Source: Candidatus Gastranaerophilales bacterium (GTDB taxonomy: Bacteria > Cyanobacteriota > Vampirovibrionia > Gastranaerophilales > Gastranaerophilaceae). From it: DNA of 45,404 nt. Below, piece after piece: positions 1 to 45,404 of this stretch (the stretch's first letter is position 1; each line of letters starts with the position of its first letter). The DNA lies in NCBI GenBank assembly GCA_944324385.1, contig CALUWD010000012.1:1-45404 (forward strand), in the 5' to 3' direction. The notes beneath the pieces are model-generated. The model made no database searches, was not told where the DNA came from, and saw only the letters and a list, made by a program, of their open reading frames with translations. Position numbers and translations under genes: made by a program.

Positions 1-1059
1 CACTTTGGGCTAACAGAGGGTAATGACTGGCAATTTATAAAATCGCAACAAAAAATTGTCTTTAAAAACGGTTCCAATATTCTTTTTCGGCATTTTGACG
101 AACCAAATAAACTAAAGTCGCTAAACCTTGGTTTTGCTGAAATTGAAGAAATGTCCGACATTCCTGAAGCAACGTTTAAAATGCTTTTAGGGCGTATGCG
201 CCAGAAAAAAAGAAAAAACTGGAAAGACTTTAAATACAGGATTTTTGGACACACAAACCCGCAGAGCAGGCGCGGCTGGATTTACAAAAATTTTGCAGAC
301 AGCAAAAAACCTAACTATCGCCTCGTTCTTGCACCATCTACAGAAAATATTTATCTGCCCAAAGACTTTTGTGAAAACTTAAAAAGCGCATATGATGAAA
401 GCTACTACAAAAGAAATGTCCTCGGTGAATTTGATGAGGATAACTGCCCGCTTGTAGTACCAAATTTCAGCAGTGAAAACATTGCAAAGGTAAATTATTT
501 AGATTACTGTGACTTGCACATTTCTTGCGACTTTAACGTTGATCCAATGTGTTGGATTTTGGCCCACATTGATAATCATAAAGTCTACTTTTTTGATGAA
601 ATTGTGCTAGAGAATACAACCACAACCCAAACTTGCGAAGAATTTGCCCGCAGATATCCTTATCACAAAGGCAAAATCATCATAAACGGCGACGCCTCAG
701 GCGATAATCGGACATGTGTCAGTGAATATACAAACTACATGCTCATTCGCAACTTTTTTGCACAAAAAATGAAAAGAAACGTCGAATTTCACCTAAGGCA
801 ATTTAATCCGCCAATTAAAAACAGAGTAGCGGCTTTTTGCTCTATGGTAAAGTCAATGGATGGACAGAGAAAAATTTTAATCGACCCTAAATGCGAAAAA
901 TTAATTTACAACATGAACAATTTAAAATACCGCGAAGGTGGCTCTAACATTGACATTCCAACGTATTGGGCAATTAAAAATAACAAAGAGCTAAAATTCC
1001 TCTCACACCCTTTTGATGCCGCAAGCTACCTTGTAGAGTATTATTTCCCAATTATTTAG
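1..1059 (+). CDS. Phage terminase large subunit, 5'-truncated by window edge
   Basis: The frame is open from base 1, so the gene begins before the window; the first in-frame ATG at 151 is internal. Terminase large subunits are ATPase-nucleases that translocate phage DNA into proheads. The visible part starts just before a Walker-B-like segment (GFAEIEEMSDIPE, about 130-170), followed by the C-terminal RNase-H-like nuclease domain. Candidate metal-binding acids lie in ISCDFNVDPM (near 530), IINGDASGDNR (near 690) and in DAASYLVEYYF at the C-terminus. The N-terminal Walker A is outside the window. No portal or capsid gene follows, which is unusual for an intact head module and suggests a prophage remnant or edge. 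The family call is firm; phage functionality is unknown. Confidence 0.85.
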   Translation, partial: HFGLTEGNDWQFIKSQQKIVFKNGSNILFRHFDEPNKLKSLNLGFAEIEEMSDIPEATFKMLLGRMRQKKRKNWKDFKYRIFGHTNPQSRRGWIYKNFADSKKPNYRLVLAPSTENIYLPKDFCENLKSAYDESYYKRNVLGEFDEDNCPLVVPNFSSENIAKVNYLDYCDLHISCDFNVDPMCWILAHIDNHKVYFFDEIVLENTTTTQTCEEFARRYPYHKGKIIINGDASGDNRTCVSEYTNYMLIRNFFAQKMKRNVEFHLRQFNPPIKNRVAAFCSMVKSMDGQRKILIDPKCEKLIYNMNNLKYREGGSNIDIPTYWAIKNNKELKFLSHPFDAASYLVEYYFPII

Positions 1060-1071
1060 AAAGGACAAAAA

Positions 1072-1314
1072 ATGAATATTGATAACTACCTTGAATTTGC
1101 ACCTATTTTAATAGTAATTATTATTTTTGCCGCACAAACGAGAATTTTTATAACTCCTGAGGCATTAGAGAAAAAACACAGAGAAATAATGAACGAATGC
1201 CAAGGACGTTTTGCTTCAATTATCTACATTAAAGAACTAAAAAACCAGTGGGGTGAAATAAAAGAGAAAATCGACAAAATTTATGATTATTTTCTGCAAA
1301 CCCATGGAGATTAA
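1072..1314 (+). CDS. Small membrane-anchored protein downstream of terminase, unknown function
   Basis: An 80-residue protein starts 12 nt after the terminase stop, with AGAAAGGA in front of its ATG. Residues about 10-22 form one hydrophobic segment (PILIVIIIFAAQ). The rest is charged and helical (EKKHREIMNE, KNQWGEIKEKIDKIYDY), so a single membrane anchor with a coiled-coil tail is likely. Position and same-strand spacing suggest co-transcription with the terminase gene, hence a phage-derived accessory protein. I do not recognise a family; a small phage membrane protein such as a spanin or holin accessory is possible but not supported by any motif. Confidence 0.6.
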   Translation: MNIDNYLEFAPILIVIIIFAAQTRIFITPEALEKKHREIMNECQGRFASIIYIKELKNQWGEIKEKIDKIYDYFLQTHGD

Positions 1315-1335
1315 AGGTTGCAGTGGACTTATAGA

Positions 1336-1776
1336 TTAATTTATTAACCTTAAAAATAACTCGGAATAGTTAAAATATTTCTCAAGAAACAGATGTGAAG
1401 AAACCACGCTCAACCACCCAAGGGGTGAAACAAAAAAGAGCCCCATCCAAAATAGGATTTTATGTAAAAGTTTATATTTATCAGGAATTTTATTAACCAA
1501 TTGAAACTCTGTTTTGTTCTTCTTTCTAATAAAAAATTCACCAAGAATAAGAGCAAAAAACACTGCACAGAGATGACAGACAAAATTAAGGTAAAGTACA
1601 CTTACCAAAACCGATAAATAACCCAGCATATCCCTATCATGGTGGTAACCTTCAAGATCTGCCCAGTCAAGCGGAGAGAACACAAACTCTACGCCTATGC
1701 AAAATAAAATACAAAGATACCCAAGTAATGAAAGGAGGTTAGAAGTTGTAAATTTAGTTAAGTTGTTTAATTTCAT
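1336..1776 (-). CDS. Tandem paralogous membrane protein, copy 4 (last in operon)
   Basis: A 146-residue hydrophobic protein of unknown function and the last transcribed of four paralogues. It has about three membrane segments (roughly residues 15-32, 52-83 and 108-128). Between the second and third lies a positively charged loop shared by all copies (FFIRKKNKTEFQLVNKIPDK). The C-terminus has the shared YFNYSELFLRLI motif. Its start overlaps the stop of the preceding copy in an ATGA arrangement, so translational coupling is likely. Around the third membrane segment it resembles the first-transcribed copy (YKLLHKILFW) more than its neighbours, suggesting gene conversion. No terminator is evident after its stop. 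Confidence 0.7.
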   Translation of the reverse strand: MKLNNLTKFTTSNLLSLLGYLCILFCIGVEFVFSPLDWADLEGYHHDRDMLGYLSVLVSVLYLNFVCHLCAVFFALILGEFFIRKKNKTEFQLVNKIPDKYKLLHKILFWMGLFFVSPLGWLSVVSSHLFLEKYFNYSELFLRLIN

Positions 1777-2219
1777 AGTTTGTCTATCAGCCTTATAAAT
1801 AGTTCCGAGTAGTTGAAATATTTTTCAAGAAGCAAATGTATGAAAAACATACTCAAAGGACCAAGGGGTGAAACAAAAAAGAGCCCTAACCAAAACAAAA
1901 TTTTATACAAAGGTTTATATTTATCAGGAATTTTATTAACCAGTTGAAACTCTGTTTTGTTTTTCTTTCTTATAAAAAATTCAATAAGAATGAGAGCAAA
2001 AAACACAGCGCAGATAAAGCATGCAAGCATAAAGTACAGCGCGCTTGTGGCACTTGAAACAAAACCCAGCATATCCCTGTCGTAGTTGTAACCTTCAAGA
2101 TCTGCCCAGTCAAGCGGGAAAAATATAAATCTTATGTATAAAAAACACAAAATACCCGGATATCCAAGTAATGAAAGGAGGTTAGAAGTTGTAAGTTTAG
2201 TTAAATTGTTTAATTTCAT
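1773..2219 (-). CDS. Tandem paralogous membrane protein, copy 3
   Basis: A 148-residue paralogue with the array's layout: an N-terminal MKLNNLTKLTTSNLLSLLGY block, a variable first membrane segment, the SPLDWADLEGY-like loop (here FPLDWADLEGY), a second hydrophobic stretch, the basic FFIRKKNKTEF loop, and a final membrane segment with YFNYSELF. The middle part (DMLGFVSSATSALYFMLAC) is identical to copy 2, so these two are the closest pair. It overlaps both neighbours by four bases (ATGA). The function is unknown; the family is defined here only by internal similarity. Confidence 0.7.
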   Translation of the reverse strand: MKLNNLTKLTTSNLLSLLGYPGILCFLYIRFIFFPLDWADLEGYNYDRDMLGFVSSATSALYFMLACFICAVFFALILIEFFIRKKNKTEFQLVNKIPDKYKPLYKILFWLGLFFVSPLGPLSMFFIHLLLEKYFNYSELFIRLIDKL

Positions 2220-2662
2220 AGTTTATCTATTAACCTTAAAAATAACTCGGAATAGTTAAAATATTTCTCAAGAAACAAGTACGAGAAAAACATACTCAAA
2301 GGACCAAGGGGTGAAACAAAAAAGAGCCCTAACCAAAACAAAATTTTATACAAAGGTTTAAATTTATCAGGAATTTTATTAACCAGTTGAAACTCTGTTT
2401 TGTTTTTCTTTCTAATAAAAAATTCAATAAGAATGAGAACAAAAAACACAGCACAGATAAAGCATGCAAGCATAAAGTACAGCGCGCTTGTGGCACTTGA
2501 AACAAAACCCAGCATATCCCTGTCGTAGTGGTAGCCTTCAAGATCTGCCCAGTCAAGTGGAGAAAATATAAACTCGTTATAAAGCGACAGTAAAATGCAA
2601 GGATACCCAAGCAATGAAAGGAGGTTAGAAGTTGTAAATTTAGTTAAATTGTTTAATTTCAT
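2216..2662 (-). CDS. Tandem paralogous membrane protein, copy 2
   Basis: A 148-residue member of the four-gene array, nearly identical to copy 3 from about residue 50 onward (both contain KILFWLGLFFVSPLGPLSMF). Divergence is concentrated in the first membrane segment (residues 20-32) and near the end of the third. Start and stop both overlap neighbours by four bases. The conserved cytoplasm-like basic loop (RKKNKTEFQLVNKIPDK) and the variable membrane and loop regions suggest a common partner for the loop with diversified membrane faces; that is inference only. No catalytic motif is visible. Confidence 0.7.
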   Translation of the reverse strand: MKLNNLTKFTTSNLLSLLGYPCILLSLYNEFIFSPLDWADLEGYHYDRDMLGFVSSATSALYFMLACFICAVFFVLILIEFFIRKKNKTEFQLVNKIPDKFKPLYKILFWLGLFFVSPLGPLSMFFSYLFLEKYFNYSELFLRLIDKL

Positions 2663-3102
2663 AGTTTGTTTATTAACCTTAAAAATATCTCGGAATAGTT
2701 GAAATATTCATCAGTTTTTAGTCTAACAAAAATGATTGCGAACATACCAAAAGGCGAAACAAAAAAGAGCCCTATCCAAAATAGGATTTTATGTAAAAGC
2801 TTATATTTATCAGGAATTTTATTAACCAGTTGAAACTCTGTTTTGTTTTTCTTTCTAATAAAAAATTCAATAAGAATGAGAACAAAAAACACAGCACAGA
2901 GAAAACAGGTAAATAAAAAATAAATACCAAACCAGCAAGAAGTATTATACCCAGCCATTTCAGGATGAATACCCCATTCAGGATCAACACTGTCAATTAC
3001 TGCAAATATAAAAGCAAGATACATGCAGCACAACATACAAAGATACCCAAGTAATGAAAGGAGGTTAGAAGTTGTAAGCTTAGTTAAATTGTTTAATTTC
3101 AT
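2659..3102 (-). CDS. Tandem paralogous membrane protein, copy 1 (first in operon)
   Basis: First transcribed gene of the array. The reading frame extends six codons further upstream, but the ATG at 3102 gives the same MKLNNLTKL start as the other copies, so I choose it (147 residues). It is the most divergent copy: the usual PLDWADLEGY loop is replaced by a stretch around VIDSVDPEWGIHPEMAGYN, and the third membrane segment reads GMFAIIFVRLKTDEYF. The basic loop and YFNYSEIFLRLI end are retained. Upstream on the minus strand lies TTATAC, which could be a -10 close to the start; no Shine-Dalgarno is obvious. Confidence 0.68.
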   Translation of the reverse strand: MKLNNLTKLTTSNLLSLLGYLCMLCCMYLAFIFAVIDSVDPEWGIHPEMAGYNTSCWFGIYFLFTCFLCAVFFVLILIEFFIRKKNKTEFQLVNKIPDKYKLLHKILFWIGLFFVSPFGMFAIIFVRLKTDEYFNYSEIFLRLINKL

Positions 3103-3150
3103 AAGGCAAGTATAACACAATTTTTTTTAGAAAGGAAAAATATGGCAAAC

Positions 3151-3177
3151 AAAAAAGCCCTGAAATTCAGGGCTTTT
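3151..3177 (-). terminator. Rho-independent terminator of tpsB
   Basis: Inverted repeat with arms at 3153-3164 and 3166-3177 (core GCCCTGAA / TTCAGGGC). The A run at 3151-3156 reads as a U tract on the minus strand. It lies just past the tpsB stop at 3194. The CCCTGAA/TTCAGGG arms are the same as those of the palindrome at 45169-45189, which may be chance. Confidence 0.8.
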
Positions 3178-3193
3178 AAACTTTATTTTCAAA

Positions 3194-4978
3194 CTACAGG
3201 ATGTTTGATGTAATTGTGAAGTGAACGCGGCAATTTGATGCGCCTTCAGGCTTATCGCCAATAGGAATACCAATGTAGACGTTACCTGATAAGTATCTTG
3301 TAAGTCTGACGATTAAACCACCGCCCACGCTCATTACGTAATTAGGGCCATACGTGCCTGTGCCGACATTGCCAAACCAACCTGCATCATAGAATGCTGC
3401 CCACTGAATAGAATCATCAATAAATTGAAGTTTTTCAGGTAAAATTCTATTCAAGAAAGGTATATGAGACCTTAATTCTAACGACGCTGTTACACCATAG
3501 TCACTAAGCAAGAAACCTTCTTCATAACCACGTACAGATGAAATACCGCCGAATTGCATTTTTTCAGATGCATACAAACCATGGCTTGCCCATTGACCGC
3601 CGGCTTGAATAATTGCCATAGATCTCATAGGTAAGATTTGCAACCTTGCTAAGTTTGCGTTAACTTTTACGTATTTATTTGTCGGCAACCATCTTTCATG
3701 ATAACCGTCGAACTCATCAGACGCATTCATAATAGGCAGACCAACGCTTGCGCCGACATTACCAAACCATTTACCATAAAAGTCGTCTTTAATATTGGTT
3801 AAGTTAACCCTTAAAGCACGAGTTTTGTAAGCACCACCGGGGAGAACGAGTTTTTGCTCACCGATTGTAGATTTTGTATTTCTTATATCTAAAGAAACAT
3901 CACCGTATAATTTATAGTTTTCGGTTTTTACCAATCTTCTTGAAAGACCTACGAAGAAATTGTGTGAATGACCTTTAATATCAAGATCTTTCCATTCTTC
4001 ACCCATGGTCAATCCGCTGTAGCTGTAGCCTAAGTTCAATTTTGTTTCATGACGTCCGATAGGTACAGAATAGAAAATACCTTGGCTCACTGAACGCCTT
4101 GCCAGAGCTGTTGTTGACAATAATTTGTCACCCCAGCCGGTTAAGTTGTACATACCTGCAAAGAATACCGCACGGTTTAGACCGATAGCGTCACGGCCTT
4201 GGTTATCAAAACGAAAGTCAAAGTCAATTGGAAATCTGTCTTTCATTTGCAAGGTTAAATCTGTGTATTGCGCAGATTCTTCATTATCTTGCATAGAAAC
4301 TTGACCCTTCATATACCCTGAAGCGTTCATTTCTCTCAAGGTTTCTTGGATATCACGAACGTTCAAAACATTTTCAGGTTCAATATTTTTATCTTTTAAA
4401 TAAGTAGCACGAACAAATTTGTCCCTTGCCCACTTATTACCTTCAATTTCAACTTTACCGTATTTACCTTCCATAACGACAATTTCAACGTTACCGTCTT
4501 GAACTTTTTGCGGTGGAAGATAAGCTATTGTTGAAATGTAGCCGTTTTGTTGGTAATACTCTGTTACCATATTTGCCATGGTAATAAGGTCATTAATAGT
4601 AACTTCATTACCAATTCTTTCGCAAATTAAATCCATCAATTGTTCTTCGGTAAAGCGAGTGTTACCTGTAAATTTTATTGAATTAAGTTTAAAACTTACT
4701 TCTTTATTAGGAAGCTGATCAACCTGCTCCCTCATTTTTTTGTCCATTTCAATAACTTCACGTCCGCGTTCATGTTCTTCCATGTTTTCACGCGTTCTAC
4801 GTTCATATTCCTTTAATTGAATTAAGTTTGTCTGGTCGACAACACCAGGGTCAAAACTACCACCTATGGGGTTTCCTTCAAACGGGACAGATGAAACAGC
4901 GAATGCAGCTGTGCTTGATAACAGAAAACACATTGCAAAAGATAATATTCCCGACTTTTTAAATTTAAAACTGCGCAT
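3194..4978 (-). CDS. Two-partner secretion outer-membrane transporter TpsB (ShlB/FhaC family)
   Basis: TpsB proteins are 16-strand outer-membrane barrels of the Omp85 superfamily that secrete a dedicated TpsA partner. This 594-residue protein has a signal peptide (residues 1-27, ending STAAFA), a charged helix and linker (about 45-85), POTRA-type domains (about 93-245, including SFKLNSIKFTGNTRFTEEQL), and a C-terminal barrel. The barrel holds the hallmark VRGY motif (GGISSVRGYEEGF, near residue 480). The C-terminus ends in a hydrophobic strand (VHFTITSNIL). AAAAGGAATTT before the ATG supports the start. It diverges from tpsA 391 bp away, which names its substrate. Length and domain order are normal for the family. 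Confidence 0.93.
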   Translation of the reverse strand: MRSFKFKKSGILSFAMCFLLSSTAAFAVSSVPFEGNPIGGSFDPGVVDQTNLIQLKEYERRTRENMEEHERGREVIEMDKKMREQVDQLPNKEVSFKLNSIKFTGNTRFTEEQLMDLICERIGNEVTINDLITMANMVTEYYQQNGYISTIAYLPPQKVQDGNVEIVVMEGKYGKVEIEGNKWARDKFVRATYLKDKNIEPENVLNVRDIQETLREMNASGYMKGQVSMQDNEESAQYTDLTLQMKDRFPIDFDFRFDNQGRDAIGLNRAVFFAGMYNLTGWGDKLLSTTALARRSVSQGIFYSVPIGRHETKLNLGYSYSGLTMGEEWKDLDIKGHSHNFFVGLSRRLVKTENYKLYGDVSLDIRNTKSTIGEQKLVLPGGAYKTRALRVNLTNIKDDFYGKWFGNVGASVGLPIMNASDEFDGYHERWLPTNKYVKVNANLARLQILPMRSMAIIQAGGQWASHGLYASEKMQFGGISSVRGYEEGFLLSDYGVTASLELRSHIPFLNRILPEKLQFIDDSIQWAAFYDAGWFGNVGTGTYGPNYVMSVGGGLIVRLTRYLSGNVYIGIPIGDKPEGASNCRVHFTITSNIL

Positions 4979-5369
4979 TTAAATTCCTTTTCATACTTTT
5001 TTGTTGTAATAAGCCAATTATTACATTTCAATAATAATATATAATGGCGATGTCAACAATAAATCATATTAATGATTTATTTTGGTGAGTATTTTCTAAC
5101 ATATTTTAAAAACATTCCTTTTTCAACATTTTAATTTTAATAAAATACGTGAAAAAAATAATTTGCTAGTAGCAATTTATTTTTTTTATATTATAATCAA
5201 CAATACTCATACGGAATGGCATGAATTAACAAAAAAAGGAAATGGTAAAGATTTGTAAATTTTATTAACATTTTTTGATATTAGTGCAATTTTTTATCTT
5301 TAGAAGTTTTTATATAAGTAATCGGAATATTATATAAGAAGTATATATTTATAGAAGAAAGGAAACATA
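4979..5369. other. Divergent tpsB-tpsA intergenic region (391 bp)
   Basis: Very AT-rich, with no gene. It must hold both tps promoters. On the plus side there are several TATA-like hexamers (TATAAT at 5192-5197, TATTAT at 5328-5333), but none has a convincing -35, so I do not assign the tpsA promoter. TTGCT-AGT-AGCAA at 5163-5175 is a small inverted repeat that could be an operator. AGAAAGGAAACAT directly before 5370 is a strong ribosome site. Confidence 0.6.
5003..5031 (-). promoter_or_regulatory. Candidate tpsB promoter
   Basis: On the minus strand TTGAAA (5026-5031) is followed after 17 nt by TACAAC (5003-5008). This would start transcription about 18 nt before the ATG and leave room for the AAAAGGA ribosome site. 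A perfect TTGACA further up (5051-5056) lacks a good -10 at the right distance. Confidence 0.4.
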
Positions 5370-8300
5370 ATGAAACTTAAGCACAAAAAATTAGCTTCAG
5401 CGTTAGTTTTACTAAGCTTTTTAAGTTACATGCCACTATCAAGCACTATGGCTTTTGCTCTTGATGCAGGTACATTACCTGATTTAAACAACTCTATTAA
5501 CGGCTCTGTTTCAACAAGCGGCAACAGAATGGATGTTGTAGTTAACGGCGGTGCAGGCGCTATTGGTCAATTCGATTGGAATTCATTCAATGTAGGCGCA
5601 AATGGACATGTTAACTTTGGTTTTACAAACAACTCTCAAACATCACTAAACCGTGTACTTGCTTCAGGCGGTTTATCTCAAATTTATGGTAAATTAACAA
5701 ACTCTTGCGCAGGCGCAGATTGCTCAAGCTATATGGGCACAGGCAAAGTTATCCTTATCAACCCAAATGGTATTATGTTCGGTAACGGTTCAGAAGTTAA
5801 CTTAAACTCATTTACTGCAACAACTTTTGACCTTAAAGGCGCTAAAAATATTAAAGATATGACTCCTGAAGAACTTGCAGCATACAAAAACCAAATCAAT
5901 GTCCAAACAAACGGACTTCCAGCTGATATGGTTACAAATGCTCAATTCATCAGAAACGGTGTTTTAACTACAAAAGACGGCGCAGCAGTTACACTTGATG
6001 GCACAAACTTTGATATTAATAAATCTTTAGGCATAGCAGCAGACAACGTTGTAGTTTACAAAGATTCTTTAATCAAAACAAGTATCAACCCTAACTATGG
6101 CGGCGGTCAAAACCCTGCAAACCATGACCAAACATTCTCTAACGTAAGAATCGTTACAGGTGATGGTGTTAACTTCAATTATGAATTAAACGGATACATT
6201 AAAAGCCACAAAGCAAACGAAAGCAACAGCTTACAAAATAACATTAAAATTGCTGATTCAACAATTGAATCAGGTGCAGTTTATGTAGAAAACGCAAGCA
6301 AAGTTGCTGATTCTGACATCAACATTAAAAACTCTGTTGTTAAAGGTTACAAACTTGTAAAAGGTGACTACGGTGACATCATTATCAAAGGTCTAAATGA
6401 TGTTAATATCGAAGGTTCTCACCTTGAAACACAAAATACTCACAGAGAAGGCAACCCTGACATTAACACATACAACCAAAACGGTGGCAGAATTGCAATT
6501 ACAGCTGGTAAAAATGTTAATATGACAGATACAAAAGTTGCAACTGCATTTTCAGGCAAAAATTATAACAGCTCAGGTGTTAGAGGCTCTAACGCTGGTG
6601 ATATTTCAATCAAAGCTGAAAACAACAATGTAAATCTTGAAAATACAAACCTACATGCTAAAGGCAACTTGACAATTGATGCAAACAACGGTTCAATCAA
6701 AGCTACAGATTCAGTTCTAAGAGCAAGAAACTACTCAAGCAAAGATCCTAATGCTGAAAACTTAGCTAAGAAAATTGTTTTAAATGCTAAAGACAACATC
6801 ACTTTAGACAAAACATATTCTGAATCAACTGATTACACAACTCTTAAAGCTGACAGCGTTGATGTTAAAAACGGTAGCACAATGCATTCAAATAAAAACA
6901 TCAACTTGTTTGGCAAAGACACAACAATCGCTGATTCTACATTGCAATACAAAGGTTTACTAAACTTTGTTGAAGACGAAAGCATACTAAATAACGTTAC
7001 AATTTCAGGCACAACAGGCTTCAACAACTACACAAATGATTTAAACCTTACTACAAACGGTAACTTAACAATTGACAATAACAGCCTTGTAAAAAGAGGT
7101 TTCAGCGCAATCCCTGATGATGATACACTAGATATGAACGTAACATTAAAAGATTACGGCAACCATGACTCAATTGCTCTTGAATCTACAAAAGGCAAAG
7201 TTACAATCAAAAACAACTCTGATATCAAAACAAACACAGGCGACATTTCAGTTAAAGCACTTGATTCAACAAACGGCGAAGTATTTGTTCAAAACTCTAA
7301 ACTTGTAGCAGCAGGTAATGTAGACATCAAACAAGCTTTAACTCACAACGCTGGTACTCACATCACAAAAGATTCAACTCTAAGTGGTAAAAACATTAAA
7401 ATCACAACTACAAACTCTGATGCTGATATCAATGCAGACCTTGCAAACTTTGCAAACCTAAACTACAGCGAACGTTTAGTTCTTAATGCAGGCAGAGATA
7501 ACAATGTAACAGGTACAGGCGACTTAAACGCTACAAGAGTTGACTTCAATGCAAACAGAAACAACAACTTAAATATCACAGGTAACATCACAACAGATGA
7601 TACAACATTCAACGGTCACGTTAATAACATAACAGCTACAAAAAATGTAACTCTTAAAAACACAACTCTTAAAGCAAAAGATTCATCTGCTCCTGAAAAT
7701 ACAAAAACAATTGTTAACGCAGGCAAAAACTTCACAACAGATGGTACAGTACTAAAAGTAAACGGCACAAAATTAATCGCAAATGCTGATAAAGATACAA
7801 ACATCGTTGTAAGCGGTGTTAACAACAAAAAAGCAGGTATCGAAATCAACGCTAAATACAACAGCGACGAACTTTCAAACAAAACAGTAACAGTTAACGC
7901 AGCTGACAATACTTTAGCAATCTCTAAAATCAAAGCAGGTAACTTGAACCTTGACGCTAACGATACATTCCTTGCAGCACTTACTAACTTAACAACTTCT
8001 GACTTAGAAGGTGTTGACAAAGATGCAACAGGCAGAGCATACATCGAAGTTGCTAACTGGGGACAATTCAACCTAGACCCAATGGATGGAATTGAATACA
8101 CTAACCCTGATACATTCACTTACACTGATCACTTCGTACCTGGTAAATACCAACCTGAAGCAGGTGAAGCAATCGATACATACAAAAAACACTTCATCGA
8201 ATTTGATTCAAACGGTGTAATGGAAAAATTCCTTCTAGTTTACGAAAAACCTGTCGAAGGTTGCGCTCCTGAACCACCTATCGAAGGTCCTACAGACAAC

Positions 8301-8507
8301 TTCAATCCTGATATGTCAACCCCAAGCGGCGAAACATTAATCAACCAACTACGCTTACCACGTCAATTAGAACCAACTTCAAGAGTAGCTCCAATCGACA
8401 ACAACACAACAGACCCAACATCAGGTATCGTAAATGCAGCAGCAAGAATTGAAGTTGATGACAACGCAACAACAACTAAAAAGCAAGAAGAAGAATTTGA
8501 AATATAA
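5370..8507 (+). CDS. Two-partner secretion exoprotein TpsA (filamentous haemagglutinin-like)
   Basis: A 1045-residue secreted adhesin-like protein and the partner of the divergent TpsB. It has an N-terminal signal peptide (residues 1-30, ending STMAFA). The TPS domain (about 35-280) carries the conserved NPNGIMFGNG motif near residue 131, needed for recognition by TpsB POTRA domains in this family. The rest is a long, Asn/Thr/Lys-rich series of short beta-strand repeats (e.g. NGNLTIDNNS, AGNVDIKQA) typical of a right-handed beta-helix. The C-terminal about 150 residues change character: PEPPIEGP and LRLPRQLEP, then an acidic end (KKQEEEFEI). Only a few cysteines are seen (CAGADC near 115, EGCAPEPP near 968). 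No toxin domain is visible, so adhesin rather than contact-dependent toxin is the likelier role. Confidence 0.92.
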   Translation: MKLKHKKLASALVLLSFLSYMPLSSTMAFALDAGTLPDLNNSINGSVSTSGNRMDVVVNGGAGAIGQFDWNSFNVGANGHVNFGFTNNSQTSLNRVLASGGLSQIYGKLTNSCAGADCSSYMGTGKVILINPNGIMFGNGSEVNLNSFTATTFDLKGAKNIKDMTPEELAAYKNQINVQTNGLPADMVTNAQFIRNGVLTTKDGAAVTLDGTNFDINKSLGIAADNVVVYKDSLIKTSINPNYGGGQNPANHDQTFSNVRIVTGDGVNFNYELNGYIKSHKANESNSLQNNIKIADSTIESGAVYVENASKVADSDINIKNSVVKGYKLVKGDYGDIIIKGLNDVNIEGSHLETQNTHREGNPDINTYNQNGGRIAITAGKNVNMTDTKVATAFSGKNYNSSGVRGSNAGDISIKAENNNVNLENTNLHAKGNLTIDANNGSIKATDSVLRARNYSSKDPNAENLAKKIVLNAKDNITLDKTYSESTDYTTLKADSVDVKNGSTMHSNKNINLFGKDTTIADSTLQYKGLLNFVEDESILNNVTISGTTGFNNYTNDLNLTTNGNLTIDNNSLVKRGFSAIPDDDTLDMNVTLKDYGNHDSIALESTKGKVTIKNNSDIKTNTGDISVKALDSTNGEVFVQNSKLVAAGNVDIKQALTHNAGTHITKDSTLSGKNIKITTTNSDADINADLANFANLNYSERLVLNAGRDNNVTGTGDLNATRVDFNANRNNNLNITGNITTDDTTFNGHVNNITATKNVTLKNTTLKAKDSSAPENTKTIVNAGKNFTTDGTVLKVNGTKLIANADKDTNIVVSGVNNKKAGIEINAKYNSDELSNKTVTVNAADNTLAISKIKAGNLNLDANDTFLAALTNLTTSDLEGVDKDATGRAYIEVANWGQFNLDPMDGIEYTNPDTFTYTDHFVPGKYQPEAGEAIDTYKKHFIEFDSNGVMEKFLLVYEKPVEGCAPEPPIEGPTDNFNPDMSTPSGETLINQLRLPRQLEPTSRVAPIDNNTTDPTSGIVNAAARIEVDDNATTTKKQEEEFEI

Positions 8508-8520
8508 TTCATAAAAAAAT

Positions 8521-8554
8521 AAAAAACACCCTCCCTAAAAAGAGGGTGTTTTTG
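8521..8554 (+). terminator. Rho-independent terminator of tpsA
   Basis: Stem arms AAAAACACCCTC (8522-8533) and GAGGGTGTTTTT (8542-8553) with an 8-nt loop and a terminal T run, placed 14 nt after the tpsA stop. Confidence 0.9.
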
Positions 8555-8607
8555 TATATAAAAAATCTCATACAAATGATAGTATTTATTTTAATTAATT
8601 TTTGATA

Positions 8608-8613
8608 TATAAT
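8608..8613 (+). promoter_or_regulatory. -10 box immediately before the TPR gene (leaderless candidate)
   Basis: A perfect TATAAT ends 7 nt before the ATG at 8621, and there is no Shine-Dalgarno sequence. Transcription would start at about the A of the ATG. The -35 region (around 8585-8590) is weak. Confidence 0.55.
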
Positions 8614-8620
8614 AATTTCT

Positions 8621-10705
8621 ATGGAAAGAAGACTATTAATTCCCCTCATATGTACAAGCTTTATGCTGCAACTTGGTGCAAATGCTCAACTAGCAACAAC
8701 TTGCACACCAAAAAGCGGTTTTGGTGCACAAAAAATCTACGCTCTTGAGCAACAATTACGCCAAAATGAAGACCCAGACATAATTAAAAAATATGTAAAC
8801 ACCCAAAAAAGACGCTCTACATATTTTAAAATATTTAAAAGAGATAACATTGAAGCATGTGATAATCTCCGAGCAGCACTTTATTTCTTAAGGCAAAATA
8901 AAAACTCGCAAGAATACAAAGACACACTTGCTAAGCTAAACAGCCTCATTGAAAAATCAGGCTTTCAAAATGATGATTCTAACAGGTTTGAAATTGCAAA
9001 AAACCTGTTCCTTGAAGGCAACTATTATGCAAGCGCATACGAGTTTGAAGAACTATTTGAAAAAGGCTACGAATGCTCAGCATGTTGCGAGTATTTAGGT
9101 GATATAGAGCTAAAAATCAATAACGACAGGACTTGCGCTCTGCCTTATTATAAAAAATCAGTAGAATTTAACCCAAACAACGCGTCAGCCCTTTTTAAAA
9201 TAGCTACAATTTTAAACGAAATCAATAAAACTGACTTGGCGCTTGAATATTACACAAGGGCGATTAATTTAACAGATGACCCTGAAATATTAAAAAAAGG
9301 TATTGCAGTTTTTACAAAAGCAGTAAGGAGAAAGCCCAAAAACGCAAACTTGTACGAAATTTTAGGTACAACTTATGAAAAAACAGGCGATTACAAAAAA
9401 ACTTATGAACTTTATCAAAGGGCGATTTATTTAAACCCTAAAGATATTTTCTTGAAATACCGTCTGGGCGGGCTTTTATACGAAACAAAACAGTACCCTC
9501 AGGCAACAAGAATTTATGATAATATTTTAAGAGATAACCTCTATGAATCTCAAATCCGCGCAGGAAAAGCAAAGAGCCTCCTTGCACTTGGTCAAACAAA
9601 CGCAGCTCTTAAAGAATATCAGGTAATTTTAGCCATTTACCCTGAGTCAAAACAGGCAAAATACGGCATTTACGAAATTTTTAAAGACAAAAAAGACCCT
9701 GATTTTATAATTGATAATTTTTATCCACTAAACGAGGATTTTAAGCCATCAAGCGAATTTTACGCTGAATTTGCTGAACTTATCACAAGTCTTGATGGCA
9801 GCAACAAAGACGCAATTTACTTATACAAAAAAGCAATTGAAAAAGACCCTAAAAACGCTAATGCTTATTTAAAATTGTATGAAATTTATGAACTAAAAGG
9901 AGAGGACTCTCTTGCAGCAGATTTAATTAAAAAAGCCCATAAAGAGCTCCCTAAAAATGAGGAGATAAGCAAAGTTTTTTTTTATCTCAACAAAAGCACA
10001 GACACCAAAAAAGATGAATTAGCTCTCAATTACCTTAAAAAAAGCGAATGGGCAAAAGCAATAAAAATGTATGAGCAAATTGAACCTAAAACAAGTCAGG
10101 TTTATGTCGCCATTGCAAATTGCTATAAATATTTAAAAAATTATAATAAAGCTGTTGAAAATTACAAAAAAGCTCTTGAGCTTGATAGCACCCAGTCTGA
10201 TACTTATTACTCACTTGCGCTTGTTTACCTTGAGCAAAAAAGCCCAGAACTAGCACAAAGCATGCTCCTAAAGGCAATCGAGCTTGACCCCAGAAACGTA
10301 AAGGCAATAAAACTTTCAAATTATTTAAGAGGACAAGTTGTGACAAATCTCTTAAATGAAGCTTATACCTATTACGACAAAAAAGACTATGAAAAGGCGC
10401 TGAACGTCACAAACGACATAGTTAAACGCTATCCGCAAGACTCTCAGGCATACTATTACAGAGGCGTCATTTTAGAAGCTATGCAAATGTACCCTCAGGC
10501 AATAAAAGACTACAGAACAACTGTAAAACTCAACCGCTCGTTTAGTTTAGGCTACTATTCACTTGCTAAAGCCTATGAAAAAATTGGCAAAGAGCGCGAC
10601 GCACTTGAGGCTTATGAAAAATATCTTTCAGGCAACCCAAAAGAAGAAGAACTTATAAAAGAAGCAGAAAAAAAAGTTATTGAACTTGGCGAAAAATATT
10701 ACTAA
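8621..10705 (+). CDS. Exported TPR-repeat protein
   Basis: A 694-residue protein beginning with a signal peptide (MERRLLIPLICTSFMLQL, cleavage likely after GANA at residue 22). After a helical region it contains many tetratricopeptide repeats from about residue 120 to the end. Examples are ALPYYKKSVEFNPNNASALF, YKKTYELYQRAIYLNPKD and YNKAVENYKKALELDSTQSD. TPR solenoids are protein-binding scaffolds; the partner cannot be read from the sequence. It follows the tpsA terminator and lies 9 nt before kdsB on the same strand, so it and kdsB probably share a transcript and an envelope role. The start is supported by the export signal and the adjacent -10 box. Confidence 0.85.
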   Translation: MERRLLIPLICTSFMLQLGANAQLATTCTPKSGFGAQKIYALEQQLRQNEDPDIIKKYVNTQKRRSTYFKIFKRDNIEACDNLRAALYFLRQNKNSQEYKDTLAKLNSLIEKSGFQNDDSNRFEIAKNLFLEGNYYASAYEFEELFEKGYECSACCEYLGDIELKINNDRTCALPYYKKSVEFNPNNASALFKIATILNEINKTDLALEYYTRAINLTDDPEILKKGIAVFTKAVRRKPKNANLYEILGTTYEKTGDYKKTYELYQRAIYLNPKDIFLKYRLGGLLYETKQYPQATRIYDNILRDNLYESQIRAGKAKSLLALGQTNAALKEYQVILAIYPESKQAKYGIYEIFKDKKDPDFIIDNFYPLNEDFKPSSEFYAEFAELITSLDGSNKDAIYLYKKAIEKDPKNANAYLKLYEIYELKGEDSLAADLIKKAHKELPKNEEISKVFFYLNKSTDTKKDELALNYLKKSEWAKAIKMYEQIEPKTSQVYVAIANCYKYLKNYNKAVENYKKALELDSTQSDTYYSLALVYLEQKSPELAQSMLLKAIELDPRNVKAIKLSNYLRGQVVTNLLNEAYTYYDKKDYEKALNVTNDIVKRYPQDSQAYYYRGVILEAMQMYPQAIKDYRTTVKLNRSFSLGYYSLAKAYEKIGKERDALEAYEKYLSGNPKEEELIKEAEKKVIELGEKYY

Positions 10706-10714
10706 AGGATAATT

Positions 10715-11446
10715 ATGAAAAAAACAGTTATTATAATTCCAGCGAGATACTCCTCAACAAGACTTTGTGGCAAATTATTAAAAGAAGTTAACTCTAAACC
10801 CATTATTCAGTGGGTTTGGGAGGCTGCAAAACAATCTAAACTTGCTCAAGAAGTAATAATTGCAACGGATTCCGAATTAATTTTAAATAAAGCAAAAGAA
10901 TTTGGCGCAAATGTTGAAATGACATCAAGCGAACACAAGTCAGGTTCAGATAGAATTTGTGAAGTGGCAAAAAGGCACAGCGAATACGATTACATTCTTA
11001 ATATGCAAGGGGATGAACCGCAAATAACTCCTCAAGTCATTGATTTAGCTATAGAAACTTTGATTAAAGGTAATTGCGATATTTCAACCCTTGTAAGACA
11101 AATAACAGATATTGAACAAATTCAAGACCCCAACTGTGTAAAATGCGTATTTGATAACGACTTCAATGCGCTATACTTCTCTCGCTGCCCAATACCATAC
11201 GAGAGAAACAAGGGCGAGGCAAAATACTACGCACACATTGGAATTTATGGCTACAAGAGAGAGTCTTTAATTAAAATGACATCTCTTGTTCAATCAGACC
11301 TTGAAAAAGCTGAAAGCCTAGAGCAATTACGCGCACTTAAAAATGGCATGAAAATAAAAGTTGCACTTACAAATTTAAATCCCATTGGGATTGATACCCA
11401 ACAGGATTTAGATAAATTTATAGAAATTCAAAAAAGCAAAGACTAA
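10715..11446 (+). CDS. kdsB: 3-deoxy-manno-octulosonate cytidylyltransferase (CMP-Kdo synthetase)
   Basis: Activates Kdo with CTP to give CMP-Kdo, the donor for the inner core of LPS; cytoplasmic. The 243-residue length is normal. The nucleotide-binding start IIIPARYSSTRLCGKLL (residues 6-22) corresponds to the family's IPARxxSTRLPGKPL, with Cys replacing the usual Pro. NMQGDEPQI near residue 98 is the VQGDEP motif, and RCPIPYERN lies in the centre. AAAGGATAATT precedes the ATG. Its presence argues for an LPS-bearing diderm. The stop codon overlaps the stop of the convergent pilin gene by four bases, with no terminator between them. Confidence 0.93.
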   Translation: MKKTVIIIPARYSSTRLCGKLLKEVNSKPIIQWVWEAAKQSKLAQEVIIATDSELILNKAKEFGANVEMTSSEHKSGSDRICEVAKRHSEYDYILNMQGDEPQITPQVIDLAIETLIKGNCDISTLVRQITDIEQIQDPNCVKCVFDNDFNALYFSRCPIPYERNKGEAKYYAHIGIYGYKRESLIKMTSLVQSDLEKAESLEQLRALKNGMKIKVALTNLNPIGIDTQQDLDKFIEIQKSKD

Positions 11447-11700
11447 TTGCCACTATCAGTGTTTGAACTTTCGCACTTGCCTGTAGATTCATTCCAGCTG
11501 TAGCCTTGTCCTAAGCCTTCGCAGTATGTTTTTGCAGCATTTTCAGTTGTTGTTTGAACATCATCACCAACACCTTCAACAGCGGTATTAACTTTTTTAC
11601 CCAAAAATTGAAGTGCGGTTATTGCAATAACTGTAACAAGTGCCAATATTAATGCGTATTCTACTAAACTTTGAGCTTTGCTTTTTTTAATAAATTTCAT
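11443..11700 (-). CDS. Flp/Fap-type pilin (Tad pilus major subunit candidate)
   Basis: An 85-residue type IVb pilin. A short basic leader (MKFIKKSKA) is followed by QSLVEYALILALVTVIAIT, the class III pilin hydrophobic helix. With Glu taken as +5, the prepilin peptidase would cut between Ala9 and Gln10; Ala in place of the usual Gly at -1 is slightly atypical. The C-terminal region has two cysteines in CEGLGQGYSW / ESTGKCE, which could form a disulfide-closed surface loop. AAAAAAGGAAATTTTA before the ATG is a good ribosome site, and TATAAT lies about 20 nt further up. It should be the subunit polymerised by the Tad machinery at 26.3-33.1 kb, although it is unlinked to that operon. Confidence 0.88.
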   Translation of the reverse strand: MKFIKKSKAQSLVEYALILALVTVIAITALQFLGKKVNTAVEGVGDDVQTTTENAAKTYCEGLGQGYSWNESTGKCESSNTDSGN

Positions 11701-11763
11701 TAAAATTTCCTTTTTTTAAATTATATATGTATTTTACCATATTTTTTTTCGATGTAAACAAGT

Positions 11764-12951
11764 TTACATATAGTAAATACCAGCCTCCTCAAGGCGTCTA
11801 AATGCTTCGTATAATCGCTCTTTAGGTTGAACAATAGACACTCTAAAATGATCGTCGCTATAATCGCCAAAGGCAATGCCTGGAGTAAACATAACCCCTG
11901 TTTTAAATAAAACTTCTTTGCAAAATTCTTTAGATTGTCTGCCATGAGGAACTTTTAACCAGAAATACATTGTAGCAGAGCTTCTTTTCATATGCCAGCC
12001 CAATTTATTAAAGCCTTGAGCAACTATTTCGCGACGAGAATTGTATTTGTCCATAATTTCTTGAACATACTTGTAATCCATCTCAAGCGCTGCAATACAA
12101 GCGTCTTGAACAATTGAAGATGTGCCATAGTCAATGTTTGACTTCATTGCATATAAAACATCGATAAATTCTTTATTACCAACAGCAAAACCTGCTCTCC
12201 AGCCTGCCATATTAAATGTTTTAGAGAATGAATGAAACTCAATTGCAATGTCTTTAGCCCCTTCAATATTAAAAATGCTTAACGGGCGATAATTATCATA
12301 ACATACCTCACCATATGCCATATCAGACACAAGCAAAATGTTGTATTTTTTGCAGTAAGCAACCATTTTTTCCAAAAATTCTCTTGGAGCAGTAGCGCCT
12401 GTGGGGTTATTTGGATAATTTATAAAAAACATTTTTGCCTTACGTGCAATATCCTCTGGAATCGAGTCTAAATCAGGCAAATAATCATTTTCATCAGTTA
12501 AGGGAACATGATATACTTGCGCACCTGCAACCCAGCTACCGCGGGATAAAACAGGATAATAAGGATCAGGAACAATATTTATGTCCCCAGGCTCAGAATA
12601 AGCAAGCGCAATATTAGCCAGACCCTCTTTTTCACCAATTAAAGTTTGAACTTCTTTAATTGGATCAATTTCTACATTGTATCTTTTTTTCATCCATCGA
12701 GCAATTGCACGACGGAAATCATCTTTCCCTCTAAAGCTAGGGTATCCATGGCTTTCAGGCATTTGAATAGACTTAAGTGCAGCTTCTACAACTGGTTTTG
12801 GTGTAGCGCCATCAGGATTACCTATCCCTAAGTCAATTAAATCAATACCTTGAGCGCGAGCTTCATCTTTCCACTCGTTTAATTCCGCAAAAATGTATTT
12901 TGGAATTTCCAGAATTCTTTTTGAAGGCTTTATAGTATATGTAGTTTCCAT
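11764..12951 (-). CDS. dapL: Class I/II PLP aminotransferase, putative LL-diaminopimelate aminotransferase
   Basis: A 395-residue fold-type I aminotransferase. Visible hallmarks are LIDLGIGNPDGATPKPVVEA (residues 38-57), NYPNNPTGA (178-186), SDMAYGEV (209-216), SFSKTFNMAGWRAGF with the PLP Lys244, and the substrate Arg in DHFRVSI near the C-terminus. The opening (RILEIPKYIFAELNEWKDEA) and overall look match the DapL branch. That enzyme makes LL-diaminopimelate directly from tetrahydrodipicolinate for lysine and peptidoglycan, as in cyanobacteria, plants and some archaea. AAGGAGAATAAA precedes the ATG. An alanine or aspartate aminotransferase of the same family cannot be excluded without phylogeny. 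Confidence 0.75.
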   Translation of the reverse strand: METTYTIKPSKRILEIPKYIFAELNEWKDEARAQGIDLIDLGIGNPDGATPKPVVEAALKSIQMPESHGYPSFRGKDDFRRAIARWMKKRYNVEIDPIKEVQTLIGEKEGLANIALAYSEPGDINIVPDPYYPVLSRGSWVAGAQVYHVPLTDENDYLPDLDSIPEDIARKAKMFFINYPNNPTGATAPREFLEKMVAYCKKYNILLVSDMAYGEVCYDNYRPLSIFNIEGAKDIAIEFHSFSKTFNMAGWRAGFAVGNKEFIDVLYAMKSNIDYGTSSIVQDACIAALEMDYKYVQEIMDKYNSRREIVAQGFNKLGWHMKRSSATMYFWLKVPHGRQSKEFCKEVLFKTGVMFTPGIAFGDYSDDHFRVSIVQPKERLYEAFRRLEEAGIYYM

Positions 12952-12995
12952 TTTATTCTCCTTAAACTTTTATTTTAGCATTATTTTTTTTAAAA

Positions 12996-13976
12996 TCACT
13001 CGACTGTATTAAGTATCTCGCCCGCTCGTGCAACAATGTCAAAGTGTTGACTAACGAGCTTTCTCGCTCGTGCCCTTATTTGATTTCTCTCGTCCTTACA
13101 AGCTAAATAATGAGTAATTTTATTAATTAAATCTTGCTCATTTTCATATTGAACAATAACATCACTTAAGCCTAAAGATTTTATATCTTCTCTTTTGTCG
13201 CACAACAAAAAACCTTTAGAGGCAAGCACCTCAAAGGTTCTATAGTTAAGGGAATTATCCCCTTGCAAATTTATGTTTAAATTAATTTTAGATGAATTAT
13301 AAATCTTTGAAAGTTCCTCTTGACTCTCAACAAAACCGCAAAAGCACTTTTTATATTTTTTTATTTCACCACCATTTAAAAACCGCTTCATACCTTCAAT
13401 GCTATTTTCAAAATGCTTAGGGTAAGAAAAAATTTTAAGCTTATCAGGGAAATTTTTTACAATTGCACTTAAAATTTTCTGTCTTTCATCACTTAAAGGA
13501 CGCCCTAAAAAAGTTATGTCATATTTTTCTTCAAGGTCAAAATCCTTATAAACGCTACAATCCACACAAATTGGAAAATAAGAAGATTTAACACCTTTAA
13601 AATCTTTGACAAATTTTTTATCCCAAAAAACAAGCTCTAAATTATTTTTGTGCAACTTGCAAAACTCAAAAAACTTTTCTTTTAGCTCAAATTGCCCACT
13701 ATGAGCATATTTTAAGGATGGATTATCTGCAAAATAATGTATTAACTTGACTTTTGGATTAATTGAGAGGATTTTTTGTACATTTAAAAACGCATTTTCG
13801 CTCACCATATAACCATAGTCGTAAGAGAGGACATAGTCATAGTTTTGAGCATTATTCAACTCTCTTACATCAACAAAAGAAACACTATGCCCGCTTGCTT
13901 CAAAACCTTTTTTAAAGCCTCGCATAATGAGCTCTCCTGCTATACTTATTGGTGATATGATTAAAATATTTGCCAA
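12996..13976 (-). CDS. CgeB/GT4-like glycosyltransferase
   Basis: I place the start at the TTG at 13976 (MANILIISPISIAGELIMRG): GAGGAATAAA sits directly before it, whereas a frame extension to 13988 has no ribosome site. The resulting 326-residue protein has a Rossmann-like N-terminal half and a C-terminal nucleotide-sugar-binding half (INLNINLQGDNSLNYRTFEV, then ASKGFLLCDKREDI), the pattern of the Glyco_trans_1_2 / CgeB group. Such enzymes transfer sugars to cell-surface polymers or proteins. Substrate and acceptor are unknown. The gene lies downstream of the rpsP terminator on the same strand. Confidence 0.72.
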   Translation of the reverse strand: MANILIISPISIAGELIMRGFKKGFEASGHSVSFVDVRELNNAQNYDYVLSYDYGYMVSENAFLNVQKILSINPKVKLIHYFADNPSLKYAHSGQFELKEKFFEFCKLHKNNLELVFWDKKFVKDFKGVKSSYFPICVDCSVYKDFDLEEKYDITFLGRPLSDERQKILSAIVKNFPDKLKIFSYPKHFENSIEGMKRFLNGGEIKKYKKCFCGFVESQEELSKIYNSSKINLNINLQGDNSLNYRTFEVLASKGFLLCDKREDIKSLGLSDVIVQYENEQDLINKITHYLACKDERNQIRARARKLVSQHFDIVARAGEILNTVE

Positions 13977-13996
13977 TTTATTCCTCAAATTTATAT

Positions 13997-14027
13997 AAAA
14001 AAATTGAGCCTCGATTTGAGGCTCAAT
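13997..14027 (-). terminator. Rho-independent terminator of ffh-rpsP
   Basis: Arms ATTGAGCCTC (14003-14012) and GAGGCTCAAT (14018-14027) with a 5-nt loop. The A run at 13997-14003 becomes a U tract on the minus strand. It lies 19 nt past the rpsP stop. Confidence 0.88.
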
Positions 14028-14045
14028 AAAGTGTTCTTTTCGATC

Positions 14046-14435
14046 TTATTCGTTAGCTTCACTCGCCTCAACTTGTGCCTCATCAGCTGCCGCAGCTTCT
14101 GCCGCCGCTGCCGCTTGGGCTTCAGCTTCTTTTTGGGCTTCAAGTTTGGCTTGAGCTTTTTTAGATAATTTTACAGTTTCTTTTTTGTTATAAATTAATT
14201 TACCTTCTTCATCACAATTTTTCATAAGGTATGTAACAGTAGCTGTAGGTTGAGCACCTTTTTTAACCCATTCTTGTGCTGAAGCTAAATTTAATTTCAT
14301 TTCTTTTGTTTTAGGATTGTAATGGCCTAATTCTTCAATAGGCGCACCTTCTCTTTTGCAACGACCGTCAATAACAACGATACGATATGTAGGATTCTTT
14401 TTATAACCTAGTCTTTTAAGTCTAATCTTAACCAC
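14046..14435 (-). CDS. rpsP: Small ribosomal subunit protein S16 with alanine-rich extension
   Basis: Binds 16S rRNA during 30S assembly. Residues 1-85 are canonical S16 (MVKIRLKRLGYKKNPTYRIV, EELGHYNPKTKE, WVKKGAQPT). The protein then continues with a low-complexity Ala/Glu tail (about residues 95-129, e.g. AQAAAAAEAAAADEAQ), making 129 residues against the usual 80-90. The frame is intact and the terminator follows, so the tail is probably real. It lies directly downstream of ffh, a classic linkage. A GGAG lies about 14 nt from the ATG, rather distant. Confidence 0.93.
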   Translation of the reverse strand: MVKIRLKRLGYKKNPTYRIVVIDGRCKREGAPIEELGHYNPKTKEMKLNLASAQEWVKKGAQPTATVTYLMKNCDEEGKLIYNKKETVKLSKKAQAKLEAQKEAEAQAAAAAEAAAADEAQVEASEANE

Positions 14436-14544
14436 TTCTTTTACTTTTCTCCTTAGTCATTAATTAGTTATATAGTAATCAAAACACAAGCATAATTTAT
14501 TTGCAAGCAATTTTGCCAAATTTGCTTGACATTTTAAAAAAAAT

Positions 14545-15912
14545 TTATCTAAATCTTCCGCCCTTTGGCATTTTACCATATAGCGCCGATTTTCCGCCCT
14601 TTTTAAAAGTATTTTTAAGCGCACCAAAACCCTGCATCATTTTTCTCATTTGTTCAAACTGAGTTACAAATGCATTTAGTTCACTAAGTTCCATGCCTGC
14701 GCCTCGAGCTATTCTTTTTTTTCTTGATGCATTTAATACATCAGGGTTTTTTCGCTCCTGTGGAGTCATAGAGGATATAAACACCTCCATTTTTTTAAAC
14801 TGTTTTTCCCCTTCATGAGAAATTTTTTGCCTATCGTCTTTATTTAGTCCAGGAATTGGCAACATGCCCAAGATACCATCAAACGAACCAAGCATTTTAA
14901 TTTGTTTTTGAATTTTCAAGAAATCTTCAAAACTAAACTGCGCTTTTAAAAACTTCTCCTCAAGTTTTTTTGCTTCTTCAACATCAATATTTTTTTGAGC
15001 TTTTTCAACAAGGGAGACAATATCGCCCATCCCTAAAATGCGAGATGCCATTCTATCAGGGTAAAAATCCTCTAAGGGTTCAATTTTTTCACCCATACCT
15101 ACAAGCTTAATTGCCTTGCCTGTCGAATAAACAACACTGAGCGCACAACCGCCTTTTGTATCGCCATCAAGCTTTGTTAAAATAATACCTGTAATACCCA
15201 GTTGCTCATCAAAGTTTTTTGCAACGTCAATTGCCTCTTGACCTGTCATAGAGTCAATTACAAGCAATTTTTCATTAAGCGGGTACATTCTCTCAATAAG
15301 CAAAAGCTCTGCCATCATAGATGTATCAATCTGCAAGCGTCCAGCAGTATCAAGGATTAAAACCGTATTTTGGTTTTCTTTTGCGTATTTTATCGCCTCA
15401 TCAACAATTTTTCTTACATCTTTTTCATTTTCCAAAGAAAAGAAATCAAGATTATTTTCGCTACAAAGTGTTTTTAACTGCAAAATTGCAGCAGGTCTGT
15501 ACACATCGCATGCTACAAGCAAAGGCTTTTTACCTTCTTTTTTAAGTTTTAAACCCAACTTTGCACTGCTTGTAGTTTTACCTGAACCTTGAAGCCCCAG
15601 CATCATAATAAAAGATGGGTTTGTATCAAGGTTTAAGGGCTTTTTTTCTTTTCCTAAAAGCTCAACAAGTTCATCGTTTACAATTTTTATAAGCATTTGT
15701 GAAGGGTTAACGCTTTTTATAACCTCTTGTCCTGCTGCTTTATCTTTAATGTTTGAAATAAAGGACTTTACTACGCTAAGTGAAACATCTGCCCCTAAAA
15801 GCGCACGACGAATTTCCCTCAGCGCATCTTGCATATTGTCTTCGCTTAATTGCGCATTGCCTGCGGTTTTTTTAATTATTTCCTGTAGTCTTTCTGAAAG
15901 TGAATCAAACAT
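14545..15912 (-). CDS. ffh: Signal recognition particle protein Ffh (SRP54)
   Basis: A GTPase that binds signal peptides and SRP RNA and delivers ribosomes to FtsY at the membrane. At 455 residues it is normal length. It has an N domain (1-90) and a G domain with P-loop GLQGSGKTT (106-114), DTAGR (188-192), TKLDGDTKGG and GMGEKIEPLEDF. The methionine-rich M domain (about 300-440) includes MLGMLPIPGL, the RNA-binding helices RKKRIARGAGM and a Met-rich end (FEQMRKMMQGF). It is followed by rpsP on the same strand. Confidence 0.97.
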   Translation of the reverse strand: MFDSLSERLQEIIKKTAGNAQLSEDNMQDALREIRRALLGADVSLSVVKSFISNIKDKAAGQEVIKSVNPSQMLIKIVNDELVELLGKEKKPLNLDTNPSFIMMLGLQGSGKTTSSAKLGLKLKKEGKKPLLVACDVYRPAAILQLKTLCSENNLDFFSLENEKDVRKIVDEAIKYAKENQNTVLILDTAGRLQIDTSMMAELLLIERMYPLNEKLLVIDSMTGQEAIDVAKNFDEQLGITGIILTKLDGDTKGGCALSVVYSTGKAIKLVGMGEKIEPLEDFYPDRMASRILGMGDIVSLVEKAQKNIDVEEAKKLEEKFLKAQFSFEDFLKIQKQIKMLGSFDGILGMLPIPGLNKDDRQKISHEGEKQFKKMEVFISSMTPQERKNPDVLNASRKKRIARGAGMELSELNAFVTQFEQMRKMMQGFGALKNTFKKGGKSALYGKMPKGGRFR

Positions 15913-15948
15913 ATTAAAATTTTACTATAAAAATATTTTTAGTAAAAT

Positions 15949-16524
15949 CTAGCCTTGATGTGTACCCATTTTGCTTGGTGATTCAGCTTGCATAGCTTTT
16001 GTTTCTGTTTTAGCCTTTTTTGGAGTAAATACTGAAAATACATCTGAAAACATCATCAAAAACATACCAACTGCAGCTGCTGTGCCCATAATCTTGCCAC
16101 TTTGGGATTTTTTAGCAGCTTTTTTGGCTATTGCAACAACATCATCTGCACTGCGGCTTTTTCTTGGAGTTTTAAAGAACTTTTCAACAGCTTCTGAAGC
16201 TTGCTCTCTAAGCGGTTTTACAAGTTCTTCTATTTTGTTTAAAACATTTTGCAGCTGCTCTTTTGTGACATTTTCTTGCCCTAAGCCTTCTTCAAGGTTT
16301 TTTATAGCAGTGCCTATACCGTCTTTATCATTTTTAATGTAATGGTCAACTACTTTTTGAGCAATTTGCTTATGCGAAACAGGCATAGCAAGAGAAACAA
16401 CTCTGCCTGTTGCAAGTCCTACCGCAGTTCCTACAAGGGCATTTTTACCTTGATTTAAAAGTGCATCTGCTATACCTGCACTTTTTTTAGGCTGACTTGT
16501 TTGCTGAACATTATTAACAGACAT
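15949..16524 (-). CDS. Hypothetical protein with two possible membrane segments
   Basis: A 191-residue protein I cannot assign. A weakly hydrophobic glycine-rich stretch (about 28-50: ALVGTAVGLATGRVVSLAM) and a stronger one (about 144-166: IMGTAAAVGMFLMMFSDVF) flank a charged helical centre (NLEEGLGQENVTKEQLQN, KIEELVKPLREQASEAVEKF). The N- and C-terminal tails are polar and basic. AAGGAGCAATT before the ATG is an excellent ribosome site, so it is expressed as a real gene. It lies 36 nt before ffh on the same strand and may be co-transcribed with it. Confidence 0.7.
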   Translation of the reverse strand: MSVNNVQQTSQPKKSAGIADALLNQGKNALVGTAVGLATGRVVSLAMPVSHKQIAQKVVDHYIKNDKDGIGTAIKNLEEGLGQENVTKEQLQNVLNKIEELVKPLREQASEAVEKFFKTPRKSRSADDVVAIAKKAAKKSQSGKIMGTAAAVGMFLMMFSDVFSVFTPKKAKTETKAMQAESPSKMGTHQG

Positions 16525-16585
16525 AATTGCTCCTTAAAATTAACCTTCAATATACATAATAAAAACAAAAAAAATTATTTTATTG

Positions 16586-17875
16586 TTATAAAGAGTTAAT
16601 TATTTCTAAAATTTCTCTAAATTTGTAACAATCGTTAATAATATAAAATTTAGTTTTAGGAAATTCTTTTTTGATTTGACTAACCTTTATCCCATCTAAA
16701 AACTCGTCTGTTCCCTCTCTTAGCATAACAGAAGGAATTATTGCAACATTTGCTTGATTTTTCTTTAGTGCAAAAACTAAGTCCTGACCTGTAACAAGCC
16801 CTGTGACGTTTATTTTATCCCCAAAAAATTCGTTTTTAATGTCAACAACATTAAAATCAAGCCCTTTGACATTAATCTCTTTTTTAAATTCTTCAAATAT
16901 TTTTGCCGCGCTTGAACCTGTTAAAAGACACAGCTTACAAGGTTTTTTAAGGGATTTTTTTAATTTCTTTTTACACTTTTCAAAGTCATCTTTTAAAAGC
17001 CTTATTGCGCCTACACCGTCTTCTATTTGGGCAAATTTACCGTAGTATTTTTTCTTTGGAATTTCGCGTCCTGAAATCAAAAAGAATTCATCAGACGCCA
17101 TTGCGACATTTTTTTTCATCTCTAAATTAAAATTCTCGACAGCTTTTATAACAAAATTCGCAACTTTTTTATCAACAGTTTTTAGTTTTTCTTTTCTAAA
17201 TTTTGAAACACCTACAGGTACAATTGCAAGAGAATTTAAAATCTTTTTAAACTTTTTTAAATCCTCTAAAGTCCTTAAAAGTTCGTCCCCGTCGTTATAA
17301 TCTGGGCAAAGTACAATTTGGGCGTGAATTTTTATGTCGTTTTTTTTCAAACGTTCTAAATCGTCCATAATCCTTGCAGCATTTGGATTATTAAGCATTT
17401 TTGCCCTTAAATTTGGATTTGTCGTGTGGATTGAAACAAACAAAGGTGAGGGGCGGAAATTCTCAAGCCTTTGCCAGTCTTTTTCTTTCATATTCGTAAG
17501 GGTGATGTATGTACCCTGCAAATATGAAAGCCTCCAGTCGTCGTCTTTTACATAAAGACTTTTTCTTAAACCTTTTGGTTGCTGGTCAACAAAACAAAAA
17601 ATACATTTATTACAACATGGCTTGACCCTGTCAAAAACCGCACTTTCAAAACTTATGCCTAAATCGTCGTCAAAGTCTTTTTCTATTTCAAAAAGTTCTT
17701 CTTCGCCTGATTTGTGCTTAACATGCAGCAAAATTTCCTCATCTTTTACAAGAAAACTGTAATCAATAATATCCCTTGGGACTGTATTATTTATTGATAC
17801 AATTTCATCACCTGCGCAAAGCGCCAATTCATAGGCTATAGAATCTTTTTCAACTTGCGAAATAATTATTTTCAT
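16586..17875 (-). CDS. DUF512-type PDZ/radical-SAM-like Fe-S protein
   Basis: A 429-residue protein of the family found widely in cyanobacteria and anaerobic Firmicutes, annotated there as a putative FeS-containing oxidoreductase. It begins with a PDZ-like region (about 1-60, with ELALCAGDEIVSIN). A cysteine cluster follows, C88-x2-C91-x2-C94, preceded by C87 (CCNKCIFCFVDQQP), suited to a 4Fe-4S cluster. Next comes a TIM-barrel-like radical-SAM region (LQGTYITLTNM, FVSIHTTNPNLRAKMLNNP). The C-terminal DUF512 region includes CLLTGSSAAK and VTGLVTGQDLV. The reaction is unknown. Its ATG overlaps the stop of the PadR-like gene (ATGA), so the two are coupled. Confidence 0.85.
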   Translation of the reverse strand: MKIIISQVEKDSIAYELALCAGDEIVSINNTVPRDIIDYSFLVKDEEILLHVKHKSGEEELFEIEKDFDDDLGISFESAVFDRVKPCCNKCIFCFVDQQPKGLRKSLYVKDDDWRLSYLQGTYITLTNMKEKDWQRLENFRPSPLFVSIHTTNPNLRAKMLNNPNAARIMDDLERLKKNDIKIHAQIVLCPDYNDGDELLRTLEDLKKFKKILNSLAIVPVGVSKFRKEKLKTVDKKVANFVIKAVENFNLEMKKNVAMASDEFFLISGREIPKKKYYGKFAQIEDGVGAIRLLKDDFEKCKKKLKKSLKKPCKLCLLTGSSAAKIFEEFKKEINVKGLDFNVVDIKNEFFGDKINVTGLVTGQDLVFALKKNQANVAIIPSVMLREGTDEFLDGIKVSQIKKEFPKTKFYIINDCYKFREILEIINSL

Positions 17876-18363
17876 AGCATTTCCAAAATTTTTTCCGCCT
17901 CGTCAACTTTAGACAATGAAATTTTCTTTTGCTCGTCACTTAAAGTTAAATAAGGATTATTTAGGGCTTCTTGAGTGCGTCCTTTGAATAAAATTAAATG
18001 GTTTTGAATATTTTTTACAAGCTGCGCTTTTTCGTTGTCATCAAGCACGTCAGCACAAAACAGCGCAATTCTTGCGTTATTTAAAATGTGTGCAGGATGA
18101 TTAAATTCTAAAGACAACAAAAGATTTTTTAAATGCTTTCTTCCAACAGGAGTAATAGAGCACATTTTAGACGCCATACCACCTTGCGACATTTTATCTT
18201 CAGTTTCAATGCAGCCCAATTTTATAAGCCTTTTAACCGCAGGGTTAATTGTCCCTAAGCTTGGCTTTAGGAAGGCAAAAAACATTTCTTCCATGATTTT
18301 TGAAATTTTGTAAATAGTCGCATCGTAACGGCTAAGTATGTATAATATAACTATTTCACTCAT
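17872..18363 (-). CDS. PadR-family winged-helix transcriptional regulator
   Basis: A 163-residue protein whose first about 85 residues form a winged helix of the PadR type: MSEIVILYILSRYDATIYKI, then PSLGTINPAVKRLIKLGCIE (recognition helix and wing), then SITPVGRKHLKNLL. The C-terminal half (about 90-163) is helical and would dimerise. PadR proteins usually repress neighbouring operons in response to ligands. Here the obvious candidates are its own operon with the DUF512 gene and the divergent uppS promoter 87 bp away. No Shine-Dalgarno is seen before the ATG. Confidence 0.78.
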   Translation of the reverse strand: MSEIVILYILSRYDATIYKISKIMEEMFFAFLKPSLGTINPAVKRLIKLGCIETEDKMSQGGMASKMCSITPVGRKHLKNLLLSLEFNHPAHILNNARIALFCADVLDDNEKAQLVKNIQNHLILFKGRTQEALNNPYLTLSDEQKKISLSKVDEAEKILEML

Positions 18364-18391
18364 AATTAAGTTAATTTTATCATAAATTTTG

Positions 18392-18419
18392 TTGTTATTA
18401 AATTTATTTAATTTATAAT
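18392..18419 (+). promoter_or_regulatory. Candidate uppS-rdgB promoter
   Basis: TTGTTA (18392-18397), a 16-nt spacer, then TATAAT (18414-18419). Transcription would begin near 18426, about 25 nt before the TTG start of uppS. The site lies in the divergent gap with the PadR-like gene. Confidence 0.55.
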
Positions 18420-18450
18420 TTAACTAGTTGAAATTACGGGAATAAGAACT

Positions 18451-19179
18451 TTGCTTGAAACACTTGAAAAAAATGAAATAAAAACAATCGTCGAACAAAC
18501 AAAACTGCAACACATTGCAATAATTATGGACGGAAATCGCCGTTGGGCAAAAAATAATATGTTACCATCAGCTATGGGACATAAAAAAGGGGTTGAAGCC
18601 CTTAAAAAAACCCTGAAGGCTGCTCATAAATTTGGCATAAAATACTTAACTTTATACGCTTTTTCAACTGAAAACTGGAACAGAAAACAGGAAGAAGTTG
18701 ATTTTTTAATGGGTTTACTTGCCAATACAATTAAATCCCAACTGGATGAACTTAACCAAAACAACGTTAAACTAAGGTTTATAGGTTATTTAAAGGCGCT
18801 TAACCCAACACTGCAAGAAATTTTAGCACAGGCTGTTGAAACAACAAAAAACAACACAGGTGTAAACTTGCAAATTGCAATTAATTACGGCGCAAGAAAC
18901 GAAATTACAAATGCCATAAAAGATATGATGTATCAAGGGGTAAAACCTGAAGATGTAGATGAGGAGCTTGTTTCAAAGTTTTTATATACAAATCAAATTC
19001 CTGACCCTGACCTTTTAATCAGGACAGGCGGAGAAATGAGAATAAGCAACTATTTACTATGGCAAATAGCTTACTCTGAGCTTTACATTACAGATATTTA
19101 CTGGCCTGAATTTGACGAAGAAGCCCTTAAAAACTCAATTTTAGAATTTGCAAAAAGACAGCGTCGCTGGGGTGGTTAG
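18451..19179 (+). CDS. uppS: Isoprenyl transferase (undecaprenyl diphosphate synthase)
   Basis: A cis-prenyltransferase that makes the C55 lipid carrier for peptidoglycan and other cell-wall polymers. At 242 residues it is normal length. It contains HIAIIMDGNRRWAK with catalytic Asp27, TLYAFSTENWNR, and the C-terminal signature PDLLIRTGGEMRISNYLLWQ followed by YITDIYWPEF. The start is a TTG preceded by GGGAATAAGAACT. It is separated from rdgB by 2 nt, so the two form an operon. Confidence 0.95.
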   Translation: MLETLEKNEIKTIVEQTKLQHIAIIMDGNRRWAKNNMLPSAMGHKKGVEALKKTLKAAHKFGIKYLTLYAFSTENWNRKQEEVDFLMGLLANTIKSQLDELNQNNVKLRFIGYLKALNPTLQEILAQAVETTKNNTGVNLQIAINYGARNEITNAIKDMMYQGVKPEDVDEELVSKFLYTNQIPDPDLLIRTGGEMRISNYLLWQIAYSELYITDIYWPEFDEEALKNSILEFAKRQRRWGG

Positions 19180-19181
19180 TT

Positions 19182-19775
19182 ATGTTAAAAATAGTACTTG
19201 CAACATCAAACCCTCATAAAATCGAAGAAATAAACAGTGTTTCAGTACCCTTTGGTATAGAATTCGTCTTGCCTGATGAAGGTTTTAACCCCATTGAGGA
19301 TGGTTCAACTTTTGAAGAAAATTCATATGCAAAAGCGCTTGCTGCAGCGCAGTGCGAAATGGGCGAGAGAAAATATTTTATGGCAGATGACTCTGGTCTT
19401 TGCGTTGATTTTTTAAACGGCGCTCCAGGGCTTAAAAGCGCAAGATACGCGCCCAGCGCACAGGAAAAAATTGAAAAACTTTTGGACGCATTGAAAGACG
19501 CAAAAGAAAACCAAAGAGGGGCAAAGTTTGTCTGCTCTTTAGTTTTAATCGACAAAACAGGAAATATTTTAAATAAAACAACAGGCATTTGCAAAGGTAA
19601 AATCGCTCATAATCAGTGCGGAGAAGGCGGTTTTGGCTATGACCCGATTTTTATTGTTGAAAATAAAAACAAAACTATGGCAGAACTTTCTCAAGATGAA
19701 AAAAGCAAAGTTTCCCACAGGGGGCGCGCTTTGATGGATATGCTTGTGTGGATTAAATGCGCTAATTTAAAATAA
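19182..19775 (+). CDS. rdgB: XTP/dITP diphosphatase (RdgB/HAM1 family)
   Basis: A house-cleaning enzyme that hydrolyses dITP, ITP and XTP to monophosphates, keeping deaminated purines out of nucleic acids. At 197 residues it is normal. TSNPHK (8-13) is the nucleotide-binding opening, DDSGLCVDFLNGAPGLKSARY (from residue 69) holds the metal-binding and catalytic acids, and GGFGYDPIF and SHRGRAL close the active site. It begins 2 nt after uppS, and GGGGTGG in the uppS end can serve as ribosome site. Confidence 0.94.
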   Translation: MLKIVLATSNPHKIEEINSVSVPFGIEFVLPDEGFNPIEDGSTFEENSYAKALAAAQCEMGERKYFMADDSGLCVDFLNGAPGLKSARYAPSAQEKIEKLLDALKDAKENQRGAKFVCSLVLIDKTGNILNKTTGICKGKIAHNQCGEGGFGYDPIFIVENKNKTMAELSQDEKSKVSHRGRALMDMLVWIKCANLK

Positions 19776-19833
19776 TTTTCTTTTTAAAAAAATATAGTAT
19801 AATTTATAACAAGGGTAGAATTAAAGGTTAGAG

Positions 19834-21594
19834 ATGACAAAAAGCGCAAATGTAGTTGAAAACGCTCAAGTGCAGGAAATTAGTACCTGTTTATTAAAAT
19901 TTTTTGACACAATACTTGACGACACAAAAGCGCCAAAGATTTCAAAAATCGAAGAATGTCACAAAAAGGCAATTTCCCTTAAAGCTTTTGACTTGGTGTC
20001 TATTTCAATGTCGCTTATAGGCTACATTGGCTACAGATGGCATCAGGAAAGGTATTACAAAACTCTAAATATACTAAATGACGCACACTACCTTGCAAAC
20101 TCCTCAAATTCACTGCTTGCGCTTAAAATAAATCTTTATCTTATGGGGCAAATTGAATTTTTAGAGCAAAACTACCCTCAATCCCTTGATTTAATGGAGG
20201 CAGCACTGCAAATAAAACTGCCTCAGATGACAAGTTTTGACGAAAAGATTTTAAACGCAAAAACAAGGGTTGAAAAAACAAACAAACAAAAGGTCATAAC
20301 CTCGGCGCCACCTACTTTTATCCCTGAAAACAATCAGGAAGACCCGCTTATAGCTTTATTAAAAGTAGGAAGAACTATCGCTGTTGAAACAAACATTGAC
20401 ACCCTTTTAACAATTATAGCACAGGAAATTAAACAAGCACTAAATGCTGACAGATGTACTGTTTTTTTACTTGATGAAGAAAAACACCAACTATGGTCCA
20501 AAGTTGCTCTGGGACTTGAAATGCAAGAAATAAGATTTGCCTCAAATCTTGGTCTTGCAGGGCACGTTGCAACAACAGGCGAAACAGTGAACATAAAAGA
20601 CGCCTACACTGATAACCGTTTCAATAAAGAAATTGACATGCAAACAGGCTACAAAACAAAAACCATACTTTGCATGCCTATTCGCAACCTTAGCCACCAA
20701 ATAGTAGGGGTCTTTCAGGTTTTAAACAAAAAAAACGGAGAATTTACACAAAAGGACGAAGATTTACTTATTGCCATAGGCTCATCCGCAGGCATTGCTC
20801 TTGAAAACGCAAATTTATTTAACAGGCAAAAAATGCTCATTGACGAGCAAAAACAGCTATTTTCAAGCTTTATAGATACACTTTCAGCTTCAATAGATGC
20901 TCGTGATAAAATCACCTCAGGTCATTCAAAACGCGTTACAATGTACGCTTCGCTCATTTGCGACGAGCTTAATATGGATGAAAAGGAAAAAGAAGTTATA
21001 AAACACGCCTCCCTTTTGCATGACATAGGAAAAATAGGAATAAAAGATTCAATTTTACAAAAAGAAGGCAAGCTTACAAGCGAAGAATACGATCACATCA
21101 AGCAACACGCTAAAATTACAAACGATATTTTAGGCAAAATTTATGTTTCAAAACAGTTTGAAAACGTTGCCCAAATTGCCTCCTCGCACCATGAAAGATA
21201 CGATGGCAAGGGATATTTTTTAGGTCTTGAAGGAGAGCAAATACCCCTTGGAGGAAGGATTTTAGCTGTTTGCGACGTATTTGACGCAATAACCTCAAAA
21301 AGGCACTACCGTTCAAAAATGGAAATTCAAGACGCGATAAAAATTTTAATCGAGGGCGCAAATACTCATTTTGACAAAAAAATTGTAGATGTGTTTTTAT
21401 CCATCAGATGTGATAAAATAATTAATGTACTAACTTGCGATTCTAATATAGAAATTTCCCAAAACGACAGGCTGCTGCTTGAAAAATACAAATTTAGCGA
21501 CCTGTACGCAATTTTATTAAAGCAAGAGTGTGAAATACAGGAAGAAACACTGGTACAAGTTTTTAATAAGTACTACAACGATATTTCAAATTAA
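19834..21594 (+). CDS. GAF domain HD-GYP-type phosphohydrolase
   Basis: A 586-residue signalling protein. Residues 1-150 are helical and TPR-like; residues about 188-327 form a GAF sensor domain (LNADRCTVFLLDEEKHQLWS, LGLAGHVATTGETVNI, QVLNKKNGEF). Residues about 348-502 form an HD domain of the HD-GYP class with HSKRV, HASLLHDIGKIGI, HHERYDGKGY and DVFDAITSKRHYR. These are the metal ligands and signature of cyclic-di-nucleotide phosphodiesterases. The GYP tripeptide reads GYF, so the third residue is non-canonical. No signal peptide or membrane segment is seen. AAAGGTTAGAG precedes the ATG; TATAAT at 19798-19803 is a plausible -10. Its stop shares one base with the next gene's ATG (TAATG). 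Confidence 0.88.
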   Translation: MTKSANVVENAQVQEISTCLLKFFDTILDDTKAPKISKIEECHKKAISLKAFDLVSISMSLIGYIGYRWHQERYYKTLNILNDAHYLANSSNSLLALKINLYLMGQIEFLEQNYPQSLDLMEAALQIKLPQMTSFDEKILNAKTRVEKTNKQKVITSAPPTFIPENNQEDPLIALLKVGRTIAVETNIDTLLTIIAQEIKQALNADRCTVFLLDEEKHQLWSKVALGLEMQEIRFASNLGLAGHVATTGETVNIKDAYTDNRFNKEIDMQTGYKTKTILCMPIRNLSHQIVGVFQVLNKKNGEFTQKDEDLLIAIGSSAGIALENANLFNRQKMLIDEQKQLFSSFIDTLSASIDARDKITSGHSKRVTMYASLICDELNMDEKEKEVIKHASLLHDIGKIGIKDSILQKEGKLTSEEYDHIKQHAKITNDILGKIYVSKQFENVAQIASSHHERYDGKGYFLGLEGEQIPLGGRILAVCDVFDAITSKRHYRSKMEIQDAIKILIEGANTHFDKKIVDVFLSIRCDKIINVLTCDSNIEISQNDRLLLEKYKFSDLYAILLKQECEIQEETLVQVFNKYYNDISN

Positions 21595-23270
21595 TGAAAA
21601 AAATAACCTCAACAGCAATATGTATTATGCTCCTTGGCACAAGCGCTTTTGCCTCAAGTGATAACTTGCTTGAGTTTGAAAAATCAAATGTGCCTGTAAC
21701 TAATGTTGCTCCTAAGGTTCAAGAGGAAAAAAGTGGTATATTTAGCCTGACTACTATTATGGACAGTTTTTTAAATCTTGGCGGACAAAGCGAAAACGCT
21801 AATCTTGACGAGTCTGAAAAGCAAAGGGTTGCTTTTGTAAATGCTACAAAAAAGTTCAATCAAGGTAACGTTGTTGTGGCATATGATGAGTTTGAAAACC
21901 TCTCAAACTCAATAAACAGCGACTATGCGCTTTTAGTTTTTGCAAAAAGCATGTACGAAATAGGCTTTTTCTCAATCGGCACAAAGAGCCTTGAAAAAAT
22001 TAAACACAAAAAATTTGTACAAGATACGATTGATGACCTTAAAAGGTGCTATCTGCCTTCTTTTACGCTGGATAAAAATGAAGAAATTTACCTTGCAAAA
22101 GCTTATTCTTCAATTCACTATGACAACTCAGCGCAAGAAATTTCCTTTGAATTAAACAAAAACGAGACTTTAACAGGTAAGTCTGACTATGCAAATTACA
22201 TTTTATCTCAGGCAATGAGCGAGTCAAGGCAATACCAGCAAGCGCTGAATTTCATCAACAAAGCAAGTTCAATGAACAAAACAAATTTATCTTATTTGAA
22301 TTTTAAAGTAAAAACCCTAAATGCCCTAAACAAAAATAAAGAAGCGCTTGAAATAATCGAGCAAGTTGAAAAAAATAATGCAAATGAGCACATTTTTAAA
22401 AACAGCTTTATGCTGCAAAAAGAAACTATTCTTGCAAACCTCTCTAAAGACGAACAGGACAGGAAATACCACCAAACAATGAAAACCTTTATGGAAGGCA
22501 ATTATCAAAAAGCAATTGAGGATTGCAAAAACATTTTAAGCTTTGACAAAAAGAACTATAAAATCTTGACCCTGCTTGCCATGGGGCAATTTGTAACAGG
22601 AGACAGACAAAGTGCAAAGAAAAATTACCTTGCAAGCTATGAAATAAATAAAAATTACCCCTACACCCTAAGCGGGCTTGGAGATGTAAAATTTTTGGAG
22701 TACGATTTAGAGGGCGCAATTAAATATTATAAAAAAGCGCTTTCTCAAAACCCAAAAGACCAAACAAGCGCGCTAAAATTGGCATTAATTTACAAAAATG
22801 ACACAAAATACGAAAAAGATTTAAAAAATCTTGAGAAAAAACTTGCAAAAATGGATTCTGCGCCATTTATGTCTTACCACTCCATTGCTGCAACAATTGC
22901 AAAAGACAATAAAAACTTAAGGAGAGAATACATAAGGCGCGCAACTGCCATAAATCCCCTATATGAAAACGGTTGGGTAGCTTTTTTAAACTATGAACTT
23001 GAAAACAAAGACCTTGATGGCGCAAAAAACTTTTTGTACATGATTTCTTTTTCAAATCGCACAAATTACATTTATTTTTACCTGAATGCACTATATGACA
23101 TTGCGCTAAACAGGACAAACTCGGCAATTGTTAACCTTAGAAATTGTTTAAGCTTAAAGCCTGACTTTGAGGACGCAAATAAAAAATTAATTCAGCTTAT
23201 ACCCTCTGAAATTAAGCCTGAAGCAGAAAAACAAGTCCCGCAAGACTTTATAGATCAGCCTGTGTTGTAA
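21594..23270 (+). CDS. Exported TPR-repeat protein
   Basis: A 558-residue protein with a signal peptide (MKKITSTAICIMLLGTSAFA, cut after about residue 20) and helical repeats for most of its length. Clear TPR units include YQKAIEDCKNILSFDKKNYK and LEGAIKYYKKALSQNPKD. The last about 25 residues are Pro/Glu-rich and probably disordered. The ATG overlaps the stop of the GAF/HD-GYP gene, so the two are translationally coupled and may form a cytoplasmic-periplasmic pair. Its 3' end overlaps the convergent ispD by 23 bp. The function is unknown beyond a protein-binding scaffold. Confidence 0.83.
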   Translation: MKKITSTAICIMLLGTSAFASSDNLLEFEKSNVPVTNVAPKVQEEKSGIFSLTTIMDSFLNLGGQSENANLDESEKQRVAFVNATKKFNQGNVVVAYDEFENLSNSINSDYALLVFAKSMYEIGFFSIGTKSLEKIKHKKFVQDTIDDLKRCYLPSFTLDKNEEIYLAKAYSSIHYDNSAQEISFELNKNETLTGKSDYANYILSQAMSESRQYQQALNFINKASSMNKTNLSYLNFKVKTLNALNKNKEALEIIEQVEKNNANEHIFKNSFMLQKETILANLSKDEQDRKYHQTMKTFMEGNYQKAIEDCKNILSFDKKNYKILTLLAMGQFVTGDRQSAKKNYLASYEINKNYPYTLSGLGDVKFLEYDLEGAIKYYKKALSQNPKDQTSALKLALIYKNDTKYEKDLKNLEKKLAKMDSAPFMSYHSIAATIAKDNKNLRREYIRRATAINPLYENGWVAFLNYELENKDLDGAKNFLYMISFSNRTNYIYFYLNALYDIALNRTNSAIVNLRNCLSLKPDFEDANKKLIQLIPSEIKPEAEKQVPQDFIDQPVL

Positions 23271-23874
23271 TTTTTTTGTTTACCCCATCACTCACAAGCG
23301 TCCAAACCTTTTCCCCCAAAGCCTCTACAAGGCTTGAATCATCAGTAAAATCATCCCTTGCGGCAAATTTTTTGTGCGCACTCATTATCAAATCATACTT
23401 AAAAGCTTGCGGAGTCTGCGCTTGAAAGACATTTCTTCTGTCAATTGTTTTTATTATTGCACCGCTATTATCAGTTATTTTAATTGTATCTGTTGCAAAA
23501 ACCCCACAACAAATAGCGTTTTTAGTATCTAGTTCCGCTATAACTTGCTCTATTGTTGATTTTTCAATAAATGGTCTTGCACCGTCATGAATTAAAACTT
23601 TATCTTTATATTTACACCCCAAAAGCGCGTTATAAACGCTTTTTTGACGAGTTTCACCAAATTGCGCAAAAGTTATTTTATTTTTATCAAAAACACTGCT
23701 TTGCTCTATAAAACTGCGCGTTTGAGGTGTAGCAGGTATAACAATTTCATCTGACAAGTCTAAAAATTTTAAAATTGTATGTTCAATAACTGTTAAATCA
23801 TCTATTTTAACAAGGAGTTTATTTGTGCCAAAACGCCTTGAAATACCGCCTGCAGTAATTATTGTGCTAATCAA
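23248..23874 (-). CDS. ispD: 2-C-methyl-D-erythritol 4-phosphate cytidylyltransferase
   Basis: Third step of the MEP isoprenoid pathway: CTP plus MEP gives CDP-ME. This 208-residue protein is slightly short for the family. It has the nucleotide-binding start IITAGGISRRFGTNK (residues 5-19), HDGARPFI (96-103), the family signature, plus RQKSVYNALL and RNVFQAQTPQAF. The start is TTG with GGGGAG about 10 nt upstream, and it overlaps the thiL stop by 8 bases. It is the last gene of the long minus-strand operon that begins with the Tad genes. Confidence 0.93.
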   Translation of the reverse strand: MISTIITAGGISRRFGTNKLLVKIDDLTVIEHTILKFLDLSDEIVIPATPQTRSFIEQSSVFDKNKITFAQFGETRQKSVYNALLGCKYKDKVLIHDGARPFIEKSTIEQVIAELDTKNAICCGVFATDTIKITDNSGAIIKTIDRRNVFQAQTPQAFKYDLIMSAHKKFAARDDFTDDSSLVEALGEKVWTLVSDGVNKKITTQADL

Positions 23875-24763
23875 AATGCAAAAACTCCCCTCTTTTTTCT
23901 TCTTTTATGTCCTTGCCATTAATTAAAATTTTATCTCCAAAAACCGCTCTGCCCACGACTTTTAGCTCTTTTAAATTCAAATTTTTATAATCTTTTTCAC
24001 TTAAAACACACACTAAAGAATAATCCTCGCCGCCAAAGAGCACATCCTCACGCACTGTACCTTGAATATGGGGGATTTTTTCAAATTCCAACTCAAAACC
24101 AACACCGGATGAGCGCGAAATCCACTCAAGAGCGTTAATTAAACCGTCTGATGAGTCCATCATAGCATATGGTTCTTTTGCAATTTGCGCGATTTTTTGC
24201 GAACATTCAAACTGCAAAATTGGCTCAAGGTGAGCTTTTGTAAAGCCATTTTGAATATTTGAATCTTTAAGCAACATTTTAAGCCCTGTGGCAGATGCCC
24301 CAAAATTTCCGCAAAGTGCAAGTAAATAGGCCTCTTTTGCATTTTTTCTCGATGAAATGTTGCGATTTTTAGTGTCGCCTAGAATGCAAATTGAAATGTT
24401 TATTTTTTCACCGCCTGTTAAATCTCCACCAATTATTTTTAGCCCAAATTCTTGCTCTATTTCATTAACACCCTTATAAAATTCTTCTATAAATTTTTCA
24501 TCCAACTTGCCGCTTATTGTAATTGTTGCATACATTGGTTTTGCGCCTGAGGCTAAAATATCACTTATATTAACCTTAAGAGCCTTTTTAGCTAACAAAT
24601 AAGGTGAAATAAAATTAAAATCAAAATGCACACCCTCGACAAGCGCGTCTGTACTTATGCAAAGATTTAAATCTTTTAAATAGGCACAGTCATCCCCAAG
24701 GCAGGAGCTGTCTAAAAGGGAGTTTTTAATTATTTCTATAAATTTTAACTCAGTATTTTCCAT
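23867..24763 (-). CDS. thiL: Thiamine-monophosphate kinase
   Basis: Phosphorylates thiamine monophosphate to the active cofactor thiamine diphosphate. At 298 residues it is close to the usual length. It has the AIR-synthase-like fold with GDDCAYL (23-29), ISTDALVEGVHFDF (Mg/ATP site), KALKVNISDILASGAKP, GGDLTGGEKINISI and MDSSDGLINAL, followed by DVLFGGEDYSLVCVL. It starts 3 nt after aroQ's stop region on the same strand. Its placement with aroQ, ribD and ispD gives a small cofactor and precursor block. Confidence 0.94.
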   Translation of the reverse strand: MENTELKFIEIIKNSLLDSSCLGDDCAYLKDLNLCISTDALVEGVHFDFNFISPYLLAKKALKVNISDILASGAKPMYATITISGKLDEKFIEEFYKGVNEIEQEFGLKIIGGDLTGGEKINISICILGDTKNRNISSRKNAKEAYLLALCGNFGASATGLKMLLKDSNIQNGFTKAHLEPILQFECSQKIAQIAKEPYAMMDSSDGLINALEWISRSSGVGFELEFEKIPHIQGTVREDVLFGGEDYSLVCVLSEKDYKNLNLKELKVVGRAVFGDKILINGKDIKEEKRGEFLHFD

Positions 24764-24765
24764 TT

Positions 24766-25203
24766 TTACTTTAGCGCGCCATAAAGCCCTAAAAGCGCCA
24801 TTTTATAGCTGTCTTTTGAAAAACCTGCAACTTGCCCAAGGCATTTTGGCGCAATGTAAGAGTTGTGTCTAAATTCCTCGCGAGAATATATATTGCTCAA
24901 ATGCACTTCAACTGTTTTAATGTTCACAGAGGCAATAGCGTCCGCTATAGCAACACTTGTGTGAGTGTAGGCTGCAGGGTTAATTATAATCCCGTCAAAA
25001 TTATTCAGCGCATTTTGAATTTTATCCACAATTTCGCCTTCAAAATTAGACTGAAAAAACTCAAGCTCGATTGATTGGTCTAAGCTTTTTGCGTAATTTT
25101 TAAGTTCTTCTTGAATATCATCAAGTGTCATTGAGCCGTATATTTCAGGCTCTCTTACACCAAGCATATTTAAATTTGGACCATTTATTACAAGAATTTT
25201 CAA
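24766..25203 (-). CDS. aroQ: 3-dehydroquinate dehydratase, type II
   Basis: Third step of the shikimate pathway, as a dodecameric type II enzyme. The frame extends to ATGs at 25227, inside ribD. I choose the TTG at 25203 because AAAAAGGAG lies 6 nt before it and the protein then begins [20 protein letters not shown], exactly where family members begin (145 residues). Catalytic features are Tyr22 in [20 protein letters not shown] and [15 protein letters not shown] with HNSY. With this start there is a 13-nt gap to ribD rather than an 11-nt overlap. Confidence 0.94.
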
Positions 25204-25216
25204 AATTTTCTCCTTT

Positions 25217-26284
25217 TTATTCATCATACAAAAATTTTGCTTTTATTAAAATATCTTCTTCAACTCTTTCAATTTCCCTAAATTCAAGCTTATAACATTC
25301 ATTAATTTTGAAAACGTTTAAATTTCCAATAAAATCCATGCCTGTGCCAAAAATTTTAGGTGAAACAAACTTGTAAATTTCATCTGCCATTTCTTGCTTA
25401 ACCAATGTGGTTAAAATAGTTTTGCCTGTTTCGACAAGAATTGAATAAACTCCCATATTGTACAATTTTGCAAATAAATCTCTAAAATTTGCAAACTCAA
25501 CAGGAGTAACGTTTTTCGGGAAATCTCTCTCTAAATTGTGCGTTGCAAGAAAAACCCTTGTATCATCATCCCTAAAAACCTGATAATCAAAGGGGATTTT
25601 ACCATGCCTGTCTATAATTATCCTCTCAGGTGACCTTTCGCCTTTTAATCTGCAAGTAAGTGCAGGATTATCGGCCAAAACAGTACCTGAACCACTTAAA
25701 ATACCAAAATACTGCGCTCTTAGCTTCTGCACATAAGCCCTTGAGGCCTCCCCTGTTATCCATTTTGACTCACCGCCTGCAGTTACAATTTTTGAATCAA
25801 AAGTTGTTGCGATTTTCACTGTAACATAGGGCATTTTTTTTGTGACATTTTTTATAAAAACTTTGTTTAACTCTTTGCACTCATCCTCTAAAACCCCGCT
25901 TATAACTTCAATTCCAGCGTTTTTTAATTTCATTACACCTTGTGAGCAAACAAGCGGATTAGGGTCATAAGTTCCTATAACAACTTTTTTAAACCCTTTT
26001 TCTATTATTAAATCTGCACAAGGCGGGGTTTTACCCTGATGCGAACAAGGTTCAAGATTTACAATAAGCGTTTTATCAGAAAAATCTACATCGCCTGCTT
26101 CAATTATTGCATTTCTTTCAGCGTGATTTTCGCCGTATTTTTTGTGTACACCTTTTGAAATTATTTTGTCATTGTTTTCATCGTAAATAATCGCGCACAC
26201 CATAGGATTTGGCGCAACATCAAAACGATATTTTTGAGCCTCATCCAAACAAATTTTCATAAGTTCTTCATATTTTTTCATCAT
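25217..26284 (-). CDS. ribD: Bifunctional riboflavin biosynthesis deaminase/reductase RibD
   Basis: Deaminates and then reduces the pyrimidine intermediate of riboflavin synthesis. Residues 1-145 form the deaminase with zinc site HAERNAI (His54, Glu56) and [11 protein letters not shown] (Cys80, Cys89). Residues about 147-355 form the NADPH-dependent reductase ([51 protein letters not shown]). At 355 residues it is standard. It starts one base past the tadC stop, with AGGTTAAA before the ATG, so it is co-transcribed with the Tad operon. No other rib genes are in the window. Confidence 0.95.
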
Positions 26285-26285
26285 T

Positions 26286-27173
26286 TTAACCTGCCATGTT
26301 CTCCATAATCTTGATAACCGCCGGATATAATATAACTATAAACAATGCCGGCAAAAGAAACAATATCATAGGAATTGTCATTTTTGTACTTGCACTTTGT
26401 ACAAGCTCCTCAATCCTTTGTTTTTTGCGAGTCCTCAATGATTCACAATAAACCCTGAGCGACTGCGCCACGCTTGTACCCATTTTTTCAGACTGCACAA
26501 GCATTGCCGTAAATGACTGCAAATCATTTGTATTAATTCGTTTTGCCATATTTTTAAGGGCTTCTTCTCTTGGTAAACCAGACATAACATCCTTTGAAAG
26601 CCTATTAAACTCACTGCTTACAGCCTTTGAAAGTCCGCTAAACTCACTTGCAACACGCTCAATTGCACCATCGACACCAAGACCCGCCTCAACACAAACC
26701 GACAATAAATCAACAGCATCAGGAAAATATTTTATAAACTCCTTTTGCTTTTTCTTAATGTGCTTCATTATTTGATATTCAGGGTATTTATACGTCATAT
26801 AGCAAATTAATATTGAGCTTGAGGCAGTTGTTGTATTTGGAAACAAAAAAAGCATTGCAGCACAAAAAATAACAACTATTAAAAGCCTGTATAGCCTTCT
26901 GTTTTCAAACTCTAAAATATCATCATCGCTAGAGGCAACACCATAAGAGTACAAAAGCTCATGGATTTTTTTTCTAAAAACTTTATTTGAAATACTTTTT
27001 ATGGAAATCGGCTTTAAAAGTTTTGAAAAATTGTTGTACAAGCTTTTTCTTCTGGATTTACCACCTGTTTTTCTGAGTCTTTGGCGCACAAAATTTTCAT
27101 TTGGATTATAGAATATATTTATAATCCAAAATGCCCATAGACCCAGCAATATCGGTATTATCTCAGGTGGCAA
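26286..27173 (-). CDS. tadC: Tad pilus inner-membrane platform protein TadC
   Basis: A T2SS-F family membrane protein that, with TadB, forms the inner-membrane platform on which Flp pili are assembled. The 295 residues include an N-terminal membrane segment (IIPILLGLWAFWIINIF) and a cytoplasmic helical domain with FPDAVDLLSVCVEAGLGVDG and QSFTAMLVQSEKMGTSVAQS. The C-terminal hydrophobic hairpin ends PMILFLLPALFIVILYPAVI. The start is TTG with AAGGAGAGAAA directly upstream. It lies 10 nt after tadB. Confidence 0.92.
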   Translation of the reverse strand: MPPEIIPILLGLWAFWIINIFYNPNENFVRQRLRKTGGKSRRKSLYNNFSKLLKPISIKSISNKVFRKKIHELLYSYGVASSDDDILEFENRRLYRLLIVVIFCAAMLFLFPNTTTASSSILICYMTYKYPEYQIMKHIKKKQKEFIKYFPDAVDLLSVCVEAGLGVDGAIERVASEFSGLSKAVSSEFNRLSKDVMSGLPREEALKNMAKRINTNDLQSFTAMLVQSEKMGTSVAQSLRVYCESLRTRKKQRIEELVQSASTKMTIPMILFLLPALFIVILYPAVIKIMENMAG

Positions 27174-27182
27174 TTTCTCTCC

Positions 27183-28148
27183 TTAAATTTCAATAGTAAC
27201 AATTTTTTTAATCATATAAACCCCTAAAAGCAACAAGGTCAACGCCAGCAAAAGTGCGCTGTTACCTTGCTGAGTGTTTAAAAGAGGACTCATATAATCA
27301 GGTGAAAGCACAAATAAAATACCAGCTATTATTGGCGGAACACATACAAGCATAAAGCCTGAAAATCTTGCCTGTGCGGTTTGAGCCTTCAACTGTCCCG
27401 CCATTTTAAAACGCTCCCTTATCGTATAAGAAAGCCCATCAAGAATTTTTGCAAGATTACCGCCCACTTCCCTTTGTAAAATTACTGCAGTAATAAAAAA
27501 CTTTAAATCCATATTATTTGGAACGGTTTTTGATAAAGACAAAATCGCTTGCTTAGCGTCTGAACCCACAGCCAGCTCATCAATTGCAGTTTTAAATACA
27601 CCTGAAATCGGCATTGGCATTTCTTTTGTAATAACTTCAAAGGCACTGTATATAGAGTGCCCAGCGCGTAGTGAATTTGAAAGCAAATCAAGAGTGTCAG
27701 GCAATTGTTTTGCAAATGCTGCATTTCTCATTGATGTTTTGATTTTTAAAACATTTAAAGGTATAAAAAGCCCCAAAATACTCAATAGCAAGAACTTTGG
27801 AGTAGTTAAAAGCAAAATTGTTGCAATAGGAACAACACACATAATGCTTATAATTATAAAGGTATCTACTTGCATATTCACACCTGAGAGCATAATTTCA
27901 TTTTTTATCTTTTCTGTTAGTTTAAAACCCGCAAAGCGTTGAGCAAAAACCTTATAGCGAAAATTATTATAAAGAAAAGAAAACTCATCATCTTTATAAT
28001 TTAATGTTTTTTTATTAGTGTTTTTTTCTTTTATTTCTTCAAGTCTTTTTTGCAGAGCAAACTGCTTGGGAATTCTAATTGAAAATAAATTCACAAGCAG
28101 CAAAAAACTCAAAAAACCAAGGAGTACAGATGCAAAAAATGCGCTCAT
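27183..28148 (-). CDS. tadB: Tad pilus inner-membrane platform protein TadB
   Basis: A 321-residue T2SS-F family protein and partner of TadC. It has membrane segments near the N-terminus (FFASVLLGFLSFLLLVNLF), around residues 92-125 (TFIIISIMCVVPIATILLL) and at the C-terminus (LALTLLLLGVYMIKKI). The conserved cytoplasmic region is QLPDTLDLLSNSLRAGHSIY followed by LQREVGGNLAKILDGLS, typical of TadB. Its ATG overlaps the cpaF stop by four bases. Confidence 0.92.
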   Translation of the reverse strand: MSAFFASVLLGFLSFLLLVNLFSIRIPKQFALQKRLEEIKEKNTNKKTLNYKDDEFSFLYNNFRYKVFAQRFAGFKLTEKIKNEIMLSGVNMQVDTFIIISIMCVVPIATILLLTTPKFLLLSILGLFIPLNVLKIKTSMRNAAFAKQLPDTLDLLSNSLRAGHSIYSAFEVITKEMPMPISGVFKTAIDELAVGSDAKQAILSLSKTVPNNMDLKFFITAVILQREVGGNLAKILDGLSYTIRERFKMAGQLKAQTAQARFSGFMLVCVPPIIAGILFVLSPDYMSPLLNTQQGNSALLLALTLLLLGVYMIKKIVTIEI

Positions 28149-29653
28149 CTCTTAAGCCTTTTTAATAAATCTACATTCAAGACCATTTCTTTATTTGCGA
28201 TTTCTTCACGCGCTTTATTTGTTTCAACAGCACTAGGAGTTGTTGGCATTTGAGATTTATTACCATTTTTTGACAAGTAAGTGTGCCTGTAGCCCCTGTC
28301 AAAAATTTGCGGGTTTATTTCAATTCCTTTTGCTGAAATTTTATCTAAAAATTTTGGTCTAATTCCAGTTGAGGAGTGCATACCCATAACAGTATTAACA
28401 CCTGCACCTGTTTGCTCCCAAACAAAAATATCCTGCATTGTAATAACATCGCCCTCCATGCCTACAATTTCAGATACTTTTGTAATTTTTCTTGAACCAT
28501 CTGAAAGCCTTGAAACTTGAATAATTATATTAATTGCAGAGGCTATTTGACTTTTTATATTCTTTTCAGGCAAATCAATCCCTGAGAACATAACCATTGT
28601 TTCAAGCCTTGAAAGTGCATCACGCGGTGAATTTGCGTGCAGGGTGGTTAAAGAGCCGTCATGGCCTGTGTTCATGGCCTGCAACATATCAAGTGTTTCA
28701 GCTCCACGACACTCCCCTATTATTATCCTGTCAGGACGCATACGCAAACTGTTTATAACTAAATCTCTTGCACTTACCTGCCCTTGTCCTTCGATGTTTG
28801 GCGGTCTTGTTTCAAGCCTTACAATATGTTCCTGCTGCAAAGAAAGCTCGGCAGAATCCTCTATTGTAATAATGCGCTCGCCATTTGGAATTTTTGCCGA
28901 CAAACTGTTTAAAAGCGTTGTTTTACCTGCACCTGTTCCGCCGCTAATTATTATATTTAACCTTGCAGCAACCGCAGCAGACAAAACTTGAGCAATTTCC
29001 GTTGAAATTGAACCCCACTTCAAGAGGCTTTCCATAGTACCACTGTCTGCTCTAAAACGCCTGATTGACAAAGACGGGCCATCTATTGCAAGCGGAGGAA
29101 TAATAGCGTTAACCCTTGAGCCGTCAGGTAAACGAGCGTCCACCATCGGGGATTTTTCATCAATTCTTCTTCCCACCTTTGAAACAATTCTCTCTATAAT
29201 ATTTTTCAGGTGGTTATTATCTTTAAAAGTAATTGTTGTTTTAAAAAGCTTTCCATTGCGCTCTACATATACATTTTTAGCACCATTAACCAAAATATCA
29301 CTAATTGAAGGATCAGCTAAAAGCGGATCCAGCGGGCCATAGCCTTTTGCCTCTTGGATTATCTCCCTTATAAGTCTGTCACGCTCAATTTTATTTAAAG
29401 GGATTGAGCGAAAATTTGTAGAAATTTGATGTTCTATAAACTGCCTTATAAGGTTTTTTTGCTCGCTATCATTATAATTACTCCAGTCAGGAGTAGTGTT
29501 AACTTTATCTATCAAAAGCGCGTGGAGTTTTTCTTTTAAATCTGCAAACTCAGCACTCAAAGGCACATCGCCCATAAAAGCACTAAGCTGATTTTCCCCT
29601 GTTTGTATTTGCTGATTTTTTACACCGTTATTTAATCTATCTTTAAGTGACAA
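28145..29653 (-). CDS. cpaF: Tad pilus assembly ATPase CpaF/TadA
   Basis: Hexameric secretion ATPase that powers pilus assembly. The 502 residues show an N-terminal helical domain (1-100) with EAKGYGPLDPLLADPSISDI, then the RecA-like core: Walker A GGTGAGKTTL (237-246), Asp box DSAEL, Walker B RIIIGECRG (309-317) and His box TGHDGSLTTLHAN (329-341). The C-terminal about 90 residues are typical for CpaF. The start is TTG with AAGGAG about 9 nt upstream and immediately follows the cpaE stop. Confidence 0.95.
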   Translation of the reverse strand: MSLKDRLNNGVKNQQIQTGENQLSAFMGDVPLSAEFADLKEKLHALLIDKVNTTPDWSNYNDSEQKNLIRQFIEHQISTNFRSIPLNKIERDRLIREIIQEAKGYGPLDPLLADPSISDILVNGAKNVYVERNGKLFKTTITFKDNNHLKNIIERIVSKVGRRIDEKSPMVDARLPDGSRVNAIIPPLAIDGPSLSIRRFRADSGTMESLLKWGSISTEIAQVLSAAVAARLNIIISGGTGAGKTTLLNSLSAKIPNGERIITIEDSAELSLQQEHIVRLETRPPNIEGQGQVSARDLVINSLRMRPDRIIIGECRGAETLDMLQAMNTGHDGSLTTLHANSPRDALSRLETMVMFSGIDLPEKNIKSQIASAINIIIQVSRLSDGSRKITKVSEIVGMEGDVITMQDIFVWEQTGAGVNTVMGMHSSTGIRPKFLDKISAKGIEINPQIFDRGYRHTYLSKNGNKSQMPTTPSAVETNKAREEIANKEMVLNVDLLKRLKR

Positions 29654-30862
29654 TTACTTTTTCTCCTTCTTTTTAAATAATCCCATAAAGCCCGCATGCT
29701 CCGCCTTAACCTGCTTTTGCGCGCTGTAAGTATAATTATCTGACAAAAGTGCCGCAAGCTCTTTAAAGGCCTTGGCTAAATTTGACTGGTGATTAATATC
29801 ACTAACGGGCATACCTTTATTTATTGCGTTAATAATTGTAAAATAGTTATTTGGTATTTTATAGTAAACACTGTGTCCTAAAACGTCCTCAACATCTTCG
29901 ATTTTTATTTCATCGTTTTCCATGTACCTGTTTATTATAAGTTTAATTTTATCTTTTTGGTATCCTAGGCGCTTAAACAGGTCAAAACACCTTTGACAGT
30001 TGCGCACAGAGGGTAAATTTAAAATCGCAACAAGCAGTATTAAATCTGAATTATCAAGTGCTGTAATTGTTTTGCCGTCAAAAGAACTTGTTGTATCAAT
30101 AATAACGTAGGAAAATACGCTTCTTAAAACGTTTATAAGTGTTGTAATATTCTCACTTGTTATAATTTCTGCCTGTTCTAAATCAGGCGGGTCGGCAAGA
30201 ACATACAAAGAGGTATCTTTATATTTTTCAAGAGTTGAGAGCAAAAATGTTTCATCAATTCTCTCTAAATTATTTACAACATAAGAGGTGTCAAAAGAAG
30301 GATTTAAGTCCAAAAACGTTGTAACATCACCCATTTGAAAGTTTAAATCAACAAGAGCAACTTTTTCGTTTGTTAGATTTGCAATTTCAAGCGCAAGATT
30401 TGTTGCAATAGAGGTTTTACCAATACCGCCTTTGTTTGAAAAAGTAGTTATAACCTTACATTTTGTAGTGTCATTAATGTTGCCTAAAATTAAATCTTTA
30501 ATTTTTTCAACCGATTGAATAAAATCATCCTCAATAAGAGGCTTTATAAGGTATTCCCTTGCCCCTGCACGAAGCGATTTTATGACTAATTCAGAATCTG
30601 CATTGTAAGAAAGAACAATAATTTTAGAGTTTCTGAGGTTTTTTGAAAACTTAACAATAGTATCTAAAGTCAGCTGAGTGCGTTCTGAAATGTCAACAAT
30701 AATAAGGTTAGGGTGCATTTCATTAATTTGAGCATAAGAATTTATGGCATCATCAAATTCGCCAATTAAATTTATATCTTCGACTTTTTCCAAATAAGTC
30801 CGTATAAGCTCTCTGCTTGTGCTATCAGGTTCAATTATAACTGTGTCTATTTTTATGCTCAT
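29654..30862 (-). CDS. cpaE: Tad pilus localisation protein CpaE/TadZ (receiver-like plus ParA-like ATPase)
   Basis: TadZ proteins mark the site of pilus assembly. This 402-residue copy has an atypical receiver-like domain (5-115; DTVIIEPDSTSRELIRTYLE, IIVLSYNADSE, AREYLIKPL). It is followed by a ParA/MinD-type ATPase with the deviant Walker motif TFSNKGGIGKTSIATNLAL near residue 142, and VALVDLNFQMGDVTTFLDLN. The conserved signalling lysine neighbourhood (LIKP) is kept in the receiver. AGAGGAC precedes the ATG. It lies between the secretin and the ATPase as in typical tad loci. Confidence 0.92.
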   Translation of the reverse strand: MSIKIDTVIIEPDSTSRELIRTYLEKVEDINLIGEFDDAINSYAQINEMHPNLIIVDISERTQLTLDTIVKFSKNLRNSKIIVLSYNADSELVIKSLRAGAREYLIKPLIEDDFIQSVEKIKDLILGNINDTTKCKVITTFSNKGGIGKTSIATNLALEIANLTNEKVALVDLNFQMGDVTTFLDLNPSFDTSYVVNNLERIDETFLLSTLEKYKDTSLYVLADPPDLEQAEIITSENITTLINVLRSVFSYVIIDTTSSFDGKTITALDNSDLILLVAILNLPSVRNCQRCFDLFKRLGYQKDKIKLIINRYMENDEIKIEDVEDVLGHSVYYKIPNNYFTIINAINKGMPVSDINHQSNLAKAFKELAALLSDNYTYSAQKQVKAEHAGFMGLFKKKEKK

Positions 30863-30864
30863 TT

Positions 30865-32211
30865 TTAAATGTCCTCTAGAACTGGCGCATCAACTATTCT
30901 TGGTGTAATAAAAATCATAAGTTCAGTATCATTTTTTGTGTCTTCTATTTTCTTGAACAGTATTCCAATAATTGGAATGTCGCCCAACAGAGGCACTTGA
31001 TTATTTGATTTTGAACTTGAATTATTTAAAAGTCCTGCTATAACAAGGGTTTCACCGTCCATAAGCTCAACGGTTGTTTCAACTTTCCTTGTTTTAAACC
31101 CTGGAATTACAACAGCATTTTGAGCATCCATAACCCCTGATGAGCGGTCAATTTCGCTAACCTCAGGCGCAAGTTTAAGCTTAATCCTGCCTGTTTTTTC
31201 CATAATAGTTGGCGTAAAGTTTAAAATAACACCTGTCTTTTTAAAATCATAGGCAATTTGCCCGTACTGCCCAACATCAGAGGGGACGGGGACTTCATTA
31301 CCAACATTAAAGCTTGCTTCCTCTCCATCCACAGCCAGAAGTTTTGGTTCAGCTAAAATCTGCGCGTCGCCTTTTGTTTCTGCTGCTTGAAGTTCAAAAG
31401 CTATGTCACCGGCTTTATTTGAAAAGAAATATTTAACCCCATTACTGACAAGTACACGAGAAAATTTGCCCAATGGCAAGGCATCAGTAGCAAAACCGCC
31501 GTCACCTGTCATAGAGCCGCCTGCCTGTTCAAATTTAGAGTTATTACCAATGCTAAAACCTGTGCCTAAGTTCCTTGAGAAGTTTTTTGTAACCTCTGCA
31601 ACTTTTACCTCTAAAAGTACTTGTTTTGAAGCACTTTCGGTCATATCGACAAGATTTATATTGTAAGCTTTTGCAAGATCAAGAATTTTTTGTCTTGTAG
31701 CTGTTGTGCTGACTTTTCCTGATAAAACCGCGCCATTGTTGTTAAAAATAATCGACACATTTTCATTTGGTGCAATATAGTCTACTGCTTTTAAAAACTC
31801 ATCCACATCCTGCTGAATTACAAGGTTGTAAAACACAGGTTCTGAATTTTTACCCCAAAATATAAGGCTTGTATTTCCTGCTTTTTTGCCGTTAACCATA
31901 AGTTGTTTTGAAGTTAAAATCACAATATCAGCTACACTTGGATCAGCTATTGAAATCCTTTTTACGGGAGTATCAAAATTTAAGATTTGAGATTTTCCAA
32001 CAACCGCATAAAGCTTTTGGTTATTATCTTTAAGGGCATTTTTCACGACCATTGAATCATTGTAATTGTAACTGTCATCATTTTCCCATGGCGCATTTAT
32101 ATTTACAGGCTGGTTTTCCACCCCTCTAAAATTACTTTGCGCAAATGAGCAGGTGCACAAAAGCGCAAGAATAAGAGTAAATAGCAGCTTTTTAAACCTT
32201 CTAAACATCAT
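30865..32211 (-). CDS. cpaC: Tad pilus outer-membrane secretin CpaC/RcpA
   Basis: Forms the outer-membrane gate for the pilus. The 448 residues have a signal peptide (KKLLFTLILALLCTCSFA) and a pilus-type N-terminal domain (about 65-130; PVKRISIADPSVADIVILTS, GNTSLIFWG). A BON/N1-like region follows, then the C-terminal secretin domain with VEVAEV-like VKVAEVTKNF, VPVPSDVGQYGQIAYDFKKT, IKLKLAPEVSEID, VPLLGDIPIIGILFK and LMIFITPRIV. Its ATG overlaps the cpaB stop (ATGA). This is strong evidence of an outer membrane. Confidence 0.94.
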   Translation of the reverse strand: MMFRRFKKLLFTLILALLCTCSFAQSNFRGVENQPVNINAPWENDDSYNYNDSMVVKNALKDNNQKLYAVVGKSQILNFDTPVKRISIADPSVADIVILTSKQLMVNGKKAGNTSLIFWGKNSEPVFYNLVIQQDVDEFLKAVDYIAPNENVSIIFNNNGAVLSGKVSTTATRQKILDLAKAYNINLVDMTESASKQVLLEVKVAEVTKNFSRNLGTGFSIGNNSKFEQAGGSMTGDGGFATDALPLGKFSRVLVSNGVKYFFSNKAGDIAFELQAAETKGDAQILAEPKLLAVDGEEASFNVGNEVPVPSDVGQYGQIAYDFKKTGVILNFTPTIMEKTGRIKLKLAPEVSEIDRSSGVMDAQNAVVIPGFKTRKVETTVELMDGETLVIAGLLNNSSSKSNNQVPLLGDIPIIGILFKKIEDTKNDTELMIFITPRIVDAPVLEDI

Positions 32212-33077
32212 AAGGGCGCCCCCACAATCATTTTTTTGTCGCCTGAAATAAATTCTATTTCCTCCTCGTTTTTAATTGTTGACTTAACAACAGGGACTTC
32301 TTGTTTTGGCTTTGTTTTAACCTCATTTGCAGGCATTTCGCTTGGTGCAATGTCATATTGAGGAATGTCACTAACTTCAACAAGGTTATCAGGAGCATCT
32401 GAAGGCATTTTTGGAAGCTGCGCGATACCTGAATTGAACTTGTAGCCTGTTCTTTCATGCCTGTTTCTTTGAATAATTACAGCCTTATCATTGTTTAGGG
32501 CAGTTATAAAAATAGGAACATCCTTATCCCTTATTTCAAGCATAACGTACTTTTGGGAGCTGTTTGGAATATCTAAAATATTTAAAATCCTGACATCCTG
32601 CGCAAGTATTGCATTTTTAGGGAAATAAATATCAGCGTGAGTTTGAGCTTTTACAAATGGGGGCAAGACATCAAGCCTTATAGCAACAGAGCGAAAACCG
32701 TGCTGTGGTTCGCTTTGGGCAATGTCCATATCAGAAGTTTTAAAGAAATTTTCTACAATTGGTGAATCAGCTTTAATGTCTTTTGTTGCGACAAGCCCTG
32801 AAATCTTTGCACTATCAGTTATAGCACCCTCTATCTCTATTGGAAACTGCTTTGTTGCAAGGTTATCAGCTTGAATTTTTTCGCCTTTTTTAATATCTGT
32901 TTTTGCAACAACGTAAATTATTTTTCTGATGGGTAAATTAGCGCTTGTTTGAGTGAGTTTTTTCAAGTTTTCATTTTCAATTTTTAATTTCACAATAACT
33001 TGATAAGAGGCGACTGCAATTGCAACCCCCACTATTGTGGAAATTATAAGCTGATTTTTATTTTTTTTGATACTCAT
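32208..33077 (-). CDS. cpaB: Tad pilus periplasmic protein CpaB/RcpC
   Basis: A 289-residue protein anchored by a single N-terminal membrane helix (LIISTIVGVAIAVASYQVIV). It has an SAF domain at about residues 52-125 (RKIIYVVAKTDIKKGEKIQ, GLVATKDIKADSPIVENFF) and an RcpC-type beta domain with GFRSVAIRLDVLPPFVKAQT. The C-terminal region is Pro/Lys/Glu-rich. It is the first Tad gene here, 75 nt after pncC, and may have its own promoter, but I cannot define one. CpaB proteins stabilise the secretin in the periplasm. Confidence 0.9.
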   Translation of the reverse strand: MSIKKNKNQLIISTIVGVAIAVASYQVIVKLKIENENLKKLTQTSANLPIRKIIYVVAKTDIKKGEKIQADNLATKQFPIEIEGAITDSAKISGLVATKDIKADSPIVENFFKTSDMDIAQSEPQHGFRSVAIRLDVLPPFVKAQTHADIYFPKNAILAQDVRILNILDIPNSSQKYVMLEIRDKDVPIFITALNNDKAVIIQRNRHERTGYKFNSGIAQLPKMPSDAPDNLVEVSDIPQYDIAPSEMPANEVKTKPKQEVPVVKSTIKNEEEIEFISGDKKMIVGAPL

Positions 33078-33152
33078 AAACTCACAAAGCTTCCGCTTAA
33101 CATTTTACATTATTTTACGCATTTGAGAAAATCATTAAGTTTCTTTACATGT

Positions 33153-33656
33153 TCATACATTTTTTCTCAAAAATCCAACCAGATTTATAAGCGCATTTTT
33201 TGCAATGTCTTCTTTAATTTCCACCCTCATTTTATTAACATCCTGATTTGTAATTTCAGATTGAAATTTTACAACTTCAATAACAGGTTTATTATTTTTT
33301 AAAATACCAAACCCTATATAACAAAGTCCGACAGGTTTTTCTTTTGAACCGCCTGTTGGCCCTAAAATACCCGTTGTTGCAAGAGAAATTTGCGCATAAT
33401 TTAAAAGTCCCAAAGCCATTTGATAAGCAACATCAGAACTCACTGCGCCAAACTCGTCCAATGCTTCTTTTTTGACATTTAAAAATCTTGTTTTTGCTTC
33501 ATTTGAATAAGTTACAAAATTTTGCTCAATATAAGCACTTGAGCCTGAAATATCAGTCAAATAAGAACTCACTAAACCGCCTGTGCAAGACTCGGCACAG
33601 GCGATTTTTAAACCGTTATTTATAAGAATTTCTTTGATTTCTTCAAGTATTTGCAT
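33153..33656 (-). CDS. pncC: Nicotinamide-nucleotide amidase (CinA C-terminal domain)
   Basis: Stand-alone PncC enzyme that deamidates NMN to nicotinate mononucleotide, recycling pyridine nucleotides. The 167 residues contain IACAESCTGGLVSSYLTDIS (residues 18-37), FVTYSNEAK, ATTGILGPTGGSKEKPVGLC and DVNKMRVEIKEDIAKNAL. The N-terminal CinA competence domain is absent, as is common. It starts 8 nt after the exported-protein gene upstream, so it belongs to the 35.2-33.1 kb operon. Confidence 0.93.
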   Translation of the reverse strand: MQILEEIKEILINNGLKIACAESCTGGLVSSYLTDISGSSAYIEQNFVTYSNEAKTRFLNVKKEALDEFGAVSSDVAYQMALGLLNYAQISLATTGILGPTGGSKEKPVGLCYIGFGILKNNKPVIEVVKFQSEITNQDVNKMRVEIKEDIAKNALINLVGFLRKNV

Positions 33657-33664
33657 CTATACCC

Positions 33665-34351
33665 CTATGAAATAGGCACATCAAGTGGCTCAAGCAGAAT
33701 TACATCAAAGACAATTCCTTGGTCTATAACTACATCATGGCCTTTTCTAAATAAGTCAATTACACTATCACCTATTAAATAAGCGCCCCCGCCAATTGTA
33801 CCACCTATTGCCGCAAATGGAGTAACTAAAAACCTTCCGCCTGTAAATAATTCTTCGCCTGATGTTATACCCCATTTAGTAGTATTTGAAATTATTTTAC
33901 CGCTTTTTTGAGCATTTCTTTTAAGCTCATTCCAGTAATTTCCACCGCCTGATATTGCGCCGTCATCAAGAATATCAAAATTTGAACATATTGCAGCGCT
34001 TATTGGCAACTGTCTGCCCTGTGGAGTCACCACATGGTCAAAAGTTAAATATAAAAGCGCACTTCTAGACAACCTAGCCGTTGGCTTATATTTTTCAACA
34101 GTTCCGCGCACAAGCGAACCTGTTGGCAAAATTGTTTTTCCGTTGATTTTTATATCTTTTGTCAATCTTGCGCTAAACATATCCCCAGCTTGCATTTCAG
34201 ATGTTGAAAGCGGTTCTGCCATAACAAGATTTAACTTTGTACCCTTTGGAATTCTTTGCGTATAAGCATCAGCCGACAACTGATAAGCAAAAACCTTTGG
34301 CATTAAAGCAACAAAAGCAAAAAGAGCAAATAAAGCGATTATTTTTTTCAT
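33665..34351 (-). CDS. Exported protein of unknown function with beta-barrel-like domain
   Basis: I choose the ATG at 34351, which overlaps the upstream stop as TGATG and has AAGGAGAACATTTG before it; a TTG one codon earlier is less likely. The 228-residue protein has a signal peptide (MKKIIALFALFAFVALMPKV, cut near VFA). A beta-rich region follows (about 30-125; IPKGTKLNLVMAEPLSTSEM, LPTGSLVRGTVEKYKP, YLTFDHVVTPQGRQLPI), resembling the periplasmic TrbI/VirB10-like small-barrel pattern. Then come a Gly-rich stretch (AAIGGTIGGGAYLIGDS) and a final strand. The function is not recognisable. Confidence 0.72.
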   Translation of the reverse strand: MKKIIALFALFAFVALMPKVFAYQLSADAYTQRIPKGTKLNLVMAEPLSTSEMQAGDMFSARLTKDIKINGKTILPTGSLVRGTVEKYKPTARLSRSALLYLTFDHVVTPQGRQLPISAAICSNFDILDDGAISGGGNYWNELKRNAQKSGKIISNTTKWGITSGEELFTGGRFLVTPFAAIGGTIGGGAYLIGDSVIDLFRKGHDVVIDQGIVFDVILLEPLDVPIS

Positions 34352-35196
34352 CAAATGTTCTCCTTGTTTTTTAAATCTTTAACGGAAATTTTTCCAAACT
34401 TGGCACTAAGGTCATCAATATGATGAACAATGTAATAGAAAGGCTCTAAATCCCTTTCAGATAAGTCAATCATCGCTCCCCAATCACTTCTGCCATGGTG
34501 AGCTGCTATCATTTTTGCAATGTTTTTAAAACCTTCTTTCATACATAGCGTATAACCATACTGCGAGTGGGTTAACCAGTCTTTTTTAAATTCTTCGTTA
34601 TACTCAATAAACCCTGTTTCAAGATTTATTTTATATTCAAAAATTTTGCCTATATCGTGCAAAATGCAAGCAGCGTATAGTTCTTCCTTATCAACCTTAT
34701 TGTTTAATTTAGGATAAATTATTTTTGCAAAATCAACACATTCTAAAATATGCACCAAAAGTCCGCCAATGTAATTATGATGCATAGATTTTGCCGCAGG
34801 AGCGTATTTTAGAGCTTCTTGATTATTTTTTAGCGTGTCTAAAACGAAATTTTTAAGTTTTTCGTTTTCAAAAGTTTCGACAAAGTCGATTAATTCATTG
34901 TATTTTTCTTCGCATTGCCCCGCCTCAAGCCCACAGAGAGCTTCTTCAATTAACTCAAGATTATTTACAAGGCAATTATTGTACTTTTCATTGTAACTTG
35001 CGGTCAAAATTCTGACTGTATTCCCTGTTTTAAAAAGCTTTTCATCCAAACGATTAAGCGTTTCTTCCCATAAAATACAGTTCAAAACAGACGAATCATT
35101 GAGGTTTTTAAGCTGCATTTTGCCCATTTTTGTGCCAGCTTTTGTGTCCCCAACAATGAAATTTAAAACTTCGTAATCAGCATTTAAGTCTAGCAT
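34351..35196 (-). CDS. OB-fold/HD-domain nuclease, YhaM-like
   Basis: A 281-residue cytoplasmic protein. The N-terminal about 85 residues are an OB-fold (VGDTKAGTKMGKMQLKNLND, LFKTGNTVRILTASYNEKYN). The rest is an HD domain with HHNYIGGLLVHILECV, AACILHDIGKIFEY (HD pair near residue 180) and MIAAHHGRSDWGA. This order is that of YhaM/CBF1-type 3'-5' exoribonucleases of about 310 residues; this one is a little shorter. There is no Shine-Dalgarno, but promoter elements abut the ATG. It heads an operon with the exported protein and pncC. Confidence 0.82.
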   Translation of the reverse strand: MLDLNADYEVLNFIVGDTKAGTKMGKMQLKNLNDSSVLNCILWEETLNRLDEKLFKTGNTVRILTASYNEKYNNCLVNNLELIEEALCGLEAGQCEEKYNELIDFVETFENEKLKNFVLDTLKNNQEALKYAPAAKSMHHNYIGGLLVHILECVDFAKIIYPKLNNKVDKEELYAACILHDIGKIFEYKINLETGFIEYNEEFKKDWLTHSQYGYTLCMKEGFKNIAKMIAAHHGRSDWGAMIDLSERDLEPFYYIVHHIDDLSAKFGKISVKDLKNKENI

Positions 35197-35202
35197 GCTA
35201 CG

Positions 35203-35231
35203 ATTTTATTATAAATTTTAATTTTTGTAAA
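35203..35231 (-). promoter_or_regulatory. Promoter of the YhaM-like gene, leaderless arrangement
   Basis: On the minus strand TTTACA (35226-35231), 17 nt, TAAAAT (35203-35208), then only 6 nt to the ATG at 35196. Transcription should begin at or within a base or two of the start codon. No ribosome site is present. Confidence 0.6.
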
Positions 35232-35242
35232 GTTTTATTAAT

Positions 35243-36094
35243 TTAATTTTTCTGCATATTGCAAGTCAGTTTTTCAAGCGTTTGGTTATTAATTTCGCCA
35301 CCTATTAGCATAATAATTGAGGTGTAATACAGCCAGACCATTAAAATTGCAAAAGTACCGATTGTCCCGTAAACCCTGTTATATGTACCAAGTTCATTTA
35401 CATACAGCGAAAAAAGCCACGAACCCAACAACCAAAATATACAGAAAAACATAGTCCCTGGAACAACGCTTTTTCTTTTAATCGAAAAATCACGCGCAGG
35501 CAATACGTAATAATTTATCATAGCCAGAATAAATAACATTAAAAACGCAACAGGCCAGCGACCTATAAGCAAGGTATTAACAAGGTTCTGCGGCATATGA
35601 ACATAACTTGCAACGAAATTCAAAATCACCTTGCCAAAGATAATTAAATTAACTGAAATAAAAAAGAAAAATGTATTTACAAAAACCATCAAAACAGACA
35701 ATAGCCTTGTTTTTATAAAACTCCTGTTCTCTTGAATTTTATTTGCACGATTTAAACCCTTAATAATAACAGCAATGGCATTTGAGGTTAAAACCAACGT
35801 TACAATAAAACCCACAATGGCCATTATGCCGCCATTTTGAAAAAGAATAACCTCTTTTAAAACACTATGCAACAACTCAGAAACTGCATTTGGCGTAAAA
35901 ACGGAAATAAAATAAATCACCTTATCTACAAAAAACTTTTTACCCAGCCAACCAAAAACCGCCATTAAAAAAAGCATAAAAGGGAAAATACCCAAAACAA
36001 GCATAAAAGCCATCTCAGATGCCATTCCAGGGAAATCCTCCTGAACGATTGAATTTTTTAAATTTATAACATATTCTTTTACAAGTTTAATCAT
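35243..36094 (-). CDS. YihY/BrkB-family integral membrane protein
   Basis: The frame can be extended to 36136, but the ATG at 36094 is preceded by TTTAGGAAAATTT and gives the normal start MIKLVKEYVINLKNSIVQED (283 residues). There are about six membrane helices, e.g. MAFMLVLGIFPFMLFLMAVF, GIMAIVGFIVTLVLTSNAIA, VVPGTMFFCIFWLLGSWLFS and GTIGTFAILMVWLYYTSIIM. The YihY pattern of an early amphipathic helix and the final YTSIIMLIGGEINNQ is present. Older ribonuclease BN annotations of this family are wrong; its role is unknown. The nrnA stop overlaps its ribosome site, so the two are coupled. Confidence 0.87.
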   Translation of the reverse strand: MIKLVKEYVINLKNSIVQEDFPGMASEMAFMLVLGIFPFMLFLMAVFGWLGKKFFVDKVIYFISVFTPNAVSELLHSVLKEVILFQNGGIMAIVGFIVTLVLTSNAIAVIIKGLNRANKIQENRSFIKTRLLSVLMVFVNTFFFFISVNLIIFGKVILNFVASYVHMPQNLVNTLLIGRWPVAFLMLFILAMINYYVLPARDFSIKRKSVVPGTMFFCIFWLLGSWLFSLYVNELGTYNRVYGTIGTFAILMVWLYYTSIIMLIGGEINNQTLEKLTCNMQKN

Positions 36095-36102
36095 AAATTT
36101 TC

Positions 36103-37059
36103 CTAAATGTGTTTTTTTGCTTCCTCTAAAAGGCAAATCAAAGCTTCATCCACAGGTTTTTTAATAGTGCATCCTGCAGCCCTTATATGCCCGCCACCAT
36201 TAAATTTTTTAGCTATTTCTGTTACATCTTTTTCCTTGGAGCGCATAGAAACTTTTGTAGAATTATTTCCTGCTTCTTTTAAAACAAAAGCCAGCTCCAC
36301 AGGCTTCATAGAGCGCAAAACTTCACAAATTCCCTCTGTATGTTCATCTTTTGCGCCAAATTTTTCCATATCCTTAGTTTTTACAAGAGTGTAGGCTATT
36401 TTATCGTTGCATATTAACTTAGCATTTGTCACACAATATGCCTGAAACATAACCATAGCTTTTGATTTCAAATCATAACACTTTCTTGCAATACTTGCAG
36501 TATCAACACCGATTTTTGCCAGTTTAGCTGCTATTTCAAGCGTTCTTGGAGTAACTGTTTCGTATTTAAAACACCCTGTATCAGTTAAAATTGCAACGTA
36601 AATGGAATTTGCCATCTCAAGCGTTATTTCTTTTTTTTGCACTTCAAACATCTCATACAAAACTTCGCCTGTGCTTGAAATTCCGCCTAAAATATGATTA
36701 TAGTCCGCAAAACCTCTATTTGTCTTGTGGTGGTCAATATTTATTGTAACTTTGGCATTGTTAAAAATTTCTCTTGCATTTTCTACAATTCTATCAACTG
36801 ATGCCACATCAACACAAATTACCGTATCGTAAATATTTTCAACATTTTCAAGCGTTTTTGCCTCGTTCAAATATGGCATAAAAGAATAAATCTCAGGATA
36901 ACTTTTACCCTTTGACACTTGCAAAAGTATATCTGCCTTTTCCCCAATGTAAGACTTTAGGGCACAAGCACTGCCCAAAGTATCACCATCAGGATTAACA
37001 TGGGTAATTATTAAAACCTTTTTTGCACTCTCAATTAACTCAAAGATTTTTTTAATCAT
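36103..37059 (-). CDS. nrnA: DHH/DHHA1 phosphoesterase, NrnA-like nanoRNase/pAp phosphatase
   Basis: A 318-residue protein from the ATG at 37059; a TTG two codons earlier is possible but neither has a clear ribosome site. The DHH domain has ITHVNPDGDTLGSACAL, VICVDVASVDRI and IDHHKTNRGFADYN (the DHH motif). The DHHA1 domain has the substrate-binding FNGGGHIRAAGCTI near the C-terminus. Family members degrade 2-5 nt RNA or pGpG, and dephosphorylate pAp. Degradation of the HD-GYP product pGpG would be one plausible task, but this is inference. Confidence 0.91.
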   Translation of the reverse strand: MIKKIFELIESAKKVLIITHVNPDGDTLGSACALKSYIGEKADILLQVSKGKSYPEIYSFMPYLNEAKTLENVENIYDTVICVDVASVDRIVENAREIFNNAKVTINIDHHKTNRGFADYNHILGGISSTGEVLYEMFEVQKKEITLEMANSIYVAILTDTGCFKYETVTPRTLEIAAKLAKIGVDTASIARKCYDLKSKAMVMFQAYCVTNAKLICNDKIAYTLVKTKDMEKFGAKDEHTEGICEVLRSMKPVELAFVLKEAGNNSTKVSMRSKEKDVTEIAKKFNGGGHIRAAGCTIKKPVDEALICLLEEAKKHI

Positions 37060-37088
37060 GTTCAAAGGTTAGCACAAAAAAATATTTT

Positions 37089-37625
37089 TTAAAAAGCACT
37101 TTTTACATTTTTTAATTTTGTGACACTGCCTTTATAAAAATCAAGGAAAGAATAGCTGTTTTTAAGCTCGTAAGCCTCATTTGAGGCAAGCATTTTAAGT
37201 GCATTTTTAAAAAGCTTATAAGCGCTTTTTGGTTTTTTTGTATCAAGCAGTAAATCTATTTTTAAGCAGTATAGCGAATACATTTTTTCGCTCTCCGCCA
37301 ATTCAACCTGCATTGCACTCTTTTCACAAAAATCAAAAGCTTTTTCATAATCACCCTTTTGGGCGCAACAGTACGCAATTTTTGAGGTTACTTCAAAATC
37401 GTCTTCGCCTAATTCATACAACTTTTGCCACACCTCAAGTGCTTGAGCAATTTTATCCTGAATAACAAGCATATTCCCCTTAAGCCTCAGCGCTTTTTTA
37501 TGCCAAGGTTCAATCTCAAGTGCACGCGATAAGTATTTTTGCGCTTTTGAATTGTCCTCTATATAAAAAAAGGTGTCATAAGCTATTTTATAGTACTTTT
37601 CCGCTAAAAAATTTATAACTCGCAT
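37089..37625 (-). CDS. TPR-like repeat protein
   Basis: A 178-residue cytoplasmic protein made of helical repeats with TPR character (AQKYLSRALEIEPWHKKALR, AQALEVWQKLYELGEDDFEV, YEKAFDFCEKSAMQ). No signal peptide or catalytic motif is seen. It lies 29 nt before nrnA on the same strand and probably begins that transcript. No Shine-Dalgarno precedes its ATG, though TAAAAT lies 5 nt upstream, reminiscent of the leaderless arrangement at radA, without a good -35. Confidence 0.75.
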   Translation of the reverse strand: MRVINFLAEKYYKIAYDTFFYIEDNSKAQKYLSRALEIEPWHKKALRLKGNMLVIQDKIAQALEVWQKLYELGEDDFEVTSKIAYCCAQKGDYEKAFDFCEKSAMQVELAESEKMYSLYCLKIDLLLDTKKPKSAYKLFKNALKMLASNEAYELKNSYSFLDFYKGSVTKLKNVKSAF

Positions 37626-37787
37626 AATTGATTTTATTTTTTAAATGTCATTATTTTCATTGTATAGACAGTTATTCACTAGGGCTAGTATATTTTTTTT
37701 AAAAGGTTAAAAGCATGATAGGGTGCATGTTAGACATGACATTACAAATCGTTACATTAAGGCATGAATTTTAAAAAAGATTTAAGA

Positions 37788-37793
37788 TATAAT
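37788..37793 (+). promoter_or_regulatory. -10 box for nrdJ
   Basis: TATAAT 44 nt before the GTG start; no convincing -35 at 16-18 nt. The 211-nt gap before nrdJ holds no B12-box-like riboswitch sequence or NrdR-box pair that I can recognise. Confidence 0.4.
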
Positions 37794-37836
37794 TATAGAA
37801 ATTAATTTTTTAAAATACTTGGTTGGAGGAAAAAAA

Positions 37837-40062
37837 GTGAATTCGCTTAGCGAGAGTGCAAATGATTCGGTATTGTCATTATCAAAAAACGCAATTAAAG
37901 TGCTTGAAAAAAGGTACTTAAAGAGGGATTTAAACGGAGAGGTTGTTGAAACACCGGAAGATTTATTCCACAGAGTTGCAGATACTATAGCAGGTGCTGA
38001 TAGAGAATTTGGCGCAACTGATGAGGAAGTTAAAAAAACGGCGCAAGATTTCTATGAAATGATTACTAAGTGCTATTTTATGCCAAACTCACCCACACTT
38101 ATGAACGCAGGAAGGGATTTAGGACAATTAAGTGCTTGTTTTGTTCTGCCTGTTGAAGATTCACTTGAAGGGATTTTTGAAACAATTAAAAACACAGCAT
38201 TAATTCATAAATCAGGCGGCGGTACAGGTTTTTCTTTCTCAAGATTAAGACCAAAAAACGATGTAGTGCATTCTACAATGGGTGTATCATCAGGCCCTGT
38301 TTCATTTATGGAAGTATTTAACGCTGCAACAGAAGCTGTTAAACAAGGCGGTACAAGACGCGGCGCAAATATGGGTATCTTAAGAATTGACCACCCAGAT
38401 ATTTTAGAATTTATTCACTGTAAAGATGACTTGTCAAAACTAAATAACTTTAATATTTCAATTGCCGTAACGGATGAATTTATGAAGGCGGTTGAAGAAG
38501 ACAGAGATTTTGAACTCATTCACCCCAACACAAAACAGTGCGTTAAAAAAGTAAACGCAAGAGAAATTTTTGACATAATTACAAAAGGTGCTTGGGCTTC
38601 AGGCGAACCGGGTATCATCTTTATTGATAGAATTAACGAGGATAACCCGACACCTGCGTTAGGCGAAATTGAATCTACAAACCCATGTGGCGAAGTTCCG
38701 CTTTTACCTTATGAGGCTTGCAACTTAGGTTCAATTAACCTATCTAAAATGATTAAGAAAAACCCTGCAGGCGGCTTAGATGTTGACTGGAGCAAACTTG
38801 CTAACGTTACTCGCCTTGCGATACATTTTCTTGATAACGTAATTGTTGTAAATAATTACCCATTGCCTCAAATTGCGCAAATGGTAAGCAATATTAGAAA
38901 AATCGGTCTTGGGGTTATGGGTCTTGCCGATATGCTTATGCAACTTGGAATTCCTTATAACTCTGAAGAAGGCTGCGCTCTTGGTGCTAAAGTTATGGAA
39001 TTTATTGACTACCATTCAAAAGCACAAAGTATTAACTTGAGCGAATCAAGAGGAAGCTTTAAAGGCTTTGAAGAAAGCGTTTACACTCGCCCTAATTACC
39101 TTTACAACAAATACAAAGGCAAAAGCGCAGGTGTTATCATAGATGAAATGTGGGAAGATTTAGATAACAGAATTAAAAAATCCGGCATTAGAAACGCAAC
39201 TACAACTTGTATTGCACCCACAGGCACAATTTCAATGATAGCAGGTGCATCAGGCGGTATTGAGCCATTGTTTGGTTTGGTATTTAAACGCAACATTATG
39301 GACGGCACAATTCTTCTTGAAGTTAACCCTGTTTTTGAAAATTACGCAAAAGAACACGGTTTCTACAGCGAAGAATTAATAGAAGAAATTGCAAAAACAG
39401 GTTCAATTGCACATATAGATGGAATTGATGATGAAACAAAAAGAATTTTTGCAACAGCGCATGATGTTTCACCTGAAGCACATATTATGATGCAGGCAGC
39501 ATTCCAATTGCACACTGATAACGCTGTTTCAAAAACTATTAACTTTGTTGAAAGCGCAACGGTTGAAGATGTTGCAAAAGCTTATATGTTAGGCTTTAAA
39601 TCTGGTCTTAAAGGTTTAACCGTATATCGTAACAACTCAAGATGGTTGCAGCCAATGGTTGTAGATAAAATCAAAACCAAAGAAGACGCGCAAGCCGGTG
39701 TGGTTAATGACGGCGGCGTTGAGCCGGCGGAATGGAACACTACGCAAGCGGCAGCCGGTGTGGTTAATGACGGCGGCGTTGAGCCGGCGGAATGGAACAC
39801 TACGCAAGCGGCAGCCGGTGCACAAAACCAAACAGACTGGAGTCAATCTCCATCTGCAATAGGTGCACCAAGCGCTTCACCTGCACAAATTAATATTCCC
39901 GCTTTTGACGAGGAACATAAACAAGTGGAAACCATAGGGGAGAGAGTGGATGACAACGGCGTAACACTTAAAACCGTTGTATGTCCTGAATGCGGCAACT
40001 CAATAGAAATGGCAGAAGGATGTTTTATATGTCTTAACTGCGGTTACTCAGGTTGCAGCTAG
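37837..40062 (+). CDS. nrdJ: Adenosylcobalamin-dependent (class II) ribonucleotide reductase
   Basis: Reduces ribonucleotides to deoxyribonucleotides using a cobalamin-derived thiyl radical. The start is the GTG at 37837: GGAGGA ends 6 nt before it, whereas a TTG at 37819 would place that ribosome site inside the gene. The 741 residues contain MPNSPTLMNAGRDLGQLSACFVLP (split by family convention around the first redox Cys), KSGGGTGFSFSRLRP, RRGANMGILRIDHPD, the radical-site NPCGEVPLLPYEACNLGSIN, IAPTGTISMIAGASGGIEP and a C-terminal Zn-ribbon (CPECG...CLNCG). Between the core and the ribbon lies a GC-rich duplicated 20-residue unit described separately. A terminator follows. Confidence 0.95.
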   Translation: MNSLSESANDSVLSLSKNAIKVLEKRYLKRDLNGEVVETPEDLFHRVADTIAGADREFGATDEEVKKTAQDFYEMITKCYFMPNSPTLMNAGRDLGQLSACFVLPVEDSLEGIFETIKNTALIHKSGGGTGFSFSRLRPKNDVVHSTMGVSSGPVSFMEVFNAATEAVKQGGTRRGANMGILRIDHPDILEFIHCKDDLSKLNNFNISIAVTDEFMKAVEEDRDFELIHPNTKQCVKKVNAREIFDIITKGAWASGEPGIIFIDRINEDNPTPALGEIESTNPCGEVPLLPYEACNLGSINLSKMIKKNPAGGLDVDWSKLANVTRLAIHFLDNVIVVNNYPLPQIAQMVSNIRKIGLGVMGLADMLMQLGIPYNSEEGCALGAKVMEFIDYHSKAQSINLSESRGSFKGFEESVYTRPNYLYNKYKGKSAGVIIDEMWEDLDNRIKKSGIRNATTTCIAPTGTISMIAGASGGIEPLFGLVFKRNIMDGTILLEVNPVFENYAKEHGFYSEELIEEIAKTGSIAHIDGIDDETKRIFATAHDVSPEAHIMMQAAFQLHTDNAVSKTINFVESATVEDVAKAYMLGFKSGLKGLTVYRNNSRWLQPMVVDKIKTKEDAQAGVVNDGGVEPAEWNTTQAAAGVVNDGGVEPAEWNTTQAAAGAQNQTDWSQSPSAIGAPSASPAQINIPAFDEEHKQVETIGERVDDNGVTLKTVVCPECGNSIEMAEGCFICLNCGYSGCS
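39693..39820 (+). repeat. Perfect in-frame 60-bp tandem duplication, GC-rich, inside nrdJ
   Basis: Two identical 60-bp units (39693-39752 and 39753-39812) plus 8 bases of a third. Each unit encodes 20 residues (GVVNDGGVEPAEWNTTQAAA in rotated form). By my count 38 of 60 bases are G or C (63%), far above the surrounding AT-rich gene. It lies in the linker between the catalytic core and the C-terminal Zn-ribbon. Confidence 0.95.
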
Positions 40063-40070
40063 AAACTTTT

Positions 40071-40100
40071 TAAGCCGGCAAATTTGCCGGCTTAGATTTT
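40071..40100 (+). terminator. Rho-independent terminator of nrdJ
   Basis: A perfect palindrome at 40071-40094 (core AAGCCGGCAAATTTGCCGGC), followed by GATTTTTT, 8 nt after the nrdJ stop. Confidence 0.9.
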
Positions 40101-40111
40101 TTATGTACAAT
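40084..40111 (+). promoter_or_regulatory. Candidate promoter of the PIG-L-like gene, overlapping the nrdJ terminator
   Basis: TTGCCG (40084-40089), a 16-nt spacer and TACAAT (40106-40111), which ends 7 nt before the ATG at 40119. The -35 would lie in the terminator stem. The weak AAGAG just before the ATG is the only possible ribosome site. Confidence 0.35.
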
Positions 40112-40118
40112 ATAAGAG

Positions 40119-40844
40119 ATGAAAAGATTTTTCAATTTTCTAAAAAGTAAATATAACAAATTTATTTTTCAGCTTTTAAATGAAAAAAAGCTTCCGCCTG
40201 CGGTTTTTAAGGTAAAAATTGAAACAAAATGCCTTGTCCTTGCCCCCTATATAGGTGCAGAAACAAGAGGTTTGGGTGGTCTTATTGCACAATACCCTAA
40301 AAATTTTGAAATTTTAGCCTTAACAAACGGCTCCTCGATGATAAAAAATGTAAGTCAAATTGAAGCAATTAACATTAAAAAAGAACAATTTTTTAATGTA
40401 ATGAAACACGCTAGAGTTAAGGGTTATAAAATTTTCAACATAAACTCAGGCGCGCTAAAAGATGAGTATAAAAAAATATCTAGAATAGACATAAGTGAAG
40501 TTGATTTTATCTTTGTACCTAATCCATTTGGGGGCGATTTAGACACCTTAGCCCTTATTAATCATCTTAAGATGATTATTAAAACAAAAGAGCATAAAAA
40601 AACTCTGCAAATTTTAATGTATGAAAGCGATTGCGCCTTAACATACATTGATTACTATACAGATATTACAAATATAGCCTCGACAAAAAAACAAATGCTT
40701 AATATGTACTATTCAAATGATCAAAAATTAATATCAGGTGTAATTGGCTTAAATAAATTTCGCTCAATTAACTACAGCGGCGATATGTCAGAATGCTTTG
40801 CAAGCTTTTTTGTAGAGGACTTTTTAAAACTTCCACTTATGTAG
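40119..40844 (+). CDS. PIG-L/LmbE-fold protein with lost zinc motifs
   Basis: A 241-residue protein with the pattern of PIG-L deacetylases: a first strand and loop KCLVLAPYIGAETRGLGGLI (residues 37-56), where active enzymes have PHPDDE...GCGG. A helix follows (AINIKKEQFFNVMKHARVKGY), then FIFVPNPFGGDLDTLALINH, where active enzymes carry HxxDH-type ligands, and LMYESD near the end. The His and Asp zinc ligands are replaced (PYIGAE; GGDLDTLA), so it is probably catalytically dead or altered. Active relatives deacetylate N-acetylglucosamine derivatives. The assignment rests on motif pattern only. It lies between nrdJ and rubredoxin. Confidence 0.55.
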   Translation: MKRFFNFLKSKYNKFIFQLLNEKKLPPAVFKVKIETKCLVLAPYIGAETRGLGGLIAQYPKNFEILALTNGSSMIKNVSQIEAINIKKEQFFNVMKHARVKGYKIFNINSGALKDEYKKISRIDISEVDFIFVPNPFGGDLDTLALINHLKMIIKTKEHKKTLQILMYESDCALTYIDYYTDITNIASTKKQMLNMYYSNDQKLISGVIGLNKFRSINYSGDMSECFASFFVEDFLKLPLM

Positions 40845-40858
40845 TGACAATGTGGCAA

Positions 40859-40886
40859 TTGTAATATAAGCTTTTTATTATATAAT
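40859..40886 (+). promoter_or_regulatory. Promoter of the rubredoxin operon
   Basis: TTGTAA (40859-40864), 16-nt spacer, TATAAT (40881-40886). Transcription would begin near 40893, about 23 nt before the rubredoxin ATG, leaving AAGGAGGA in the leader. Confidence 0.6.
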
Positions 40887-40915
40887 TATTCTGTCAATAT
40901 AAGGAGGAAAAAGCT

Positions 40916-41077
40916 ATGGATAAATACGTATGCACAGTTTGCGGTTGGGTTTATGACCCTCAATCAGGCGACCCTGCAAACGATATAGCAGCAGGTACAT
41001 CTTTTGAAAATTTACCTGATGATTTTCTATGCCCAATTTGCGGTGTAGGTAAAGACCAATTTGCAAAAGAACTATAA
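40916..41077 (+). CDS. Rubredoxin
   Basis: A 53-residue one-iron electron carrier. It has two CxxC knuckles, [12 protein letters not shown] (Cys6, Cys9) and [13 protein letters not shown] (Cys39, Cys42), with the aromatic residues typical of rubredoxin. AAGGAGGAAAAAGCT before the ATG is the best ribosome site in the window. It lies 20 nt before the flavo-diiron protein gene, its expected electron acceptor, so the two probably act together in oxygen or NO reduction. Confidence 0.95.
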
Positions 41078-41097
41078 TTTAAAAGGACAAAAACATT

Positions 41098-42279
41098 ATG
41101 AAACTTATTAAGGATGGCGTATATTACTGTGGTGTGGAAGATTTTGGGAGAAAAATTTTTGACCAATTAATCCCCTTACCGCATGGAACAACTTACAATT
41201 CATACTACATAGAAGGCGACAAAAAACGCGCTTTGATTGATACATCTTACTCTAAAACAATAAAGGAATTTATTGAAAACTTAAATGGCAAAGGCGAATT
41301 TATTGATTATGTAATTGCAAACCACGCTGAAGGCGACCACTCGGAAGCTCTTGTTAAAGTTCTTCAAATGAATCCTAACGCTAAAGTTGTTACAAATAAA
41401 AAATGTATGGACTTGTTAATTGACCAGTACGCCATTCCTGAAAATAAGTTTCAAATAATTAACGACGGTGATGAAATCTCCCTTGGAAATAAAACTCTAA
41501 GATTTCACCTTGCTCCTTGGGTACATTGGCCAGATACAATGTTTACCCACCTTGTTGAAGATAACATTTTATTTACTTGCGACTTTTTAGGTGCGCACAT
41601 TACCTACAATCAAGGGCAATTTTACGCACAGGAAACTCAAGAGTATTTGCTAAGTGCAAAAAGATACTACGCTGAAATTATGATGCCTTTTAGACCTCAT
41701 TGCAGAAAATACCTTGATAAAATAAAACAAATTAACCCCTCGATGATTTGCCCATCTCATGGTGGAGTGTATAAAAACCCTGATTTTATACTAAATGCTT
41801 ATTATGAGTGGACAGCAGACACGCCAAAAAATAAAGTTGTAATACCTTATGTTTCAATGTATCAAAACACTGAGCGCATGGTGGATAGACTCGCTGAAAA
41901 ACTCAAAGAAGAAGATGTTGAAGTACATAAGTTTGATTTAATATCAGATGACATTGGCGATTTAGCAGTTGAATTGGTTGATGCTGCAACAGTTGTCTTT
42001 GGGGCGTCTATGGTTCTTGCAATGCCTCATCCCTACGCATTTTTTGGAGTTTATTTAACAAATGCGCTAAGACCAAATGTAAAATTTATGTCTATTTTAG
42101 GCTCTTACGGCTGGGGCGGCAATTTAGTCGGCAAAATTGAAGAAAACACAAATCTTCTACAAGCTGAAAAACTCGACTATATAACTGTTAAAGGCAGAGC
42201 AAAACAGGAAGATATGGAGCGCATTGACGCTTTAGCGCACACTATAGCTCAAAAACACAAAGAAATAGGCGCAAAATAA
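41098..42279 (+). CDS. Flavo-diiron protein (FprA/NorV-type A-type flavoprotein)
   Basis: Reduces O2 to water or NO to N2O with electrons from rubredoxin; cytoplasmic. The 393 residues contain a beta-lactamase-like diiron domain (1-250) with HAEGDHSEAL (H-x-E-x-D-H ligands), WVHWPDTMFTH, FTCDFLGAH and CPSHGGVYKN. The flavodoxin domain (about 252-393) has the FMN loop YVSMYQNTERM, FGASMVLAMPHPYA and SYGWGGNLVG. No extra C-terminal rubredoxin domain is fused, consistent with the separate gene upstream. AAAAGGAC precedes the ATG. Confidence 0.95.
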   Translation: MKLIKDGVYYCGVEDFGRKIFDQLIPLPHGTTYNSYYIEGDKKRALIDTSYSKTIKEFIENLNGKGEFIDYVIANHAEGDHSEALVKVLQMNPNAKVVTNKKCMDLLIDQYAIPENKFQIINDGDEISLGNKTLRFHLAPWVHWPDTMFTHLVEDNILFTCDFLGAHITYNQGQFYAQETQEYLLSAKRYYAEIMMPFRPHCRKYLDKIKQINPSMICPSHGGVYKNPDFILNAYYEWTADTPKNKVVIPYVSMYQNTERMVDRLAEKLKEEDVEVHKFDLISDDIGDLAVELVDAATVVFGASMVLAMPHPYAFFGVYLTNALRPNVKFMSILGSYGWGGNLVGKIEENTNLLQAEKLDYITVKGRAKQEDMERIDALAHTIAQKHKEIGAK

Positions 42280-42280
42280 T

Positions 42281-43534
42281 ATGAAAAAACTGAAACTGCC
42301 ACCTGCACAAATCATAGAAGAAGCGCAAAAAGAAGTAGCAAAATATTTTGAGAAAATAGATAAAATTCGTGATTTTAATCAGGAAAAAGTCTTGCGTGCT
42401 TTTCAAAAAAATAAAATCGGCGAAGAACATTTCTACACCGTTACAGGCTACGGACACGATGATATGGGTAGAGAAGCCCTTGATAATGTCTTTGCGGATG
42501 TTTTCAAGGCTGAAAAGGCGATTGTACGCCCGCACTTTGTATCAGGGACTCACACTTTAGCTTGCGTGCTTTTTGGTATTTTAAGATATCAAGACACTCT
42601 TATGTCTGTTGCAGGAAAGCCCTACGACACGCTGGATGAGATAATCGGACACTCAAGAGAAGGCGAATACCCGCAATGTTCGCTCAAAGGTCATGGCGTT
42701 GACTACATTGAAGTACCCCTGATTGATGACACTCTTGTTGACTTTGGCGCAATTTCAAGAAGAATAACGCCAAACACTAAAATGGCACTAATTCAACGCT
42801 CACGAGGCTACAGCCTAAGACACTCTATTTCAATAAATGAAATAGAACAAATTGTATTAACAATTAAAGAAAAAAATCCAAATACAATTTGCTTTGTTGA
42901 TAACTGCTACGGCGAATTTGTAGAAGATAGAGAACCTCTTGAAGTAGGTGCAGACATCATTGCAGGCAGTTTAATTAAAAACCCCGGCGGTGGAATTGTT
43001 GAAGCGGGCGGCTATATTGCAGGCAGAGCAGATTTAGTTGAAATGTGTGCAAATCGCTTAACTGCACCGGGGATAGGTACGCAGGGCGGCGCAATGTTCA
43101 ATCAGACACGAGTTATGCTGCAAGGCTTTTTTATGGCGCCATCAGTAGTATCTGAGGCACACAAAGGCGCAAGGCTTGCTGCAAAAGTCTTTGAAACAAT
43201 AGGCTTTAAAACACATCCACGCTCAAGAGAGGACAGGACGGACTTAATTCAAACAATAAAATTTGAAAACCCTCAAGCTCAAGCCGCATTTTGTAGAGCA
43301 TTACAGAAATACTCTCCCGTTGAAAGCTATTTAACACCAATTCCTGATGGGGTCCCAGGGTACGAGGACAAGCTCATTATGGCAGGAGGAAGTTTTATAG
43401 AAGGTTCAACTCTTGAATTGTCCGCAGATGGCCCTGTGCGTCCGCCTTATGCTGTTTATATGCAAGGAGGCTTGAATTATGCGCACGTTAAAATTGCACT
43501 AAGGGGCATTCTTGAAGAATTAAACGAAATTTAA
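42281..43534 (+). CDS. Methionine gamma-lyase family protein (aluminium-resistance-like, PLP)
   Basis: A 417-residue fold-type I PLP enzyme of the Met_gamma_lyase (PF06838) group, often annotated as aluminium resistance protein. It has HFVSGTHTLACVLFGILRY, DTLDEIIGHSREGEYPQCSL, RSRGYSLRHSI and CFVDNCYGEFVE (PLP Asp), then GSLIKNPGGGIVEAGGYIAG with the predicted Schiff-base Lys near residue 235. The physiological substrate is uncertain. It starts one base after the flavo-diiron stop, so it is part of the rubredoxin operon. Its stop overlaps the convergent radA stop by four bases. Confidence 0.9.
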   Translation: MKKLKLPPAQIIEEAQKEVAKYFEKIDKIRDFNQEKVLRAFQKNKIGEEHFYTVTGYGHDDMGREALDNVFADVFKAEKAIVRPHFVSGTHTLACVLFGILRYQDTLMSVAGKPYDTLDEIIGHSREGEYPQCSLKGHGVDYIEVPLIDDTLVDFGAISRRITPNTKMALIQRSRGYSLRHSISINEIEQIVLTIKEKNPNTICFVDNCYGEFVEDREPLEVGADIIAGSLIKNPGGGIVEAGGYIAGRADLVEMCANRLTAPGIGTQGGAMFNQTRVMLQGFFMAPSVVSEAHKGARLAAKVFETIGFKTHPRSREDRTDLIQTIKFENPQAQAAFCRALQKYSPVESYLTPIPDGVPGYEDKLIMAGGSFIEGSTLELSADGPVRPPYAVYMQGGLNYAHVKIALRGILEELNEI

Positions 43535-44934
43535 TTTTGTTTAAAAGCTTGAATTATAGCATCTGTGAGCTTTGATACCTGAATTACCTTAATATCAAGT
43601 TTATTAATTTTTTGAGAAATGTTTTTGTTAACACAGGGAACTATTGCACACTCAAAACCAAGCTTCTGTGCTTCTTTTAAGCGCTTTTCAAGGTTATCAA
43701 CCGCACGAATTTCGCCCGACAAGCCAAGTTCGCCAATAATTACCGTTTTTTCCTTCAGGGGAATATCACGTGCACAACTTAAAACCGCAAGTGCCACGCC
43801 TAAATCCGCCGCAGGCTCGATAATGTCAATGCCGCCAATTACATTTATATAAACATCCTGCTTTGAAAGGTTAAGACCAACTTTTTTTTCTAGAACCGCA
43901 AGGATTTGCAGCAACCTGTTATATTCAATTCCCCTTGCAACCCGTCTTGGGTTTGGATATGGCGTAGAACCCGTTAATGATTGAATTTCAAGTAACAAAA
44001 CTCTTGTGCCTTCAAGCGTTGCAATAACACTGCAACCGCAGTTTGCACTCTCTGAGGGGTTTAAAAATAACTCTGAAGGGTTTAAAACCTCACTCAAGCC
44101 GTCATCTTCCATATTAAACACACCAACCTCAGAAGTTGTGCCGAAACGATTTTTAATTGAACGTAAAATGCGATAACTTTTGTATCTGTCCCCTTCAAAA
44201 TTTATAACACAATCGACCATATGCTCCAAAACCTTTGGACCTGCGATATTTCCCTCTTTTGTAACATGACCGATTATAACCGTTGTTATATTTTTCTGCT
44301 TTGCAATGTGCATTAAAATATTTGTACACTCTCGGATTTGAGAAACAGAACCCGATGAGGATGTAATTTGAGAGGAAAAAACAGCCTGAATAGAGTCAAC
44401 CACCAAAAACTCAGGTTTAATTTCATCAATTTGTTTAATAACTTCCTCAAGACAATTTTGATTTGTAACATATAGACAATCACTGTTCACACCAAGCCGC
44501 AATGCGCGCAGCTTAACCTGCTCGGGCGATTCTTCCGCACAAATGTACAGGGCGCAAACGGGGTTTTTATTCAGGTCTTTTGAACATAAATTTTTGCAAG
44601 TCTGCAAAATAAGGGTGGATTTACCAATACCGGGATCGCCCGCTAAAAGTACAAGTGAACCTGCCACAAAACCGCCGCCCAAGACTCTATCCAGCTCTTG
44701 CATATTTGTTTTAAGGCGGATTTTCTCATCATTTTTAATGTCATTAATTTTTTGTGCTTTAAGCTCAGAATTTAATACAAGACTAGGTGCACTATTTGAC
44801 TTTAATTGTGGGGTGTCTTGTACACTCTCCTCGCAAAAAGTTGCGAAATTACCACAATCAGGACACCTGCCAAGGTAGGAAAAGCTCTCATACCCGCAAG
44901 ATTGACACACCCATTTTGTTTTTACTTTTGCCAT
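43531..44934 (-). CDS. radA: DNA repair protein RadA
   Basis: A RecA-like ATPase with helicase activity that extends branches during recombination. At 467 residues it is normal. It has an N-terminal C4 zinc finger (CQSCGYESFSYLGRCPDCG; Cys10, 13, 24, 27), Walker A GDPGIGKST (99-107), the RadA-specific KNRFG motif (RSIKNRFGTTSEVG) and a C-terminal Lon-protease-like domain (YINVIGGIDIIEPAADLGVA, VIIGELGLSGEIR). There is no ribosome site; a promoter abuts the ATG. Confidence 0.97.
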   Translation of the reverse strand: MAKVKTKWVCQSCGYESFSYLGRCPDCGNFATFCEESVQDTPQLKSNSAPSLVLNSELKAQKINDIKNDEKIRLKTNMQELDRVLGGGFVAGSLVLLAGDPGIGKSTLILQTCKNLCSKDLNKNPVCALYICAEESPEQVKLRALRLGVNSDCLYVTNQNCLEEVIKQIDEIKPEFLVVDSIQAVFSSQITSSSGSVSQIRECTNILMHIAKQKNITTVIIGHVTKEGNIAGPKVLEHMVDCVINFEGDRYKSYRILRSIKNRFGTTSEVGVFNMEDDGLSEVLNPSELFLNPSESANCGCSVIATLEGTRVLLLEIQSLTGSTPYPNPRRVARGIEYNRLLQILAVLEKKVGLNLSKQDVYINVIGGIDIIEPAADLGVALAVLSCARDIPLKEKTVIIGELGLSGEIRAVDNLEKRLKEAQKLGFECAIVPCVNKNISQKINKLDIKVIQVSKLTDAIIQAFKQN

Positions 44935-44940
44935 AAAACT

Positions 44941-44969
44941 ATTTTAATCTTCTGAAATTAATTCTTCAA
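44941..44969 (-). promoter_or_regulatory. radA promoter, leaderless arrangement
   Basis: On the minus strand TTGAAG (44964-44969), exactly 17 nt, TAAAAT (44941-44946), then 6 nt to the ATG at 44934. The predicted transcription start coincides with the start codon. This is the clearest of the leaderless candidates here. Confidence 0.65.
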
Positions 44970-45011
44970 TAGATTAATTTAATTTATTAAATTATTATTT
45001 ATTTTATAATC

Positions 45012-45119
45012 ATGAACAATGAATTTACACTAGAAAACTTTGAAAAAGAATTTCTCAAAAAAAGAAATGTATGGTTTAATAAGCACTTTGTTGGCAAAGG
45101 AATAAACGACGCAACCTAA
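45012..45119 (+). CDS. Possible small protein or 5' gene fragment before the repeat cluster
   Basis: An open frame of 35 codons (MNNEFTLENFEKEF, LKKRNVWFNKHFVGKG) with a charged, protein-like composition. TATAAT stands one base before the ATG, too close for a leaderless start at that ATG, and there is no ribosome site. It runs straight into the tandem repeats, so it could be the remaining 5' end of a gene disrupted by them. Nothing identifies a family. Confidence 0.25.
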   Translation: MNNEFTLENFEKEFLKKRNVWFNKHFVGKGINDAT

Positions 45120-45122
45120 CCT

Positions 45123-45177
45123 GTTACCCTGAACGACCAAAATCGTCACCCTGAACGACCAAATCGTCACCCTGAAC
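45123..45177 (+). repeat. 21-22-bp tandem repeat
   Basis: Copies at 45123-45144 and 45145-45165 and a partial one at 45166-45177, each with the core ACCCTGAACGACCAAA. The last copy turns into the palindrome at 45169-45189. Confidence 0.9.
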
Positions 45178-45189
45178 TTGTTTCAGGGT
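45169..45189. repeat. REP-like palindrome
   Basis: ACCCTGAA (45169-45176), loop CTTGT, TTCAGGGT (45182-45189): a perfect 8-bp stem. Its left arm is the same as the core of the neighbouring tandem repeat. Confidence 0.85.
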
Positions 45190-45267
45190 CTTACAAACCT
45201 ACTGGGCAGGGTCTTGCAAACCTACTGGGCAGGGTCTTGCAAACCTACTGGGCAGGGTCTTACAAAC
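45186..45267 (+). repeat. 23-bp tandem repeat, three copies and a partial fourth
   Basis: Units at 45186-45208, 45209-45231 and 45232-45254 (core CAAACCTACTGGGCAGGGTC), differing by one base, and a partial copy from 45255 to 45267. The GGGTCTT part comes from the right arm of the palindrome. Confidence 0.93.
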
Positions 45268-45300
45268 ATACGCATTTAAACTTTTAAGCATCCGCTTTTC

Positions 45301-45404
45301 AGATGCTGAAATAAATTCAGCATGACGGTTTTTTGTGTTCAGCATTACAGAGATGCTGAAATAAATTCAGCATGACGTTTTTTGTGTTCAGCATTACAGA
45401 GATG
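45301..45404 (+). repeat. 49-50-bp tandem repeat with internal palindrome, cut by window end
   Basis: Units at 45301-45350 (50 bp) and 45351-45399 (49 bp, one G fewer), with a third beginning at 45400. Each contains the inverted repeat TGCTGAA-ATAAA-TTCAGCA, followed by TGAC and a T run. There are no unique spacers, so it is not a CRISPR array. Confidence 0.93.

What the first reader, a model, noticed from the sequence alone, without database searches (positions are those of the whole stretch)
1336..3102. Four overlapping tandem paralogues of an unknown membrane protein family
Four genes of about 147 codons overlap by ATGA and share a strictly conserved basic loop and C-terminal motif, but differ in the membrane segments. 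Sequence versions are shuffled between copies (1 with 4, 2 with 3), implying gene conversion. Such arrays often reflect diversifying selection, dosage expansion, or immunity/defence families. They sit between a phage terminase remnant and a secretion locus, an accessory-looking position.
Basis: partly seen in the sequence, partly recalled or inferred. Interest (0 to 1): 0.55.

Follow-up and report, generated by a model that had tools for sequence, protein, structure and literature searches.

The report
Orphan immunity array, toxin gene deleted
In a gut bacterium, four side-by-side copies of a small membrane-protein gene look like antidotes to a bacterial toxin whose own gene has been cleanly deleted from this genome but survives in close relatives beside an old, widely kept phage remnant.

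Summary
In detail: four intact minus-strand ORFs (146-148 codons), each overlapping the next by ATGA, 66-91% identical, the only copies in this genome. They are not an isolated 'unknown membrane family'. In relatives the same promoter region divergently faces a DUF6973 (PF22322) gene, and across the order this gene nearly always has such a 3-TM neighbour (44 of 49 aligned copies with an intact active site; 1 of 17 with an altered one). All 49 partners aligned share one invariant TM2 glutamate. DUF6973 carries the His/Glu/Asp triad and NNxxGR motif published for Wnt-like 'lipocone' lipid-headgroup enzymes and matches a solved Bacteroides T6SS effector (BteO). In the window the toxin gene is gone between 8-bp repeats; its first five codons and the terminator remain. 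Within the genus, toxin type and adjacent partner type agree in 11 of 11 pairs, and partners outlive lost toxins. So this is most likely an orphan immunity array diversified by recombination. The adjacent 'terminase remnant' is a conserved phage-like element; a motif shared with one of its head-cluster proteins suggests, but does not show, particle delivery. No function has been assayed.

The parts
2659..3102 (-). immunity-like 3-TM protein, copy 1 (147 aa)
   Evidence: 97% identical to G006 copy 3 and G007 copy 3; invariant TM2 Glu in the family
2216..2662 (-). immunity-like 3-TM protein, copy 2 (148 aa)
   Evidence: 95-96% to copies of G009, G006 and G007; AF2 model pLDDT 76
1773..2219 (-). 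immunity-like 3-TM protein, copy 3 (148 aa), mosaic
   Evidence: nearest relative changes by segment: G009 copy 1 in TM1, G006 copy 1 in TM3 and C-terminus
1336..1776 (-). immunity-like 3-TM protein, copy 4 (146 aa)
   Evidence: 94.5% to G011 copy 1
3109..3117 (-). extended -10-like site TGTTATACT, 6 nt before the start of copy 1 (read by eye, not mapped by experiment; perhaps a leaderless message)
   Evidence: sequence; same 9 bases in the three relatives aligned; not listed by the simple scan
3130..3156 (+). vestige of the deleted DUF6973 gene: ribosome-binding site, ATG and codons M-A-N-K-K
   Evidence: aligns with the 5' end of the toxin gene in G011, G010 and G007
3149..3156 (+). deletion junction ACAAAAAA, present near both ends of the toxin gene in relatives
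   Evidence: G014, 94.4% identical over 12.9 kb, still has the toxin's 3' end
3153..3177 (.). terminator-like hairpin that follows the toxin gene in relatives, readable from both sides
1..1059 (+). phage terminase large subunit, cut by the contig end; part of a conserved phage-like element
   Evidence: PF04466 64.5 bits; 36 of 60 family genomes
1072..1314 (+). 80-aa protein (gp80), last gene of the element, converging on the array
   Evidence: 88-100% identical at the same place across the genus
3194..4978 (-). FhaC/ShlB two-partner secretion transporter, fixed flank of the variable site
   Evidence: PF03865 and PF08479; present in 14 of 15 genus genomes at 83% identity or more

Best explanation
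The array encodes membrane immunity proteins against toxins of the DUF6973 family, and in this genome it is an orphan: the cognate toxin gene was deleted. SHOWN from sequence: (1) divergent pairing of DUF6973 genes with 3-TM partners sharing one invariant glutamate; (2) toxin type and partner type change together at one site while the flanks stay the same; (3) in this window the toxin gene is missing between 8-bp repeats while promoter region, array and terminator remain; (4) copies duplicated, changed order and recombined. INFERRED: the DUF6973 protein is a soluble Wnt-like lipocone enzyme that attacks a phosphate-linked lipid head group (membrane lipid or carrier lipid) from the outer side of the inner membrane; each 3-TM protein (N-terminus inside, acidic loop outside, basic loop inside) intercepts or shields against it there, the variable TM1/external loop/TM3 giving specificity and the conserved inner part with the glutamate giving the common function; several variants kept in tandem widen protection against toxins of sister strains. 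The toxin has no signal peptide by eye; release by lysis or as cargo of the neighbouring phage-like particle is a lead only. My sub-estimates: immunity role 0.8, lipid-headgroup target 0.55, particle-linked delivery 0.35.
For: Partner gene: PF22322 at 40-47 bits, cut-off 27. Order survey: 58 of 146 genomes hold PF22322; of 66 ORFs aligned at all seven active-site columns, 44 of 49 with the canonical residues have a divergent 3-TM neighbour (43 of 48 as printed, plus L115, which I re-read as canonical), against 1 of 17 others; Fisher p 3.7e-10, and 44 of 48 against 0 of 7 among strong matches, p 1.6e-6. Within genus g7, 4 of 4 HE copies have the partner and 0 of 6 YE copies do. Invariant Glu in 49 of 49 partners aligned. 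Genus site: 11 of 11 toxin-partner pairs concordant in type, five genomes with a partner without its toxin. Deletion. Toxin nature: profile hit to PDB 9uu0 'B. fragilis T6SS effector' E 1e-7, fold Z 10.9 over 119 residues at 3.7 A, next 8tzo_A (Wnt7a-WLS-CALR entry) Z 8.6, then 5.2; H50, E74, D91 and NNxxG invariant in 20 of 20, matching the lipocone triad and sNxxGR (PMC12419801, sections 7 and 9). Recombination. Copies constrained against orthologues, pN/pS 0.09-0.25. Viral contigs with such cassettes inside the same element.
Against: No toxicity, binding or protection has been measured. Known toxin-immunity pairs are usually co-directional (recalled); these are divergent. 5 of 49 canonical copies lack a recognised partner (one, L121, probably through an overlong ORF), and one weak non-canonical match has one. 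The altered active sites are few events: 6 of the 7 strong ones belong to one genus. Z 10.9 and 8.6 lie under the tool's caution level for helical bundles (about 13), and no Pfam Wnt or SAA model was hit. pN/pS is under 1 everywhere, so no positive selection is shown. The lipocone paper says broken-hairpin toxins tend to lack immunity proteins. Genomes are incomplete MAGs and arrays break assemblies (G006, G010, G014). Orthologue divergence predates the deletion, so constraint after toxin loss is not tested.
Confidence: 0.73

Rival explanations
1. Intracellular suicide or toxin-antitoxin-like module: the DUF6973 protein acts inside its own cell against phage or stress, and the 3-TM protein anchors or restrains it.
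For: No signal peptide by eye in the window-type toxins; intracellular Min-Wnt domains are proposed in antiviral systems (PMC12419801 section 28, passage); tight divergent spacing of about 40 nt.
Against: PADLOC gives no relevant match for the nine proteins tested. Partners persist and multiply without the toxin, which a pure antitoxin need not. A C-terminal hairpin and the motif shared with a phage head-cluster protein point to export or packaging. The homologue 9uu0 is called a T6SS effector.
Confidence: 0.12
2. Phage lysis or superinfection-exclusion module: DUF6973 is a lysis accessory and the 3-TM proteins are holin-, antiholin- or exclusion-like.
For: Linked to an element with an Amidase_2 gene; small 3-TM proteins; one weak PHROG 'holin' match to copy 1 (E 0.89).
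Against: Many pairs lie away from the element: 36 of 50 PF22322 hits in portal-bearing genomes are not within 10 kb of it on the same contig. The partners are on the opposite strand and are absent where the active site is altered although the element remains.
Confidence: 0.07
3. Dosage or housekeeping amplification of a membrane protein unrelated to the neighbouring DUF6973 gene.
For: Tandem co-directional copies; pN/pS below 1.
Against: Partners of this kind stand beside DUF6973 genes in 14 of the 17 genera with aligned copies, with one invariant residue; no known housekeeping family matches.
Confidence: 0.04

Closest known systems
Lipocone toxins of the SAW clade (Min-Wnt, prok-SAA) with a C-terminal broken hairpin (Burroughs, Nicastro and Aravind 2025, PMC12419801; outline, passages and sections 5, 7, 9, 29, 31 read)
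   Same: H/E/D triad, NNxxGR, soluble helical core, C-terminal beta-hairpin, no signal peptide; immunity proteins of other lipocone toxins are membrane or periplasmic
   Different: That paper reports broken-hairpin toxins as tending to lack immunity proteins or a secretion system, and lists a 4-TM immunity protein with Min-Wnt; here a divergent 3-TM family with an invariant TM2 Glu is the regular partner and the genes are enriched near a phage-like element. DUF6973 is not named there.
BteO, Bacteroides fragilis T6SS effector (PDB 9uu0)
   Same: Core motif and fold
   Different: T6SS delivery in Bacteroides (by its title); no paper on it found
Orphan immunity arrays of Bacteroidales (rAID, AID; PMC12247911, passages read)
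   Same: Rows of co-directional short immunity genes without cognate toxin, divergent in sequence
   Different: No recombinase next to this array; one family duplicated in place; the lost toxin's vestige is still visible
Phage-encoded MuF polymorphic toxins (PMC5576092, listing and abstract start only) and Bxa (PMC11699363, abstract)
   Same: Toxin plus immunity in a prophage-like setting
   Different: No MuF domain; 3-TM partner; conserved element of 10-12 kb

Membership tests
DUF6973 (PF22322), the partner gene | Pfam model over its curated cut-off | tested here: met
   20 of 20 members of A3 match; 40.6-47.2 bits for the four genus copies tested, cut-off 27
Lipocone superfamily, SAW clade | H (helix 2), E (helix 3), D (helix 4) active-site residues | tested here: met
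   H50, E74, D91 invariant in 20 of 20 and 12 of 12; the assignment to helices 2-4 is mine
Lipocone superfamily, SAW clade | sNxxGR motif in helix 4 | tested here: met
   N94 N95 xx G98 invariant, R99 in at least 90%
Lipocone superfamily, SAW clade | Five-helix Wnt core fold | tested here: inconclusive
   AF2 pLDDT 71, core blocks mostly 74-90; Z 10.9 to 9uu0_A and 8.6 to 8tzo_A; I did not verify that chain A of 8tzo is Wnt7a; Foldseek alone gave no E below 0.001
Lipocone superfamily, SAW clade | Profile relation to Wnt/SAA/Min-Wnt alignments | tested here: inconclusive
   No Wnt or SAA Pfam hit in single-sequence scans; no profile-profile test against the paper's alignments was possible
Toxin-immunity system | Cognate gene linkage | tested here: met
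   44 of 49, 11 of 11 type-concordant pairs in the genus
Toxin-immunity system | Toxicity and specific protection | not testable with these tools
   needs expression assays
Orphan immunity array | Immunity genes in a genome without cognate toxin | tested here: met
   Toxin search of G000 gives only the gp214 motif; hairpin pattern absent; genome 99.2% complete in 42 contigs
rAID system | Tyrosine recombinase in the cluster | tested here: not met
   Flanking genes are FhaC and gp80/TerL
MuF polymorphic toxin | MuF domain | tested here: not met
   No such Pfam match listed for the toxins scanned
Gene transfer agent | Conserved single-copy phage-derived head genes | tested here: met
   Portal in 88 of 142 order genomes (21 of 40 genera), mostly single copy; TerL in 36 of 60 family genomes
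Gene transfer agent | Particles packaging random host DNA | not testable with these tools
   needs induction and particle sequencing

The most novel reading that the evidence does not exclude
A domesticated, gene-transfer-agent-like phage particle kept across Gastranaerophilales carries bacterial Wnt-fold (lipocone) toxins as cargo, docked through the same roughly 29-residue motif that ends one of its head-cluster proteins; a new 3-TM immunity family with a single invariant glutamate protects kin, and non-producers keep tandem orphan immunity arrays against it.
Probability: 0.27. Interest if true: 0.88.

Novelty: new variant of a known kind. Interest (0 to 1): 0.7.

Why it matters
It gives Wnt-like lipocone toxins with a C-terminal hairpin, reported as tending to lack immunity genes, a candidate immunity family, and so a handle for finding their target. 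It shows a clean snapshot of a cheater-like step: toxin lost by deletion between short repeats, immunity kept and multiplied. It also ties a conflict system of gut Gastranaerophilales, a little-studied group, to a phage-like element present in most sampled members of its family.

Tried and rejected
Housekeeping or named membrane families: no match over cut-off in Pfam or NCBIfam and nothing convincing in PHROGs or PADLOC. Copies of the array family in viral contigs by its own alignment: none. Part of the terminase operon: rejected, opposite strand. A CDI-type immunity for the TpsA protein: not pursued; TpsA has only the TPS domain over cut-off in Pfam and the partner gene explains the array better. 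Bte2 as the solved homologue: rejected, it is VasX-like. Positive selection: not supported, pN/pS below 1. Known phages with this toxin: none among 50,697 records; portal only 20-26% identical to 12 records, including phages of cyanobacteria. Fold of the immunity model: Foldseek and VIA list nothing above Z 3.2 among only 4 chains, no conclusion. Literature: 'DUF6973' 0 papers, 'Gastranaerophilales' with 'gene transfer agent' 0, 'BteO' with 'Bacteroides fragilis' 0.

Own errors corrected: the HE pattern picked wrong residues and was replaced by alignment columns; one search used a wrong row named 'window' and was repeated. In one search two duplicate ORFs were dropped before counting, 12 of 78 ORFs lacked one or more of the seven columns, and 2 of 77 loci (L131, L138) gave no core hit. 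L115 was printed as a separate class and re-read as canonical.

Full report
WHAT IS THERE. Four minus-strand ORFs of 146-148 codons lie end to end with ATGA overlaps at 1336-3102. They are 66-91% identical proteins with three hydrophobic segments, a conserved N-terminus, a conserved basic loop and a shared C-terminal motif. They are the only members in the genome, G000, 1.69 Mb in 42 contigs, 99.2% complete; the window is its whole contig C12. Named relatives place it in Candidatus Gastranaerophilales, one of them Candidatus Galligastranaerophilus intestinavium. No Pfam or NCBIfam family reaches a cut-off, and PHROGs and PADLOC give nothing convincing.

THE SITE ACROSS THE GENUS. The flanks are fixed: FhaC on one side, gp80 and terminase (TerL) on the other, all at high identity. 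What lies between changes. With toxin type I and type I partners: G009 (2 copies), G011 (2), G010 (at least 2, contig break), G006 (4, toxin reaching two contig ends), G007 (4, toxin with an in-frame TGA). With type II: G004 (1 partner) and G008 (plus a type III partner without its toxin). With type III: G013 (plus a type II partner) and G001 (toxin in two frames, plus other genes). G003 has a type III partner alone; G005 has neither; G002, G012 and G014 cannot be resolved. A fourth pair lies elsewhere in G003 and G006. In all 11 pairs the gene divergently next to the toxin is of the matching type, and in five genomes (G000, G001, G003, G008, G013) a partner remains without its toxin. These are incomplete genomes, so absences carry some doubt.

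THE DELETION. Where relatives have the toxin, the window has its ribosome-binding site and five codons, then at once the terminator that follows the toxin's stop codon in relatives. G014, 94.4% identical over 12.9 kb, keeps the toxin's last codons at its contig end. The junction is ACAAAAAA, present near both ends of the gene in relatives, as expected of a deletion between short repeats. The array's -10-like site TGTTATACT is intact by eye.

THE TOXIN-LIKE PARTNER. It is DUF6973, PF22322. Twenty proteins share invariant D46, A47, F48, H50, E74, N89, M90, D91, N94, N95 and G98. A profile of them finds one solved structure, 9uu0, B. fragilis T6SS effector, at E 1e-7. The AF2 model (12 sequences, mean pLDDT 71, pTM 0.59) aligns to it (there titled BteO) with Z 10.9 over 119 residues (3.7 A, 19% identity), then to 8tzo_A, an entry on Wnt7a with WLS and CALR, Z 8.6; the next row is 5.2. 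Foldseek alone gave nothing below E 0.001 in the PDB and two phage proteins named DUF6973 at E 2.4e-3 and 3.4e-3 in BFVD. The lipocone paper (PMC12419801; outline, passages and sections 5, 7, 9, 29 and 31 read) defines an H/E/D triad, the sNxxGR motif of the Wnt/SAA clade, predicted action on lipid head groups, and a C-terminal 'broken hairpin'. The toxins here show triad and motif, and AF2 places two strands at 223-230 and 236-242, over the end of the chain that holds YTRDDGTKVKSYYRKR. I take DUF6973 as a lipocone with fair confidence; the profile test that would settle it was not possible.

PAIRING ACROSS THE ORDER. PF22322 occurs in 58 of 146 genomes. I took 77 loci (30, 47). Of 78 ORFs kept, 66 align at all seven active-site columns. 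With canonical residues 44 of 49 have a divergent 3-TM neighbour, otherwise 1 of 17; for strong matches 44 of 48 against 0 of 7. Six of those seven are one genus, g7; five of these six loci also show TerL or portal in the flank, and in G080, G103, G105, G121 and G130 the DUF6973 match lies within 3 kb of the portal. Three g7 genomes (G103, G105, G130) hold both kinds: an altered copy without partner and an intact copy with one. Related sequences inflate the p-values, but the contrast recurs inside one genus. All 49 partners aligned (46 survey loci plus three of the genus) share one fully conserved residue, a Glu at the end of TM2 before the basic loop; the start Met is the next. Two of the 46 loci have a second, homologous tandem copy by my criterion, so tandem growth is not unique to this genus.

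HOW THE ARRAY EVOLVES. Copy 1 is nearest to copy 3 of G006 and G007 (2.5-2.9% DNA difference) and 25% from its own neighbours; order differs (window A1-A2-A2'-A4, G006 and G007 X-A4-A1-A2). Synonymous difference within the window is 0.15 in the N-terminal 20 codons and 0.24 in TM2b plus basic loop, but 0.47-0.65 elsewhere, and the PHI-type test rejects absence of recombination (0 of 999). So old variants are kept across species, reordered, and their shared parts homogenised. pN/pS is about 0.5 in variable segments, 0.1-0.2 in conserved ones and 0.09-0.25 for the window copies against orthologues.

THE PHAGE-LIKE ELEMENT. TerL belongs to a cluster of about 10-12 kb: LuxR-like HTH, Amidase_2, a 509-aa virion-like protein, GNAT, major head protein, gp214, small terminase, portal, TerL, gp80. 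In G006 host-type genes follow within about 3 kb of it, and I saw no integrase or replication gene between. The portal is in 88 of 142 order genomes and TerL in 36 of 60 family genomes, nearly always once. Of 50 PF22322 hits in portal-bearing genomes, 14 lie within 10 kb of it on one contig, about 1.1% expected per hit (the simple binomial there ignores relatedness). Among 10 viral contigs found with the toxin profile, L151, L153, L154 and L155 carry a cassette among several element genes, and L156 and L157 have some element genes too. The end of gp214 matches a stretch of the toxins' C-terminal part, hhalign probability 95.7 over 29 columns, E 9.7e-9; against the toxin core it is 0.07. That is the ground for the cargo idea; it is a lead.

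MECHANISM, WITH STEPS MARKED. Shown by sequence: pairing, type concordance, deletion, recombination, invariant Glu. Inferred: toxin activity (from BteO and the triad), lipid head group as target, action at the outer face of the inner membrane, topology N-in with acidic loop outside (positive-inside rule, by eye), protection by the 3-TM protein, and benefit of the orphan array against sister strains. Delivery by particle or lysis is the weakest step.

VERDICT. A real, ordered array; most likely orphan immunity genes of a new 3-TM family, in a new variant of known toxin-immunity biology.

Noticed in passing
window 1-1314; G000:C39; L034:689-10346: A phage-like head and packaging cluster of about 10-12 kb is conserved, mostly single copy, in 88 of 142 order genomes (portal): a candidate gene transfer agent or other domesticated element of Gastranaerophilales.
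   Followed up: partly
L074, L077, L078, L079, L080 (genus g7): A DUF6973 copy with active-site His changed to Tyr sits beside TerL and portal without 3-TM partner; perhaps an inactivated toxin recruited as a particle part.
   Followed up: partly
L034:5836-6480 (gp214) and DUF6973 C-termini: A motif of about 29 residues (F-T-x-E-E-I-x-x-M-S-x-D-E-F) ends the head-cluster protein gp214 and recurs in the toxins; possible capsid-docking signal.
   Followed up: partly
L041:1032-1502, 1594-2028, 2497-2955: A second family of tandem small membrane proteins in G001, with no BLAST match to the array family, in the same variable site.
   Followed up: no
DUF6973 proteins such as L081, L085, L090, L094: An alternative C-terminal tail, GKWVTINGNHVLIKD-like, replaces the hairpin tail, so the C-terminus is modular.
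   Followed up: no
L153:2597-6137 and L152:7568-9982: Two DUF6973 and 3-TM cassettes in a row on viral contigs (in L153 between GNAT and portal genes of the element).
   Followed up: no
window 3194-10705: Two-partner secretion locus (FhaC, TpsA-like 1045 aa, TPR protein) kept in the genus; TpsA varies far more (about 67-92% between the genomes compared) than FhaC.
   Followed up: no
G139:C1:169692-172153: A second, divergent portal gene lies next to a weak DUF6973-like match, perhaps a different phage element with the same link.
   Followed up: no
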